A DNA stretch of 64,000 nt. It comes from an uncultured Pelagibacteraceae bacterium. Lineage in GTDB: Bacteria; Pseudomonadota; Alphaproteobacteria; Pelagibacterales; Pelagibacteraceae. The translations under genes and the position numbers were made by a program. The notes below the pieces were generated by a model, which was given only the letters and a program-made list of their open reading frames with translations, had not been told where the DNA came from and searched no databases. This document shows positions 1-64,000 of the stretch, in pieces (the first letter of the stretch is position 1; the number at the start of each line of letters is the position of its first letter). The DNA lies in contig CACGXV010000005.1 in the NCBI GenBank assembly GCA_902577075.1, forward strand, positions 1-64,000, given 5' to 3'.

Positions 1-19
1 AAAAATAATTTTTTTCTAA

Positions 20-1423
20 ATGTCACTTACAACTTACGATAAAATTTGGAATGATCACCTAGTTGATGAACAACCAGATGGAACATCTTTATTATTTGTA
101 GATAGACATTTAATTCATGAGGTGACCAGCCCTCAGGCATTTGAGGGATTAAGAAATTCTAATAGAAAAGTTAGACATCCAAAATTAACACTTGCTGTTG
201 CAGATCACAATGTTCCAACTACTGACAGATCAGAGGGAATTGCTGATGAAGATTCAAGAATTCAAGTTGAAACTTTGAATAAGAACTGTAAAGAATTTGG
301 AGTAGAGCTATTTGGAATGGATGACAAAAGACAAGGTATTGTTCATATCATTGGGCCAGAGCAAGGATTTACACAACCTGGTAATATTATTGTTTGTGGT
401 GATAGTCATACTGCAACACATGGTGCATTTGGAGCTTTAGCATTTGGAATCGGAACGTCTGAAGTAGAACATGTTTTAGCAACACAAACTTTAGTTCAAA
501 AGAAATCAAAAAATTTTAAAATAAGTGTTAATGGGTCGTTACCTATTGGGGTAACATCGAAAGATGTAATCTTACAAATCATTGGAAAAATAGGTACAGC
601 AGGAGGCACAGGTTACGTAATTGAGTATGCTGGAAATCTTATTTCTGATCTAAGTGTTGAGCAGAGAATGACAATTTGCAATATGACTATTGAAGGTGGT
701 GCTAGAGCAGGACTTATACAACCAGACGAGAAAATATTTAAGTATTTAAAAGGAAAACCAATGTCACCAAAGGGAGAAAACTGGGATAAAGCCTTAGAAT
801 ATTGGCACACATTGAAGTCTGATAAAGATGCAAACTTTGACAAAGAGTTAACATTAGATGGTTCTCAAATAAAACCAATGGTAACTTGGGGAACATCTCC
901 ACAAGATGTGGTGGAAATAGATGGTAAAGTTCCGAGTCCTGAAAACGAAACTGATCCAGATAGAAAAAATTCAATTAATAGATCGTTAAATTATATGGGT
1001 TTAAAACCAAACACTAAAATCCAAGATATTAAGATAGATAAAGTTTTTATTGGAAGCTGCACTAATGGTAGAATAGAAGATATCAGAGAAGCAGCTAAAA
1101 TTCTTAAAGATAAAAAAATTGCCAATCATGTGCATGCTATGATCGTTCCTGGATCTGGATTAGTTAAGGAGCAAGCTGAACAAGAGGGTTTAGATAAAAT
1201 ATTTTTACAATCAGGTTTTGAATGGAGAGAACCAGGCTGTTCAATGTGTTTAGCTATGAACGCAGATAAACTTAAGCCAGAGGAAAGGTGTGCGTCGACA
1301 TCAAATAGAAATTTTGAGGGAAGACAAGGAAGAGGTGGTAGAACACATTTAGTTAGCCCTGCAATGGCTGCAGCAGCTGCAATATCAGGGAATTTAGATG
1401 ATGTTAGAAAGTACCAAAATTAA
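20..1423 (+). CDS. leuC: 3-isopropylmalate dehydratase large subunit
   Basis: Aconitase-family motifs ([47 protein letters not shown]); followed by leuD and leuB. Confidence 0.97.
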
Positions 1424-2029
1424 ATGAAAAAATTTAGTTCAATCAAAAGTATTCCTGCTTATCTTCCTATCGTAAACATAGATACAGATATGATAATTCC
1501 CAAACAGTTTTTAAAAACTATCAAAAGAACAGGATTAGGAAAAAACTTATTCTTTGAAATGAGATATGACCAAAGTGGTAAAGAAATTAATGATTTTATT
1601 TTAAATAATAGTCCTTACGATAATTCAAAAATTTTAATAGCAGGAAAAAATTTTGGATGTGGATCTTCGAGAGAACACGCACCTTGGGCTTTGTTAGATT
1701 TTGGAATTACTTGTGTGATAAGCTCTAGTTATGCTGATATATTTTACAATAACTGTTTTAAAAATGGCATCTTGCCGATTACAATTTCAGAAGACCAAAT
1801 TAAAGAGATCTCAGAATATTCAAAAAGAAAAGAGGAAATTTCTGTAAATTTGCCTGAACAAACAATAAATTTTGGAAATAAAGAAATCCAATTTGAAATA
1901 GATCAATTTAAGAAAAAATGTTTGATAGAAGGACTCGATGATATTGCATTATCATTAGAAAAGTCAGACAAAATAATTTCCTATGAAAATAAAATAAAAA
2001 CATCAAAGCCTTGGATTTTTAGTGATTAA
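1424..2029 (+). CDS. leuD: 3-isopropylmalate dehydratase small subunit
   Basis: [14 protein letters not shown] and [17 protein letters not shown] swivel-domain motifs; adjacent to leuC. Confidence 0.97.
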
Positions 2030-3128
2030 AATTAAAAAGAGAAAAATACTACTATTGCCTGGTGATGGTATTGGTCCGGAAGTTATGGCCGAGGTTGAAA
2101 AAATAATTAAATGGTTCAACTCGAAAAAATCTTTAGATTTTGAAATAGACAAAGACCTAGTTGGTGGAGCTGCTTATGATAAACATGGTTCACCAATAAC
2201 TGATGAGGCTTTTTATAAGGCACAAGAAAGTGCAGCAGTTATTTTAGGTGCAGTAGGTGGACCGAAGTGGGATAATCTTGACTTTTCTAAAAAACCAGAG
2301 AGAGCACTTTTAAAATTAAGAAAAGAATTAAAGTTATTTGCAAATCTTAGACCTGCAATATGTTTTAAACAACTTGTTGATGCATCAAGTTTAAAACCCG
2401 AGCTTGTTTCTGATTTAGACTTACTTTTCGTAAGAGAATTAACTGGAGGAATTTATTTCGGTGAACCGAGAGGAATAAAGCCTATAGATAATGGAGAGAG
2501 AAAAGGAATAAATACACATATTTACACCTCAAGTGAAATTCAGAGAGTAGCTAGAGTTGCATTTGATCTAGCAAGAAAAAGAAACAATAAAGTTACTTCT
2601 TGTGAAAAATCAAATGTAATGGAAGCTGGCCAATTATGGAAAGAAGAAGTTCAATCAATTCATGAAAAAGAATACAGCGATGTTGAATTAAATCATATGC
2701 TTGCTGACAATTGTGCTATGCAATTAGTAAGAAATCCAAAACAATTTGACGTCATTGTTACTGATAACCTTTTTGGTGATATGTTATCTGATGAAGCAGC
2801 AATGCTGACTGGTTCTCTAGGACTTTTACCATCAGCTTCTTTAGGCGCAAAAGATAAAAATGGTAATATGCGATCACTATATGAGCCAGTTCATGGATCT
2901 GCACCAGACATAGCTGGACAAGGTATAGCGAACCCAATTGCTACAATTTTAAGCTTTGCTATGGCTTTGAGATATTCCTTAGACCTTGATAAAGAAGCAG
3001 ATAGTTTGGAAAAAGCTGTTCAAGATGTTCTAGATGAAGGTCTTAGAACTAAAGATATTATTTCCAAAGGAATGAAAGAGGTATCTACATCAGTAATGGG
3101 TGATGCGATAATTTCAAAATTGCAATAA
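2022..3128 (+). CDS. leuB: 3-isopropylmalate dehydrogenase
   Basis: [38 protein letters not shown] motifs. Confidence 0.97.
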
Positions 3129-3154
3129 TTCAACATTTATTCTAAAGTATACTT

Positions 3155-4918
3155 ATGCCAACTTATAATGCACCTGTCGAAGATATGATGTTTCTCTTTG
3201 ATAAATTGAGAAACAATAAAAAATATAATGAGATTGAAAAATACAAGGAAGTTAACTCAGAATTAGTGAAAGATATTTTGGATGAAGCAGCTAAAATAAC
3301 TCAAAACTTAATTTTGCCTCTTGCAAAGAGTGGAGATGAAACGCCTGCAGTTCTTGAAAATGGAGTTGTCAGAACACCCCCAGGATACAAAGAGGCTTAC
3401 CAAAAATTTATAGAAGATGGATGGATTTCTTTATCTTGTGATCCAAAATACGGTGGACAAGGAATGCCAAAAACAGTCAGTACATTTTTTGATGAAATGC
3501 TTTCATCAGCAAGCTTGTCATTTAAACTTTATAGCGAACTAACAATTGGGGCATATAATTGTTTACTAAGACATGCAGATGAAGAAATAAAGAATACTTA
3601 TTTACCTAAAATGGTAGAGGGGAAATGGAGTGGCACAATGTGTCTTACAGAACCAGTATGTGGAACAGATTTAGGTTTGTTAAAAACTAAAGCTATAGAT
3701 CAAAAAGATGGAACATACAAGATAAGTGGACAAAAAATTTTCATTACCTCAGGTGACCAAGATTTAACAGAAAATATTATTCATTTAGTGTTAGCTCGAT
3801 CAACAGACTCTCCGGCAGGTACTAAAGGAATTAGTTTATTTTTAGTTCCCAAATTCGTTTTAAATAAAGATGGAACTGTTGGACCAAGAAATGGTGTTTC
3901 AACAGGCTCTATTGAAAATAAAATGGGAATTAAAGGATCTGCAACATGTGTTTTAAATTTTGATGATGCTGTTGGATACATGATTGGACCTAAAAATAAA
4001 GGTCTAAACTCTATGTTTACAATGATGAATTTAGAAAGAATAATTGTTGGGATTCAGGGACTTGGAATTTCAGAAATTGCATACCAAAATTCTCTTACTT
4101 ATGCCAAAGAAAGAAAACAGGGGAAGGCATTTAATTCTAAATCAAATAATGGCGCAGATTTTATTATTGACCATGTTGATATAAGAAGATCACTTTTAAG
4201 CATGAAATCTATGATTGAAGGACAAAGAGCCTTGAGTTTCTGGCTATCTCAGCAAATTGAAGTAAGTTTGAATCATTCTGATGAAAAAATAAAACAAGAG
4301 GCTTCAGATCTTGTTTCATTGATGACACCAGTTGTTAAATCACTTTTTACAGACAATGCAATGGAGATAACCAGTGAAGCAATGCAAATTCATGGAGGGT
4401 ATGGATTTACAAAAGATCAAGGTATTGAACAATTCTATCGAGATAATAGGATTACACCTATTTATGAGGGAACAAATTCGGTTCAGGCGGCTGACTTAGT
4501 TTTTAGAAAGTTAATTAACAAAAATGGTGATGTTATTGAAAATTATTTAAACCTAGTTAAAGAAGAGATTAATATTACAGACAAAAAAGCAGAACCATTT
4601 ATAAAACAACTTAATTATCATTTAGATATTTTATCCAAATTCACTGATTGGATGAAAGAAAAAATCAAAAATTCTCCAGAGGATGCTAGTGGAGCATGTA
4701 ATGATTATTTAAAAGTTTTAGGTTTAGTGGCTACAGGACATGCATGGTTGAAAGTGCTTGAAGTTTCTTTTAAGGAATATGACAGCAATAAAGACTTTTA
4801 TGAGGACAAAATTCAAACCGCAAACTTTTTCTTTAATAGAGTACTTCCTAGAATAGAAAGTAGTTATATTACTGCAACAACTGGAAGTAATTATATTATG
4901 AACTATAAATTTAATTAG
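3155..4918 (+). CDS. dmdC: Acyl-CoA dehydrogenase, probable 3-methylmercaptopropionyl-CoA dehydrogenase (DmdC-like)
   Basis: Long (587 aa) acyl-CoA dehydrogenase with MCLTEPVCGTDLG and QIHGGYGFTKDQGIEQFYRDNRITPIYEGTN; clustered with DmdB-like and DmdA-like genes. Confidence 0.85.
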   Translation: MPTYNAPVEDMMFLFDKLRNNKKYNEIEKYKEVNSELVKDILDEAAKITQNLILPLAKSGDETPAVLENGVVRTPPGYKEAYQKFIEDGWISLSCDPKYGGQGMPKTVSTFFDEMLSSASLSFKLYSELTIGAYNCLLRHADEEIKNTYLPKMVEGKWSGTMCLTEPVCGTDLGLLKTKAIDQKDGTYKISGQKIFITSGDQDLTENIIHLVLARSTDSPAGTKGISLFLVPKFVLNKDGTVGPRNGVSTGSIENKMGIKGSATCVLNFDDAVGYMIGPKNKGLNSMFTMMNLERIIVGIQGLGISEIAYQNSLTYAKERKQGKAFNSKSNNGADFIIDHVDIRRSLLSMKSMIEGQRALSFWLSQQIEVSLNHSDEKIKQEASDLVSLMTPVVKSLFTDNAMEITSEAMQIHGGYGFTKDQGIEQFYRDNRITPIYEGTNSVQAADLVFRKLINKNGDVIENYLNLVKEEINITDKKAEPFIKQLNYHLDILSKFTDWMKEKIKNSPEDASGACNDYLKVLGLVATGHAWLKVLEVSFKEYDSNKDFYEDKIQTANFFFNRVLPRIESSYITATTGSNYIMNYKFN

Positions 4919-4919
4919 C

Positions 4920-6548
4920 ATGAACCATTATGAGACAAATTTGGATAAAAATGATGCTAATTATGTTCCATTAACGCCTTTATCGTTTTTAGAGAGGGCA
5001 AAAGATATTTACCCAAATTATGAGGCTGTAGTTTACGAGGGTAGAAAATATACTTGGAGCGAAGTTTATAAAAGATGTGTTAAGTTTGCCAGTGCACTAG
5101 ACAAGATTGGAATTAAAACTGGTGATACAGTATCTGTTTTAGCGTTTAACACTCCAGAAATTTTTGAGGCACATTATTCTATTCCAATGGTTGGTGCAGT
5201 AATAAATGCAATTAATACAAGACTTGACTCTAAGACAATAAGCTACATCTTAAATCATAGTGAGGCAAAGGTATTAATAGTTGATAGACAATTTCACGAT
5301 GTAATCAAAAAAGCTTTAGAAGACGTGAAGCAGGAAATTAAAATAATAGATATTGATGATAAAGATGCGAATTTAAAAGATTCTAAAGCAATAGGGTCTT
5401 TGGAATATGAAGATTTTCTAAGTACAGGTGATGAAGGCTATACTTGGAAATTACCTAAAGATGAGTGGCAGGCAATTGCTTTAGGATATACATCAGGAAC
5501 AACAGGGAATCCAAAAGGAGTAGTTTATCATCATAGAGGATCATATTTAATGGCAACCGGAAGTGCTATTGCATGGAACATGCCTAACAAATTAAACTTT
5601 TTATATACAGTTCCAATGTTTCATTGTAATGGATGGTGCTATCCTTGGACAATGTCAATGATTCATGGAAGAGTAATATGTTTAAGAAACATTGATGTTA
5701 AAAAAATATTTGAGTTGATTGATAAATATGAAGTGACTCATTTTGGAGGCGCTCCTATTGTTTTAAATATGCTGGCTAACGCCCCAAAAGATCAACAAAA
5801 AGAATTAAAAAGAAAAGTTTACGTTTTAACCGCAGGTGCTCCTCCTCCAAGTATAATTTTTGAAAAAATGAAAAAACTTGGATTTGAAGTAATGCATGTT
5901 TATGGTTTAACAGAAACTTATGGTCATATTTTACAATGTGCATGGAATGAAGAGTGGGATGGATTAGATCAAGACAATCAAAATGAAATCAAAGCCAGAC
6001 AAGGTGTAAGATATCCAAACACGGAGGGTGTTGTTGTCATGGACCCAGAAACTATGAAACCAATACCTCATGACGGAAAAACTATGGGTGAAATAATGAT
6101 TAGAGGTAATGTTGTAATGAAAGGTTATTTTAAAGATAAGGAAGCAACAGAAAAATCTATGGAAGGTGGATGGTTTCATTCAGGAGATTTAGCTGTAACT
6201 CATCCAAGTGGTTACATAAAAATTCAAGATAGATCTAAAGATATTATTATATCTGGTGGAGAAAATATTTCATCTATCGAAATCGAAAATACAATATCAA
6301 AACACCCTGCTGTATCTCTAGCAGCAGTGGTTGCAAAGCCTGATGAGAAATGGGGAGAAACTCCATGTGCCTTTGTGGAGTTGATAGAAGGGAAATCTAG
6401 TACAGAGGAGGAAATTATTACTTTTTGTAGAGAAACCCTCGCTGGGTTTAAACTTCCAAAGAAAGTAGTATTTGCTCCATTACCAAAGACATCAACGGGT
6501 AAAATTCAAAAGTTTGAATTAAGAAAACAAGCTAAAGAACTTAGCTAA
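4920..6548 (+). CDS. dmdB: Acyl-CoA synthetase, probable 3-methylmercaptopropionate-CoA ligase (DmdB-like)
   Basis: AMP-binding motifs YTSGTTGNPKGV, GWFHSGDLA, SGGENISS, KTSTGKIQKFELR; gene context. Confidence 0.85.
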   Translation: MNHYETNLDKNDANYVPLTPLSFLERAKDIYPNYEAVVYEGRKYTWSEVYKRCVKFASALDKIGIKTGDTVSVLAFNTPEIFEAHYSIPMVGAVINAINTRLDSKTISYILNHSEAKVLIVDRQFHDVIKKALEDVKQEIKIIDIDDKDANLKDSKAIGSLEYEDFLSTGDEGYTWKLPKDEWQAIALGYTSGTTGNPKGVVYHHRGSYLMATGSAIAWNMPNKLNFLYTVPMFHCNGWCYPWTMSMIHGRVICLRNIDVKKIFELIDKYEVTHFGGAPIVLNMLANAPKDQQKELKRKVYVLTAGAPPPSIIFEKMKKLGFEVMHVYGLTETYGHILQCAWNEEWDGLDQDNQNEIKARQGVRYPNTEGVVVMDPETMKPIPHDGKTMGEIMIRGNVVMKGYFKDKEATEKSMEGGWFHSGDLAVTHPSGYIKIQDRSKDIIISGGENISSIEIENTISKHPAVSLAAVVAKPDEKWGETPCAFVELIEGKSSTEEEIITFCRETLAGFKLPKKVVFAPLPKTSTGKIQKFELRKQAKELS

Positions 6549-6599
6549 TATAGTTTCTTTACAAAATTGGAATAAGATGACAGTAATGCGGGAAAATAA

Positions 6600-7709
6600 A
6601 TGAAAAACTTTTTAATAGCAAAATCAAGAAGACTAAGGGGAACACCGTATACCTCTAGAATTGAAAAACAAGGCGTGACTGCTTACACTATATATAATCA
6701 TATGTTGTTGCCAGCAGCATTTGGTTCTGTAGAAGACGCTTACCATCACTTGAAAGAGCATGTTCAAATTTGGGATGTTGCTGCTGAAAGACAAGTTGAA
6801 ATTTCTGGTAAAGATTCTGCTAAATTAGTTCAATTAATGACATGTAGAGATTTGTCAAAATCTAAAGATGGAAGATGTTATTACTGCCCAATCATTGATG
6901 ATAATGCAGGTTTAATTAATGATCCTGTGGTCCTACGATTAAATGAAAATAGGTGGTGGATTTCTTTAGCTGACTCAGATGTCATTCTATTTGCTAAAGG
7001 ATTAGCAATTGGAAACAAATTTGATGTAAAAATTTCTGAACCTGATGTTGATATAATGGCAGTGCAAGGACCAAAATCATTTCAATTAATGGAAAAAGTT
7101 TTTGGAGAAAAAATTGTAAATTTAAAATTTTTTGGCTTTGATTATTTTGAATTTGGCGGAGATAAACATCTTATTGCAAAATCTGGATGGTCTAAACAAG
7201 GCGGCTATGAAATTTATATGGAACACAACGAATCAGGTTTAAAATTATACGACCATCTTTTTGAAATTGGTAAAGAATTTAATATTAAACCAGGTGGACC
7301 AAATTTAATTGAACGTATTGAGAGTGGTTTACTTTCACATGGAAATGATATGGATAATGGAGACAATCCATATGAATGTGGATTTGATAAATATATCAAT
7401 ATTGACAGCGATGTAGATTTTTTAGGTAAAGAAAAATTAAAGAAAATAAAATCAGAAGGAGTTAAAAAAAAATTGATGGGAGTTAAAATTGATACTAAGG
7501 AAATAAATGTTACTGGTTCAATGGATTTAATTGATGAAAATAATAAAGTAATTGGAGAATTAAGATCTGGATGTTATAACCCAACTTTCGGCCAAGTTAT
7601 TGGAATTGCAATGATAAATAAACCTCACTTTGAGGAGTCGAAATCCTTCAAAATCAACATAAATGGTACTCATTTTGGTGGAAAAGTTTGTGATTTGCCT
7701 TTCATTTAG
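6600..7709 (+). CDS. dmdA: Dimethylsulfoniopropionate demethylase (GcvT family)
   Basis: 369-aa GcvT-fold protein starting [38 protein letters not shown], recognised as SAR11-type DmdA; next to dmdB/dmdC. Confidence 0.92.
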
Positions 7710-7727
7710 TATAAAACTCTAAATATC

Positions 7728-8738
7728 ATGAATATAGCAATAGTTGGTGCAACTGGAAACGTAGGAAGAAAATTAATTGAAGTTTTGGAAAAAAAAAACT
7801 TTCCTCTAACAGAAGCTTATTTAGTTGCTTCCCCAAATAGTGCTGGAAAAAAAATAAATTTTTTAGGTAAAGAGCATATAGTAATAAACCTAGAGGAGTT
7901 TGATTTTTCAAAAGTAAAAATAGTATTTTTTGCTGCTGGATCAGCAATAGCTGAAAAATGGGCGCCAATAGCTGCTGAAAAAACAATTGTTATAGATAAT
8001 TCAAAATTTTTTAGAAAAGATCCTGAAATACCTTTGATTGTGCCCGAAGTAAATTCAAAAGAATTACCAAAATTTAAAAACAAAAATATTATAGCAAATG
8101 CTAATTGTTCTGTAATTCCAATTGTTGTAGCTCTTAAACCTTTACACGATTTATATAATGTCAAAAGAATAGTTGCATCAACTTACCAATCAGTATCAGG
8201 TGCAGGGAAGGCTGGAATGGACGAACTTATATCTCAAACAAAAGAAGTATTGGAAAACAAAAATGTTCAGTCTAAAAACTTTACTAAGCAGATAGCTTTC
8301 AATGCAATACCACATATCGATAGTTTTCTTGAAAACGGAAGCACAAAAGAGGAGCAAAAAAATCATGATGAAGTGAAAAAAATTTTAGATAATAAAATTA
8401 GTATTACCTCTACTTGTGTAAGAATTCCTGTTCTCGTATCTCACTCAATAAGTGTGAATGTAGAATTTAATAAGAAACATAACTTAGAAGAGGTAAAAAC
8501 TGTTTTATCATCATCTCCAGGATGTAAAGTAGTTGATGAACATAAAGATGGTGGGTACATTACTCCAGTTGAAGCTGAAGATAAATTTGAAACATTCGTA
8601 TCAAGAATTCGTGATGACTCTTCACAACCTAATTCAATTAATATGTGGATAGTATCAGATAATTTATTAAAAGGTGCTGCACTTAATGCTGTTGAAATTG
8701 CTGAAGCTTTAATAGAAAAAGATTTTTATGGAAGATAA
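7728..8738 (+). CDS. asd: Aspartate-semialdehyde dehydrogenase
   Basis: GATGNVGRKLIEVLEKKNFP, ANANCSVIPIVVALKPL, STYQSVSGAG motifs. Confidence 0.95.
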   Translation: MNIAIVGATGNVGRKLIEVLEKKNFPLTEAYLVASPNSAGKKINFLGKEHIVINLEEFDFSKVKIVFFAAGSAIAEKWAPIAAEKTIVIDNSKFFRKDPEIPLIVPEVNSKELPKFKNKNIIANANCSVIPIVVALKPLHDLYNVKRIVASTYQSVSGAGKAGMDELISQTKEVLENKNVQSKNFTKQIAFNAIPHIDSFLENGSTKEEQKNHDEVKKILDNKISITSTCVRIPVLVSHSISVNVEFNKKHNLEEVKTVLSSSPGCKVVDEHKDGGYITPVEAEDKFETFVSRIRDDSSQPNSINMWIVSDNLLKGAALNAVEIAEALIEKDFYGR

Positions 8739-9111
8739 AAATCCAATATCACCACATATACAGATTTATAACTGGCACATTTCCTCATTGGTTTCAATAT
8801 CACATCGGATAACTGGTATAATAAATTTTTTTGCTATTACTTTAATAGGTTTATGGATAGCTTCATTATTATTGGGTGAGGGTTATTATGAGCACACAAG
8901 TTCTTTTTTGTCTTCTTTTTTCGGTAAATTTATTTGTATTGGAATAATCTGGTCTTTCACATTTCAAGTTCTAAGTGAGATAAGGCATTTGGTAATGGAC
9001 TTAGGATATGGTTTTGAACCCAAAACTACAAAAGTATCTGGATTGATTGTTTTGATTGGCTCTTTTCCTATATCAGTTTTAATTTACACTACCGGAAGGT
9101 TAATAATTTAA
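8728..9111 (+). CDS. sdhC: Succinate dehydrogenase cytochrome b556 subunit
   Basis: SPHIQIYNWHISSLVSISHRITG motif; first gene of sdhCDAB. Confidence 0.93.
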   Translation: MEDKNPISPHIQIYNWHISSLVSISHRITGIINFFAITLIGLWIASLLLGEGYYEHTSSFLSSFFGKFICIGIIWSFTFQVLSEIRHLVMDLGYGFEPKTTKVSGLIVLIGSFPISVLIYTTGRLII

Positions 9112-9434
9112 TGGGATCTGTAACTAAGAAATGGTTGTTTTTAAAAGTAAGTTCAGCAATTTTAATACCTTTAATGATATGGTTCGCAATGAGTTTGGCT
9201 TCTATTTATGACAAAGGCTATAATGAGGTTCTAACATTTATATCATCACAGCCATCCAAATTATTATTTAGCATGTTTTTGATTTTTGCATATTTTTTCT
9301 CAGCACTAAGCATAAGCGAGGTTTTTGAAGATTATATTGAAGACAAAAATATCAAAAATGCCGCAAATAAAATCTTAAATATCTTTGCTATAGTATTTCC
9401 ATTATTAATAATTATCTTAGTATTTAATTTATAA
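9111..9434 (+). CDS. sdhD: Succinate dehydrogenase membrane anchor subunit
   Basis: Small 3-TM protein between sdhC and sdhA. Confidence 0.88.
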
Positions 9435-9436
9435 TT

Positions 9437-11212
9437 ATGAGTTCGTACAAAATAATTGATCATGAATATGATGTAGTTGTCTTGGGTGCTGGTGGCTCAG
9501 GTTTAAGAGCTGCAGTTGGCCTAAGTGAAGCTGGTCTAAAAACAGCCTGTGTGTCAAAAGTATTTCCCACAAGAAGTCATACTTCTGCTGCACAAGGAGG
9601 TATTTCTGCAGCGTTAGGAAATATGGGTGAGGATGACTGGAGATGGCATATGTATGATACAGTTAAAGGTGCTGATTGGTTGGGTGACCAAGACTCAATT
9701 GAATATTTGTGTAAAGAGGCTCCGGCAGCAGTATTGGAATTAGAAAAGTATGGAGTTCCGTTTAGTAGAACGGAAGATGGTAAAATTTATCAAAGACCCT
9801 TTGGGGGTATGACAAAAAATTATGGAAATGAGACAGTTCAGAGAACATGTGCGGCGGCTGATAGAACAGGTCATGCAATACTTCACACTCTGTATGGCCA
9901 AGCTTTGAAGCACAATACCGAATTTTTTATTGAGTACTTTGCACTAGATTTAATAATGAAAGATGGAGCATGCAAAGGTTTAATTGCTTGGAACCTTAAC
10001 GACGGAACCATACACAGATTCAGATCTCACATAACAATTATTGCAACAGGAGGGTATGGGAAAGTATATTACTCAGCTACTTCTGCTCATACTTGTACTG
10101 GAGATGGTAATGCGATGGTTTTAAGAGCTGGTTTACCTTTACAAGATATGGAGTTTGTGCAATTTCACCCAACTGGCATATACGGCCATGGAACTTTAAT
10201 TTCAGAAGGTGTTAGAGGTGAAGGAGGTTATTTAGTAAATTCAAAAGGTGAAAGATTTATGGAGCGTTACGCACCAAAAGCAAAAGATTTAGCATCAAGA
10301 GACGTAGTAAGTAGATCAATTGCGGTAGAAATAAATGAAGGTAGAGGTATAGGAAAAGAACAAGATCATGTTCATCTTCATATAGATCACTTAGACCCTA
10401 AAGTTATAGAAGAAAGATTACCAGGTATTTCTGAGGCTTCTAAATTATTTGCTAACGTGGATGTAACTAAGGAACCAATACCGGTTGTTCCAACTGTGCA
10501 TTACAATATGGGGGGAATACCAACAAATTATAAGGCTGAAGTTCTTACTGTTAATGGATCGGAGAAAACTGTTCCTGGCCTAATGGCAATCGGAGAAGCT
10601 GCATGTGTATCTGTTCATGGTGCTAATAGATTGGGCTCAAACTCATTAATTGATCTTGTAGTTTTTGGAAGAGCAGCTGCAAAAAGAGCAGCAGAACTTG
10701 TAAAACCAGGAATGAAACATGACGAAATCGATAAAAGTGAGACTGATAGATGTTTAGATAGATTTGATAAACTTAGAAATTCTGAGGGTTCTAACCCTAC
10801 ATCTGAACTTAGACTATCAATGCAAAAAACTATGCAGTCTAAATGTGCTGTATTTAGAAGTGAAAAGACATTAAAGGAAGGTGTTGATGAAATAAGAAAA
10901 CCTTTTGAGGGTATGGAATCTTTATCTGTTAAAGATAAATCATTAATATTTAATACAGATCTAGTCGAAACTTTAGAATTTGATAACTTAATTAGGCAAG
11001 CAATAACTACTATGGACTCAGCTTATCACAGAAAAGAAAGTAGAGGAGCACATGCAAGAGAAGACTTTCCGAAAAGAGATGATGAAAATTATATGCAACA
11101 TACTCTCTCATGGTGCAATGGCTCTAAGACAAAAATAAATTATAGACCAGTTCATAGATCAACACTGACAAATGATGTACAATATTTTCCTCCTCAGGAA
11201 AGAGTATATTAA
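9437..11212 (+). CDS. sdhA: Succinate dehydrogenase flavoprotein subunit
   Basis: [66 protein letters not shown] motifs. Confidence 0.98.
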
Positions 11213-11982
11213 TGGTACAGTTTAATTTACCTTCAAACTCAAAAATAAAAAAAGGTCAATATTACAAAGACAAAACAGGATCAAAGAATATAAGAAAAGT
11301 AAATGTTTATAGATGGGATCCATCTAAAAATGAAAATCCAAGAATTGATACTTATGAAGTTGATATGGATAATTGCTCTTCTAAAGTTTTAGATATTTTA
11401 AATAAAATCAAAAATGAAATTGATCCGTCTATTGCATATAGAAGATCATGCGCTCATGGAGTATGTGGGTCATGTGCAATGAATATGAATGGAAAGAATG
11501 GTCTAGCGTGTACCAAATCTCATTCTGAATTAGATGGAGATATCGATATTTACCCATTACCACATTTAAAAGTCTTAAAAGATTTAATTGGAGACTTAAG
11601 CACTCTTTACAAACAATACGAGTCAGTTGAACCTTGGCTAAAAACAACAAAAATAAATGACAAAGAAAACATTCAGACAAAAGAGGATAGAGCAAAATTA
11701 GATGGTTTATATGAGTGTATAATGTGTGCATGCTGTTCAACATCCTGCCCAAGTTATTGGTGGAATGGTGAAAAATATTTAGGTCCTGCAGTTTTACTTC
11801 AAGCTTACAGGTGGATAATTGATAGTAGAGACGAGGACAGAAAAGAAAGACTTAAAAAAGTTGCTGACGAACTTAAACTTTATAGATGTCATACTATCTT
11901 GAATTGTACAAATGCTTGCCCTAAGGGCTTAAATCCTGCAAAAGCTATTGCAGAGATAAAGAAAATGCTTGCAACAGCTTGA
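11212..11982 (+). CDS. sdhB: Succinate dehydrogenase iron-sulfur subunit
   Basis: [15 protein letters not shown] and [17 protein letters not shown] / [11 protein letters not shown] Fe-S motifs. Confidence 0.98.
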
Positions 11983-12006
11983 TTACTTAATTAAATAATT
12001 TCAATC

Positions 12007-13500
12007 ATGAATTTAATCAAACATTTTGTTGGTGGACAAATTACTCCAGGAAATTCAGAAAGAAAAGGTAAAGTCTTTAATCCTGCTACTGGAGAACAAG
12101 AGTCTGAGGTCATTTTGGCCTCAAAATCAGATTTAGACAGTGCAGTTGAAATTGCACAAAAAGCTTTTGAGACTTGGTCATTAAATCCTCCACTTCAAAG
12201 AGCTAGAATAATGTTTAAATTTAAAGAGCTTATAGAAAAAAATTTTGATGAATTGGCAAAACTAATAGTCTCAGAGCATGGAAAAGTTTACGAGGATGCC
12301 AAAGGGTCATTAATAAGAGGATTAGAAGTTGTAGAGTTTGCATGTGGAATTCCACATTTACTTAAAGGAGAGTTTTCTGAAAATGTTGGAACAAACGTGG
12401 ATAGTTATTCAATGCGGCAGCCTTTAGGAGTTGCAGCTGGTATAACCCCATTTAATTTTCCAGCTATGGTGCCGATGTGGATGTTCCCGTTAGCAATTGC
12501 ATGTGGAAATAGTTTTATTTTAAAACCATCAGAAAAAGATCCTTCATGTCCGATGAAATTAGCTGAACTTCTTCATGAAGCTGGTCTTCCTGAGGGTGTC
12601 TTTAACGTTGTAAATGGTGATAAAGAGGTTGTTGACGCAATATTAACAAACCAAAATATTAAAGCTGTTAGTTTTGTTGGATCAACTCCTATTGCTAAGT
12701 ACATATATGAAAATGCAGCTAAAAATGAAAAGAGAGTTCAAGCATTAGGTGGAGCAAAAAATCATTTAGTTGTTATGCCAGATTGTGATTTAGATGGTGC
12801 CGTAAATGGTTTAATGGGCGCTGCATATGGTTCAGCTGGAGAAAGATGTATGGCGCAGTCAGTAGCAGTAGCGGTAGGAGATATAGGTGATGAGTTAGTC
12901 TCAAGACTATCAAAAAAAGCTGAAGCATTAAAAATTGGACCCGGTATGGATAAATCATCTGAGATGGGCCCTTTAGTAACAAAAGAACATTTAGAAAAAG
13001 TAAAAGGCTATGTAGATCTAGGAGTTAAAGAGGGAGCAAAACTTGTTCTTGATGGAAGAAATTTGAAATTACAGGGATATGAAAATGGTTTTTATATTGG
13101 TGGCTGTCTTTTTGATCATGTGACACCTGATATGAGAATTTATAAGGAGGAAATATTTGGACCAGTTTTATCTGTAGTTAGGCTAAAAACATTTGAAGAG
13201 GCTACAAAAATGATAAATGAGCACGAATACGGAAATGGAGTTAGTATTTATACTAGGGATGGAGATGCAGGTAGAACATTCGCAAGTAAAATTCAAGTTG
13301 GAATGGTCGGAATAAATGTTCCTATACCAGTTCCAATGGCTTTCCATAGTTTTGGAGGATGGAAAAGGTCATTATTTGGAGATAGTGGAACGCATGGTAT
13401 GGAAGGTGTAAAATTTTATACTAAATTAAAAACTATTACATCTAGATGGCCATCAGGAATTAGATCTAATCCTGAATTTATCATGCCAACAATGAAATAA
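12007..13500 (+). CDS. mmsA: Methylmalonate-semialdehyde dehydrogenase (acylating)
   Basis: ALDH fold with GITPFNFPAMVPMWMFPLAIACGN and GSAGERCMAQSVAV typical of MmsA. Confidence 0.92.
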   Translation: MNLIKHFVGGQITPGNSERKGKVFNPATGEQESEVILASKSDLDSAVEIAQKAFETWSLNPPLQRARIMFKFKELIEKNFDELAKLIVSEHGKVYEDAKGSLIRGLEVVEFACGIPHLLKGEFSENVGTNVDSYSMRQPLGVAAGITPFNFPAMVPMWMFPLAIACGNSFILKPSEKDPSCPMKLAELLHEAGLPEGVFNVVNGDKEVVDAILTNQNIKAVSFVGSTPIAKYIYENAAKNEKRVQALGGAKNHLVVMPDCDLDGAVNGLMGAAYGSAGERCMAQSVAVAVGDIGDELVSRLSKKAEALKIGPGMDKSSEMGPLVTKEHLEKVKGYVDLGVKEGAKLVLDGRNLKLQGYENGFYIGGCLFDHVTPDMRIYKEEIFGPVLSVVRLKTFEEATKMINEHEYGNGVSIYTRDGDAGRTFASKIQVGMVGINVPIPVPMAFHSFGGWKRSLFGDSGTHGMEGVKFYTKLKTITSRWPSGIRSNPEFIMPTMK

Positions 13501-14469
<969 letters not shown>

Positions 14470-15630
14470 ATGAATATCCACGAGCACCAGGCAAAAGAAA
14501 TACTTAAAAAGTATGGCGCGGTTGTACCCGAAGGCGTTTATGCTCTTAATGTAAATGAATTAATTGAAAAAGTAAAAAATCTCAAAGCCGATAAGTATGT
14601 ATTAAAAGCTCAAATTCATGCAGGAGGTAGAGGAAAGGCTGGAGGAGTAAAAATTGTTGATAATATTGCTCTTTTGGAAGAGGAAGCGAAAAAATTATTT
14701 GGTAAAATATTAGTTACTCATCAAACTGGACCCTCAGGAAGAGAGGTGAAAAGATTGTATGTTGAAACTGCATCAGAAATAGAAAAAGAATTCTATCTTT
14801 CTTGTCTTGTTGATAGAGCTTCTGCAAAAATTGCATTTATTTCCAGCGATCAGGGTGGAATGAATATTGAGGAAGTTGCTGTAAAATCACCAGAGAAAAT
14901 AATAACTACTAAAGTAGATTTTAATGAAAGTATTTCCGAGGAAGATTGTAACAAAATTATTAAAATTTTTGATTTAGATAGCGATGCAAGTAAACAAGCA
15001 ATCAATTTAATAAAATCAATTTATAAAATGTTCATTGATACAGATGCAAATTTAGTAGAGATAAATCCTCTCATTTTAACCAAAAAAAACAAAATTGTAT
15101 GTTTGGATGCAAAGATGACTTTTGACGAAAATGCATTATTTAAACATCCAGAAATTCAGAAACTTAGAGATTTTAATGAAGAAGAAGAAACTGAAATTGA
15201 AGCAAGCAAACATGATCTAGCATACATTAAATTGGATGGAAATATAGGATGTATGGTAAATGGTGCTGGATTAGCAATGGCTACCATGGATATTATTAAA
15301 TTGTATGGAGAAGAACCTGCAAATTTTTTAGACGTAGGCGGTGGCGCATCCAAAGAAAAAGTTTCAGCTGCATTTAAAATTATCTTATCTGACAAAAATG
15401 TAAAAGGAATACTAATAAATATTTTTGGAGGAATAATGAGATGTGATGTGCTTGCTCAAGGTGTTATAGATGCGGCAAAAGAAATAAAAATAAAAGTTCC
15501 TTTAGTTGTGAGACTAGCAGGCACAAATTTCAAAGAGGGAAAAGAAATTTTAGATAATTCGGGATTAGAGATTATTTCTGCAAATGATTTATCTGATGCA
15601 GCAAAAAAAATAGTCGAGGCTATAAAATAA
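14470..15630 (+). CDS. sucC: Succinyl-CoA synthetase beta subunit
   Basis: [51 protein letters not shown]. Confidence 0.97.
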
Positions 15631-16505
15631 TGTCAGTCTTGATAAACAAAGATACTAAAGTAATTTGCCAGGGTTTCACAGGTGCCCATGGAACTTTTCA
15701 CTCTGAACAATCTATTAAATACGGAACTAACTTAGTTGGTGGAGTTACTCCTAAAAAAGGAGGCCAAATTCATTTGGAAAGACCAGTATTCAATACTGTT
15801 AAAGAAGCCAAAGATAAGACAGGTGCAAATGCAACGATGATTTATGTTCCTGCAAAGTTTGCAGCTTCAGCAATTATAGAGGCAATTGATTCATCTATAG
15901 AATTGATTGTATGTATAAGTGAGGGAATTCCAGTTTTAGACATGCTAAAGGTAAAAAGAAAACTTTCGAACTCTAAATCGAGACTAATTGGTCCCAACTG
16001 TCCAGGTATAATAACTCCTGATGAATGTAAAATTGGAATAATGCCTGGAAATATTCATAAAAAAGGAACAGTAGGTATTGTTTCTAGGTCAGGAACATTA
16101 ACTTACGAGGCTGTAGCCCAAACTTCAGAAAATGGCCTCGGTCAATCTACATGTATAGGAATAGGTGGAGATCCAATAAATGGTACAAATTTTATTGATT
16201 GCCTAGATCTGTTTTTAAATGATGAAAAAACTGAGTCTATAGTCATGATTGGTGAGATCGGAGGTACTGCTGAAGAAGAAGCTGCTGAATTTATAAAAAA
16301 TCATAAGATTAAAAAACCAATGGTAGGATTTGTAGCTGGAATTACAGCACCACCTGGTAGAAGAATGGGTCATGCTGGTGCAATAATATCAGGGGGAAAA
16401 GGTAACGCTGACGAAAAAATTAAAATTATGGAAAAATCTGGTATTACAATGGCAAAATCACCATCTGAAATTGGAATAACTCTATTGAATAAATTGTCTA
16501 ATTGA
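15630..16505 (+). CDS. sucD: Succinyl-CoA synthetase alpha subunit
   Basis: [40 protein letters not shown]. Confidence 0.97.
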
Positions 16506-16538
16506 TAACACCTTATTCGTGTATAATTATATTTAAAA

Positions 16539-19439
16539 ATGTCATCATCTAAAAATTTAGAATACAAAAAAACTTCATTTCTTAACAAATCAAATAGTAC
16601 ATTTATAGAACAAATGTATGTGAAGTATGTAAATAATGATCCAAATTTACCTGAGAGTTGGAAAAAATATTTTATAGATATTGGAGATGATATTAATTCA
16701 ATTGTTAAAGAGGCTAATGGACCATCTTGGAGTCCAAGAAAAAATAAAATCGATGAGAGTAAAATACTTGAAAATGAAATTGAGTTTCAAGAAAGTCAAA
16801 ATAAAGAAATAGATCAAAACAATATAGTTGTAAGTAACAGTAATTCTATTAAAGCAGTCTCTTTGATTAGAGCTTATAGACAGCGTGGTCATTTATTATC
16901 AAAAGTTGATCCATTAGAAATGAGAGAAAGTGAGTATCTTGACGAACTACATCCTGAAAATTATGGATTTAAAAAAGATGATTATAGTAAAAAGATTTAC
17001 TTAGATGGTGTCTTAAATAAAGAATATTCTAACATAAAAGAAATTCTCTCTGTATTAAGAAAAATTTATTGTGGAAATATTGGTTATGAATATATGCATA
17101 TTTCAAATCCAACAGAGAGAAAATGGTTTCGTGATAGAGTTGAAAAAGATGAAAATGCATTGAAATTTACAGTAAATGGAAAAAATGCAATCTTAAACAA
17201 ATTAATACAAGCTGAGGGTTTTGAAAAATTCTTACACACAAAATATGTGGGATCAAAAAGATTTGGTCTTGATGGTGGTGAAAGTTTGATACCTGCATTA
17301 GAGCAAATAATTAAAATTGGTGGTCAGTCAAATATTAAAGAAGTTAAAATTGGTATGTCCCACAGGGGAAGACTAAATGTTTTAGCTAACGTTTTACAAA
17401 AATCATACAAAAGAATATTTAACGAGTTTGCTGGTGAAATTAATAATACAGAGGAAGATAGCGCCGGTGATGTGAAATATCATTTGGGAGCATCTTCTGA
17501 TAGAGAATTTGATGGAAATGTAGTTCATGTAAGTCTTACTGACAATCCCTCACATTTAGAGGCAGTCAATCCAGTTGTCTTAGGTCAAACTAGAGCAAAA
17601 CAATTTTTTCACAAGGATGTAAAAAGAAATAAGGTAATTCCAATTTTAATTCATGGAGATGCTGCTTTTGCTGGACAAGGTGTAGTAGCTGAATGTTTTG
17701 CTATGTCTGGTTTACCGGGGCATAATACTGGTGGAACAATTCATATAATTGTAAATAACCAAATTGGATTTACAACTAGTCCAAGATTTGCAAGATCTTC
17801 ACCTCACCCATCAGATATTGCTAAAATGGTTGAAGCGCCTATAATTCACGTTAACGGTGATGATCCAGAGGCTGTAGTTTATGGATCAAGAATTGCAACA
17901 GAGTTCAGGCTTAAATTCAATCGAGACGTGGTTTTAGATTTGGTTTGTTATAGAAGATTTGGACATAATGAGGGAGATGAGCCATCTTTTACTCAACCTC
18001 TCATGTACAAAAAAATAAGGTCACATCCTTCCACGGCAAAAATTTATGGATCAAAACTTATAGATGAGGATTTACTCTCAGAAAATGATTTAAATAATCA
18101 AATTAATAAATTTAAAACTTTGTTAGATGATCAATTTAAAACTGCAAAAGATTATAAACCAAAAATAGAATGGTTTGAAGGTGCTTGGTCAAGTTATAAG
18201 CCTAAAAAAGGAAAAGATAAAAAGGGAATTACAGGTGCAGATCCTGATGTGTTAAGAAATATCTCAGATAAAATAAATGTAATTCCTAACGAAACTACTG
18301 TTCACAAGACTATTAGTAAAATATTTCAAAACCGAAAAAAAACAGTTGATCAAGGTTTTAATATTGATTGGTCATCAGCAGAAGCACTTGCTTTTGGTTC
18401 ATTGTTGGAAGAGGGTTTCCCAGTAAGGTTTGTAGGTCAAGATTCTGGAAGAGGAACTTTTAGTCAAAGGCACTCAGTTTTACGTAATCAATTAGATAAT
18501 ACCAGATATATACCTCTAAACAGTATTTCAAAAAATCAAAAGAAATTCGAAATTGTAGATAGTTTCTTATCTGAGTTAGCAGTTCTTGGTTTTGAGTATG
18601 GTTATAGTTTAGTTGAGCCCAATACATTAACAATCTGGGAAGCGCAATTTGGTGATTTTGCTAATGGAGCACAAGTTATAATAGATCAATTTATATCTTC
18701 AGGTGAAAGAAAATGGCAACGAGCTTCTGGTTTAGTAATGTTATTACCTCACGGATATGAAGGTCAGGGTCCTGAACATTCATCTGCAAGATTAGAAAGA
18801 TTTTTACAGTTGTGCGCTAATGATAATCTTCAAGTGATGAATTGTACAACGCCAGCTAACTACTTTCATGCTCTTAGAAGACAGATTCATCGTGACTTTA
18901 GAAAACCTTTAGTTTTAATGACACCAAAATCACTTTTAAGAAACAAATATTGTGTTTCAAGTATTGAGGATTTTAATAAGCAAACTTCATTTCATCGAAT
19001 TTTATGGGACCATGCACTAAGTCAAGATTCTAAAAATTTTATAAAATTAAAAAAACCTGCAGAAATTAAAAAAGTTATTCTTTGTTCTGGAAAAGTTTAT
19101 TTTGATTTATTAGTTGCTAGAGAAAAAATTAAAAGAGATGATGTGATCTTGTTTAGAATAGAACAATTGTATCCTTTTCCCGTAAAAAGCTTAGTCAAAG
19201 AGCTTAAGCCATTCGCAAATAATGCTAAATTTTATTGGTGCCAAGAAGAACCAAAAAATATGGGAGCATGGTTTTCAGTGAGAGATTATATTCAATGGAC
19301 ATTAGAAACTATTAAAGCTAAAAATAATTATATTTCTTATATAGGAAGAAATCCTGATGCATCTCCTGCAACTGGCTATGCAAAAAGGCATATGGTAGAA
19401 CAAGATGAGATTATAAAAGAAGTTTTTGATAATGAGTGA
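16539..19439 (+). CDS. sucA: 2-oxoglutarate dehydrogenase E1 component
   Basis: 966 aa; [62 protein letters not shown]. Confidence 0.97.
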
Positions 19440-20772
19440 AAAAATATTAGTTCCAGCATTAGGTGAGAGTATTACAGAAGCAACTGTCTCAAAATGGCTT
19501 AAAAAAGTTGGAGATCCAGTTGAAGCAGATGAAGCTATTGTTGAACTTGAGACTGACAAAGTTAACTTGGAAGTTCCATCACCATTAAGTGGAATTTTAT
19601 CAGAAATTAACTCAAAAGATGGAGATACTGTTGAAGTTGGGGCAGTACTAGGTTCTGTTTCTGAAGGAAAGTCAAATGTAGAAAAAAAAACACCCTCAAA
19701 GGAAGAAAAAGAAGGAGAAACTGTTCCTGAAGATCTTATAAAAGAGGAAAATACAAACGTAATAAATCTAGAAATAGAGAAAAAACCTAATCCAAAATCA
19801 GGTAAAATTTCTGCAACTAGCAAAGAAGAACCAATGGAACTTTTAGATGAGGTTAATGAAGAACCTCTTCTACTAACTGACGAAGTTCAAACAAACCAAA
19901 CTACAAAAGTTAATCCTATTGTTCTTTCACCAGCGGTGAGAAAAATTGCTGCTGAAAATAATATTGATGTGGAAAAGGTTAAAGGTACAGGAAGAGATGG
20001 AAGAGTATTAAAAGGTGACCTTTTAAGCTTGATGGGAACAAATCCACAACCTAATCAAAGAAGAATTCAATATGGTGAAGAAGAGAGAATTAAAATGACA
20101 AGGTTAAGACAAACTATTGCTAAAAGACTTAAACAAGCGCAAGAAAATGCAGCAATGCTGACAACTTTTAATGAGGTTGATATGTCTGGTATAATGTCGA
20201 TGAGAAAGGACAACCAAGAAGATTTTAAAAGTAGATATGGAATAAAGCTAGGATTAATGTCATTCTTTGTAAAAGCCTGTGTCGTTGGTTTAAAATTATT
20301 TCCTGCAATAAATGCTGAAATTGAGGGTGAAGATATTATTTACAAAAATTATTATAATATAAGTTTTGCAGTTGGTACTGATAAAGGATTGGTTGTACCA
20401 GTTTTGAGAAATGTGGACGAAATGTCATTTGCTGATATAGAAAAAGAAATTAAAAGACTTTCAGAAAAAGCCAATAGCGGAAATCTGTCAATTGAGGATC
20501 TTCAGGGAGGAACTTTCACAATTAGTAATGGTGGAGTTTATGGTTCAATGTTATCAACTCCTATTTTAAACCCACCTCAATCTGGAGTATTGGGAATGCA
20601 TAACATTGTAGAAAGACCAGTTAATGTTAACGGTGAAATAAAAATTAAACCTATAATGTATTTAGCATTATCATATGATCACAGAATAATAGATGGAAAA
20701 GAGTCCGTTACATTTCTAAAAACTGTTAAGGAAAATCTTGAGGACCCAAGGAGATTATTTTTAAATATATAA
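19432..20772 (+). CDS. sucB: 2-oxoglutarate dehydrogenase E2 (dihydrolipoamide succinyltransferase)
   Basis: Lipoyl domain [14 protein letters not shown]; catalytic [20 protein letters not shown]. Start placed at the ATG at 19432 ([13 protein letters not shown]) rather than the track start 19426. Confidence 0.95.
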
Positions 20773-22166
20773 TGGCTGATAAATTTGATGTTACAGTAAT
20801 TGGTGGTGGTCCTGCAGGATACGTTTGTGCTATAAGATTGGCTCAATTAGGCCTAAACACTGCATGTATTGAGTCAAGAGGATCTTTAGGAGGAACTTGT
20901 TTGAATATTGGATGTATACCATCAAAAAGTTTATTAAATCTATCTGAGAATTTTCATAAAGCTAAAAACTTTGCCAATATTGGTATTGAGACAGGTGAGA
21001 TAAAATTAAATTTAAATAAAATGATGGAGAATAAAGAAAAATCTGTATCAACTTTAACAAAAGGCGTGGAATTTTTGTTTAAAAAAAATAAGGTTACATA
21101 CATTAAAGGGACCGGAACACTAAAGACAAAAGATGAAATATTAGTAAAAAATAATAATCAAGAAACAAAAATAAAATCTAACAAAATAATAATTAGTACT
21201 GGTTCAGCCCCTTTACCTCTTCCTGGTATAGAGTTTGATGAAAAGCAAATATTATCTTCTACTGGTGCATTATCTATTTCTAAGTTACCAAAAAAAATGA
21301 TTGTCGTAGGTGGTGGATATATTGGTTTAGAAATGGGATCAGTTTGGTCGCGATTGGGAACTGAAGTACAAGTTGTAGAGTATCTTGATCATATTACTCC
21401 AGGATTAGATAAAGAAATTTCTAACGAGTTTATGAAAATTTTGAAAAAACAAAATATTAAATTTGATTTGAATACCAAGGTTGAAAAAATTTCTAAAAAT
21501 AGTGAAGGAGTTGTAGTAGAAATTTCAAACGAAGGAAAAAAAAGCAAGTTAGAAGCTGACGTGGTTCTTATTTCAGTGGGTCGAAAACCTTATACTGATA
21601 ATTTAAATTTAGATAATATTGGTGTTAGTCTGGATCAAAAAGGAAGAATTAAAGTTGATAAAAATTTTGAGACAAATATAAAAAATATTTATGCAATAGG
21701 TGATGTAATAGATGGTCCTATGCTAGCGCATAAAGCCGAAGAAGAGGGTATCGCTGTTGCAGAACTTATTGCAGGTCAATCTGGACATGTTAATTATAAC
21801 TTGATACCAGGAGTAATATATACGTCCCCAGAAGTTGCTTATGTAGGTGAAAATGAGGAGCAGCTGAAAGAAAAAAATATCAATTATAAAATTGGAAAAT
21901 TTCCTTTCATGGCAAATTCAAGAGCTAAGGCAATAAATGAACCTGAGGGGTTTGTAAAAATATTAGCTGATAGCTCAACAGATCGTGTTTTAGGTGTTCA
22001 TATTATTGGTCCACATGCAGGGGAAATGATTGCAGAGATGTCTATTGCAATGGAATTTGGTGCTAGTTCAGAGGATATTGCAAGAACTTGTCATGCTCAC
22101 CCAACTTTTTCAGAGGCTATTAAAGAGGCAGCATTATCTGTAGATAAAAGACAGATACACTCTTAA
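20772..22166 (+). CDS. lpdA: Dihydrolipoyl dehydrogenase
   Basis: GGTCLNIGCIPSKSLLN redox motif; HAHPTFSEAIKEAAL C-terminus. Confidence 0.97.
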   Translation: MADKFDVTVIGGGPAGYVCAIRLAQLGLNTACIESRGSLGGTCLNIGCIPSKSLLNLSENFHKAKNFANIGIETGEIKLNLNKMMENKEKSVSTLTKGVEFLFKKNKVTYIKGTGTLKTKDEILVKNNNQETKIKSNKIIISTGSAPLPLPGIEFDEKQILSSTGALSISKLPKKMIVVGGGYIGLEMGSVWSRLGTEVQVVEYLDHITPGLDKEISNEFMKILKKQNIKFDLNTKVEKISKNSEGVVVEISNEGKKSKLEADVVLISVGRKPYTDNLNLDNIGVSLDQKGRIKVDKNFETNIKNIYAIGDVIDGPMLAHKAEEEGIAVAELIAGQSGHVNYNLIPGVIYTSPEVAYVGENEEQLKEKNINYKIGKFPFMANSRAKAINEPEGFVKILADSSTDRVLGVHIIGPHAGEMIAEMSIAMEFGASSEDIARTCHAHPTFSEAIKEAALSVDKRQIHS

Positions 22167-22173
22167 AATCCCA

Positions 22174-22220
22174 TATTATCCTATATATTCTTAAATTGTC
22201 CTTGGTAATAAAGGATAATA
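22174..22220. repeat. Inverted repeat / hairpin downstream of lpdA
   Basis: TATTATCCT (22174-22182) and exact reverse complement AGGATAATA (22212-22220); competing inner CCTT/AAGG stem; no clear U-tract follows. Confidence 0.5.
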
Positions 22221-22294
22221 GTAAATTTAGAAAAATTAATTAAATATTTTTTATTTGTTGTTATTAAAAGCTTTTTAAAACTTTCAATCTTAAT

Positions 22295-22352
22295 TTAATG
22301 GTTATCTTAATGGTAACGAGGTCAAAAACGCTATGGTAAATTAATGGTAACG
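22295..22352 (+). repeat. Iteron-like short direct repeats (TTAATGGTAACG)
   Basis: TTAATGGTTATC at 22295, TTAATGGTAACG at 22307, partial CTATGGTAAA at 22331, TTAATGGTAACG at 22341; ATGG cores spaced about 12, 23, 11 nt. Confidence 0.55.
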
Positions 22353-22454
22353 GGAGTGTATTGTTCTTTTATCGTCCTTGAGTGAAAGTTAAGCATTTTA
22401 ATTCTGCCATTATTGAACCAAAAAATAGACTTTAACTATTTCAATAATTAGTTT

Positions 22455-22901
22455 GTGCGATCAGTTATACTTTTATTTCTAATAATTATTTCGCAACCTT
22501 TATCCAGAGCAGATCATATTTCAAAAGAAGGAGTGTTTAAAAATGATCCTGTGTATCACAACAATAATAAATTTATTCTTAGCTGTAAGTATGGAAAATC
22601 TGGAAAATATCATGTGATACTTGATATCGATGGAGATAATGCAAATGTTTATAATATTAATAAGAACGAAGTTTATTATTTTAATGATGTTGAGGTATCA
22701 AATCCTAACACCAAATACAAAGGAGGCCATAAATGGAATATTTTATGGATAGGTGGCTATATAGCTGTGGAATTAAACTTATCAAGAATTCATTATGGTT
22801 ATGCATCAAAAAAGGAAGTGCCTAACGGTAAGGATTTATATGGTCCTTGTATTGAAATAGAACAGGTAAAAGCTGAAAATATATCCAAAAGATTTAATTA
22901 G
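22455..22901 (+). CDS. Hypothetical secreted protein (N-terminal signal peptide)
   Basis: GTG-start ORF with hydrophobic N-terminus MRSVILLFLIIISQPLSRA; no recognised domain. Confidence 0.6.
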   Translation: MRSVILLFLIIISQPLSRADHISKEGVFKNDPVYHNNNKFILSCKYGKSGKYHVILDIDGDNANVYNINKNEVYYFNDVEVSNPNTKYKGGHKWNILWIGGYIAVELNLSRIHYGYASKKEVPNGKDLYGPCIEIEQVKAENISKRFN

Positions 22902-22928
22902 ATAGTTTAAGCAATTAGACTCTCTGTT

Positions 22929-22946
22929 CAAGATTTGGTAATCTTG
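22929..22946 (+). promoter_or_regulatory. Hairpin directly upstream of the GTG start of the next ORF
   Basis: CAAGATT-TGGT-AATCTTG perfect 7-bp stem, extendable with wobble pairs to about 22949; start codon at 22951. Confidence 0.5.
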
Positions 22947-22950
22947 GATT

Positions 22951-23190
22951 GTGAAAAATGTTACACCTGAAAACATTCTAACTAAATTTTTAAATAGTAT
23001 AAAACTTCACTGGCGATTATATCTTTGTCTTATAATTGTTGTAGGATCTAATTTTCTAACTGAGTTTATAGATAGTAAATATGATGGTGATCTTATAGCT
23101 CTTATTGTTTTTATTACTTATTCAGCAATTATTTATTTATTTTTTGGAGGATATACTCAACATTATTATAATCAGAATAAAAAAAAATAA
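22951..23190 (+). CDS. Small two-TM hypothetical membrane protein
   Basis: 79-aa ORF with two hydrophobic segments (LYLCLIIVVGSNFL, LIALIVFITYSAIIYLFFGG); stop overlaps next start (TAATG). Confidence 0.6.
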   Translation: MKNVTPENILTKFLNSIKLHWRLYLCLIIVVGSNFLTEFIDSKYDGDLIALIVFITYSAIIYLFFGGYTQHYYNQNKKK

Positions 23191-23582
23191 TGGCCTATAT
23201 TAAACTTGTAATATTTGAAATTAAAGAAAACATGGGCACAGCCAAAATCGATAATGTTGAATTTGATAATTGTGAATGGGGTTGGTTGGTTAAAGATGAG
23301 GAGTTAGAAAAAATAAATGTAGATGGAGAAACTGAATTTAGAGCACTACTTCACCCCGATGAAGCAACAAAAAGATTTGAGAAAAATATTACTGATTTTG
23401 AAGCCACGAAAATATCGGAAGAGAGATATGCAAAGTGGTACCCAGAAAATACAGAAAAACCAGATCATGATTTTTTAAAGAGGAGAAAAAGCGATTTCGA
23501 ATTATTTGAAAAACTTATTTATGATAAAAGAGTATTAAGGATTATTTTTCATAAATATTGGTATGAAAGTGGGTTAAATTGA
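23190..23582 (+). CDS. Hypothetical protein
   Basis: 130-aa ORF, stop/start overlap with both neighbours; no recognised domain. Confidence 0.6.
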   Translation: MAYIKLVIFEIKENMGTAKIDNVEFDNCEWGWLVKDEELEKINVDGETEFRALLHPDEATKRFEKNITDFEATKISEERYAKWYPENTEKPDHDFLKRRKSDFELFEKLIYDKRVLRIIFHKYWYESGLN

Positions 23583-23701
23583 AAGATAAATTTAAATTGG
23601 AATTAAAAGCATTATGGAAGTTAAGAGGTTGGATACTTTTGTTAATTATTGTCCCAATCTTATTAAATATATTTTTTGATGTGAGAATACCTATATTTTA
23701 A
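23579..23701 (+). CDS. Small single-TM membrane protein (40 aa), below the ORF-track cutoff
   Basis: TTG start overlapping the upstream TGA (TTGA); translation MKDKFKLELKALWKLRGWILLLIIVPILLNIFFDVRIPIF; ends 1 nt before the next ATG at 23703. Confidence 0.5.
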   Translation: MKDKFKLELKALWKLRGWILLLIIVPILLNIFFDVRIPIF

Positions 23702-23702
23702 A

Positions 23703-24215
23703 ATGGCTAAAGCTCAAACTACAGGACGTATAGGGGAATTGTCAGTTGAATTAGAACTCACTAGTAGAAATTGGCTAGTTGGTAACTTCAACTCAAATAT
23801 ACAAAATGCAGCTGTTTATGATTTATTTGCTGTTAAAAAAAATAACAAGAAACTTATAAGAGTAAAGTCATATAGTTTATTTGACGGTGATAAAGGCACC
23901 ATTCAATACACATCACGAAAAACAGGTGAAATATTTTTAGATCTATTAAAAGATAATAAAGATGATTTTGTAATACTATGTGGTGTTAGCAACGGTAAAG
24001 TGAAAGAATACTTTATCCTTCCAACTTTAGTTGTCGATAAAACATTAAAAGAATCTAATAGAATTTATCATTTAGGTAAAAAAAGAGACGGTTCTAAACG
24101 TAAAGTTACATCACATAGAGCAATATTTCTTCAAGAAAGCAAAGATCATTACTGGTGTGGTTGGAGAAGAAAATGGAACAAGTATCTAAATAATTGGGAT
24201 ATACTTGAAAAATAA
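23703..24215 (+). CDS. Putative PD-(D/E)XK-like endonuclease
   Basis: GRIGELSVELELTSRNW...AAVYDLFAVKKNNKKLIRVKS fits an E...D...xVK nuclease core. Confidence 0.6.
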   Translation: MAKAQTTGRIGELSVELELTSRNWLVGNFNSNIQNAAVYDLFAVKKNNKKLIRVKSYSLFDGDKGTIQYTSRKTGEIFLDLLKDNKDDFVILCGVSNGKVKEYFILPTLVVDKTLKESNRIYHLGKKRDGSKRKVTSHRAIFLQESKDHYWCGWRRKWNKYLNNWDILEK

Positions 24216-24219
24216 AATC

Positions 24220-24828
24220 ATGGCTAAAATAGTTTATATTCTTACCAATCAATCTATGCCCGATACTATTAAATTAGGGATCACAGACAATCTTGAAAGT
24301 AGAATGAAGCAATTAGACAATACTTCAACTCCTTTACCTTTTGAATGTTATTATGCGGTTGAAGTTCAAGATGCAAAAGCAATTGAGAAGAAAATTCATG
24401 AAGGGTTAGACGATAAAAGAATTAGACAAAGTAGAGAATTTTTTAATGCCACTCCAGAACAAGCAAAAGCGATATTGGAAATCGCTGAATTAATGGGCGG
24501 TAAAAATGTTACTCCTACAGAAGACGTTGTAGAAACAGCACAAGATAAGCAGGCTTTAGATAATGAGAGAAAAAGAAGAAGCAACATAGATTATTTTGGA
24601 ATTCTTGGAATACCAAAAGGTACAATTTTAACTTTTTCCAAAGACAAAAGTATAACTTGTGAAACAGCTAACGATGGTAAAGTTATTTTTAGGGGACAAG
24701 AAACTTCACTTTCTGGCTCTGCATTAACAGTAACTAATGAAATGGGCTATGACTGGGGACGAGTTCAAGGATCAGGTTATTGGTGTTATAAAGGAAAAAC
24801 ATTGAGAGATTTAGTTGCTGAACAGTAA
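24220..24828 (+). CDS. GIY-YIG (T5orf172/MUG113-like) nuclease-domain protein with C-terminal RAMA/DUF4357-like domain
   Basis: N-term VYILTNQSMPDTIKLGITDNLESRMKQLDNTSTPLPFECYYAVEV; C-term FGILGIPKGTILTFSKDKSITCETANDGKVIFRGQETSLSGSALTV...GYWCYKGKTLRDL. ATG at 24220 preferred over the upstream TTG at 24205. Confidence 0.72.
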   Translation: MAKIVYILTNQSMPDTIKLGITDNLESRMKQLDNTSTPLPFECYYAVEVQDAKAIEKKIHEGLDDKRIRQSREFFNATPEQAKAILEIAELMGGKNVTPTEDVVETAQDKQALDNERKRRSNIDYFGILGIPKGTILTFSKDKSITCETANDGKVIFRGQETSLSGSALTVTNEMGYDWGRVQGSGYWCYKGKTLRDLVAEQ

Positions 24829-24831
24829 TCA

Positions 24832-24873
24832 ATGAAAAAACTTTTATCGATCGTGTTTCTTAGTAATTTATAA
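24832..24873 (+). pseudogene. Possible signal-peptide remnant (MKKLLSIVFLSNL*)
   Basis: ATG at 24832 encodes a lysine-rich/hydrophobic leader that stops after 13 codons. Confidence 0.3.
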
Positions 24874-25428
24874 ATTTGCATCATTCATTTGTTTACATTG
24901 CCTGTGAGCCTCTAAAACAGAGGGTACAAGTTTATCTAACTTCCAATTGTTAACTCTAACATCAAAATAGTTTGCTGCTTTAAAATCTATACCATCAACG
25001 ATTTCAATCTCATACTTTTGAAATTCATCATAAAATTCCTTTAAAAAGTAGATGTAATCTCTGATGGGAAATGTACCAAGACTAAAAGACACTCTGTATC
25101 CCATTAAGAAAGGAGAAACACTCATTACGTTTGCTGTTAACTCAGCTCCGTTTAATTTAATAGGAATGTTTTTATCTACTAACTGTTTAATGTCGCCTGG
25201 TTTTTCATACGTGTAGAAAGTAAAATTATTATAAACTTTTGAACAATCATCATTTTTTGAGATAAAAAAGTTTAGACTATCGCCGTGTGTTACTTCTCCA
25301 GAAACCCTTGCAAAAGTTAAATCTTTAAATCTATCTATTTTCCATTCTTCTTCAGCTTGTGCTTGATATGCAAAGACAATAAAAAATAGTAATAAGTGTG
25401 ATAAAATAATAAGCAGAACTCTCTTCAT
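24868..25428 (-). CDS. Hypothetical secreted protein
   Basis: 186-aa ORF with signal peptide MKRVLLIILSHLLLFFIVFAYQAQA. Confidence 0.6.
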   Translation of the reverse strand: MKRVLLIILSHLLLFFIVFAYQAQAEEEWKIDRFKDLTFARVSGEVTHGDSLNFFISKNDDCSKVYNNFTFYTYEKPGDIKQLVDKNIPIKLNGAELTANVMSVSPFLMGYRVSFSLGTFPIRDYIYFLKEFYDEFQKYEIEIVDGIDFKAANYFDVRVNNWKLDKLVPSVLEAHRQCKQMNDANL

Positions 25429-25610
25429 GATTTGAGCTCCACTTTGTATCCGTGTTTCCTAAATATTTTTATGATCTTATCCCAGACTAAGCTGTTATGT
25501 TCTCCTGGTTTTATTTCAAATTTAAATGATTGTTTATATACGGGGCTACAGTTGTCGTATGCAATGTATGTATTCACGTGACAATACTTACAAACACGGT
25601 TTATTTCCAT
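25425..25610 (-). CDS. Small hypothetical protein with N-terminal CxxC
   Basis: 61-aa ORF MEINRVCKYCHVNTYIAYDNC...; overlaps the start of the next ORF by 4 nt. Confidence 0.45.
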   Translation of the reverse strand: MEINRVCKYCHVNTYIAYDNCSPVYKQSFKFEIKPGEHNSLVWDKIIKIFRKHGYKVELKS

Positions 25611-25674
25611 ATATTAGAACTCCTAAGGTTGGTTGATTTTTTTAAGGTTAAAAGTTTATAGTTAGTAATAGACT

Positions 25675-25770
25675 CAATCCTTTTCTGCTTACTCGAATTA
25701 CGCAACAAGGGAGATAATAAAAAAAGCGGAATACGATAGAAAAGGATTGAAATCCAATGCATTCAGTAAG
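25675..25770 (+). ncRNA. Candidate structured RNA / interleaved inverted repeats (pseudoknot topology) upstream of the zinc-finger/WYL-helicase operon
   Basis: A=CAATCCTTTTCT (25675-25686) with A'=AGAAAAGGATTG (25738-25749), perfect 12 bp; B=CTTACTCGAAT (25688-25698) with B'=ATTCAGTAAG (25761-25770), one bulge; order A-B-A'-B'. Alternative inner pairing ATTACGC (25697-25703)/GCGGAAT (25726-25732). Confidence 0.4.
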
Positions 25771-25866
25771 AAAACATATGTAATTGTTTTTATTAGGTCG
25801 GAAAATTGTTCGAAAAAAGAATTTTACAATTAATTACAACTGACAAAAATTATGTTAATTTTTTAG

Positions 25867-26610
25867 ATGTCTTATACGAAGCCCTGTAATAAATGTGGTC
25901 AAAGAATAAGCTTAAGACAAATGCCTGCAGGACAGTGGGTTGCTTTTGATGTCTCAACTGAAGATCAACATGTTTGTGGCGTTCAAAATGCACCAGATAT
26001 TTCAATTAAAATTAAAGGAAAGAAAAAAAAGGAACCACAAGAAGAAGAAACTATTGATTTAGGTTATGATGGTTCTGATTTAGAAATTGAAGAAGAGGAT
26101 GATATTGATGAAATACAAAATGAAAATAATACTTACGACACCACTTCTGGAATTCATAAATGTATAGATAAATCAATCAAAAAACAAAAAAGAATACTTA
26201 TTGATTATTTCAGTGAATATAATGGGGAAAATACTCAAAGAGAAATTAGTCCGATTAAAAAGTTTAAATATAAAAACAAAACTTACCTGCAAGCTTATTG
26301 CCATAAAAGAAAGGCTGAGAGAAATTTTTTAACAAGAAGCATAGAAACAGCAAAAGAAATTGACAAAAAAAGAACCAAAATTAAATTTGGAAAACCCAAA
26401 ACAAAATTTTTAGAAAATCAAAGCAAAAAAGATGAAGATGAAAATGAAAGTAATAGATATAAATCAAAAAAAATTATTAATGAGAATGGTTTTCGTGAAA
26501 CAAGTAGAGAAGTAGATACATCTTCCCAAACACCCGTATGGTTATATATAATAATTGCTGTAATTGTGATGGGTCTAGCAAGAGGTTTTCTAATTCCATT
26601 AATGGATTAA
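25867..26610 (+). CDS. N-terminal zinc-finger + WYL-like domain + C-terminal TM protein
   Basis: CNKCGQRISLRQMPAGQWVAFDVSTEDQHVCG; WYL-like IDYFSEYNGENTQREISPIKKFKYKNKTYLQAYCHKRKAERNFLTRSIETA; C-term WLYIIIAVIVMGLARGFL. Confidence 0.65.
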   Translation: MSYTKPCNKCGQRISLRQMPAGQWVAFDVSTEDQHVCGVQNAPDISIKIKGKKKKEPQEEETIDLGYDGSDLEIEEEDDIDEIQNENNTYDTTSGIHKCIDKSIKKQKRILIDYFSEYNGENTQREISPIKKFKYKNKTYLQAYCHKRKAERNFLTRSIETAKEIDKKRTKIKFGKPKTKFLENQSKKDEDENESNRYKSKKIINENGFRETSREVDTSSQTPVWLYIIIAVIVMGLARGFLIPLMD

Positions 26611-29600
26611 ATGTCAGAAAAAGAAAAAAAAAATGATCAGGATTTTTCAATTATTGAAAACTTTGTTTCTGCTTTAAACATAGAATTCGAAGAAGCAAAA
26701 AAAAGAAATGTTGAAAAACAAATTGTTCTTGAAAATGGTGAAAGAGGAGAACAATTAGGTAGCAAATATTTATATACCTTTTTTTTAGATCAAGATTTAA
26801 GGATTGGCAGAGCTAAGGATGATATGCCTGTTCAGCTTTTGATTGGTGATGAAAGTGTAGATGCAACGGTTGTTTCAGTTGCTGAAAAAAAAGTTATTAT
26901 TTCATCAGATAGAGACTTTGGACCAATATTACATCAAGCAACATTAAAAATAGATAATTCCTACTTAATTGAAAAACTGAAAAAAGTTTATGAAGAATAT
27001 TTAGAAACTAAAGAGGGTAAAATAAACTTAGATACTCTTAAAAAAACTTTATTTTTAAAAAAAGGAAATGTCTCTGAGGAAAAACCTAGTATCAAAAAAG
27101 ACACTTTAAATGATGAACAATTCCAGGCTGTAAAAACTTCTCTGGGTAGTGATATTGTTTACATTTGGGGACCACCTGGAACAGGAAAAACTCACTGTAT
27201 ATCTAAAGTAATAGAGGCTTTTTATTACGAAAAAAAAAAGGTTTTATTAGTTTCAAATACAAATGCTGCAGTTGATATTGTTGTAAAGAATTTAGGGGAT
27301 CGACTTTATAAAAAAGATAAAGATTTCAACGAAGGAAGTGTTTTAAGGTATGGAGACATAGTCAACGAAACCCTGAAAAATAAATATGGAGAATATGTAA
27401 ATGTTGATAGGGCAGCAGAAAGACTAAGTCAAAAACTAATTGAACAAAGAAAAATAATAGAAAAACTAGTAGAACAATTAAATCAAAAAGCTGAACCTCA
27501 TAAAAAAATAATTGAAGCTTTTAACACTATTACTCAATTTGATTCTCAATATCAAAATTTAAATCAGAGAAGAAAAGATATGGAAGGTTTCTTGGAAAGA
27601 GCCAATCAGATGATTGAAGATGCAAACTTATCGATCAAAAATTACAATAAATTAATTAAAGAATATGAAAATAAAGGATTTTTTGGAAAGATGTTTTCTG
27701 AAGATCCTGAAGATCAAGAAAGAAAGATTAATTCCAAAAAAGGAATAATTGAGAATATTAATGAAAAGAAAAAAACTTATCCCGTTGAATTAAAGAAGGT
27801 AAAAATTCAAATTTATGATCTAGAGAAGAAAATAGAGAAAAGTCAAAAAATTGTTGTTGGAAAAAACTTCGAAAAAGAAAATCAATCTCTACAAAAGTAT
27901 TTAGAAAAAATAGATACTCACACTATTGAGATAAAAAATATCAATGACCAAATACAAGAAGTCAAAATAGAAGTTTTAAAAAATTGCAGAGTCTTGGCTG
28001 CTACTGCAACAAAAACATATTTGAAACCTGAAGATTTTTCTGAATATGATGTTGTTATTATTGATGAAGCTTCAATGCTTATCCTTCCCCAAGCAGCCTA
28101 TGCCGCAAGTCTCTCAAGGGAAAAAGTAGTTTTGGCAGGCGATTTTATGCAGTTACCACCAATCATTACCACAGACGATAAGCATTCTAATTACGATATT
28201 GTAGAGAAATACCTAGGCCATGCTTTTGATTTTATTAATGTAGAAAAACTAATTTCTAAAAAAACTAACAACATTATTACTTTAAAAAGACAGTATAGAA
28301 TGAATGAAAAGATTTGTTCTTTAATAAATAAATATTTCTATGATGGTAATTTAATTACAGATGTAAGTGTAAAAGATAAAAAATATCCAAAATTAATTAA
28401 TAATAATTTAATTTTGATAGATACAGCAAGTGCAATTCCATTTTGTCAAATGCCAGCTGAAGGTTCTAGGTATAATTTAGTCCATGCTGCGGCAGTTAGA
28501 AATTTGTGTGTTTATTTAAAAGACCAAGGTTTAATTAAAGATGTAACTTCAGTAGGTGTTACAACGCCATATAAAAGACAACAAGTTACAATCGATGATT
28601 TATTAAAAGAACATTCTCTTAATGATGTAGTTACCGGTACTGTTCATAGATTTCAAGGTGATCAAAAAGATATTGTTATATTCGATATACCAGATAGCGA
28701 AGGTGTTTTTCCATCACCATTAATTGAAGCTGCATCAAGTAGAGATTCTGGAGCAAAATTAATGAATGTAGCTTTTAGCAGATCAAAAGATATCTTAATT
28801 GTTTTTGCTAATGTTGCTTATTTACAAGAAAGATTATCACCAACTTCTATATTAAGAAACTTGATTGTTGATATTCAAAATCGTGGAAAAATAATTGACT
28901 TAAAAGAAATAATTAAACTTGGTCCATTCACATTACCTTCAAGACCAAAAACTTCACCACAAACTAAAATTGATATTAAAGACGATGAAGCAGGTTGGTA
29001 TGATGAAAATAATTTTGAAAAACCTTTTGAAAAAGATTTAAAAAAAGCCAAAAAATCAATCGTAATATTTTCAGCATTTTGTACTGAGAAAAGAACTGCA
29101 TATTGGGGTGATATCCTAAGACAAAAAAAAGAAGAAGGTGTAAAAATTAGAGTTGTAACAAGAGGTCCAGTTAATCAAGGGGCTACCTTAAAAGAGACAG
29201 CAACTTTAGCATTGAAGAGTTTAATAAAATTGAAAATAAATGTAGATTTGAGAAGAGATATTCATCACAAAATGGTGTTTATTGATGATGATGTTGTTTG
29301 GAGTGGATCTTTAAATGTTTTGTCTTACGGAGGTAATTCGACACAAGCAGAAACTTTTATAAGATTCACAAGTAAAGCTTTTGCACAAAGAGCAGCCAGA
29401 AACTCAATTTATAAATCACAAATATTAGAGTCTGAAAAAGATAAAAAAATTGATTTACTTTCAATGTTAGCTGAAAGAGAAAACAGAGATTGTGAAAAGT
29501 GTGGAAAATTAACTGAAGTTTGGTTTAGAAAGAAAGGGGGTCGTGCACCATTTTTAAAATGTATTAATTGCAGCAATCTTCAAGATTTTAAAAAAAGAGC

Positions 29601-29805
29601 AGGAAGAACAAATGCTGGATATGAAAATACTGACTCAAAAGGCAGATCTAAAATGACAGCAGCTATTGAAGAAGAAATTAGATATTGTCCTAAACATGAT
29701 GAAAAAGTCGAGCTAGTATTAAAGAGAAGTAGATATGGACCATTTTATTCTTGTTCAAAATGGAAACGAGATAAATCAGGATGTAATTATACTGAAAAAG
29801 TTTGA
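26611..29805 (+). CDS. SF1 (Upf1/Dna2-like) helicase fused to PLD-family nuclease and C-terminal zinc ribbons (type II Mokosh-like)
   Basis: Walker A GPPGTGKTH, DVVIIDEASM, GDFMQLPPI, SVGVTTPYKRQ, GTVHRFQGDQKDIVIFD, SRSKDILIVF; PLD motif HHKMVFIDDDVVWSGSLN; CEKCG...CINC and CPKHDEKVELVLKRSRYGPFYSCSKWKRDKSGC. Confidence 0.88.
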   Translation: MSEKEKKNDQDFSIIENFVSALNIEFEEAKKRNVEKQIVLENGERGEQLGSKYLYTFFLDQDLRIGRAKDDMPVQLLIGDESVDATVVSVAEKKVIISSDRDFGPILHQATLKIDNSYLIEKLKKVYEEYLETKEGKINLDTLKKTLFLKKGNVSEEKPSIKKDTLNDEQFQAVKTSLGSDIVYIWGPPGTGKTHCISKVIEAFYYEKKKVLLVSNTNAAVDIVVKNLGDRLYKKDKDFNEGSVLRYGDIVNETLKNKYGEYVNVDRAAERLSQKLIEQRKIIEKLVEQLNQKAEPHKKIIEAFNTITQFDSQYQNLNQRRKDMEGFLERANQMIEDANLSIKNYNKLIKEYENKGFFGKMFSEDPEDQERKINSKKGIIENINEKKKTYPVELKKVKIQIYDLEKKIEKSQKIVVGKNFEKENQSLQKYLEKIDTHTIEIKNINDQIQEVKIEVLKNCRVLAATATKTYLKPEDFSEYDVVIIDEASMLILPQAAYAASLSREKVVLAGDFMQLPPIITTDDKHSNYDIVEKYLGHAFDFINVEKLISKKTNNIITLKRQYRMNEKICSLINKYFYDGNLITDVSVKDKKYPKLINNNLILIDTASAIPFCQMPAEGSRYNLVHAAAVRNLCVYLKDQGLIKDVTSVGVTTPYKRQQVTIDDLLKEHSLNDVVTGTVHRFQGDQKDIVIFDIPDSEGVFPSPLIEAASSRDSGAKLMNVAFSRSKDILIVFANVAYLQERLSPTSILRNLIVDIQNRGKIIDLKEIIKLGPFTLPSRPKTSPQTKIDIKDDEAGWYDENNFEKPFEKDLKKAKKSIVIFSAFCTEKRTAYWGDILRQKKEEGVKIRVVTRGPVNQGATLKETATLALKSLIKLKINVDLRRDIHHKMVFIDDDVVWSGSLNVLSYGGNSTQAETFIRFTSKAFAQRAARNSIYKSQILESEKDKKIDLLSMLAERENRDCEKCGKLTEVWFRKKGGRAPFLKCINCSNLQDFKKRAGRTNAGYENTDSKGRSKMTAAIEEEIRYCPKHDEKVELVLKRSRYGPFYSCSKWKRDKSGCNYTEKV

Positions 29806-29808
29806 CAC

Positions 29809-30261
29809 TCAATCAGACACACAACGACTTAAGGCGAAAAGATTTAAAACAATTACAAAAACCCAAAAATAAAACTCAAAACCTTTCTTTTTAGGATTTC
29901 TGTATGTATTAAAGTTCTCTGTTTTATAATTTGATATTGGTTCAATTTCTATATCTTCATCATTTTTGTTTTTTTCATTTGTGTAATTTACAACTTCGTT
30001 TGTTTTTAAATTTTCTAATCTTTCTTCAAGCACTTCAATTTCTTTATCAATTTCACTTTCATATCCAAGATCTATAATATCATCATCTTCTACCTTATTT
30101 TTTTGCTTAGCTAATTTCTTTATTGCAGGATCAGCTTTATTTTTCTTCCCACATTTGTGTGGTTTTTCAGTAGAGACATCAAAAGCAACCCATTGACCAG
30201 CTCGCATTTCTCTCATGCTTATTCTTTCCCCACATTTGTTGCATGGTCTTATGTAAGCCAT
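29809..30261 (-). CDS. Zinc-finger + coiled-coil + C-terminal TM protein, paralogue of 25867..26610
   Basis: MAYIRPCNKCGERISMREMRAGQWVAFDVSTEKPHKCG near-identical to the N-terminus of 25867..26610; shared IDLGY linker; C-term TM FYFWVFVIVLNLFAL. Confidence 0.65.
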   Translation of the reverse strand: MAYIRPCNKCGERISMREMRAGQWVAFDVSTEKPHKCGKKNKADPAIKKLAKQKNKVEDDDIIDLGYESEIDKEIEVLEERLENLKTNEVVNYTNEKNKNDEDIEIEPISNYKTENFNTYRNPKKKGFEFYFWVFVIVLNLFALSRCVSD

Positions 30262-30446
30262 TAATTATTTCTTTTCGATCTGGTTTCCTCGTTTATTTTT
30301 CTTCCATATTCTCTGATTTGCATTCTCTCAATTGCTTGAAGTGATTTTTCTTCTTTAATTCTCTTATTTCTTCTGATTATCGCAATTATGAATAGAATGA
30401 TTAAAGATTTTCCTAAAAATAAAAAAACAATTGCGCTCGTTTCCAT
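30261..30446 (-). CDS. Small single-TM hypothetical protein
   Basis: 61-aa ORF METSAIVFLFLGKSLIILFIIAIIRRNKR; start overlaps the neighbour's ATG region by 1 nt. Confidence 0.5.
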   Translation of the reverse strand: METSAIVFLFLGKSLIILFIIAIIRRNKRIKEEKSLQAIERMQIREYGRKINEETRSKRNN

Positions 30447-30448
30447 AA

Positions 30449-31318
30449 TTAAAAATTCTTAATCCTTTTCGCTAAACTTGATATACCAGTTACATTAGAT
30501 ATGTTTTCAGCCTGTTTAGATATATTTTCTTTGAACCAATTATAAATTTCAGAAACATCTAATTTTTTGAGAGATTTTTTTATACTTACTGCAACTGCTA
30601 AGCCAACAATAATACCAATTAGAGGACTTGAAAATAAACTTGCTGTCATGATAAATGACCCCATTCCAACAAAACCTTTAATAGTACCTGACTTAAATTT
30701 GTTTTTATTCTTATTTTGAGTGTATGATTTTGCTAGAGACACGATTGAGATGATTAACAAAATCGGATTTGCTCCTACTGCACCCGCTAAACCAAGTGAA
30801 GCACATAATTCTGCAAATTCCTCTTTATCTTTTTTTTTCCATCCAAAGAAAAGTGCCACGACACCCAAGGTTGAGCTAAAAACCTCCAGTAAATTTACAG
30901 ACTGAAGGTCATATAGCCAACTTTTTTTTATAAAGAATTTTTCACTTATGATTGAAGCCAATTTATCATATGAAGCTTTATCTTCTATATTGTGCAAGGG
31001 TATACCCATTGGAGTTTGAAGATCTTTAGCCATAGAAATAAAATAATTTTTTAATTCTTCGATATTGCTATCATTTGGAAGTGTGTTTTTCACTTTTTCC
31101 CACATTAAAATAGGGGAATGACTATGATCAAACATTCTATGCAGATAAGAAGCTATTCCAGTATCATTATAGAATTTGTCAATCGCTTCATCATAAACTG
31201 ATGGCGTTTCATCAATTATTTTGGAGAAAAATTTTTCAAGCTGTTTACCGTATGGAACAGCTAACAAACCTGACAAACCAATTGAAAATTTATTTGTTAA
31301 GTTTTTAAAGATTTTCAC
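30449..31318 (-). CDS. Hypothetical multi-pass membrane protein
   Basis: 289 aa with several hydrophobic helices in the C-terminal half; soluble N-terminal domain DHSHSPILMWEKVKNTLPNDSNIEELK. Confidence 0.65.
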   Translation of the reverse strand: MKIFKNLTNKFSIGLSGLLAVPYGKQLEKFFSKIIDETPSVYDEAIDKFYNDTGIASYLHRMFDHSHSPILMWEKVKNTLPNDSNIEELKNYFISMAKDLQTPMGIPLHNIEDKASYDKLASIISEKFFIKKSWLYDLQSVNLLEVFSSTLGVVALFFGWKKKDKEEFAELCASLGLAGAVGANPILLIISIVSLAKSYTQNKNKNKFKSGTIKGFVGMGSFIMTASLFSSPLIGIIVGLAVAVSIKKSLKKLDVSEIYNWFKENISKQAENISNVTGISSLAKRIKNF

Positions 31319-31556
31319 TGTTATAGATTAACAAATCCTAAAGAATGAGACAATATAGTTAAATCTTACTTCATGTACGCTTCAAAGAAAGAGCTTTTAA
31401 ATTTAATTGACCATATATTAGATTTAAAATAGATTCTAAACAGTATTGGAATTATCAATTAAACTTTATGATTAACCTAAGTTTAATAGTCTATTCATGG
31501 TACAGAAAGATGGAAGCATATAGTGCGTTTAGAATTATTGTTTATCAACAGAAATA

Positions 31557-31584
31557 GAGCGGTATCAAAAACACCGATACGCTC
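31557..31584 (+). promoter_or_regulatory. Hairpin upstream of the SGNH-like gene
   Basis: GAGCGGTATC-AAAAACACC-GATACGCTC, 9 pairs with one bulged G. Confidence 0.4.
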
Positions 31585-31601
31585 TTAAAATATGATTAAA
31601 T

Positions 31602-32750
31602 TTGCTGATGATATTAAAATTTAATATTATCTTAAAGATCATAACTTTTGCTGCTATTTTTTTATTAATTGATTTGTTTTTTACAAAGTTTTTTTTTTCA
31701 AAAATTTTAATTGGGAACTTAGAAAATGTTTACTCTCAAGATTTACAAAACAGAATTCCAAATAAATATTATAAATACACATTTAGAAAAAATGTTGAAT
31801 TCTTGTCAAAGTACAAAGATACTATTTATAAAATACATACAAACGATTTAGGTTTTAGGGACTCTTCAACCGGTAATTTAGATAGATCTCAAGAATACAA
31901 TATACTTATTGGAGATAGTTTTGTTGAGGGCGTTGGATTGAATTATTTCGAGACAATTGGTTATAAATTAAATGAAATTAATGGTGAAAATTTTTTTTTA
32001 AATGGAGGTGTTTCTTCATATTCACCCTACATTTACAACAAAAAAATTATAACTATTTTATCAAATAATAAAAATTTAAAAGTAAGAAGGGTTCTGCTTT
32101 TTTTTGATAAAAGTGATCCTATAGATGACTTTAAAAATAATTTCCATGAACTGCCAGTAGAATTTTCTTTAGTGAATGAAGCTCCAAAATATAAAAAACA
32201 TTTGTCTGAAAAATTCATATCTTTATTATTCTTTAAAAAATTTAGTAATTTTCTAGAAGAGCAACTTAGAAGTTTAAAATATAGATATCAACTTACAAAT
32301 ATTACTAATGAAAACTTTTTTAGCTTTAGCCAAAACCAAGTTAATGCCTTTAAGTCAATTGGAAATAGAAAATCTATAACTAATTGGTATACCAATAAGA
32401 ATAAATGGGAGGATGAGACCAAAAAAAATTTATTGTTTTCAATCAAACAAATTGAGGATTTAAATAGTTATTTAAAATTTTTGAATATTGATTTAGTTGT
32501 AGTTTTATATCCTTGGGCTTATGAACTCTACGATAATAATACAGCTCAAATTTATGAAAAATTTATTACAAGAAAGTTTGTAGAAAAAAATATAAAAATT
32601 ATTAATTGTTATAAAAGTTTTAGAAAAAAAAATATATTGGATCAATTAGAGTTTATAGGACAAAGTTTTCAGTTTGCTGACATTCATTATAATAATTTAG
32701 GAAACCAGACAATTTCTGAATGTATAACGAAACATCTTAGTCAAAGTTAA
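31602..32750 (+). CDS. SGNH/GDSL-hydrolase-like membrane-anchored protein
   Basis: N-term TM; ILIGDSFVEGVGL (GDS block), LNGGVSSYSPYIY, ADIHYNNLGNQ (D-x-x-H block). Start may be ATG 31608. Confidence 0.65.
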   Translation: MLMILKFNIILKIITFAAIFLLIDLFFTKFFFSKILIGNLENVYSQDLQNRIPNKYYKYTFRKNVEFLSKYKDTIYKIHTNDLGFRDSSTGNLDRSQEYNILIGDSFVEGVGLNYFETIGYKLNEINGENFFLNGGVSSYSPYIYNKKIITILSNNKNLKVRRVLLFFDKSDPIDDFKNNFHELPVEFSLVNEAPKYKKHLSEKFISLLFFKKFSNFLEEQLRSLKYRYQLTNITNENFFSFSQNQVNAFKSIGNRKSITNWYTNKNKWEDETKKNLLFSIKQIEDLNSYLKFLNIDLVVVLYPWAYELYDNNTAQIYEKFITRKFVEKNIKIINCYKSFRKKNILDQLEFIGQSFQFADIHYNNLGNQTISECITKHLSQS

Positions 32751-32805
32751 AATTGATTAAATATAATTTGACAGCTAACATGATATCTTAATTTAAGAAA
32801 AACTT

Positions 32806-33960
32806 ATGATTAATTACAAAACAACAAAATTGTTAATTTATTTATTTTTATTTGTTTGCACTGTTAATCATATTTTTTTTAGCTATAGATTATTTATTAG
32901 AGAAAATGGATATATCCTCGGAGACTGGTTAATAAATTATGGAGGGGGATTTACTAGAAGAGGGTTATTTGGTGAAATAATAATCTATTTATCAAAAAAT
33001 TTGGATATTAACTTAATTAAATTAACTTTTATTATATTTTGCATATTTTACGTTTATTTTATTTTTTTGATATACAAAATAATATCTAGGAGTAACATTA
33101 ATTTCTTAACTCTATTACTAATTTTATCTCCATCTACATTCCTATTTTCATTTTATGATCCATTAGCAGCAGGAAGAAAAGAATTTTTATTTTTCATATT
33201 CTTTTGTTTATATTTTTTGTATCGCGAAAAAAAAATATTTATTTACTCTTCTCCGATTATAGCAACTGGCATTATTTTAACTCATGAATTGTTTATATTC
33301 CTTTGCCCTCTTTTTTTTATAGCAAGGTATCTTAAAACAAAAAGTTTAAGATTTAGAGATTATAATTTAGAGATTTTGATTTCCTGCTTATCAATTTTAA
33401 TTTTAATATTTTTATTTAAATTAAGTAATCCAAATATACAAAACACATGCGAAGCAATCAAAAATTTTGGTTATGATTGGAGAATTTGCTTTTCAGTAAA
33501 TGACTTAAATACATTTAGGGACTCTGGGAGAATTATTTCTGAATATATTATAAACAAAAATTATATTTTTTATTACTCATTGTTTTTAATTTTATCACTA
33601 ATACCAATATTACTTTGTTTAAAGAAGTTTTATAATTTTAAAATTTACACTTCATTATTGTTTATATTTATTTCATTAATACCAATATGTAGCTTATTCT
33701 TTTTAGTAAATGATTGGGGACGATATATCCACATATATATTTATGTTTGGATGTTGATATTTTTGTCATACACCAAAATAAAAGAAATTAATTTAAGTTA
33801 TGCAAAGGTTTTAGTATTGTTGTTATATTCTTCGTCTTGGTATATACCCCATTGCTGTCCTGAAATACACTTTTCAAAGCATAAATTTAAACCTGGTATT
33901 TTATATATTTATGAAAGGATCCATTTAAGATTCACAACAGAAAATACCATGTATAAATAG
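32806..33960 (+). CDS. Polytopic membrane protein (possible surface-polysaccharide glycosyltransferase or polymerase-like)
   Basis: 384 aa, around ten hydrophobic segments; adjacent to the SGNH-like gene. Confidence 0.5.
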   Translation: MINYKTTKLLIYLFLFVCTVNHIFFSYRLFIRENGYILGDWLINYGGGFTRRGLFGEIIIYLSKNLDINLIKLTFIIFCIFYVYFIFLIYKIISRSNINFLTLLLILSPSTFLFSFYDPLAAGRKEFLFFIFFCLYFLYREKKIFIYSSPIIATGIILTHELFIFLCPLFFIARYLKTKSLRFRDYNLEILISCLSILILIFLFKLSNPNIQNTCEAIKNFGYDWRICFSVNDLNTFRDSGRIISEYIINKNYIFYYSLFLILSLIPILLCLKKFYNFKIYTSLLFIFISLIPICSLFFLVNDWGRYIHIYIYVWMLIFLSYTKIKEINLSYAKVLVLLLYSSSWYIPHCCPEIHFSKHKFKPGILYIYERIHLRFTTENTMYK

Positions 33961-34026
33961 TGAAAAAATTTAATTAAAGATCTGTTAAAAAATTAGAATA
34001 ACTCATAATATATTTTATAATTTTTT

Positions 34027-35982
34027 ATGAAATATCCAGTTCTTTTACCAAATATTTTTAATTATCCATTTACTTACAAGAGTAATTTAAATTTAAAAAT
34101 TGGAGAGTATGTAAAGGTTTCGTTTGGTAAATCTCAAATTACTGGAGTAATTTGGGATAATTTTGAAAAAAATGATAATAAAAGTTTTAAAATAAAAGAA
34201 ATTGATAAAAGATTAAAGATCAAACCTCTAAAAAAGGAAACAATAAAGTTTTTAAATTGGTTTTCTGAATACAATTTAGTTCCTAAAGGTATGTCTTTAA
34301 AATTACATTTGTTAAGCGGTGAAGCTATCGAAAATTTTGATGACAAAGAATATAATTTTTTTTTAAAACGAGATACTATTAAAGAATTTAAGCTATCTGA
34401 AGATCAAAATAAAATTTTAAATGAGTTAAAAAATAAAGATAATAAATTTAGGGTTCATTTATTACAAGGAACGACTGGTTCTGGAAAAACCATTGTATAT
34501 TTTAAACATATATTTGAAATTTTAGAAAAAAAACAGCAAGCCTTAATACTACTGCCTGAAATTGGATTAACAGCTGAATTTGAAAAAAAATTTAAGGAAT
34601 TTTTTGGATTTAATCCATCTGTTTGGCATTCTGGGATAAGTCAAAAAAGAAAAAAAGTAATTTGGAGTGGTCTATCATCTGGAAAAATAAAAGTTGTAAT
34701 TGGAGCTAGATCATCTTTGTTTTTACCTTTTAAGAATATAGGTTTAATAATTGTCGATGAGGAACATGATCAATCTTTCAAACAAGATGAGGGAGTAATT
34801 TATAATGCTAGAGATATGGCCATCTCAAGAGCAAAATTTGAGAATATTCCTATTAATTTAGTTACTGCTGTTCCATCAATAGAAACTTATTCAAACTTTA
34901 AAAAAAATAAGTATTCAGGTTCTAGGCTATTAAAAAGATATAAAGAAGCAAATTTACCCTCTTACGAAATAATAGATCTTAATTTAAATAAGCTTAATAA
35001 AAATTCTTGGATATCAAATAAAACTATAGAAAAAGTAAAAGAGCATTTAATTAAAAAAGATCAAATATTATTTTTTATCAATAGAAGAGGTTTTGCACCA
35101 TTTGCTTTATGTAAAAATTGTTTAAATGTATATTCTTGTCCAAATTGCTCAATTAATCTTGTCTTTCACAAAAACAAAAAAAAACTTTTATGTCATTACT
35201 GTGGCTTTAAAAGTGATCTTAAAAGAAATTGTAAAAAAGGTAATGAATGTGATCTAGTTTTTAGTGGAAGCGGTGTTGAAAGAGTTGCTGAGGAAGTAAA
35301 ATTATTATTTCCTGACAAAAAAATTTCAATATTTTCAAGTGACACAATGAGTAAAAAATCTTCTGTAGAAAAACTAAATCAAATAGTTAATGGCGAAATT
35401 GATATTTTAGTAGGTACTCAATTAATTTCAAAAGGTTTTCATTTTCCTAAATTGAATTGTATTGTTGTGTTAGATATTGATTTAACATTAAATGGTCACG
35501 ACTTAAGAGCGGCAGAAAAAAATTTACAACTCTATCATCAACTTTCAGGAAGAGCTGGCAGAGCAGGCAAACCTGCAACAGTATATTTTCAAACTTTTGG
35601 AAAAAATCAAAAAATAATTAGTCAAATTACAGATCCTGATCCATTCATATTTTTAGATAATGAGCTTAAATTAAGAAAAACTCATAATTTACCTCCTTTT
35701 GAAAGATTTGTATCTTTAATTTTGACATCTCCTAAAGAATTAAAATTAGAGCAAGAGTCTAATAATCTTAAGAATTATTTGGTAAATAATCTAGATGATC
35801 GAGTTCTAGGACCTGTTAGTGCACCTATCTATAAAGTTAGGGGAAGATATAGAAATCGATTACTTATTAGATCTAATAAAAATAGAAAAATACAGAGAAA
35901 ACTAAGTCAAATATTGAATAATTATAAATTACCAAAAGAAATAAAACTGACAGTTGATGTTGACCCAATATCTTTCAATTAA
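34027..35982 (+). CDS. priA: Primosomal protein N' (replication restart helicase)
   Basis: LLQGTTGSGKTIVYF, VDEEHDQSFKQDEG, zinc CKNCLNVYSCPNCSINLVFH...LCHYCG, QLSGRAGRAGKPA. Confidence 0.95.
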   Translation: MKYPVLLPNIFNYPFTYKSNLNLKIGEYVKVSFGKSQITGVIWDNFEKNDNKSFKIKEIDKRLKIKPLKKETIKFLNWFSEYNLVPKGMSLKLHLLSGEAIENFDDKEYNFFLKRDTIKEFKLSEDQNKILNELKNKDNKFRVHLLQGTTGSGKTIVYFKHIFEILEKKQQALILLPEIGLTAEFEKKFKEFFGFNPSVWHSGISQKRKKVIWSGLSSGKIKVVIGARSSLFLPFKNIGLIIVDEEHDQSFKQDEGVIYNARDMAISRAKFENIPINLVTAVPSIETYSNFKKNKYSGSRLLKRYKEANLPSYEIIDLNLNKLNKNSWISNKTIEKVKEHLIKKDQILFFINRRGFAPFALCKNCLNVYSCPNCSINLVFHKNKKKLLCHYCGFKSDLKRNCKKGNECDLVFSGSGVERVAEEVKLLFPDKKISIFSSDTMSKKSSVEKLNQIVNGEIDILVGTQLISKGFHFPKLNCIVVLDIDLTLNGHDLRAAEKNLQLYHQLSGRAGRAGKPATVYFQTFGKNQKIISQITDPDPFIFLDNELKLRKTHNLPPFERFVSLILTSPKELKLEQESNNLKNYLVNNLDDRVLGPVSAPIYKVRGRYRNRLLIRSNKNRKIQRKLSQILNNYKLPKEIKLTVDVDPISFN

Positions 35983-36080
35983 CATTAATATTTAACAATA
36001 TTTGGTCAATCTGATACTTGAAGACGACAGAGTCATGTGCTAGTTACTCGAGGAAATCATAGTAACAAAAAGAGTTAAAA

Positions 36081-36638
36081 TTGAGTAAAAATAACAGTTT
36101 TTCAGTGACAACCGCGAGTAGATACTCGTTAGCACTTTATGAATTATCTCATGAGGAAAATTCATTAGAGGAAGTGGAAAGTCACTCTAATCTCTTATTA
36201 AAATTAATTCAGGAAAGTCAGGATTTTAATGCTTTAATAAAAGACCCGACAAACTCAGTTGAGGATTTAAATAATGTTTTATCAAAAATTGCAGAGTCTT
36301 ATAATTTAAATAAATTACTCATTAAGTTTCTGAGTTTTTTGATTTCAAAAAGAAGATTTTTTTTTGTGCAATTAATTCTTCAGGACTTTGTCAATACTTG
36401 TTCGAAAAAAAGAGGTGAAGTTAAAGCCGAATTAATATCTTCAAAAGAATTATCAAATGATCAAATCGATAAAATTAAAAATGATTTATCACAAAATTTT
36501 AGCTCAAAAATAAAATTAGACTATAAGTTTGATAAAAGTTTAATTGGAGGATTAATAATACAAGTTGGGAGTATTATGGTAGACACCTCTATTAAAAATA
36601 AATTACAACAAATTGAAAATAAAATGATAGAGGCATAA
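36081..36638 (+). CDS. atpH: ATP synthase F1 delta subunit
   Basis: 185 aa OSCP/delta family; TTG start; upstream of atpA. Confidence 0.92.
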   Translation: MSKNNSFSVTTASRYSLALYELSHEENSLEEVESHSNLLLKLIQESQDFNALIKDPTNSVEDLNNVLSKIAESYNLNKLLIKFLSFLISKRRFFFVQLILQDFVNTCSKKRGEVKAELISSKELSNDQIDKIKNDLSQNFSSKIKLDYKFDKSLIGGLIIQVGSIMVDTSIKNKLQQIENKMIEA

Positions 36639-38174
36639 ATGGAAATAAATCCGTCAGAAGTAACAAAGATATTAAAAGAACAAATTAAGAAATTTGGAGA
36701 TAAGGCTGAAGTAACCGAAGTAGGTCAGGTTTTGTCAGTAGGAGATGGTATTGCTAGAATTTATGGCCTGGATAACGTTCAAGCTGGTGAAATGGTAGAA
36801 TTTTCCGATGGATCAAAAGGAATGGCATTAAATTTAGAAAGTGAAAACGTAGGTGTCGTTATTTTTGGTGACGATAAATCAGTAAGAGAAGGCGATACTG
36901 TAAAAAGAACAGGTGCGATTGTTGATACTCCAGTTGGAAAGGAATTGCTTGGTAGAGTAGTTGATGGTTTAGGAAATCCAATTGATGGGAAGGGCACACT
37001 AGATAAAAGTGTAAAGAGAAGTAGGGTTGAAGTTAAAGCTCCAGGTATAATTCCACGTAAATCTGTGAGTGAGCCAATGCAAACTGGTCTAAAATCCATT
37101 GATAGTTTGGTACCAATTGGAAGAGGGCAAAGAGAGCTAATTATAGGGGATAGACAAACTGGTAAAACAGCAGTTGCTATTGATGCAATTATAAATCAGA
37201 AAAAAATTAATGAGTCTGGAGATGAAAACAAAAAGTTATATTGTATTTATGTAGCAGTTGGTCAAAAGAGATCTACTGTTAGACAAATAGAAAAAACATT
37301 AGAGGAGGCTGGAGCAATGGAATATACAACAATAGTTGCTGCAACAGCTTCAGACGCTGCACCATTACAATTTTTAGCACCCTACACTGGATGTGCAATG
37401 GGTGAATACTTTAGAGATAATGGTATGCATGCTCTTATAATTTATGATGATTTATCAAAACAAGCTGTAGCTTACAGGCAAATGTCTCTTTTGTTGAGAA
37501 GACCGCCTGGAAGAGAAGCATATCCAGGTGATGTGTTTTATTTACACAGCAGATTGCTCGAAAGAGCTGCCAAGTTAAGTGATGAGCATGGCGGTGGATC
37601 TCTGACTGCTTTACCTATTATTGAAACTCAAGGGGGGGATGTTTCAGCTTTTATACCAACAAATGTAATCTCTATTACCGATGGTCAAATATTTTTAGAA
37701 ACAGAGCTTTTTAATCAAGGTATTAGACCTGCGATAAATGTTGGATTATCAGTTTCAAGAGTGGGATCCTCGGCACAAACTAAAGCGATGAAAAAAGTTT
37801 CTGGTTCAATGAAATTAGAACTTGCACAATACAGAGAGATGGCAGCATTTGCACAATTTGGTTCAGACCTTGATGCATCAACCCAAAAATTACTTAATAG
37901 AGGTTCTAAATTAACTGAGCTTCTAAAACAAAATCAGTATTCACCAATGACTGTTGCAGAGCAAGTAATTTCAATTTTTTGTGGAGTAAAAGGGTATCTT
38001 GATGATATTGAACAAAAAGATATCTCAAGTTTCGAAAATAAAATAATTGAAAAATGTAAAGCTGAAAAACCTGAAATCATCGAAGCCATCACTTCATCTG
38101 GAAAACTTGATGATGAACATGAGAAAATTTTAAACGAAATTATTATCCAACTTAAAAAAGACTTTAGCGCTTAA
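36639..38174 (+). CDS. atpA: ATP synthase F1 alpha subunit
   Basis: [44 protein letters not shown]. Confidence 0.98.
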
Positions 38175-38178
38175 AATT

Positions 38179-40474
<2,296 letters not shown>

Positions 40475-40475
<1 letters not shown>

Positions 40476-40867
40476 TGAGCGAAGAATATTCATTAGAAAT
40501 AGTAAACCCTGAGATGTCATTTTTATTAAAAGATGATGTTACTGAAGTGGTGGTGCCAGCATACGAAGGAGAGATTGGAATTTTAAAGGACCATATTTCT
40601 ATCATATCATTTTTAAAACCAGGGATTATTAAGGTTTTTTCAAAATCTGGAGAGGAAAGCTTCTATGTAAATGATGGTATAATTGAATTTAAAAATAATA
40701 GTCTTTCTATATTAACCAGTCTTATTTTAAATCTAAAAGATATTGATAAAGAAAAAATATCTGAAATTCAGAAATCAGCAGAAGAGGAACTTGGTAATCC
40801 AGAAATTAATGATCAAGAAAAATATTTATTAGATCAGAAAATTGAAGTACTAAAATCAATTAATTAA
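40475..40867 (+). CDS. atpC: ATP synthase F1 epsilon subunit
   Basis: 130 aa, PAYEGEIGILKDHISIISFLKPG; end of the atp operon. Confidence 0.93.
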
Positions 40868-41335
40868 TATTTTTTTTACTTCCTGCTGAATTTTTTCATA
40901 CACATGAAGCTTAAATGTTACAACTAATTTAGTAATTTCATCTATATCGACCCACTTCCATTCAAGAAACTCTGGGTTTTTTGTTTTAATATTTATTTCA
41001 TTTTCGTCACCATCGAATCTCATTATATACCATTGCTGCACTTGTCCTTTGTATTTACCTTTCCAGATTATTCCTAAGAGTTCTTTAGGTAAATGGTATG
41101 TCAATAAACTATCTATTTTTTTTATTAAACTTACTGACTTAATGCTAGTTTCTTCATTTAATTCCCTGATGGCTGCCTCATAAAAATTTTCTCCTTTATC
41201 AACTCCTCCCTGCGGCATTTGCCAAAAGTTTTTTTTATTATCAATTCTTTTTGCAACAAAAACTTTATTTTCTTTATTCAAAACTACAATGCCCACTCCA
41301 CTCCTTAGTGGTAAATTTTTATACTTATTTTCCAT
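40856..41335 (-). CDS. rppH: NUDIX hydrolase, RppH-like (RNA pyrophosphohydrolase)
   Basis: WQMPQGGVDKGENFYEAAIRELNEETS Nudix box with RppH-type flanks. Confidence 0.88.
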   Translation of the reverse strand: MENKYKNLPLRSGVGIVVLNKENKVFVAKRIDNKKNFWQMPQGGVDKGENFYEAAIRELNEETSIKSVSLIKKIDSLLTYHLPKELLGIIWKGKYKGQVQQWYIMRFDGDENEINIKTKNPEFLEWKWVDIDEITKLVVTFKLHVYEKIQQEVKKILIN

Positions 41336-41336
41336 A

Positions 41337-42476
41337 TTAACCGTTAAGAAGCTTCAATGCAAATTTAAGTTGATTATCTGTATCTGTATTAAATCTAAAG
41401 TCATCGGATCCTTCAGCTATTTCAATATCGGGTGATACACCAATCTCAGAAATAGACTTACCAGATGGAAGATAATATTTTGATACAGTTAGTCGAATTG
41501 CTCCATCATTTTTTAAAGGTATAATTGATTGAACCGATCCTTTACCATAACTATTTTCACCAATAATAATTGCTCTTTTATGATCCTTTAAAGCTCCTGC
41601 AACTATTTCAGATGCTGAGGCTGATCCATAATTAATTAAAATTACAATTGTGTCACCATTTATTAAATCACCTTTTTTAGCAAAAAATTTTCTACTTTCG
41701 TATTTTTTCTTACTTTTAGTTGAAACGATTTCTCCATCATCTAAAAAAAAATCGGTGATTTTTATTGCTTGAGAAAGTAAACCTCCAGGGTTATTTCTTA
41801 AATCTAAAATATAATTTTTAAGATTTTCGTTTTTTGTGAATTCTTTGATTTTATTTTTAATCTGTTCACTACTATTTTCGTTAAAAGAAGTAAGTCTTAA
41901 ATAGCCAGTTTGGTTATCCAAAATTTCAGATTTAACAGAAGCTACTTTAATTTTTTCCCTGGTTATATTGAAAATTAATGCCTTTCTTTCACCTCTTCTT
42001 CTAACAGTAATTTCTATGTCTGACCCAACTGGCCCTCTCATAATATCAACTGCTTCACTTAAGGATTTTCCTTGTACTTGAATATCGTTAATTTTTACAA
42101 TGTAATCTCCTGCTTTTACACCTGCCTTAGCTGCAGGGGAGTCATCCATTGGGGTTATTACTTTTATAACCCCAGCTTCCATACTCACCTCGATTCCTAA
42201 TCCACCGAATTCTCCACTCGTTTCTGTCTGCATACTCTGATAAGACTCAGGCGTCATATAGGCAGAGTAAGGGTCTAAGGATTGAAGAACACCGTTAATT
42301 GCAGCATCCATAGCCTTGCTTTGATTTACATCATCAACAAATTCTTTATTAATTTTATCTAAAACTTCTGAAAATATATCTATTTTTTTATATATATCAT
42401 CTTCTGATGAATTAACTAAATTAGACAGAAAAAAAAAAAATAAAAAAGAACAAATGTATATCTTGAATAATTTCAT
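41337..42476 (-). CDS. ctpA: S41 family C-terminal processing peptidase
   Basis: PDZ domain and NYGSASASEIVAGALKDHKRAIIIGENSYGKGSVQ. Confidence 0.93.
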   Translation of the reverse strand: MKLFKIYICSFLFFFFLSNLVNSSEDDIYKKIDIFSEVLDKINKEFVDDVNQSKAMDAAINGVLQSLDPYSAYMTPESYQSMQTETSGEFGGLGIEVSMEAGVIKVITPMDDSPAAKAGVKAGDYIVKINDIQVQGKSLSEAVDIMRGPVGSDIEITVRRRGERKALIFNITREKIKVASVKSEILDNQTGYLRLTSFNENSSEQIKNKIKEFTKNENLKNYILDLRNNPGGLLSQAIKITDFFLDDGEIVSTKSKKKYESRKFFAKKGDLINGDTIVILINYGSASASEIVAGALKDHKRAIIIGENSYGKGSVQSIIPLKNDGAIRLTVSKYYLPSGKSISEIGVSPDIEIAEGSDDFRFNTDTDNQLKFALKLLNG

Positions 42477-42826
42477 TATATTATCACCTTTTCTTTAGGT
42501 ATTAATTCAGACCATATTTTTTCTAATTCATAAAATTTTCTTTTTTCAGGATTAAAAATATGAACAATAAGATCTATTCCATCCACAAGTTTCCAATCAC
42601 TACTTTCTCTTCCTTCTATTTTACAATTAGTTACACCATTTTTTTTTAAAAATTCATAGACTTGTTCTGATAAAGCTTGGATGTGTCTTGAAGACGTTCC
42701 ACTGGCGATTATCATTTGATCTGCTATCGATGATTTTCCATCTAAATCTATTGAAACAATGTCCAAGGCTTTGTTTGCATCTAAAAGATTGACTATATCT
42801 TTGTGAATCGAAGAGATTTTATCCAT
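42476..42826 (-). CDS. rsfS: Ribosome silencing factor
   Basis: DQMIIASGTSSRHIQALSEQV, GRESSDWKLVDGIDLIVHIF. Confidence 0.93.
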   Translation of the reverse strand: MDKISSIHKDIVNLLDANKALDIVSIDLDGKSSIADQMIIASGTSSRHIQALSEQVYEFLKKNGVTNCKIEGRESSDWKLVDGIDLIVHIFNPEKRKFYELEKIWSELIPKEKVII

Positions 42827-42844
42827 TAATTAAGTAAAAGAGTA

Positions 42845-43390
42845 TCAAATTTTTCTTAATTTAGAAGATGAAATATTGACTTTATTGAATTTTACAAATT
42901 TTAAGCTTTTTTTGCTATACTTTTTAAAGCTCCTAGAACTTAATGATTTAGCCTTATATCTGTCTCTATCAAATACAAGTATATTACAAATAGATGAAAT
43001 TAAATCAGAATTCTTCCATTTGTGAAAATTAATCAAACTATCTGCTCCCATTATAAAAAAAATATCAGTATTTTTATTATTTTTTTTAATATACTTTATT
43101 AGGTCAACCGTTCTATTTGATTTAATTTTATCTTCAAAATATTTTACCTTTATAAATAGATATTTTTTAGTAATTTTTTTTGCAAAATTTATTCTTTTAT
43201 TCAAACTCAAGCTACTTTTATCTTTAAATGGATTTTTTTTGGTAATTGCCCAAATAATCTTATTAATACCAAATTTTTTTTTTGCTTCTCTCGAGATACT
43301 CAAATGACCTTTATGTGCTGGATCAAAGGTTCCTCCAAGAATACCAATTTTTTTTTTATTTTCTTGTTTGTCCAGATCCATATATTTCAT
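42845..43390 (-). CDS. nadD: Nicotinate-nucleotide adenylyltransferase
   Basis: GILGGTFDPAHKGHLSIS; FFIMGADSLINFHKWKN. Confidence 0.9.
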   Translation of the reverse strand: MKYMDLDKQENKKKIGILGGTFDPAHKGHLSISREAKKKFGINKIIWAITKKNPFKDKSSLSLNKRINFAKKITKKYLFIKVKYFEDKIKSNRTVDLIKYIKKNNKNTDIFFIMGADSLINFHKWKNSDLISSICNILVFDRDRYKAKSLSSRSFKKYSKKSLKFVKFNKVNISSSKLRKI

Positions 43391-44599
43391 ATTTGTAACT
43401 GACTAACTGGTTAAGTCCCACAGGACCTCTTGGTGGAAGTTTATTTGTTGAAATCCCGACCTCTCCTCCAAAACCAAATTCACCTCCATCAGCATATTGT
43501 GTTGAAGAATTGTGAATAGCTATAGAACTCTTAATATTTTTTATAAAAAATTTTGCAGAAATTTTATTTTTAGTAATTATTGCGTCAGTATGCATTGTTC
43601 CATATTTATTAATATGATTTATTGCATCATTAATATTGTTTACTAATTTTACAGAAATTTTTGCTGATAAATGTTCCTTCGACCAAGTTTTATTATTTGC
43701 TAATTTTGAATTCCCATTAAATAATTTAGAAATTTTCTTATCAGCATAAATATAGCAGCCTCTTTTAGTGAGTTCATTTAATATTTCATTTACATTTTTT
43801 GATTTATTTTTGTGTATTAAGAGTGTTTCGGTAGCTCCACAAATGCTAGTGTTACGTAACTTTGCATTAATTAATATTTTCTTTGCCATTGAAAGATTTG
43901 CATCTTTATCTATATAAGTATGACATATGCCTTCAAGGTGACCAATTACAGGAATAGATGATAAATTTTGTACTTTTTTTACAAGATTTTTCCCACCTCT
44001 TGGAATTATAACATCTATATGTTTTGACATTTTTGACAGCATGTAGTCCACCAGCTTTCTATTTTTATTTTCAATAAACTGAACAAAATTCTTATTTATT
44101 TTGTTTTTTTCTAATGATTTTCTAAAAAGATTTGCCAAAATTTTATTACTAAAATATGCTTCAGAACCTCCTCTTAGTATTACACAGTTTCCAGATTTAA
44201 AACAAAGTGTTGATATGTCCGAGGTAACATTTGGTCTACTTTCATAAATTACTCCAATTATACCAATTGGAATTGATACTTTTTTTAGTTTTAAGCCGTT
44301 AGGTCTTTTCCAGATTTCTAAATCAACGTCAATTGGATCCTTAAATTTTGAGATAGTTTTTATTGATTTAATAATTGACTCTATTTTTTCATTATTAAGA
44401 GCAAGTCTTTTAATTAAGTTTTCTCTAATTTTTTTTGATTTAGCAATTTTTATATCTTTTGCATTTTCTGCTAAAATCTTATTTCGGTTTTTTGAAATAA
44501 GCTGAATATAATAATTTAATACCTTATTTTTTTTTTTATTACTTATTTTATTTTGAAAAGCAATTTTTGCATTTGCACCAATTTTTTTTAAAATTTTAC

Positions 44600-44603
<4 letters not shown>
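43356..44603 (-). CDS. proA: Gamma-glutamyl phosphate reductase
   Basis: IGVIYESRPNVTSD, ILRGGSEAYFSN, SSTQYADGGEFGFGGEVGISTNKLPPRGPVGLNQL. Confidence 0.96.
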
Positions 44604-46694
<2,091 letters not shown>

Positions 46695-46710
46695 TTAAAT
46701 TAGCTGTTTA

Positions 46711-46965
46711 CTAATTTGGCTTTACTGATACGTAAGTTCTATCTGACTTGCTTTTTTTAAAAATTACTTTTCCTTTAACAACAGAGAAAATTGAATGGTC
46801 TTTACCCATTCCAACATTTTCTCCAGGAAATATTTTAGTACCTCTTTGTCTAACAATAATATTGCCAGGAACAACTAGTTGACCACCGTATTTTTTAACT
46901 CCCAATCTTCGACCAGCACTATCTCTTCCGTTCCTTGATGATCCACCTGCTTTTTTTGTTGCCAT
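46711..46965 (-). CDS. rpmA: 50S ribosomal protein L27
   Basis: [27 protein letters not shown]. Confidence 0.98.
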
Positions 46966-46976
46966 AAATTACCTAC

Positions 46977-47387
46977 TTATTTTGAAGCCTCAATTTTTTG
47001 TTTTTTAGCCTCTTTAACTGCAATTTCTTTTTTTTTCATTTTTTCAGCCTCTGATAGCACTTTTCCATCTTTTGAAAAAATTTTATTAATTCTTATTAAA
47101 GAGAATTGTTGTCTATGTCCATTCTTTCGTCTGGAATTTTTTCTTCTTCTTTTTTTGAAAATTAAAACCGTTCTTTCTTTACCATTTTTTAATAGTTCTG
47201 CCTCAACTTTAGCCCCATTTACTGTTGGTTCACCTAGCTCAATATTTTTATTATCTCCATAAGCTAAAATTTCTTTAAATTCTACTTTTGTATCTGGATT
47301 AGAATCTTGCAATTTTTCAATTTTAATAATCTCTCCAGCCGATACCTTGTACTGTTTTCCACCTGTTTGTATAACTGCGTATGACAT
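46977..47387 (-). CDS. rplU: 50S ribosomal protein L21
   Basis: MSYAVIQTGGKQYKVSAGEIIKIEKL; FKKRRRKNSRRKNGHRQ. Confidence 0.97.
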   Translation of the reverse strand: MSYAVIQTGGKQYKVSAGEIIKIEKLQDSNPDTKVEFKEILAYGDNKNIELGEPTVNGAKVEAELLKNGKERTVLIFKKRRRKNSRRKNGHRQQFSLIRINKIFSKDGKVLSEAEKMKKKEIAVKEAKKQKIEASK

Positions 47388-47414
47388 TAATAATCCTAAT
47401 TTTTAATTATCAGC

Positions 47415-47442
47415 AATATAGTCAGGGCCTTATTTTAGTCAA
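47415..47442 (-). promoter_or_regulatory. Sigma70-like promoter of rplU-rpmA-obgE
   Basis: Minus-strand TTGACT-16 nt-TATATT, about 30 nt upstream of the rplU start. Confidence 0.6.
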
Positions 47443-47452
47443 GCTGAATAAG

Positions 47453-48172
47453 CTAGAAATTATCCTTTAAATCTCTCAATTTTGAAAAGTTTTCAACATT
47501 TTTTGATCTTAAAAAAATATTAGTTTGTAGCTCTTCTTCAAGTGTTGTTGGAATAGTTGGTTGACCTTTGGCCAGTTGATTTTTTATAAACTCAATTTTT
47601 GAGATTAAAGCTCTATTTTCTGAATCGTACTTTAAACAGAAATCTGAATTTTTTAATGTGTATTCATGTCCACAATAAATTTCTGTCTTCGATGGTAAAT
47701 TTTTTAATAATTGAAGAGAATTAAACATTTGCTCATGAGTTCCTTCAAATACTCTTCCACAACCTAAAGAAAATAATGTATCCCCAGAAAATAGTACATT
47801 TTCTCTAAAAAAATAAAAACATATGTGGCCTAAAGTATGTCCTGGAATATGAAAAACCTTTGCTTCAAATATACCATCTTTCCAAATTTCATTATTTTTT
47901 AAACAAATATCTATTTCAGGAATCCTATGTTTGTCTTCATCAAACCCTATTACTTTGGCATTGTATAATTTTTTAAGTTCTTTATTTCCTCCTACATGAT
48001 CATAGTGATGATGAGTATTCATTATAAATTTTAATTTTAAATTAAGACTTTCAATTTTATTTATAATAGGTTTTGACTCACTAGGGTCCACAACAATAGT
48101 GGACTTAGTAACTTCATCAATTAATAAATATGAAAAATTATCTTTTAAACATTTTATAATTTCTATTTTCAT
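47453..48172 (-). CDS. gloB: Hydroxyacylglutathione hydrolase (glyoxalase II)
   Basis: MNTHHHYDHVGGNKEL, FSGDTLFSLGCGRVFEGT, YCGHEYTLKN. Confidence 0.94.
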   Translation of the reverse strand: MKIEIIKCLKDNFSYLLIDEVTKSTIVVDPSESKPIINKIESLNLKLKFIMNTHHHYDHVGGNKELKKLYNAKVIGFDEDKHRIPEIDICLKNNEIWKDGIFEAKVFHIPGHTLGHICFYFFRENVLFSGDTLFSLGCGRVFEGTHEQMFNSLQLLKNLPSKTEIYCGHEYTLKNSDFCLKYDSENRALISKIEFIKNQLAKGQPTIPTTLEEELQTNIFLRSKNVENFSKLRDLKDNF

Positions 48173-48173
48173 T

Positions 48174-48770
48174 TTACTTTTCTAATAAAAATATACCTAA
48201 CTCAGATATTAGGTTTTTATATTTTAAATTTGAACGTGTGATATCTGATATTGTTTGTCCATTTAATGAAATTGTTTTAAAAATATTTATCCCTCTATTG
48301 TTGCAAAAATTATAAAAATCTAGAATTGTACACATATGTAGGTTTGGGGTATCATACCATTGATAAGGTAAATTCTTTGTAACTGGCATTTCTCCTTTAA
48401 ATAGTAAATCTAATCTAACTCTCCAATGTCCAAAATTTGGAATTGTAACAATTACTTTTTTTCCTACTCGTAATAAATTTTCAATTACTTTTTCTGGACT
48501 CATAAATGCTTGAAGCGTTTGACTCAATATTACATAATCAAATGATAAATCTGGAAATTGTTTTAAATCATTTTCAGCATCGCCTTCAATAACTGCTAGA
48601 CCTTTAGATAAACATTTTTTTACTTTTTCTTTAGAAATTTCAAGTCCCCTAATATCTACTACTTTATTTTTTGATAGAAATTCCATTAAAATTCCATCAC
48701 CACATCCAACATCTAAGACTCTTGATTTCTCCTCAATAAACTTAGATATAACTTTAAATTCTTCTTTCAT
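48174..48770 (-). CDS. metW: Methionine biosynthesis protein MetW
   Basis: [56 protein letters not shown]; paired with metX. Confidence 0.94.
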
Positions 48771-49887
48771 TAATATTAGAATAAGTTGTGTTTAAATAAT
48801 TTTTTATAGTGCTTAAAAAATCTGGAACGTTTAGCAAAAAGGAATCATGACCTTTATCAGTTTTAATTTCAACAAAACCAACATCAGCACCTATCGCATT
48901 AAGTGCTATTACAATATCCTTATTCTCAGATGTTGGGTATAACCAATCAGAAGTAAAGGAGATAATAAAAAATTTTGTTTTGGTATTTTTAAATGCTTTA
49001 GAAAGGTTTCCACCAAATTGTTTAGTTAAATCAAAATAATCCATCGCTCTTGTTATATACAAATAACTATTTGCATCAAATCTATCTACAAATACAGAGC
49101 CTTGATATCTCAAATAACTTTCAATTTGAAAGTCGGCATCAAATCCAAATTTTAAATCAGACCTTTCTTGAAGATTTCTTCCAAACTTTTCTTGTAAACC
49201 TTGTTTTGATAAATAAGTGATATGGGCAGCCATCCTAGCAACAGCTAAGCCTTTATCAGGATTTGTTAATTTCTCATTATACAATCCCTCTTTCCAATTG
49301 CTATCAGACATTATTGCCTGTCTTCCAAGTTCATTAAAAGCAATATTTTGAGCTGAATGACTAGCTGTACAAGCAATTGGTAAAGCTACTTTAGCTTTAT
49401 TTGGAAAATTTGATACAAACTGTAAAACTTGCATCCCACCCATTGAACCGCCAGCAACTGCAAATAATTTTTCTATTTTAAAATGATCTAATAAGTTGTA
49501 TTGAGCATTAACCATATCATTAATTGTAATAACCGGAAAATTTGTACCTAAAGGTTTATTAGTCAAGGGATCAATAGATCCTGGTCCATAAGATCCCATA
49601 CAACCACCAATGACATTTGCACAGATAATAAAAAATTTATCAGTATCGAATGGCTTTCCTGGACCAACCGCATAATTCCACCAACCCTCTTTATTTGTTA
49701 CAGGATTTATGCCTGAAGCATACTGATCGCCTGTTAATGCATGAAAAATTAATATAGCATTATCTTTATTTTCGTTAAGATTTCCATAAGTCTCATAGGC
49801 TAGAGGGAAGTTTGATATTTCCTTTCCACAATCAAGCTTTAGAGCTTTCTTAATAAGCACACTATTTAATTTATTCAAGTTACTCAT
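48754..49887 (-). CDS. metX: Homoserine O-acetyltransferase
   Basis: [45 protein letters not shown]. Confidence 0.95.
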
Positions 49888-49914
49888 AAATTTTTGCTGA
49901 AGTGAATTGTGAGG

Positions 49915-49975
49915 TAAAAAACTTATTTAGCAGGTTTTTTAACGCGCTCGCAATTCAGTTAAATCAGCGCAAAAA
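49915..49975 (-). ncRNA. SAM-II riboswitch upstream of metX
   Basis: Minus strand GCGCUGAUUUAACUGAAUUGCGAGCGCGUUAAAAAACCUGCUAAAUAAG matches the recalled SAM-II aptamer (GCGCUGAUUUAAC..AUUGCAAGCGCGU.AUAAA..UGCUAAA) and lies in the metX leader. Confidence 0.88.
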
Positions 49976-49978
49976 GCT

Positions 49979-50005
49979 TTTATAAGATACATTTTTAGTT
50001 GTCAA
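49979..50005 (-). promoter_or_regulatory. Putative promoter of the SAM-II/metXW transcript
   Basis: Minus-strand TTGACA at 50005-50000 with AT-rich TATAAA-like box at 49984-49979, just upstream of the aptamer. Confidence 0.5.
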
Positions 50006-50068
50006 TTTTTTTTGAATTATTGATTGTATTATTTAATTATCCGACTATTTATTAATAAAAATTAGCAC

Positions 50069-51154
50069 ATGAATACTCCAACATTTAGAAAAATCAAATT
50101 AGAGGCTTACAAACCAGGAAAATCGTTTTTAAATAAAAAAAAAAATATAATTAAATTATCGGCAAATGAGTCTGCTTTAGGCATGAGTAAAAATGCTTTT
50201 AAAGTATTAAAAAAATTTAGAGGAGATATATCAAAATATCCAGATGGAAAGTTTAAAGAGTTAACATCAATAATTTCAAAAAAATATGATTGTAAACAAA
50301 ATCAAGTCATATGTGGATCTGGGTCTGATGAAATTATTCAAATGTTGTGTCAATTGTTTTTGAATAAAGGAGATGAGGTAGTAGTCCCAGAATTTAGTTT
50401 TTTAATGTATAGAATTTACTCAAAAATAGTAGGTGCAAAAGTTGTGTTTTCTAAAGAAAAAAATTTTAAGGTATCTAATGATGAAATTTTAAAAAAAATA
50501 ACCAAGAGAACTAAAATTGTATTTATAGCAAATCCAAATAATCCTACAGGAACATATATTTCTAAGAACCAGTTATTAGATTTAAGAAAGCGTTTAAATA
50601 AAAAAATTTTACTAGTAGTTGATGATGCATATTTTGAATATATGTTGAATGAAGATTACAAATCAGGTTTAGAACTTTTTAAAAATAAAAATAATGTGTT
50701 TATATTGAGAACATTTTCTAAAATTTATGGTCTAGCTTCTTTAAGAGTAGGTTGGGGTTATGGAAGTAAAAAAATTGTAGATGCTTTATACAAAATTAAA
50801 CCACCATTTAATGTTAATAAGATAGCACAGGAATGTGCAGTTGAGTCTCTTAAAGATAAAAGTTTTATAAAAAAATCTGTAAAACATAATTTATATTGGG
50901 CTAAAATAATACAAAAAGAGATGAATTCGTACAATATACAGACAAATGAAATTGGACCAAATTTTTTTCTTTTAGATTTTAAAAGTTGTAGATTAAGCTC
51001 AAATTTTGTTGAGAGAAATCTTGAGAGATCAGGAATAATTCTTAGGGAGATGAATTCGTACGGTATTAAAAATTGTCTAAGGCTTACAATTGGAAATGTG
51101 AAAGAAAATATACTTTTAATTAAACAGATGAAAAAAATTTTTAAAAATGTTTAA
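50069..51154 (+). CDS. hisC: Histidinol-phosphate aminotransferase (class I/II PLP)
   Basis: KLSANESALGMS, NPNNPTGTYIS, VVDDAYFEY, RTFSKIYGLASLRVGWGYG. Confidence 0.9.
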   Translation: MNTPTFRKIKLEAYKPGKSFLNKKKNIIKLSANESALGMSKNAFKVLKKFRGDISKYPDGKFKELTSIISKKYDCKQNQVICGSGSDEIIQMLCQLFLNKGDEVVVPEFSFLMYRIYSKIVGAKVVFSKEKNFKVSNDEILKKITKRTKIVFIANPNNPTGTYISKNQLLDLRKRLNKKILLVVDDAYFEYMLNEDYKSGLELFKNKNNVFILRTFSKIYGLASLRVGWGYGSKKIVDALYKIKPPFNVNKIAQECAVESLKDKSFIKKSVKHNLYWAKIIQKEMNSYNIQTNEIGPNFFLLDFKSCRLSSNFVERNLERSGIILREMNSYGIKNCLRLTIGNVKENILLIKQMKKIFKNV

Positions 51155-52046
51155 AAATATGTTGATCGTTGGTTGTGGATTAATTGGATCTTCAATTTTA
51201 AGAGCATCTTTAAATAAAAAAACTTCTAAAAACTTTTTCGTTTATGAAAAATTAAAAAAAAATATTAGAGAAATTAAAAAAATAAATAAAAAAATAATCA
51301 TTTTAAAAAAACTTGATAACAAAATTTCAGATATGGATTTTGTTATAATTGCTACTCCAATGAGTCAGTATGAAAAAGTTATCCCTCGCTTAAATAAGTA
51401 TTTAAGTAAAAAGTCTTTAATTACTGATGTAGGCTCTACAAAGCAAAATATTAGTAAATTAAAAAAAAATAGCCTGTCAAAGTCGCTTGATTGGATTATG
51501 AGTCACCCAATATCTGGATCAGAGGTAAGTGGACCAAAGTATGGAAGTAAAAGTTTATTTGTTAATAAATGGTGCATAATTTTTAGTGACAAAAACAAAA
51601 TAAAACAAAAGAAATTGGTTAATTTTTGGAAAAAAATTGGTTCTAAAGTAATAATTATGGATGAGAAAGTTCACGATAAGATATTTTCTATTACAAGTCA
51701 TTTACCTCACTTAATAGCTTACAATTTAATAAAGACCGCTCAAGATTTTCAAAAGAATCAAAAAAAAGATGTAATTAAATTTAGTGCGGGAGGGTTAAGA
51801 GATTTTTCAAGAATTGCTGCTTCAAACGAAATAATGTGGAGAGACATTTTTTTTAATAACAAAAATAATATTGTAAGTGCAATTAACTTATTTATCAAAA
51901 ATTTAAAATCATTTAAAAAAAATATTGAGAATTTAGATGATAAAACTTTAAGAAAAAAATTGGTTAATTCAAAGAAAGTAAGACAGCAAATATTGAATTT
52001 AAAACAAGATATAGCTAAACCAGATTTTGGAAGAGATCAAAACTAA
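51147..52046 (+). CDS. tyrC: Prephenate/arogenate (cyclohexadienyl) dehydrogenase
   Basis: LIVGCGLIGSSILRA, DVGSTKQNI, SHPISGSEVSGPKYG. Confidence 0.88.
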   Translation: MFKNMLIVGCGLIGSSILRASLNKKTSKNFFVYEKLKKNIREIKKINKKIIILKKLDNKISDMDFVIIATPMSQYEKVIPRLNKYLSKKSLITDVGSTKQNISKLKKNSLSKSLDWIMSHPISGSEVSGPKYGSKSLFVNKWCIIFSDKNKIKQKKLVNFWKKIGSKVIIMDEKVHDKIFSITSHLPHLIAYNLIKTAQDFQKNQKKDVIKFSAGGLRDFSRIAASNEIMWRDIFFNNKNNIVSAINLFIKNLKSFKKNIENLDDKTLRKKLVNSKKVRQQILNLKQDIAKPDFGRDQN

Positions 52047-52801
52047 ATTGATATAATTTTAATCACTTTTAACTTAGCAGTTTTTTCAATTAATTTAATG
52101 GTTTTTATTATTGGCATTATTAATACTTTCTTTCTCGGACCGTATGCATGAATTAATTCTCTTTTATTTAAACAAATGGCAACATGTCCTTTCCAAAAAA
52201 TAATATCTCCTTTTTTAAATAATTTTTTATTATTTACACCTTTTTTGATTTTAACTTGATCTTTTGTGTCCCTTGGAAAAAATTTATTATTATATTTATA
52301 AAAAATTTGAAGTAATGCTGAACAATCAATACCATCAAAAGTTTTACCACCCCATTTATATTTAATTTCCAAAAAATATTTAAATATTTTACTAAAATTA
52401 TAATCTTTTTTATTAATTATTTCTAATTCATTAAATTTAACCCATTTGTTTTTTTCAAACATTACAAAATTATTATCTTTTTTTAATATCTGAATTTCAG
52501 ACGAAAATGGAAGGTATTTTTTTGTTAAGTACTTATTATTATTTTTTGGTTTATAATAAATTTTTGATTTTAATATATTAACCTTGTGAGTTTTTTCTAA
52601 AAATTTATTAAATTTCTCGTTCTTAATGAAACCTATATAATTATCGAAATCAGTTTTAATTTTTAGAAAATCTTTCTTTCTTCCTATTATACTAAATTTT
52701 TCACCGTATAATATTTGAGTGCTTATATTCGATTTCTTTGAGGCAAGCTCATAAACATTCAAAGAATTACTTTTACAAAAAAAGGTATTATTTTTCACCA
52801 A
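52043..52801 (-). CDS. NlpC/P60-family peptidase with SH3-like N-terminus
   Basis: YKWGGKTFDGIDCSALLQ and KGDIIFWKGHVAICLNKRELIHAYG catalytic Cys/His blocks. Confidence 0.85.
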   Translation of the reverse strand: MVKNNTFFCKSNSLNVYELASKKSNISTQILYGEKFSIIGRKKDFLKIKTDFDNYIGFIKNEKFNKFLEKTHKVNILKSKIYYKPKNNNKYLTKKYLPFSSEIQILKKDNNFVMFEKNKWVKFNELEIINKKDYNFSKIFKYFLEIKYKWGGKTFDGIDCSALLQIFYKYNNKFFPRDTKDQVKIKKGVNNKKLFKKGDIIFWKGHVAICLNKRELIHAYGPRKKVLIMPIIKTIKLIEKTAKLKVIKIISI

Positions 52802-54176
52802 TTTTTACTTTATTCCTAATAAACCATAGACAAATTAGCGAAGGAATAACCATTAAAGTTGTTATAACAAAAAAAGCACCCCAGTCTCCATTAAGCCAAT
52901 CTACTAGCGCACCTGAAGAAGAGGCAAGAGTAGTCCTTCCGGCTGTTCCTATAGATGCCAATAATGCATATTGAGTTGCAGTATAGGTCCTATCTACTAA
53001 TAAAGAAATAAAGGCAACAAATGCAACTGTCGCAAATGCAGCTGTGATATCGTCAGCTATTACAGCTATTGCAAATAATAATTCTGATTTACCTGTCCAT
53101 GCCAATATTGCAAAAAGCAAATTAGTTAACGCCATCAAACCTCCAGCAAAAAACATAGTTTTTACTGTTCCAGCTCTCATCGCCATTAAACCTCCTAATA
53201 AAGTGAAAACTACGGTTGTTATCCATCCCAATCCTTTAGAGTAAATAGCTATTTGTCCTTTTGAAAAACCAATTTCTTTATAAAAAACAATCGACATACG
53301 TCCTAAAAATGCCTCACCAATTTTAAACAAAAATACAAATCCCAATATTCCTACAGCAATGCTAAATCCATTTTTTTTGAAAAAACTAACTATTGGTCCA
53401 CCAATAGTTCCCGAAATATAAGCAATAAAATTTGTTAAAAAATTATTTGATCCAAGTATATTTAAAATCATTTTATCAGTGGCTTTTTGATTGCTTTGTC
53501 TGTTGTTATCACTTGTCTCATCAATAAACATCAAACCAATATTCATTAAAATAATTAAAATGCCTAAAACTAAAAAAGTTGCTTGCCAATAATTCGATAT
53601 TCCCATGTTTTCAAAAAATTCTGCGGTGAATAAAGCTACAACTCCCCCTAATTTATAACCAGTCCACCATCCAACAACTGCTATAGCTGCCCCTGCTGCC
53701 ATAGATTTACCTTCGTCGGAACTTATTTGTTCTATTCTTAACGCATCAACAGTTATATCTTGAGTTGCAGATGCAATAGCAATAATCAGTCCAACACTTA
53801 TTAAAAGAGCTAAGTTTTGAGTAGGATTTATTAAACTCCAGACAATCAAGCTTAGTAAAATTATCAACTGCATTAGAACAATCCATCCTCTTCTATGACC
53901 TAATTTTTTGGTTAAAAATGGAATTTGTATTCTGTCAATGATTGGAGCCCACAAATAATTAAATGCATACACTCCAAATATTAATCCTGCCCATCCTATG
54001 GTTGATCTGCTTAAGCCTTCTTCTTTTAACCAAAGACTTAAGCTACTTGCAATTAATACCCAAGGAAAACCACTAATAGCACCTAGCAGTAATATCCTCA
54101 GCATACGTATATCTTTGTAAATAAGTAAAGATTCTCTCCAGCTTTGTTTAGTTTCGAGCATTAATATTTCCTCCAA
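52788..54176 (-). CDS. AmpG-like MFS muropeptide permease
   Basis: Polytopic; LLGAISGFPWVLIASSLSLWLKEEGLSRSTIGWAGLIFGVYAFNYLWAPIIDR typical of AmpG. Confidence 0.85.
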   Translation of the reverse strand: MEEILMLETKQSWRESLLIYKDIRMLRILLLGAISGFPWVLIASSLSLWLKEEGLSRSTIGWAGLIFGVYAFNYLWAPIIDRIQIPFLTKKLGHRRGWIVLMQLIILLSLIVWSLINPTQNLALLISVGLIIAIASATQDITVDALRIEQISSDEGKSMAAGAAIAVVGWWTGYKLGGVVALFTAEFFENMGISNYWQATFLVLGILIILMNIGLMFIDETSDNNRQSNQKATDKMILNILGSNNFLTNFIAYISGTIGGPIVSFFKKNGFSIAVGILGFVFLFKIGEAFLGRMSIVFYKEIGFSKGQIAIYSKGLGWITTVVFTLLGGLMAMRAGTVKTMFFAGGLMALTNLLFAILAWTGKSELLFAIAVIADDITAAFATVAFVAFISLLVDRTYTATQYALLASIGTAGRTTLASSSGALVDWLNGDWGAFFVITTLMVIPSLICLWFIRNKVKIGEK

Positions 54177-55609
54177 AAAGACGGAATAAACAACACTAAT
54201 ACAGCAAAAAGTTCTAATCTACCTAAAATCATAGCCAAACTTAAAATCCATTTTGAAAAATCAGATAAATTTGAAAAATTACCATTTGGACCAACAATAT
54301 CGCCTAAACCAGGACCTACATTTGATATTGATGTTGCAGCTGCCGATATTGAAGTAGTTAAATCTAGACCACTAGTTGATAATAAAGCTGTTATAACAAA
54401 AAAAATCATAATATATAAAAATATAAAAGATATTATTGATGCTAAAAATTTTTCATCAATATTATTATTTTCGTATTTTATTTTAAATATACCTCTTGGA
54501 TAAATTATTTTCTTTAGTTGTACTGCAATAAACTGAAATAGAATTTGGACTCTAAATATTTTAATCCCACAAGCGGTAGATCCTGCACATCCACCTATGA
54601 ACATAAGGATAAGAAAATAAATTAATGGGAATTGGCCCCAATCACTGAAGTTTTGAGTTACATAACCAGTTCCTGTTAAAATTGATATTACATTAAAAGC
54701 AACTGACCTAATACTTGTGTCAAAAGAACTTTGACTTTTTATAATTAAATATAAATACATCAAGAGAATTGAAAAAATAACAATTTTTATAAAAGTTTTA
54801 ATTTGCGTATCTTTAAAAAATATTTTTTTATCTCCATTAAGATATTTTATATAAGCTATAAATGGAATACTTCCTAAGATTATAAATATTATTGATGTAA
54901 ATTCTATAAGAGAACTATCAAAATAGCCAATTGACTCGTTATAGTTTGAAAATCCTCCTGTTGCTATTGTTGTCATTGAGTGAACAATACTATCAAAAAA
55001 GTTCATCCCAAATATTTTATAAAATAATGCACATATAAAAGTTAATCCTGAGTATACCAAGATCAATCTCAATGCTATTTCTTTTGATCTGGGTAAAATT
55101 TTTTCTGGAGTATCACTTGTAGATATGATGAACAACTGCATCCCACCAATATTCATAAGTGGCATTAAGGTTATTGCCATAATGATTATACCAATTCCCC
55201 CTAACCACTGGAGCATTCCCCTCCAAAGCAGTATACTTTTAGGAGTTTCATTCAGATTGGTGATTATAGTTGATCCAGTCGTAGTGATACCTGACATGCT
55301 CTCAAAAAAAGCATCTGTAAAACTTAATTCAATCTCAGAAAACACGAAAGGAAGTGAGCCAAATATAGCAATACTTAACCAGGACAAAGCAGTTAAAAGA
55401 AACGCTTGAGGTAAACTGATTTTCTTATCATGATCTAAATTTGACAATAAAAAAAGAACTCCAAAAATAATAGTTACAATTCCAGAACTTATAAAACTAG
55501 GATCTACCTCATTATAAAAAAACTGCGCAAAAATTGGCGCAATCATCGATAAACCTAAAATTATTTGTAAAATTCCTAAGGTAAAGAAAACAGTTTTATA
55601 ATTGGACAT
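54161..55609 (-). CDS. trkH: TrkH-type potassium uptake protein
   Basis: SMSGITTTGSTII, MTTIATGGFSNYNES, LTGTGYVTQNFSDWG, GCAGSTACGIKIFR pore repeats. Confidence 0.93.
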   Translation of the reverse strand: MSNYKTVFFTLGILQIILGLSMIAPIFAQFFYNEVDPSFISSGIVTIIFGVLFLLSNLDHDKKISLPQAFLLTALSWLSIAIFGSLPFVFSEIELSFTDAFFESMSGITTTGSTIITNLNETPKSILLWRGMLQWLGGIGIIIMAITLMPLMNIGGMQLFIISTSDTPEKILPRSKEIALRLILVYSGLTFICALFYKIFGMNFFDSIVHSMTTIATGGFSNYNESIGYFDSSLIEFTSIIFIILGSIPFIAYIKYLNGDKKIFFKDTQIKTFIKIVIFSILLMYLYLIIKSQSSFDTSIRSVAFNVISILTGTGYVTQNFSDWGQFPLIYFLILMFIGGCAGSTACGIKIFRVQILFQFIAVQLKKIIYPRGIFKIKYENNNIDEKFLASIISFIFLYIMIFFVITALLSTSGLDLTTSISAAATSISNVGPGLGDIVGPNGNFSNLSDFSKWILSLAMILGRLELFAVLVLFIPSFWRKY

Positions 55610-55695
55610 TTTGATTGGACATTATTTTATGGTAAATAAATTTCAACTCTATAAGAATTATTAAAAACGTTATTTTATAGGCTGTTTAATTAAAA

Positions 55696-57264
55696 GTGAT
55701 AGATAAAACCAACATAGACAAAACAAACGCTTGGCCCTTTGTTGAGGCTAAAAAGCTTCTAAGAGAGAGAAAAAATAATATTGAAAACAAGGGAAAAATT
55801 ATTCTTCAAACAGGATATGGCCCTAGCGGTTTACCGCACATTGGTACCTTCGGTGAAGTAGCAAGAACCTCAATGATTGTTAATGCTTTAAATCATTTAT
55901 CAGATTTCCCAAAAGAAATAATTACTTTTTCTGACGACATGGATGGACTTAGAAAAGTTCCTGAAAATATTCCGAATCCCAAAAAACTTCGAGAAAATCT
56001 TCATAAACCCTTAACCCAAGTTCCAGATCCTTTTGAAAAATTTAATAGTTTTGGCGAACATAATAATGAAATGTTAAAAAATTTCTTAGATAAATTTAAT
56101 TTTGAATATAGTTTTAAAAGTTCATCAGTTTTATATAAGTCTGGTTTTTTCAATGATACTTTAAAATTAATTTTAGAAAATTATGAAGGAATAATGAACA
56201 TAATTATTCCTACCCTTGGTAAAGAAAGACAAAAAACATATTCTCCATTTTTACCAATATGTCCAGATACAGGGGTTGTATTGGAAATACCAGTCTCAGA
56301 ATTAGATACAAAAAATTTAAAAATAATTTTTGATAATAATGGCAAAAAATTAGAACAAAGTATTTTAGATGGAAATTGTAAATTACAATGGAAAGTAGAT
56401 TGGGCTATGAGATGGTATGCCCTTGATGTAGATTTTGAAATGTATGGGAAAGATTTGATTGAGAGTGCAATTTTATCCTCAAAAATCATAAAATTATTAG
56501 GCAAGTCAAATCCATCTGGATTTGCATATGAGTTATTTTTAGATGAAAAAGGTGAAAAAATATCAAAGTCAAAAGGAAATGGTATTACAATTGATCAATG
56601 GTTGGAATATGCATCACCTGAAAGTCTCTCTTTGTATATGTACCAGAATCCTAAAAGAGCAAAAAAACTTTATAGAGAAGTAGTACCAAAGGCTGTTGAT
56701 GAATATCTTGATTTTATAGAAAAAGGTAAAACTCAAAATGAACTTCAAAAACTAATGAACCCCGTATGGCATGTGCATAACTCAGAGATACCAGAGGAAA
56801 ATTCTATTATGTCATTCTCAATGCTATTGAATTTAGTTGAGACCAGCAATGCTGATAATAAAGAATTACTTTGGAAGTTTGTTAAGAAATATAAGAAAGA
56901 TATTAATGAAGATATGCATCCAATTTTTGACAAGTTAATATCTTATGCAATTAAATATTTTAATGACGTAATAAAATCTAAAAAGATTTATAAAAAACCA
57001 AATGAAAGCGAAAAGATTGCTCTAGAGGCTTTAATAAAGTCTTTAGATAATTGCGACGACGCAATGAAACCAGAGGACATCCAGACCACAATTTATACAG
57101 TCGGCAAAGAGAACGGCTATAAAGAAAATTTGCGTGATTGGTTTAAATTAATATATGAGGTAGTTTTTGGGGTAGAAAATGGACCAAGATTCGGTTTTTT
57201 TATAAGTTTTTTTGGAGTCCAAGAAACTAAAGAATTAATAAAAAGTAAATTAGAGAATGTTTAA
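55696..57264 (+). CDS. lysK: Class I lysyl-tRNA synthetase
   Basis: ILQTGYGPSGLPHIGTFGEVART (HIGH-like) and EKISKSKGNG (KMSKS-like); WAMRWYALDVDFEMYGKDL. Confidence 0.93.
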   Translation: MIDKTNIDKTNAWPFVEAKKLLRERKNNIENKGKIILQTGYGPSGLPHIGTFGEVARTSMIVNALNHLSDFPKEIITFSDDMDGLRKVPENIPNPKKLRENLHKPLTQVPDPFEKFNSFGEHNNEMLKNFLDKFNFEYSFKSSSVLYKSGFFNDTLKLILENYEGIMNIIIPTLGKERQKTYSPFLPICPDTGVVLEIPVSELDTKNLKIIFDNNGKKLEQSILDGNCKLQWKVDWAMRWYALDVDFEMYGKDLIESAILSSKIIKLLGKSNPSGFAYELFLDEKGEKISKSKGNGITIDQWLEYASPESLSLYMYQNPKRAKKLYREVVPKAVDEYLDFIEKGKTQNELQKLMNPVWHVHNSEIPEENSIMSFSMLLNLVETSNADNKELLWKFVKKYKKDINEDMHPIFDKLISYAIKYFNDVIKSKKIYKKPNESEKIALEALIKSLDNCDDAMKPEDIQTTIYTVGKENGYKENLRDWFKLIYEVVFGVENGPRFGFFISFFGVQETKELIKSKLENV

Positions 57265-58297
57265 TATTTTAAGACCACTAATCTTTAAATTTAGCCCTGA
57301 AGTAGCTCATTCTTTAGCAATAAAAGCACTAAAGTTGAATAATATTCCTTACTCAAAGCCTAAAGATAGTCATATTTTAGAAATAACTTTTTGCGAAAAA
57401 AAATTATCTTCACCAATTGGTGTTGCTGCAGGATTTGATAAAAATGCTGAGGTATATAATCATCTGTTTAATCTTGGATTTGGTTTTGTTGAAGTAGGGA
57501 CGATTACGCCAAAACCTCAATTTGGCAACCCTAAACCAAGAGTTTTTAGACTTGAAGAAGATGAGGCTCTTATAAATAGATTGGGCTTTAATAACTCTGG
57601 TTCAGAGGAAATCAGCAAGAGGATCAAGGAAAATAATAGAAAAGGTTTCTTAGGAATAAATATTGGACCAAATAAAGACTCCACAAATAGAGTTAATGAT
57701 TTTTTAATTTGTTTTCGTAAATTTTATAATTTAGCTGATTATATAACTATAAACATCTCTTCACCAAATACAGAAAATTTAAGAGACTTTCATAACCAGG
57801 ATGAACTTAACTCATTGATTGACAAAATAAAAAATGAAAAAAAAGAGTTAAATTCAAATATTCCACTAGCAATAAAAGTCTCACCTGATCTTAATGACGA
57901 TCAAATTAATCAAGTATCCAAGATTATCATGGAACAAGAGATAGGTATCATTATTGTTTCCAATACCACAGATAAGAATAGAGAAAATTTAAAAAATATA
58001 AATAAACTAGAAAAAGGTGGACTATCAGGCAAACCAATTGCAAAAATTTCAAATGAGGCAATTTCTAAATTTTATAAAATTTTAAAAGATAAAACAAAAA
58101 TAATAGGAGTGGGTGGTGTTAGTAATGGAGAGGATGCTTTTGAAAAAATCACTTCTGGAGCAACACTCGTCCAATTGTATACTGGAATGGTTTATAGAGG
58201 TCCTCGTATAGCTTCAAAAATAAGTAAAGAATTAATTGATTTGTTAAAAAATAAGGGGTTTAAAAATGTTTCAGAAGCTATTGGAACTAAAAATTAA
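57257..58297 (+). CDS. pyrD: Dihydroorotate dehydrogenase (class 2)
   Basis: SPIGVAAGFDKNAEVY, FVEVGTITPKPQFGNPKPRVFRL, INISSPNTENLR. Confidence 0.95.
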   Translation: MFNILRPLIFKFSPEVAHSLAIKALKLNNIPYSKPKDSHILEITFCEKKLSSPIGVAAGFDKNAEVYNHLFNLGFGFVEVGTITPKPQFGNPKPRVFRLEEDEALINRLGFNNSGSEEISKRIKENNRKGFLGINIGPNKDSTNRVNDFLICFRKFYNLADYITINISSPNTENLRDFHNQDELNSLIDKIKNEKKELNSNIPLAIKVSPDLNDDQINQVSKIIMEQEIGIIIVSNTTDKNRENLKNINKLEKGGLSGKPIAKISNEAISKFYKILKDKTKIIGVGGVSNGEDAFEKITSGATLVQLYTGMVYRGPRIASKISKELIDLLKNKGFKNVSEAIGTKN

Positions 58298-58340
58298 TCT
58301 TGACGCGATAAGATTCAGATCCTATACAGGCTCATAAATT

Positions 58341-58622
58341 ATGTCTAAAAAATGCGAACTTACTGGAAAAATCCCTCTTAAGGGTCATAACGTTAGTCAT
58401 GCTAACAATAAGACTAAAAGAAGATTTCTTCCAAATCTAAAAAAAGTTAAGTTTAAAAGCGAACTACTTAAGAGAAGTTTAAGATTAACCGTCTCAAATG
58501 CTGGCGTTAGATCGGTAGATAAAAAAGGTAGTTTTGACCAATTTCTAATTTCAGCTAAGTCTAGAGATTTGTCGTTAAGGCTAAAAAAATTAAAAAAATC
58601 CTTAGTCAGTAAATCAGCATAA
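58341..58622 (+). CDS. rpmB: 50S ribosomal protein L28
   Basis: [30 protein letters not shown]. Confidence 0.96.
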
Positions 58623-59170
58623 TGAACAAAGTATTTCTAACACTCTCATTTTTAATGGGATTGGTTGTCTTATCATCTAATTATTTAGTACAATTTCCAA
58701 TTCAATATTACGGACTTCAAGACATTCTTACATATGGGGCATTTAGTTATCCAATAGCTTTTTTAATTACTGATCTGGCAAATAGATCTTTTGGTAAATT
58801 AGTTGCTAGAAAAATTGTCTATATTGGATTTACAATAGGAATTTTGTTTACACTAATTTTCTCAACAAATTTTGCAGATTTAATCTCTGTAAGAATAGCG
58901 ATCGGTTCAGGTACAGCATTTATTATTGCTCAATTACTGGATGTACAAATATTTGATCAATTAAGAAAAAAAAAATGGTTTATTGCGCCCCTGGCTTCTT
59001 CATTAATTGGTTCCACAGTTGACACATTCTTATTCTTTTCAATTTCATTTTATGGAACAGGAATACCTTGGATAACACTTTCTTTGGGTGATCTAGTGGT
59101 AAAGATCTTCATAGCTTTAGTAATGTTGATACCTTTTAGATTATTATTAGGTACTTTAAAACCTGCTTAA
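58622..59170 (+). CDS. yhhQ: Queuosine precursor transporter (VUT family)
   Basis: 182 aa; TYGAFSYPIAFLITDLANRSFGKLVARKIVYIGF, DTFLFFSISF. Confidence 0.85.
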   Translation: MNKVFLTLSFLMGLVVLSSNYLVQFPIQYYGLQDILTYGAFSYPIAFLITDLANRSFGKLVARKIVYIGFTIGILFTLIFSTNFADLISVRIAIGSGTAFIIAQLLDVQIFDQLRKKKWFIAPLASSLIGSTVDTFLFFSISFYGTGIPWITLSLGDLVVKIFIALVMLIPFRLLLGTLKPA

Positions 59171-59171
59171 T

Positions 59172-60236
59172 TCAAATTTTTGGTTCTTGTTGTGTCATGC
59201 AATGAATGGCTCCAAAACCCCAAATTAAATCACTACAATCAATTGCAACAACTCTTCTTTTAGTAAAAAATTTTCTAAAAATTTTTAAAACTTTTTTGTC
59301 TTCTTTTACATTAAATACTGGAACTAATACTGTTTTATTACTTATGAAAAAATTTAAATAACTTGCTGGGACACGTATTTTGTCTATGACAACTTGGCTT
59401 GGCATTGGAATCTTTATAATTTTGAATTTTTTTCCATTTTCATCATAACTATTTCTTAATATTTTTAAATTTTCTTTAAGAGCTTTATAATTTTCGTCTG
59501 ATCTTTTATTTTCTACAGCTATCATAATTGTACTTTTTGAGACAAATCTTGCAATATCATCGATATGACCATGTGTATCATCTCCAACAATTCCTTTATT
59601 AAGCCAAATAAAATTTTTAACATTTAAATATTTTGAAAACATATTTTCATAGTCAACTTTTTTGAATCCTATATTTCTTTCTTGTTTTCTGCCTAACAAA
59701 CACTCCCTCGTTAGCAATATGGAGCCAGATCCATTATTATCAAACGCACCTCCCTCCATTACTACTCTTTCAAATTTGTTTGAATTTATCTTTTTAGGCA
59801 AGATACTTTCAATATTTAAGTATCTACTAATATAATTATTGATTTTATTGTCATTTCTAAAATTTTTATATTTTGACCAGGCATTAAATTTAAAATCAAG
59901 CATAGTTTTTTCTCTATTTTTTTTGTTGATTAAAAATATTGGTCCAGAGTCTCTTAACCAAAGTCTGTCTGTCTTAAGTTTATGAAATTTAATATTAGAT
60001 ATATTGCAACCTATTTTTTTTAAATATATTCTTGTGATCTCTATACTTTTTGTATTATTGACTAATAAATCTATTCTTTGATGTTTTGTTAAATATTTAA
60101 TTATTTTTCCAACTACATTTGGAATTTTATCAAATAATCCAGGCCAATCATTTTTATTGTGAGGCCATGACATCCAAACTGATTTTTGAGGCTCCCATTC
60201 TGCGGGCATTCTGAATTCGCCTATTTTTTTACTCAT
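59172..60236 (-). CDS. aguA: Agmatine deiminase
   Basis: RMPAEWEPQKSVWMSWPHNKNDWP, DRLWLRDSGPIFL, GDDTHGHIDDIARFV, GFGAIHCMTQQEPK. Confidence 0.93.
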   Translation of the reverse strand: MSKKIGEFRMPAEWEPQKSVWMSWPHNKNDWPGLFDKIPNVVGKIIKYLTKHQRIDLLVNNTKSIEITRIYLKKIGCNISNIKFHKLKTDRLWLRDSGPIFLINKKNREKTMLDFKFNAWSKYKNFRNDNKINNYISRYLNIESILPKKINSNKFERVVMEGGAFDNNGSGSILLTRECLLGRKQERNIGFKKVDYENMFSKYLNVKNFIWLNKGIVGDDTHGHIDDIARFVSKSTIMIAVENKRSDENYKALKENLKILRNSYDENGKKFKIIKIPMPSQVVIDKIRVPASYLNFFISNKTVLVPVFNVKEDKKVLKIFRKFFTKRRVVAIDCSDLIWGFGAIHCMTQQEPKI

Positions 60237-61110
60237 CTTCTGGATTTTTTAGAATATCTTTATAAAATTCAGTCCTTCTGTCTCTTAAAAAAGGCCAATG
60301 CTGTCTTGCAGTATCTATTTTTTTATAATCTATTTCACAAACTAAAATATCTTCTTTTTTATTTCCTGCTTTTGCAATTACTTTACCACTAGGATCTATC
60401 ACCATTGAATTACCCCAAAATTCAATTTTTTTCTTACCTTTCGTCTCTGCCCCAACTCTATTTATGGCAGCCACATAAGTTCCATTAGCAATAGCATGAG
60501 ATTTTTGCATTGTGATCCAAGAGTCTAATTGAGATTTTCCAAACTTTCTTTTTTCTTTTGGATGCCATCCAATAGCAGTAGGATAAAAAATAATTTGAGC
60601 TCCTTTTAAAGCTGTTAATCTAGCTGCTTCGGGAAACCATTGATCCCAACATATGAGAGGACCTATCTTTCCAAATTTTGTCTTAACACTTTTAAATCCT
60701 AGGTCTCCGGGACTGAAATAAAATTTTTCATAATACCCTGGGTCATCAGGAATGTGCATCTTACGATATTTAGACAAAACATTACCATTTTCATCAATAA
60801 TGATACTAGTGTTGTGATAAAACCCAGATGTTTTTTTTTCAAACATCGTAATATTCAATACAACACCAAGCTCCTTTGCTAAATCACAAAATATTCTAGA
60901 GATTTTCCCTGGAATTTTTTCTGCCAATTTAAAGTTTGAATGACTTTCCGTTTGGCAAAAATAATTAGTCAAAAACAGCTCTGGAAGACAAATAATTTTT
61001 GCCTTTTTTTTGGCAGCTTTTCTAATATTTTTTATGGCTAAATCAATATTAGATTGAATTGTACCTAAAGATTTACTTTGTATTAATCCTATTTTGATTT
61101 TTTTGATCAT
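60229..61110 (-). CDS. aguB: N-carbamoylputrescine amidase
   Basis: Nitrilase fold: CLPELFLTNYFCQTE, YRKMHIPDDPGYYEKFYFSPGD, GPLICWDQWFPEAAR. Confidence 0.92.
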   Translation of the reverse strand: MIKKIKIGLIQSKSLGTIQSNIDLAIKNIRKAAKKKAKIICLPELFLTNYFCQTESHSNFKLAEKIPGKISRIFCDLAKELGVVLNITMFEKKTSGFYHNTSIIIDENGNVLSKYRKMHIPDDPGYYEKFYFSPGDLGFKSVKTKFGKIGPLICWDQWFPEAARLTALKGAQIIFYPTAIGWHPKEKRKFGKSQLDSWITMQKSHAIANGTYVAAINRVGAETKGKKKIEFWGNSMVIDPSGKVIAKAGNKKEDILVCEIDYKKIDTARQHWPFLRDRRTEFYKDILKNPEDE

Positions 61111-61113
61111 TAA

Positions 61114-62154
61114 TCAAAATATCTTGGAAAAATTTTTTCTCTCTCTATTTTTCCATTCACCTTTATGATAAGCGTCACTTGCTATTAAGGGTAATACACT
61201 TGTTGCTTCTGCAAAAACCATTTGCTCTTTGGTAATATCTACTTTGCCCCATGAACTTGCTTCTTTTAATGTTGAACTACTGCATGCTCCATCTCTAGAA
61301 TCAGCAACTGTTATTTGAATAGCATATTTATGCATATCTACATTTTTACCTAAAAGTTCAGCACATATGACAGTATCTTGAATAAAATTTTTTGGTACAC
61401 CTCCACCAATCATAAAAAGTCCTGACCCTTTAGATTTTATTTTAATTTCAGTCAATTCTCTAAACTCTCGTATTGAGTCAATAGTAATATGTCTTTTTGG
61501 ATTTCTTTCTTGGTGCATCACAAGTCCAAATCCAGCACTTGAATCAGTAAACGCAGGACAGAAAATTGGAACATTATTGTCATAGGCAACTTCTATTAAC
61601 GAATCTTTCTTTTTTGCGTAAGTTTTAAGATATTTTCCAATTTCTTTTATGAATTCTCTTGACGTATAACTTTTGGGCTCCAATTGATCTGCGATTTCCC
61701 CGATGGTTTTATCGCACATCTGAAGCTCTTCCTCATTTATGTAAGTATCATATATTCTATCAACGTAATTATTTCTTAACTCTGTATCATCTTGATACTG
61801 CGATCCCTGATAATGCTTAAAACCAAGTGCCTCAAAAAAATCCATATCAATAATTGAAGCCCCAGTAGCTACTATAGCATCAACCATATTATATTTAACT
61901 AAATCTCTATAAATATGCATACATCCTGCAGCTGAAGTTGATCCTGCGAGTGTTAAAAAGATTGTGCAATCTTTATCTCTTATCATTTCATTAAAAATAT
62001 TTGCAGCATTTGCAGTCTCTCTTGAAACGAAAGACATTTTTTCCATTGAGGAAACAATATTTCGAGCGTCAAAAGAAGTTATATCAATATGCTCTACTTC
62101 TTTACTGAGTAAATCACTTTTTCTATTACTTGATAGGTTTTTATTGTCTGACAT
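61114..62154 (-). CDS. Deoxyhypusine synthase-family protein (possibly homospermidine synthase)
   Basis: TLAGSTSAAGCMHIYRDLV, VATGASIIDMDFFEALG, SSWGKVD keeps the DHS SWGK-type lysine; within a polyamine cluster. Confidence 0.85.
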   Translation of the reverse strand: MSDNKNLSSNRKSDLLSKEVEHIDITSFDARNIVSSMEKMSFVSRETANAANIFNEMIRDKDCTIFLTLAGSTSAAGCMHIYRDLVKYNMVDAIVATGASIIDMDFFEALGFKHYQGSQYQDDTELRNNYVDRIYDTYINEEELQMCDKTIGEIADQLEPKSYTSREFIKEIGKYLKTYAKKKDSLIEVAYDNNVPIFCPAFTDSSAGFGLVMHQERNPKRHITIDSIREFRELTEIKIKSKGSGLFMIGGGVPKNFIQDTVICAELLGKNVDMHKYAIQITVADSRDGACSSSTLKEASSWGKVDITKEQMVFAEATSVLPLIASDAYHKGEWKNRERKNFSKIF

Positions 62155-63332
62155 TAAGCAACAAGAAACTCTTTATTTGCCTCTTTGTCATACATCGTCA
62201 TGATTGGATTATCTTCAACCTCATAAATTTCATCAGAATAAAATCCGTTAAAATTAGTTCTAAAAGTTAATCCATACGCTCCCAATTGTCCAAGCTCTAT
62301 ATAATCGTTCTCTTTTATATTGTTTGGTAAGATAAAAGGACCTTTCATATAATCCATGCTATCACAAGTTGGGCCGTAGAAATCGAAAGATGTTAGTTTC
62401 TTGGAAATTACTCTTCCATCAGTTATCATTTTAGATGGGTAAACTATGTTGGGAACACCTGCGTCAAACAAAGTTCCATACGTTCCATCGTTTATATAAA
62501 GTTTCTGTTTTTTTCTTAAATCAACTCTCACAATAGTCGAGCCACTTTCTGCAACAATCGCCCTTCCAGGTTCGCATATAATTTCTGGAAGCTTATCTAA
62601 TTTTAAATTATTTAAACCTTTTTTAATTTCATCAAAATAACTTTCTAAAGATTGAGGAATAAGATCAGGGTAAATAGTTGGAAAGCCACCTCCAACATTA
62701 ATTACATCTGGAATAATTTTAGTTTTTTTAATTATATTTCCTATTTCAAATATTCCTTTTGAATAAGATATTGGGTGCATACATTGTGAACCAACATGGA
62801 AACTAAGTCCAATTTTTTTAGAATATTGTTTTGTTAATCTAAGTAATCCAGTTGCTTCAGTATTAATAGCCCCAAATTTTTTTGATAAATCAATCTCTGC
62901 ATGTTCATTAGATACAGAAACTCTAACAAATAATTCTAAGTCTTTAGCGTAATTTGTACTTTCTAAAATTTTTATTAATTCATCCTTAGTATCTAAAGAA
63001 AAGGCCTTAACATTATATTTAAAATATGCCTCTCCAATACTTTCTCTACTTTTAACTGTGTGCATATATGAACAGTTCGCATTTGGACTTATTTTTCTTA
63101 TGGCCTCTATTTCTTTTATAGATGCTACATCAAAACGATTAATACCACTTTCAACAACAGTTCTAAGAATTACTGGATGGGGATTAGTTTTTAGTGCATA
63201 AAGTATTTTTCCAGGGAAATTTTTTTGAAAGTATTTAGAAGCCAATTTAATTGACTTTTTTCTAATACAATAAACAGGTCCTGTCGGTCTCAGTTGATTA
63301 ATCAACTCTTCAACTGACTTAAATTTTTGCAT
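62154..63332 (-). CDS. Ornithine/lysine decarboxylase (fold III PLP)
   Basis: YALKTNPHPVILR PLP-lysine block, GFHVGSQ-like LSFHVGSQC, GGGFPTIYPDL, CEPGRAIVAESG, YGPTCDSMD. Confidence 0.88.
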   Translation of the reverse strand: MQKFKSVEELINQLRPTGPVYCIRKKSIKLASKYFQKNFPGKILYALKTNPHPVILRTVVESGINRFDVASIKEIEAIRKISPNANCSYMHTVKSRESIGEAYFKYNVKAFSLDTKDELIKILESTNYAKDLELFVRVSVSNEHAEIDLSKKFGAINTEATGLLRLTKQYSKKIGLSFHVGSQCMHPISYSKGIFEIGNIIKKTKIIPDVINVGGGFPTIYPDLIPQSLESYFDEIKKGLNNLKLDKLPEIICEPGRAIVAESGSTIVRVDLRKKQKLYINDGTYGTLFDAGVPNIVYPSKMITDGRVISKKLTSFDFYGPTCDSMDYMKGPFILPNNIKENDYIELGQLGAYGLTFRTNFNGFYSDEIYEVEDNPIMTMYDKEANKEFLVA

Positions 63333-63366
63333 ATCTGCACCTCTAAAAAAAATTTACAAAAAAAAC

Positions 63367-63410
63367 TGCATATCTAGTATGCAAGTTTCATAAATGCAGC
63401 ATTTATGCTT
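63367..63410. promoter_or_regulatory. Palindrome cluster in the divergent decarboxylase / response-regulator intergenic region
   Basis: TGCATA-TCTAG-TATGCA (63367-63383); ATAAATGC-A-GCATTTAT (63390-63406); AGCAT-TT-ATGCT (63399-63410). Confidence 0.5.
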
Positions 63411-63475
63411 AAAAATGATTAATGTAAAGTAAATAATGCTATTGAAATATTAAATTTTATTTCCATATAGTGGGT

Positions 63476-64000
63476 ATGAATAATCAACCAACACTCCAAA
63501 AACTTAGTGATTTCGAGGATAAATCTCTTTTGATAGTAGACGATGATAATCCATTTAGACAAAGATTGGCTAGAGCTATGGAAAAAAAAGGTTTTACAGT
63601 TACACAAGCAGAGAGTGTAAAAATTGGTATTGATACCGTAAAATCAAAAAGCCCAGCATTTGCTGTCGTTGATCTTAGATTGAATGACGGGAATGGACTA
63701 GAGGTAGTAAAAGAAATCCAAAAGGGAAATCTTAAAAGTAGAATTATTATGTTAACGGGATATGGAAATATTCCAACTGCAGTTGCTGCAATCAAAGAAG
63801 GGGCTATAGATTATATAGCTAAGCCAGCAGATGCAGATGATGTCGAAAAAGCACTTTTAGCTGATCCTAATCATAAACCTGCACCTCCTGAAAATCCAAT
63901 GTCTGCGGATAGAGTAAAATGGGAGCATATACACAGAGTTTTTGAATTATGTAACAGAAATGTCTCTGAAACTGCAAGAAGACTAAAAATGCATAGAAGA
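63476..64000 (+). CDS. regA: ActR/RegA/PrrA-type response regulator (truncated by window end)
   Basis: Translation MNNQPTLQKLSDFEDKSLLIVDDDNPFRQRLARAMEKKGF...DLRLNDGNGLEVV...IIMLTGYGNIPTAVAAIKEGAIDYIAKPA...WEHIHRVFELCNRNVSETARRLKMHRR; not in ORF track because no stop in window. Confidence 0.88.
   Translation, partial: MNNQPTLQKLSDFEDKSLLIVDDDNPFRQRLARAMEKKGFTVTQAESVKIGIDTVKSKSPAFAVVDLRLNDGNGLEVVKEIQKGNLKSRIIMLTGYGNIPTAVAAIKEGAIDYIAKPADADDVEKALLADPNHKPAPPENPMSADRVKWEHIHRVFELCNRNVSETARRLKMHRR

Follow-up and report, generated by a model that had tools for sequence, protein, structure and literature searches.

A Mokosh-like helicase-nuclease and an abutting, predicted membrane-anchored zinc-finger/WYL partner in a SAR11 island: a candidate anti-phage module

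A helicase followed by a PLD nuclease in one chain is the described layout of type II Mokosh defence (PMC11672841). WYL domains, for their part, are known as fusions to SF1 helicases, Mrr nucleases and TerB (PMC4012209). The WYL1 protein binds ssRNA and boosts Cas13d (PMC9122601, PMC6547453), and the WYL domain of a bacterial PIF1 helicase is described as binding ssDNA and coupling the ATPase to unwinding (PMC9122601). For streamlined oligotrophs such as SAR11, few dedicated defence genes have been reported, with surface variation acting against phages instead (PMC12143481). Here, we analyze a stretch of 64,000 nucleotides from an uncultured Pelagibacteraceae bacterium (GCA_902577075.1, contig CACGXV010000005.1, positions 1 to 64,000; hereafter the window), in which a helicase-nuclease gene is directly preceded by a gene encoding a zinc-finger/WYL protein with a C-terminal TM segment.

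The helicase-nuclease gene (26611..29805, plus strand) encodes 1064 amino acids, consisting of an SF1 helicase (Upf1/Dna2-like), a PLD nuclease domain and two C-terminal zinc ribbons. The Pfam matches to AAA_11 (4e-31), AAA_12 (3e-27) and PLDc_2 (2e-13) place a COG1112-like SF1 helicase and a PLD domain in the same protein. The Walker A motif is found at residue 187, motifs II, III, V and VI are present, and a long, mostly helical insert separates motifs Ia and II. The catalytic motif of HKD (PLD) nucleases, HxKx4Dx6GSxN, is present as a canonical single copy at residues 885-902 and is kept in all four orthologues. The zinc ribbons, assigned by motif, correspond to two four-ligand sites at residues 961 and 1026. 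The best PDB matches are DNA2 and NAM7/Upf1. The AlphaFold models, built from 4 and 3 sequences, have mean pLDDT values of 37 and 39 (36.9 for the model with the PLD region), too low for a fold or an interface to be read from them; we attribute this low confidence to the small number of homologues, which are few outside SAR11.

The partner gene (25867..26610, plus strand) encodes 247 amino acids, arranged as an N-terminal zinc finger, a charged linker, a WYL domain (residues 100-163) and a C-terminal TM segment (residues 228-246). The WYL assignment comes from the Pfam profile PF13280 (E=1.3e-10; 41.6 bits vs a cutoff of 21.8), and the partner profile also matches PafBC/PafC and another WYL protein, with a best E-value of 5e-6 (PafBC). 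At the motif level, the zinc finger is of the CxxC...HxC type (PCNKCGQRIS..GQWVAFD..H.C). The TM segment is the only hydrophobic segment in the hydropathy profile and lies at the extreme C-terminus, and the protein is therefore predicted to be tail-anchored. A domain search of the partner for HTH or ribbon-helix-helix domains found neither. According to the ORF coordinates in the window, the TAA of the partner directly abuts the ATG at 26611. The first-pass annotation had proposed this junction, the SF1 motifs, PLD HxK motif and two C-terminal zinc segments of the larger protein, and the zinc finger, WYL domain and TM segment of the smaller one, all of which are borne out by the present analysis. 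Absent from its account of the locus is a second zinc-finger protein of 150 amino acids (29809..30261, minus strand), a paralogue of the partner with 44% identity to its residues 1-132 (E=7e-25), which has a C-terminal TM segment by hydropathy and lacks the WYL domain.

Among 298 Pelagibacterales genomes, a full-length match to the helicase occurs in one, namely the window's own, the remaining matches being weak and located in the helicase core. Scans at the class and phylum levels (386 and 294 genomes) returned no full-length relative, the partial matches falling mostly in the helicase core, and a tblastn search of plasmids with the PLD and zinc-ribbon part gave no match. Three full-length orthologues with 78-79% identity were located by a genome contig search in SAR11 single-cell genomes (L032, L033 and L034), where they sit at a chromosomal site different from that of the window, near tRNA-Thr, rlmB and tufA. 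In L033, the WYL partner abuts the helicase exactly and the downstream zinc-finger/TM gene is present as well. L032 has the exactly abutting partner without the downstream gene, and L034 has the downstream gene without the WYL partner, which shows that neither is indispensable. In this small sample, in which three of the four loci come from close kin, partner and helicase are linked in three, and at least one zinc-finger/TM gene is found in all four. Two findings that the first-pass annotation had named as counting against its proposal, a housekeeping helicase fixed in SAR11 and a lack of conserved linkage with the upstream gene, are thus at odds with the one occurrence in 298 genomes and with the linkage at three of the four loci, respectively.

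The partner orthologues in L032 and L033 are 75-89% identical to the window partner, and comparison of partner and helicase with their counterparts in the window gives dN/dS values of 0.08-0.16. By gene, dN/dS amounts to 0.03-0.10 in the helicase, 0.16-0.17 in the partner and 0.25-0.45 in the second zinc-finger gene. With all values below 1, the module genes are, on this measure, under purifying selection, which is weakest for the second zinc-finger gene. Considering the identities of partner and helicase, the low dN/dS and the exact abutment in both partner-bearing loci, the gene pair is more than a chance arrangement. Between the window and L032, the dS of the partner genes is 0.29 and that of the helicase genes 1.4, a difference that points to recombination within the module.

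In the window, the module lies in an accessory island of 11.86 kb between lpd and priA (22167..34026). In the nearest relative (G088), whose lpd is 97% identical, the lpd-priA gap measures 19 bp, i.e., the island is absent. The occurrence of the module at two chromosomal sites, the empty site in the closest relative and the rarity of the gene among the 298 genomes suggest accessory behaviour, in keeping with the earlier placement in an accessory island. On these sequence comparisons, the DNA island that carries the module looks mobile. A domain search of the island ORFs found no integrase, and a look for direct repeats at the island borders gave none that would make a convincing attachment site. 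Viewed across the genus (22166-34027 of the window vs L078, L079 and L080), the lpd-priA interval is an insertion hotspot, being empty in G088 and G080 (a 19-bp gap in both), occupied by other cargo of about 5.3 kb in G068, and by 11.9 kb in the window.

The island also contains a GIY-YIG (T5orf172) gene (24205..24828, plus strand), which matches the PADLOC candidate defence family PDC-S57 with E=2e-68 and T5orf172 with 4e-18. It is an island neighbour that the first-pass annotation did not mention, and none is seen at the orthologous loci. A 186-residue protein with a signal-peptide-like N-terminus (24868..25428, minus strand) accompanies the module at two of the orthologous loci, L032 and L033, where its counterparts are 67-76% identical and dN/dS is about 0.1 where computable. 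Its gene is overlapped by that of a small protein of 61 residues (25425..25610, minus strand), also found in L032 (84% identity, dN/dS 0.105). Downstream of the module in L032, L033 and L034 are genes like the Mrr_cat (1e-9) and TerB (1e-5) genes of L032. Islands at such sites hold non-defence cargo too. As a separate observation, unrelated island genes share a leader that is near-identical at the DNA level, ATGAAAAAACTTTTAGGGATCGTGGTTCTGGG, encoding MKK(L/F)LGIVVLGLLL and followed by different mature sequences (L032:1594, L033:3381, L034:1224, L034:10936 and L080:932), a pattern resembling the transfer of a signal-peptide cassette from gene to gene. A search for this leader in the window's own genome did not find it.

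The helicase core, the intact HKD motif, the zinc ribbons, the abutting zinc-finger/WYL/TM partner, the second zinc-finger/TM protein, the island setting and the purifying selection together lead us to read the locus as a possible mobile module directed against phages (or mobile elements), with a helicase-nuclease held at the inner membrane as its core; we assign this reading a probability of roughly 0.45. Both the defence function and the mechanism are what we infer from gene content and analogy. The tail anchors would keep the zinc fingers at the membrane, on its cytoplasmic side, where the zinc finger may bind the helicase or its nucleic-acid substrate. By analogy with the known WYL proteins, the tail-anchored partner would sense a ligand at the membrane and recruit or activate the helicase-nuclease, the switch possibly being the binding of single-stranded DNA, RNA or a nucleotide signal by the WYL domain. 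The activated enzyme would then unwind the invading nucleic acid and cut it through a PLD dimer. The substrate may be either DNA or RNA, the closest solved helicases being DNA2 and Upf1/NAM7, and a position at the membrane would suit phage DNA entry.

We have also considered that the locus could simply be type II Mokosh (MkoC) with an unrelated membrane gene beside it. The domain order is identical, helicase then PLD (PMC11672841), and the PADLOC profiles do match the helicase-nuclease, MkoA being the best (194 bits, residues 57-754) and MkoC giving 157 bits over part of the model. However, true MkoC proteins of Agrobacterium and Arsenophonus reach 1240 and 1387 bits over the full length of the same MkoC profile. 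The closest relatives by BLASTP and tblastn are instead rare helicases encoded on plasmids in Aulosira, Nostoc and Cytobacillus, in which the N-terminal domain is also aligned, and none of the BLASTP alignments with MkoC or MkoA reaches this domain, which is common to the Aulosira and Cytobacillus proteins. In the helicase-core tree, which has only 16 rows and long branches and includes one of two Clostridia loci, the window clade is sister to Aulosira/Cytobacillus with a support of 100/99, and the AU test rejects its union with MkoC (p=0.0063). The two Clostridia loci were dismissed as relatives, since their SF1 helicases are of a different type, with a longest ORF of 1531 aa. An unrelated neighbour is, moreover, difficult to reconcile with a gene that is conserved and abuts exactly. 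MkoC identity at the family level is therefore disfavoured and this alternative is very unlikely; the partial profile score and the tree indicate a protein that is Mokosh-like in build but not MkoC. Of the earlier designation as a Mokosh-like locus, the layout of SF1 helicase and PLD in one chain thus stands, whereas the family membership does not.

Other readings accept the pair and assign it a different role. The zinc-finger/TM proteins could be antidotes or brakes that silence a toxic helicase-nuclease at the membrane and release it once they are disturbed by infection. The presence of at least one such gene per locus, either kind alone being sufficient, would fit this scenario, as would the stop-start abutment, which would couple synthesis. 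We nevertheless regard it as unlikely, because domain and profile searches found no match to a toxin-antitoxin family and the WYL domain suggests ligand sensing instead. WYL proteins often act as expression regulators. That the partner controls the expression of the nuclease gene is highly improbable here, given its single C-terminal TM segment, the lack of an HTH or ribbon-helix-helix domain in the search described above and the WYL-less paralogue at 29809..30261, even though WYL regulators do co-localise with defence systems (PMC9122601). A function in DNA repair or mobile-element maintenance rather than immunity would agree with DNA2 and Upf1-family helicases being the best PDB matches and with the non-defence cargo of islands. 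It is distinctly unlikely, considering that the module is missing from nearly all relatives, that neither an integrase nor convincing flanking repeats were detected in the searches of the island, and that candidate defence genes occur nearby (PDC-S57 in the island; Mrr_cat and TerB at the orthologous loci).

The zinc finger itself is also found beside other helicases. Its profile matches in two of the 298 Pelagibacterales genomes, the window's own and G135; no further carrier was found among 386 sampled alphaproteobacterial genomes, a scan whose sensitivity is limited by a first-look filter. In G135 (L089:5724-8847), a UvrD-type helicase gene, whose product ends in Cys-rich segments, is followed by a zinc-finger gene with a C-terminal TM segment, the stop codon and the next start being 10 nt apart. 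The operon resembles the window locus in pairing a zinc-finger/TM gene with an SF1 helicase that has a C-terminal Cys-rich segment, but the helicase belongs to the UvrD family and lacks the PLD domain, and the partner is downstream and lacks WYL. By eye only, the RPDF...YLEHFG stretch of this helicase resembles a PD-(D/E)XK nuclease motif. A Bradyrhizobium plasmid has an ORF for a proline-rich zinc-finger protein with several TM segments, ~95 bp from a UvrD-type gene that runs divergently. Every clear zinc-finger case found here, a small set of eight copies in total with six in the four orthologous loci, therefore adjoins an SF1 helicase. A Streptomyces match was rejected as weak (E=0.6). A small ORF on a Rhizobium gallicum plasmid (L087:2884-3225), which has a similar zinc finger that matches weakly (E=0.2), lies upstream of nucleotidyltransferase and SLATT genes. 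It is conceivable, if somewhat doubtful, that the system is defined by the zinc-finger/TM protein rather than by the helicase. Such proteins would form a family of membrane-bound adaptors, some equipped with a WYL sensor and others lacking it, which team up with SF1 helicases of unrelated kinds and turn them into membrane-localised immune nucleases independent of Mokosh. Its partners would then be the PLD-fused Upf1-like helicase in the window and, equally tentatively, the UvrD-type helicases of G135 and Bradyrhizobium.

If the locus is indeed a mobile defence module centred on the helicase-nuclease, such a compact unit in a SAR11 genome would be a concrete exception to the picture of few defence genes. 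Bringing the nuclease to the membrane by means of a WYL/zinc-finger adaptor would be a new activation route for Mokosh-like helicase-nucleases, and the recurring adaptor could be used to search for further systems beyond the reach of helicase profiles.

Compared with Mokosh type II (MkoC), the window protein shares AAA_11/AAA_12 and a C-terminal PLD domain in one polypeptide, with a collinear profile match from motif II to PLD; it differs in its separate clade, its other N-terminal domain, the two C-terminal zinc ribbons and the zinc-finger/WYL/TM partner. Mokosh type I (MkoA + MkoB) provides the best PADLOC match, but has the PLD on a separate gene and a kinase domain, as opposed to the single gene in the window, in which no kinase domain and no MkoB are found; an Oscillatoria locus (L090), with MkoA at 923 bits and an adjoining MkoB gene, represents the type I layout. 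The helicases of Aulosira laxa (BAZ78165) and Cytobacillus spongiae (WP_233811946) form the sister clade and share the N-terminal domain, and that of Aulosira also the C-terminal zinc-ribbon motifs, but both have lost the HKD residues (degenerate PLD), lack the long helical insert and have no adjacent zinc-finger/WYL/TM gene annotated. RspWYL1 of Cas13d and the PIF1 WYL domain likewise work with a nuclease or a helicase; the former is soluble and the latter fused, whereas the window partner combines its zinc finger with a TM anchor, and its ligand role is putative. The module would work like Mokosh type II, yet it belongs to a lineage of its own and is accompanied by a membrane partner.
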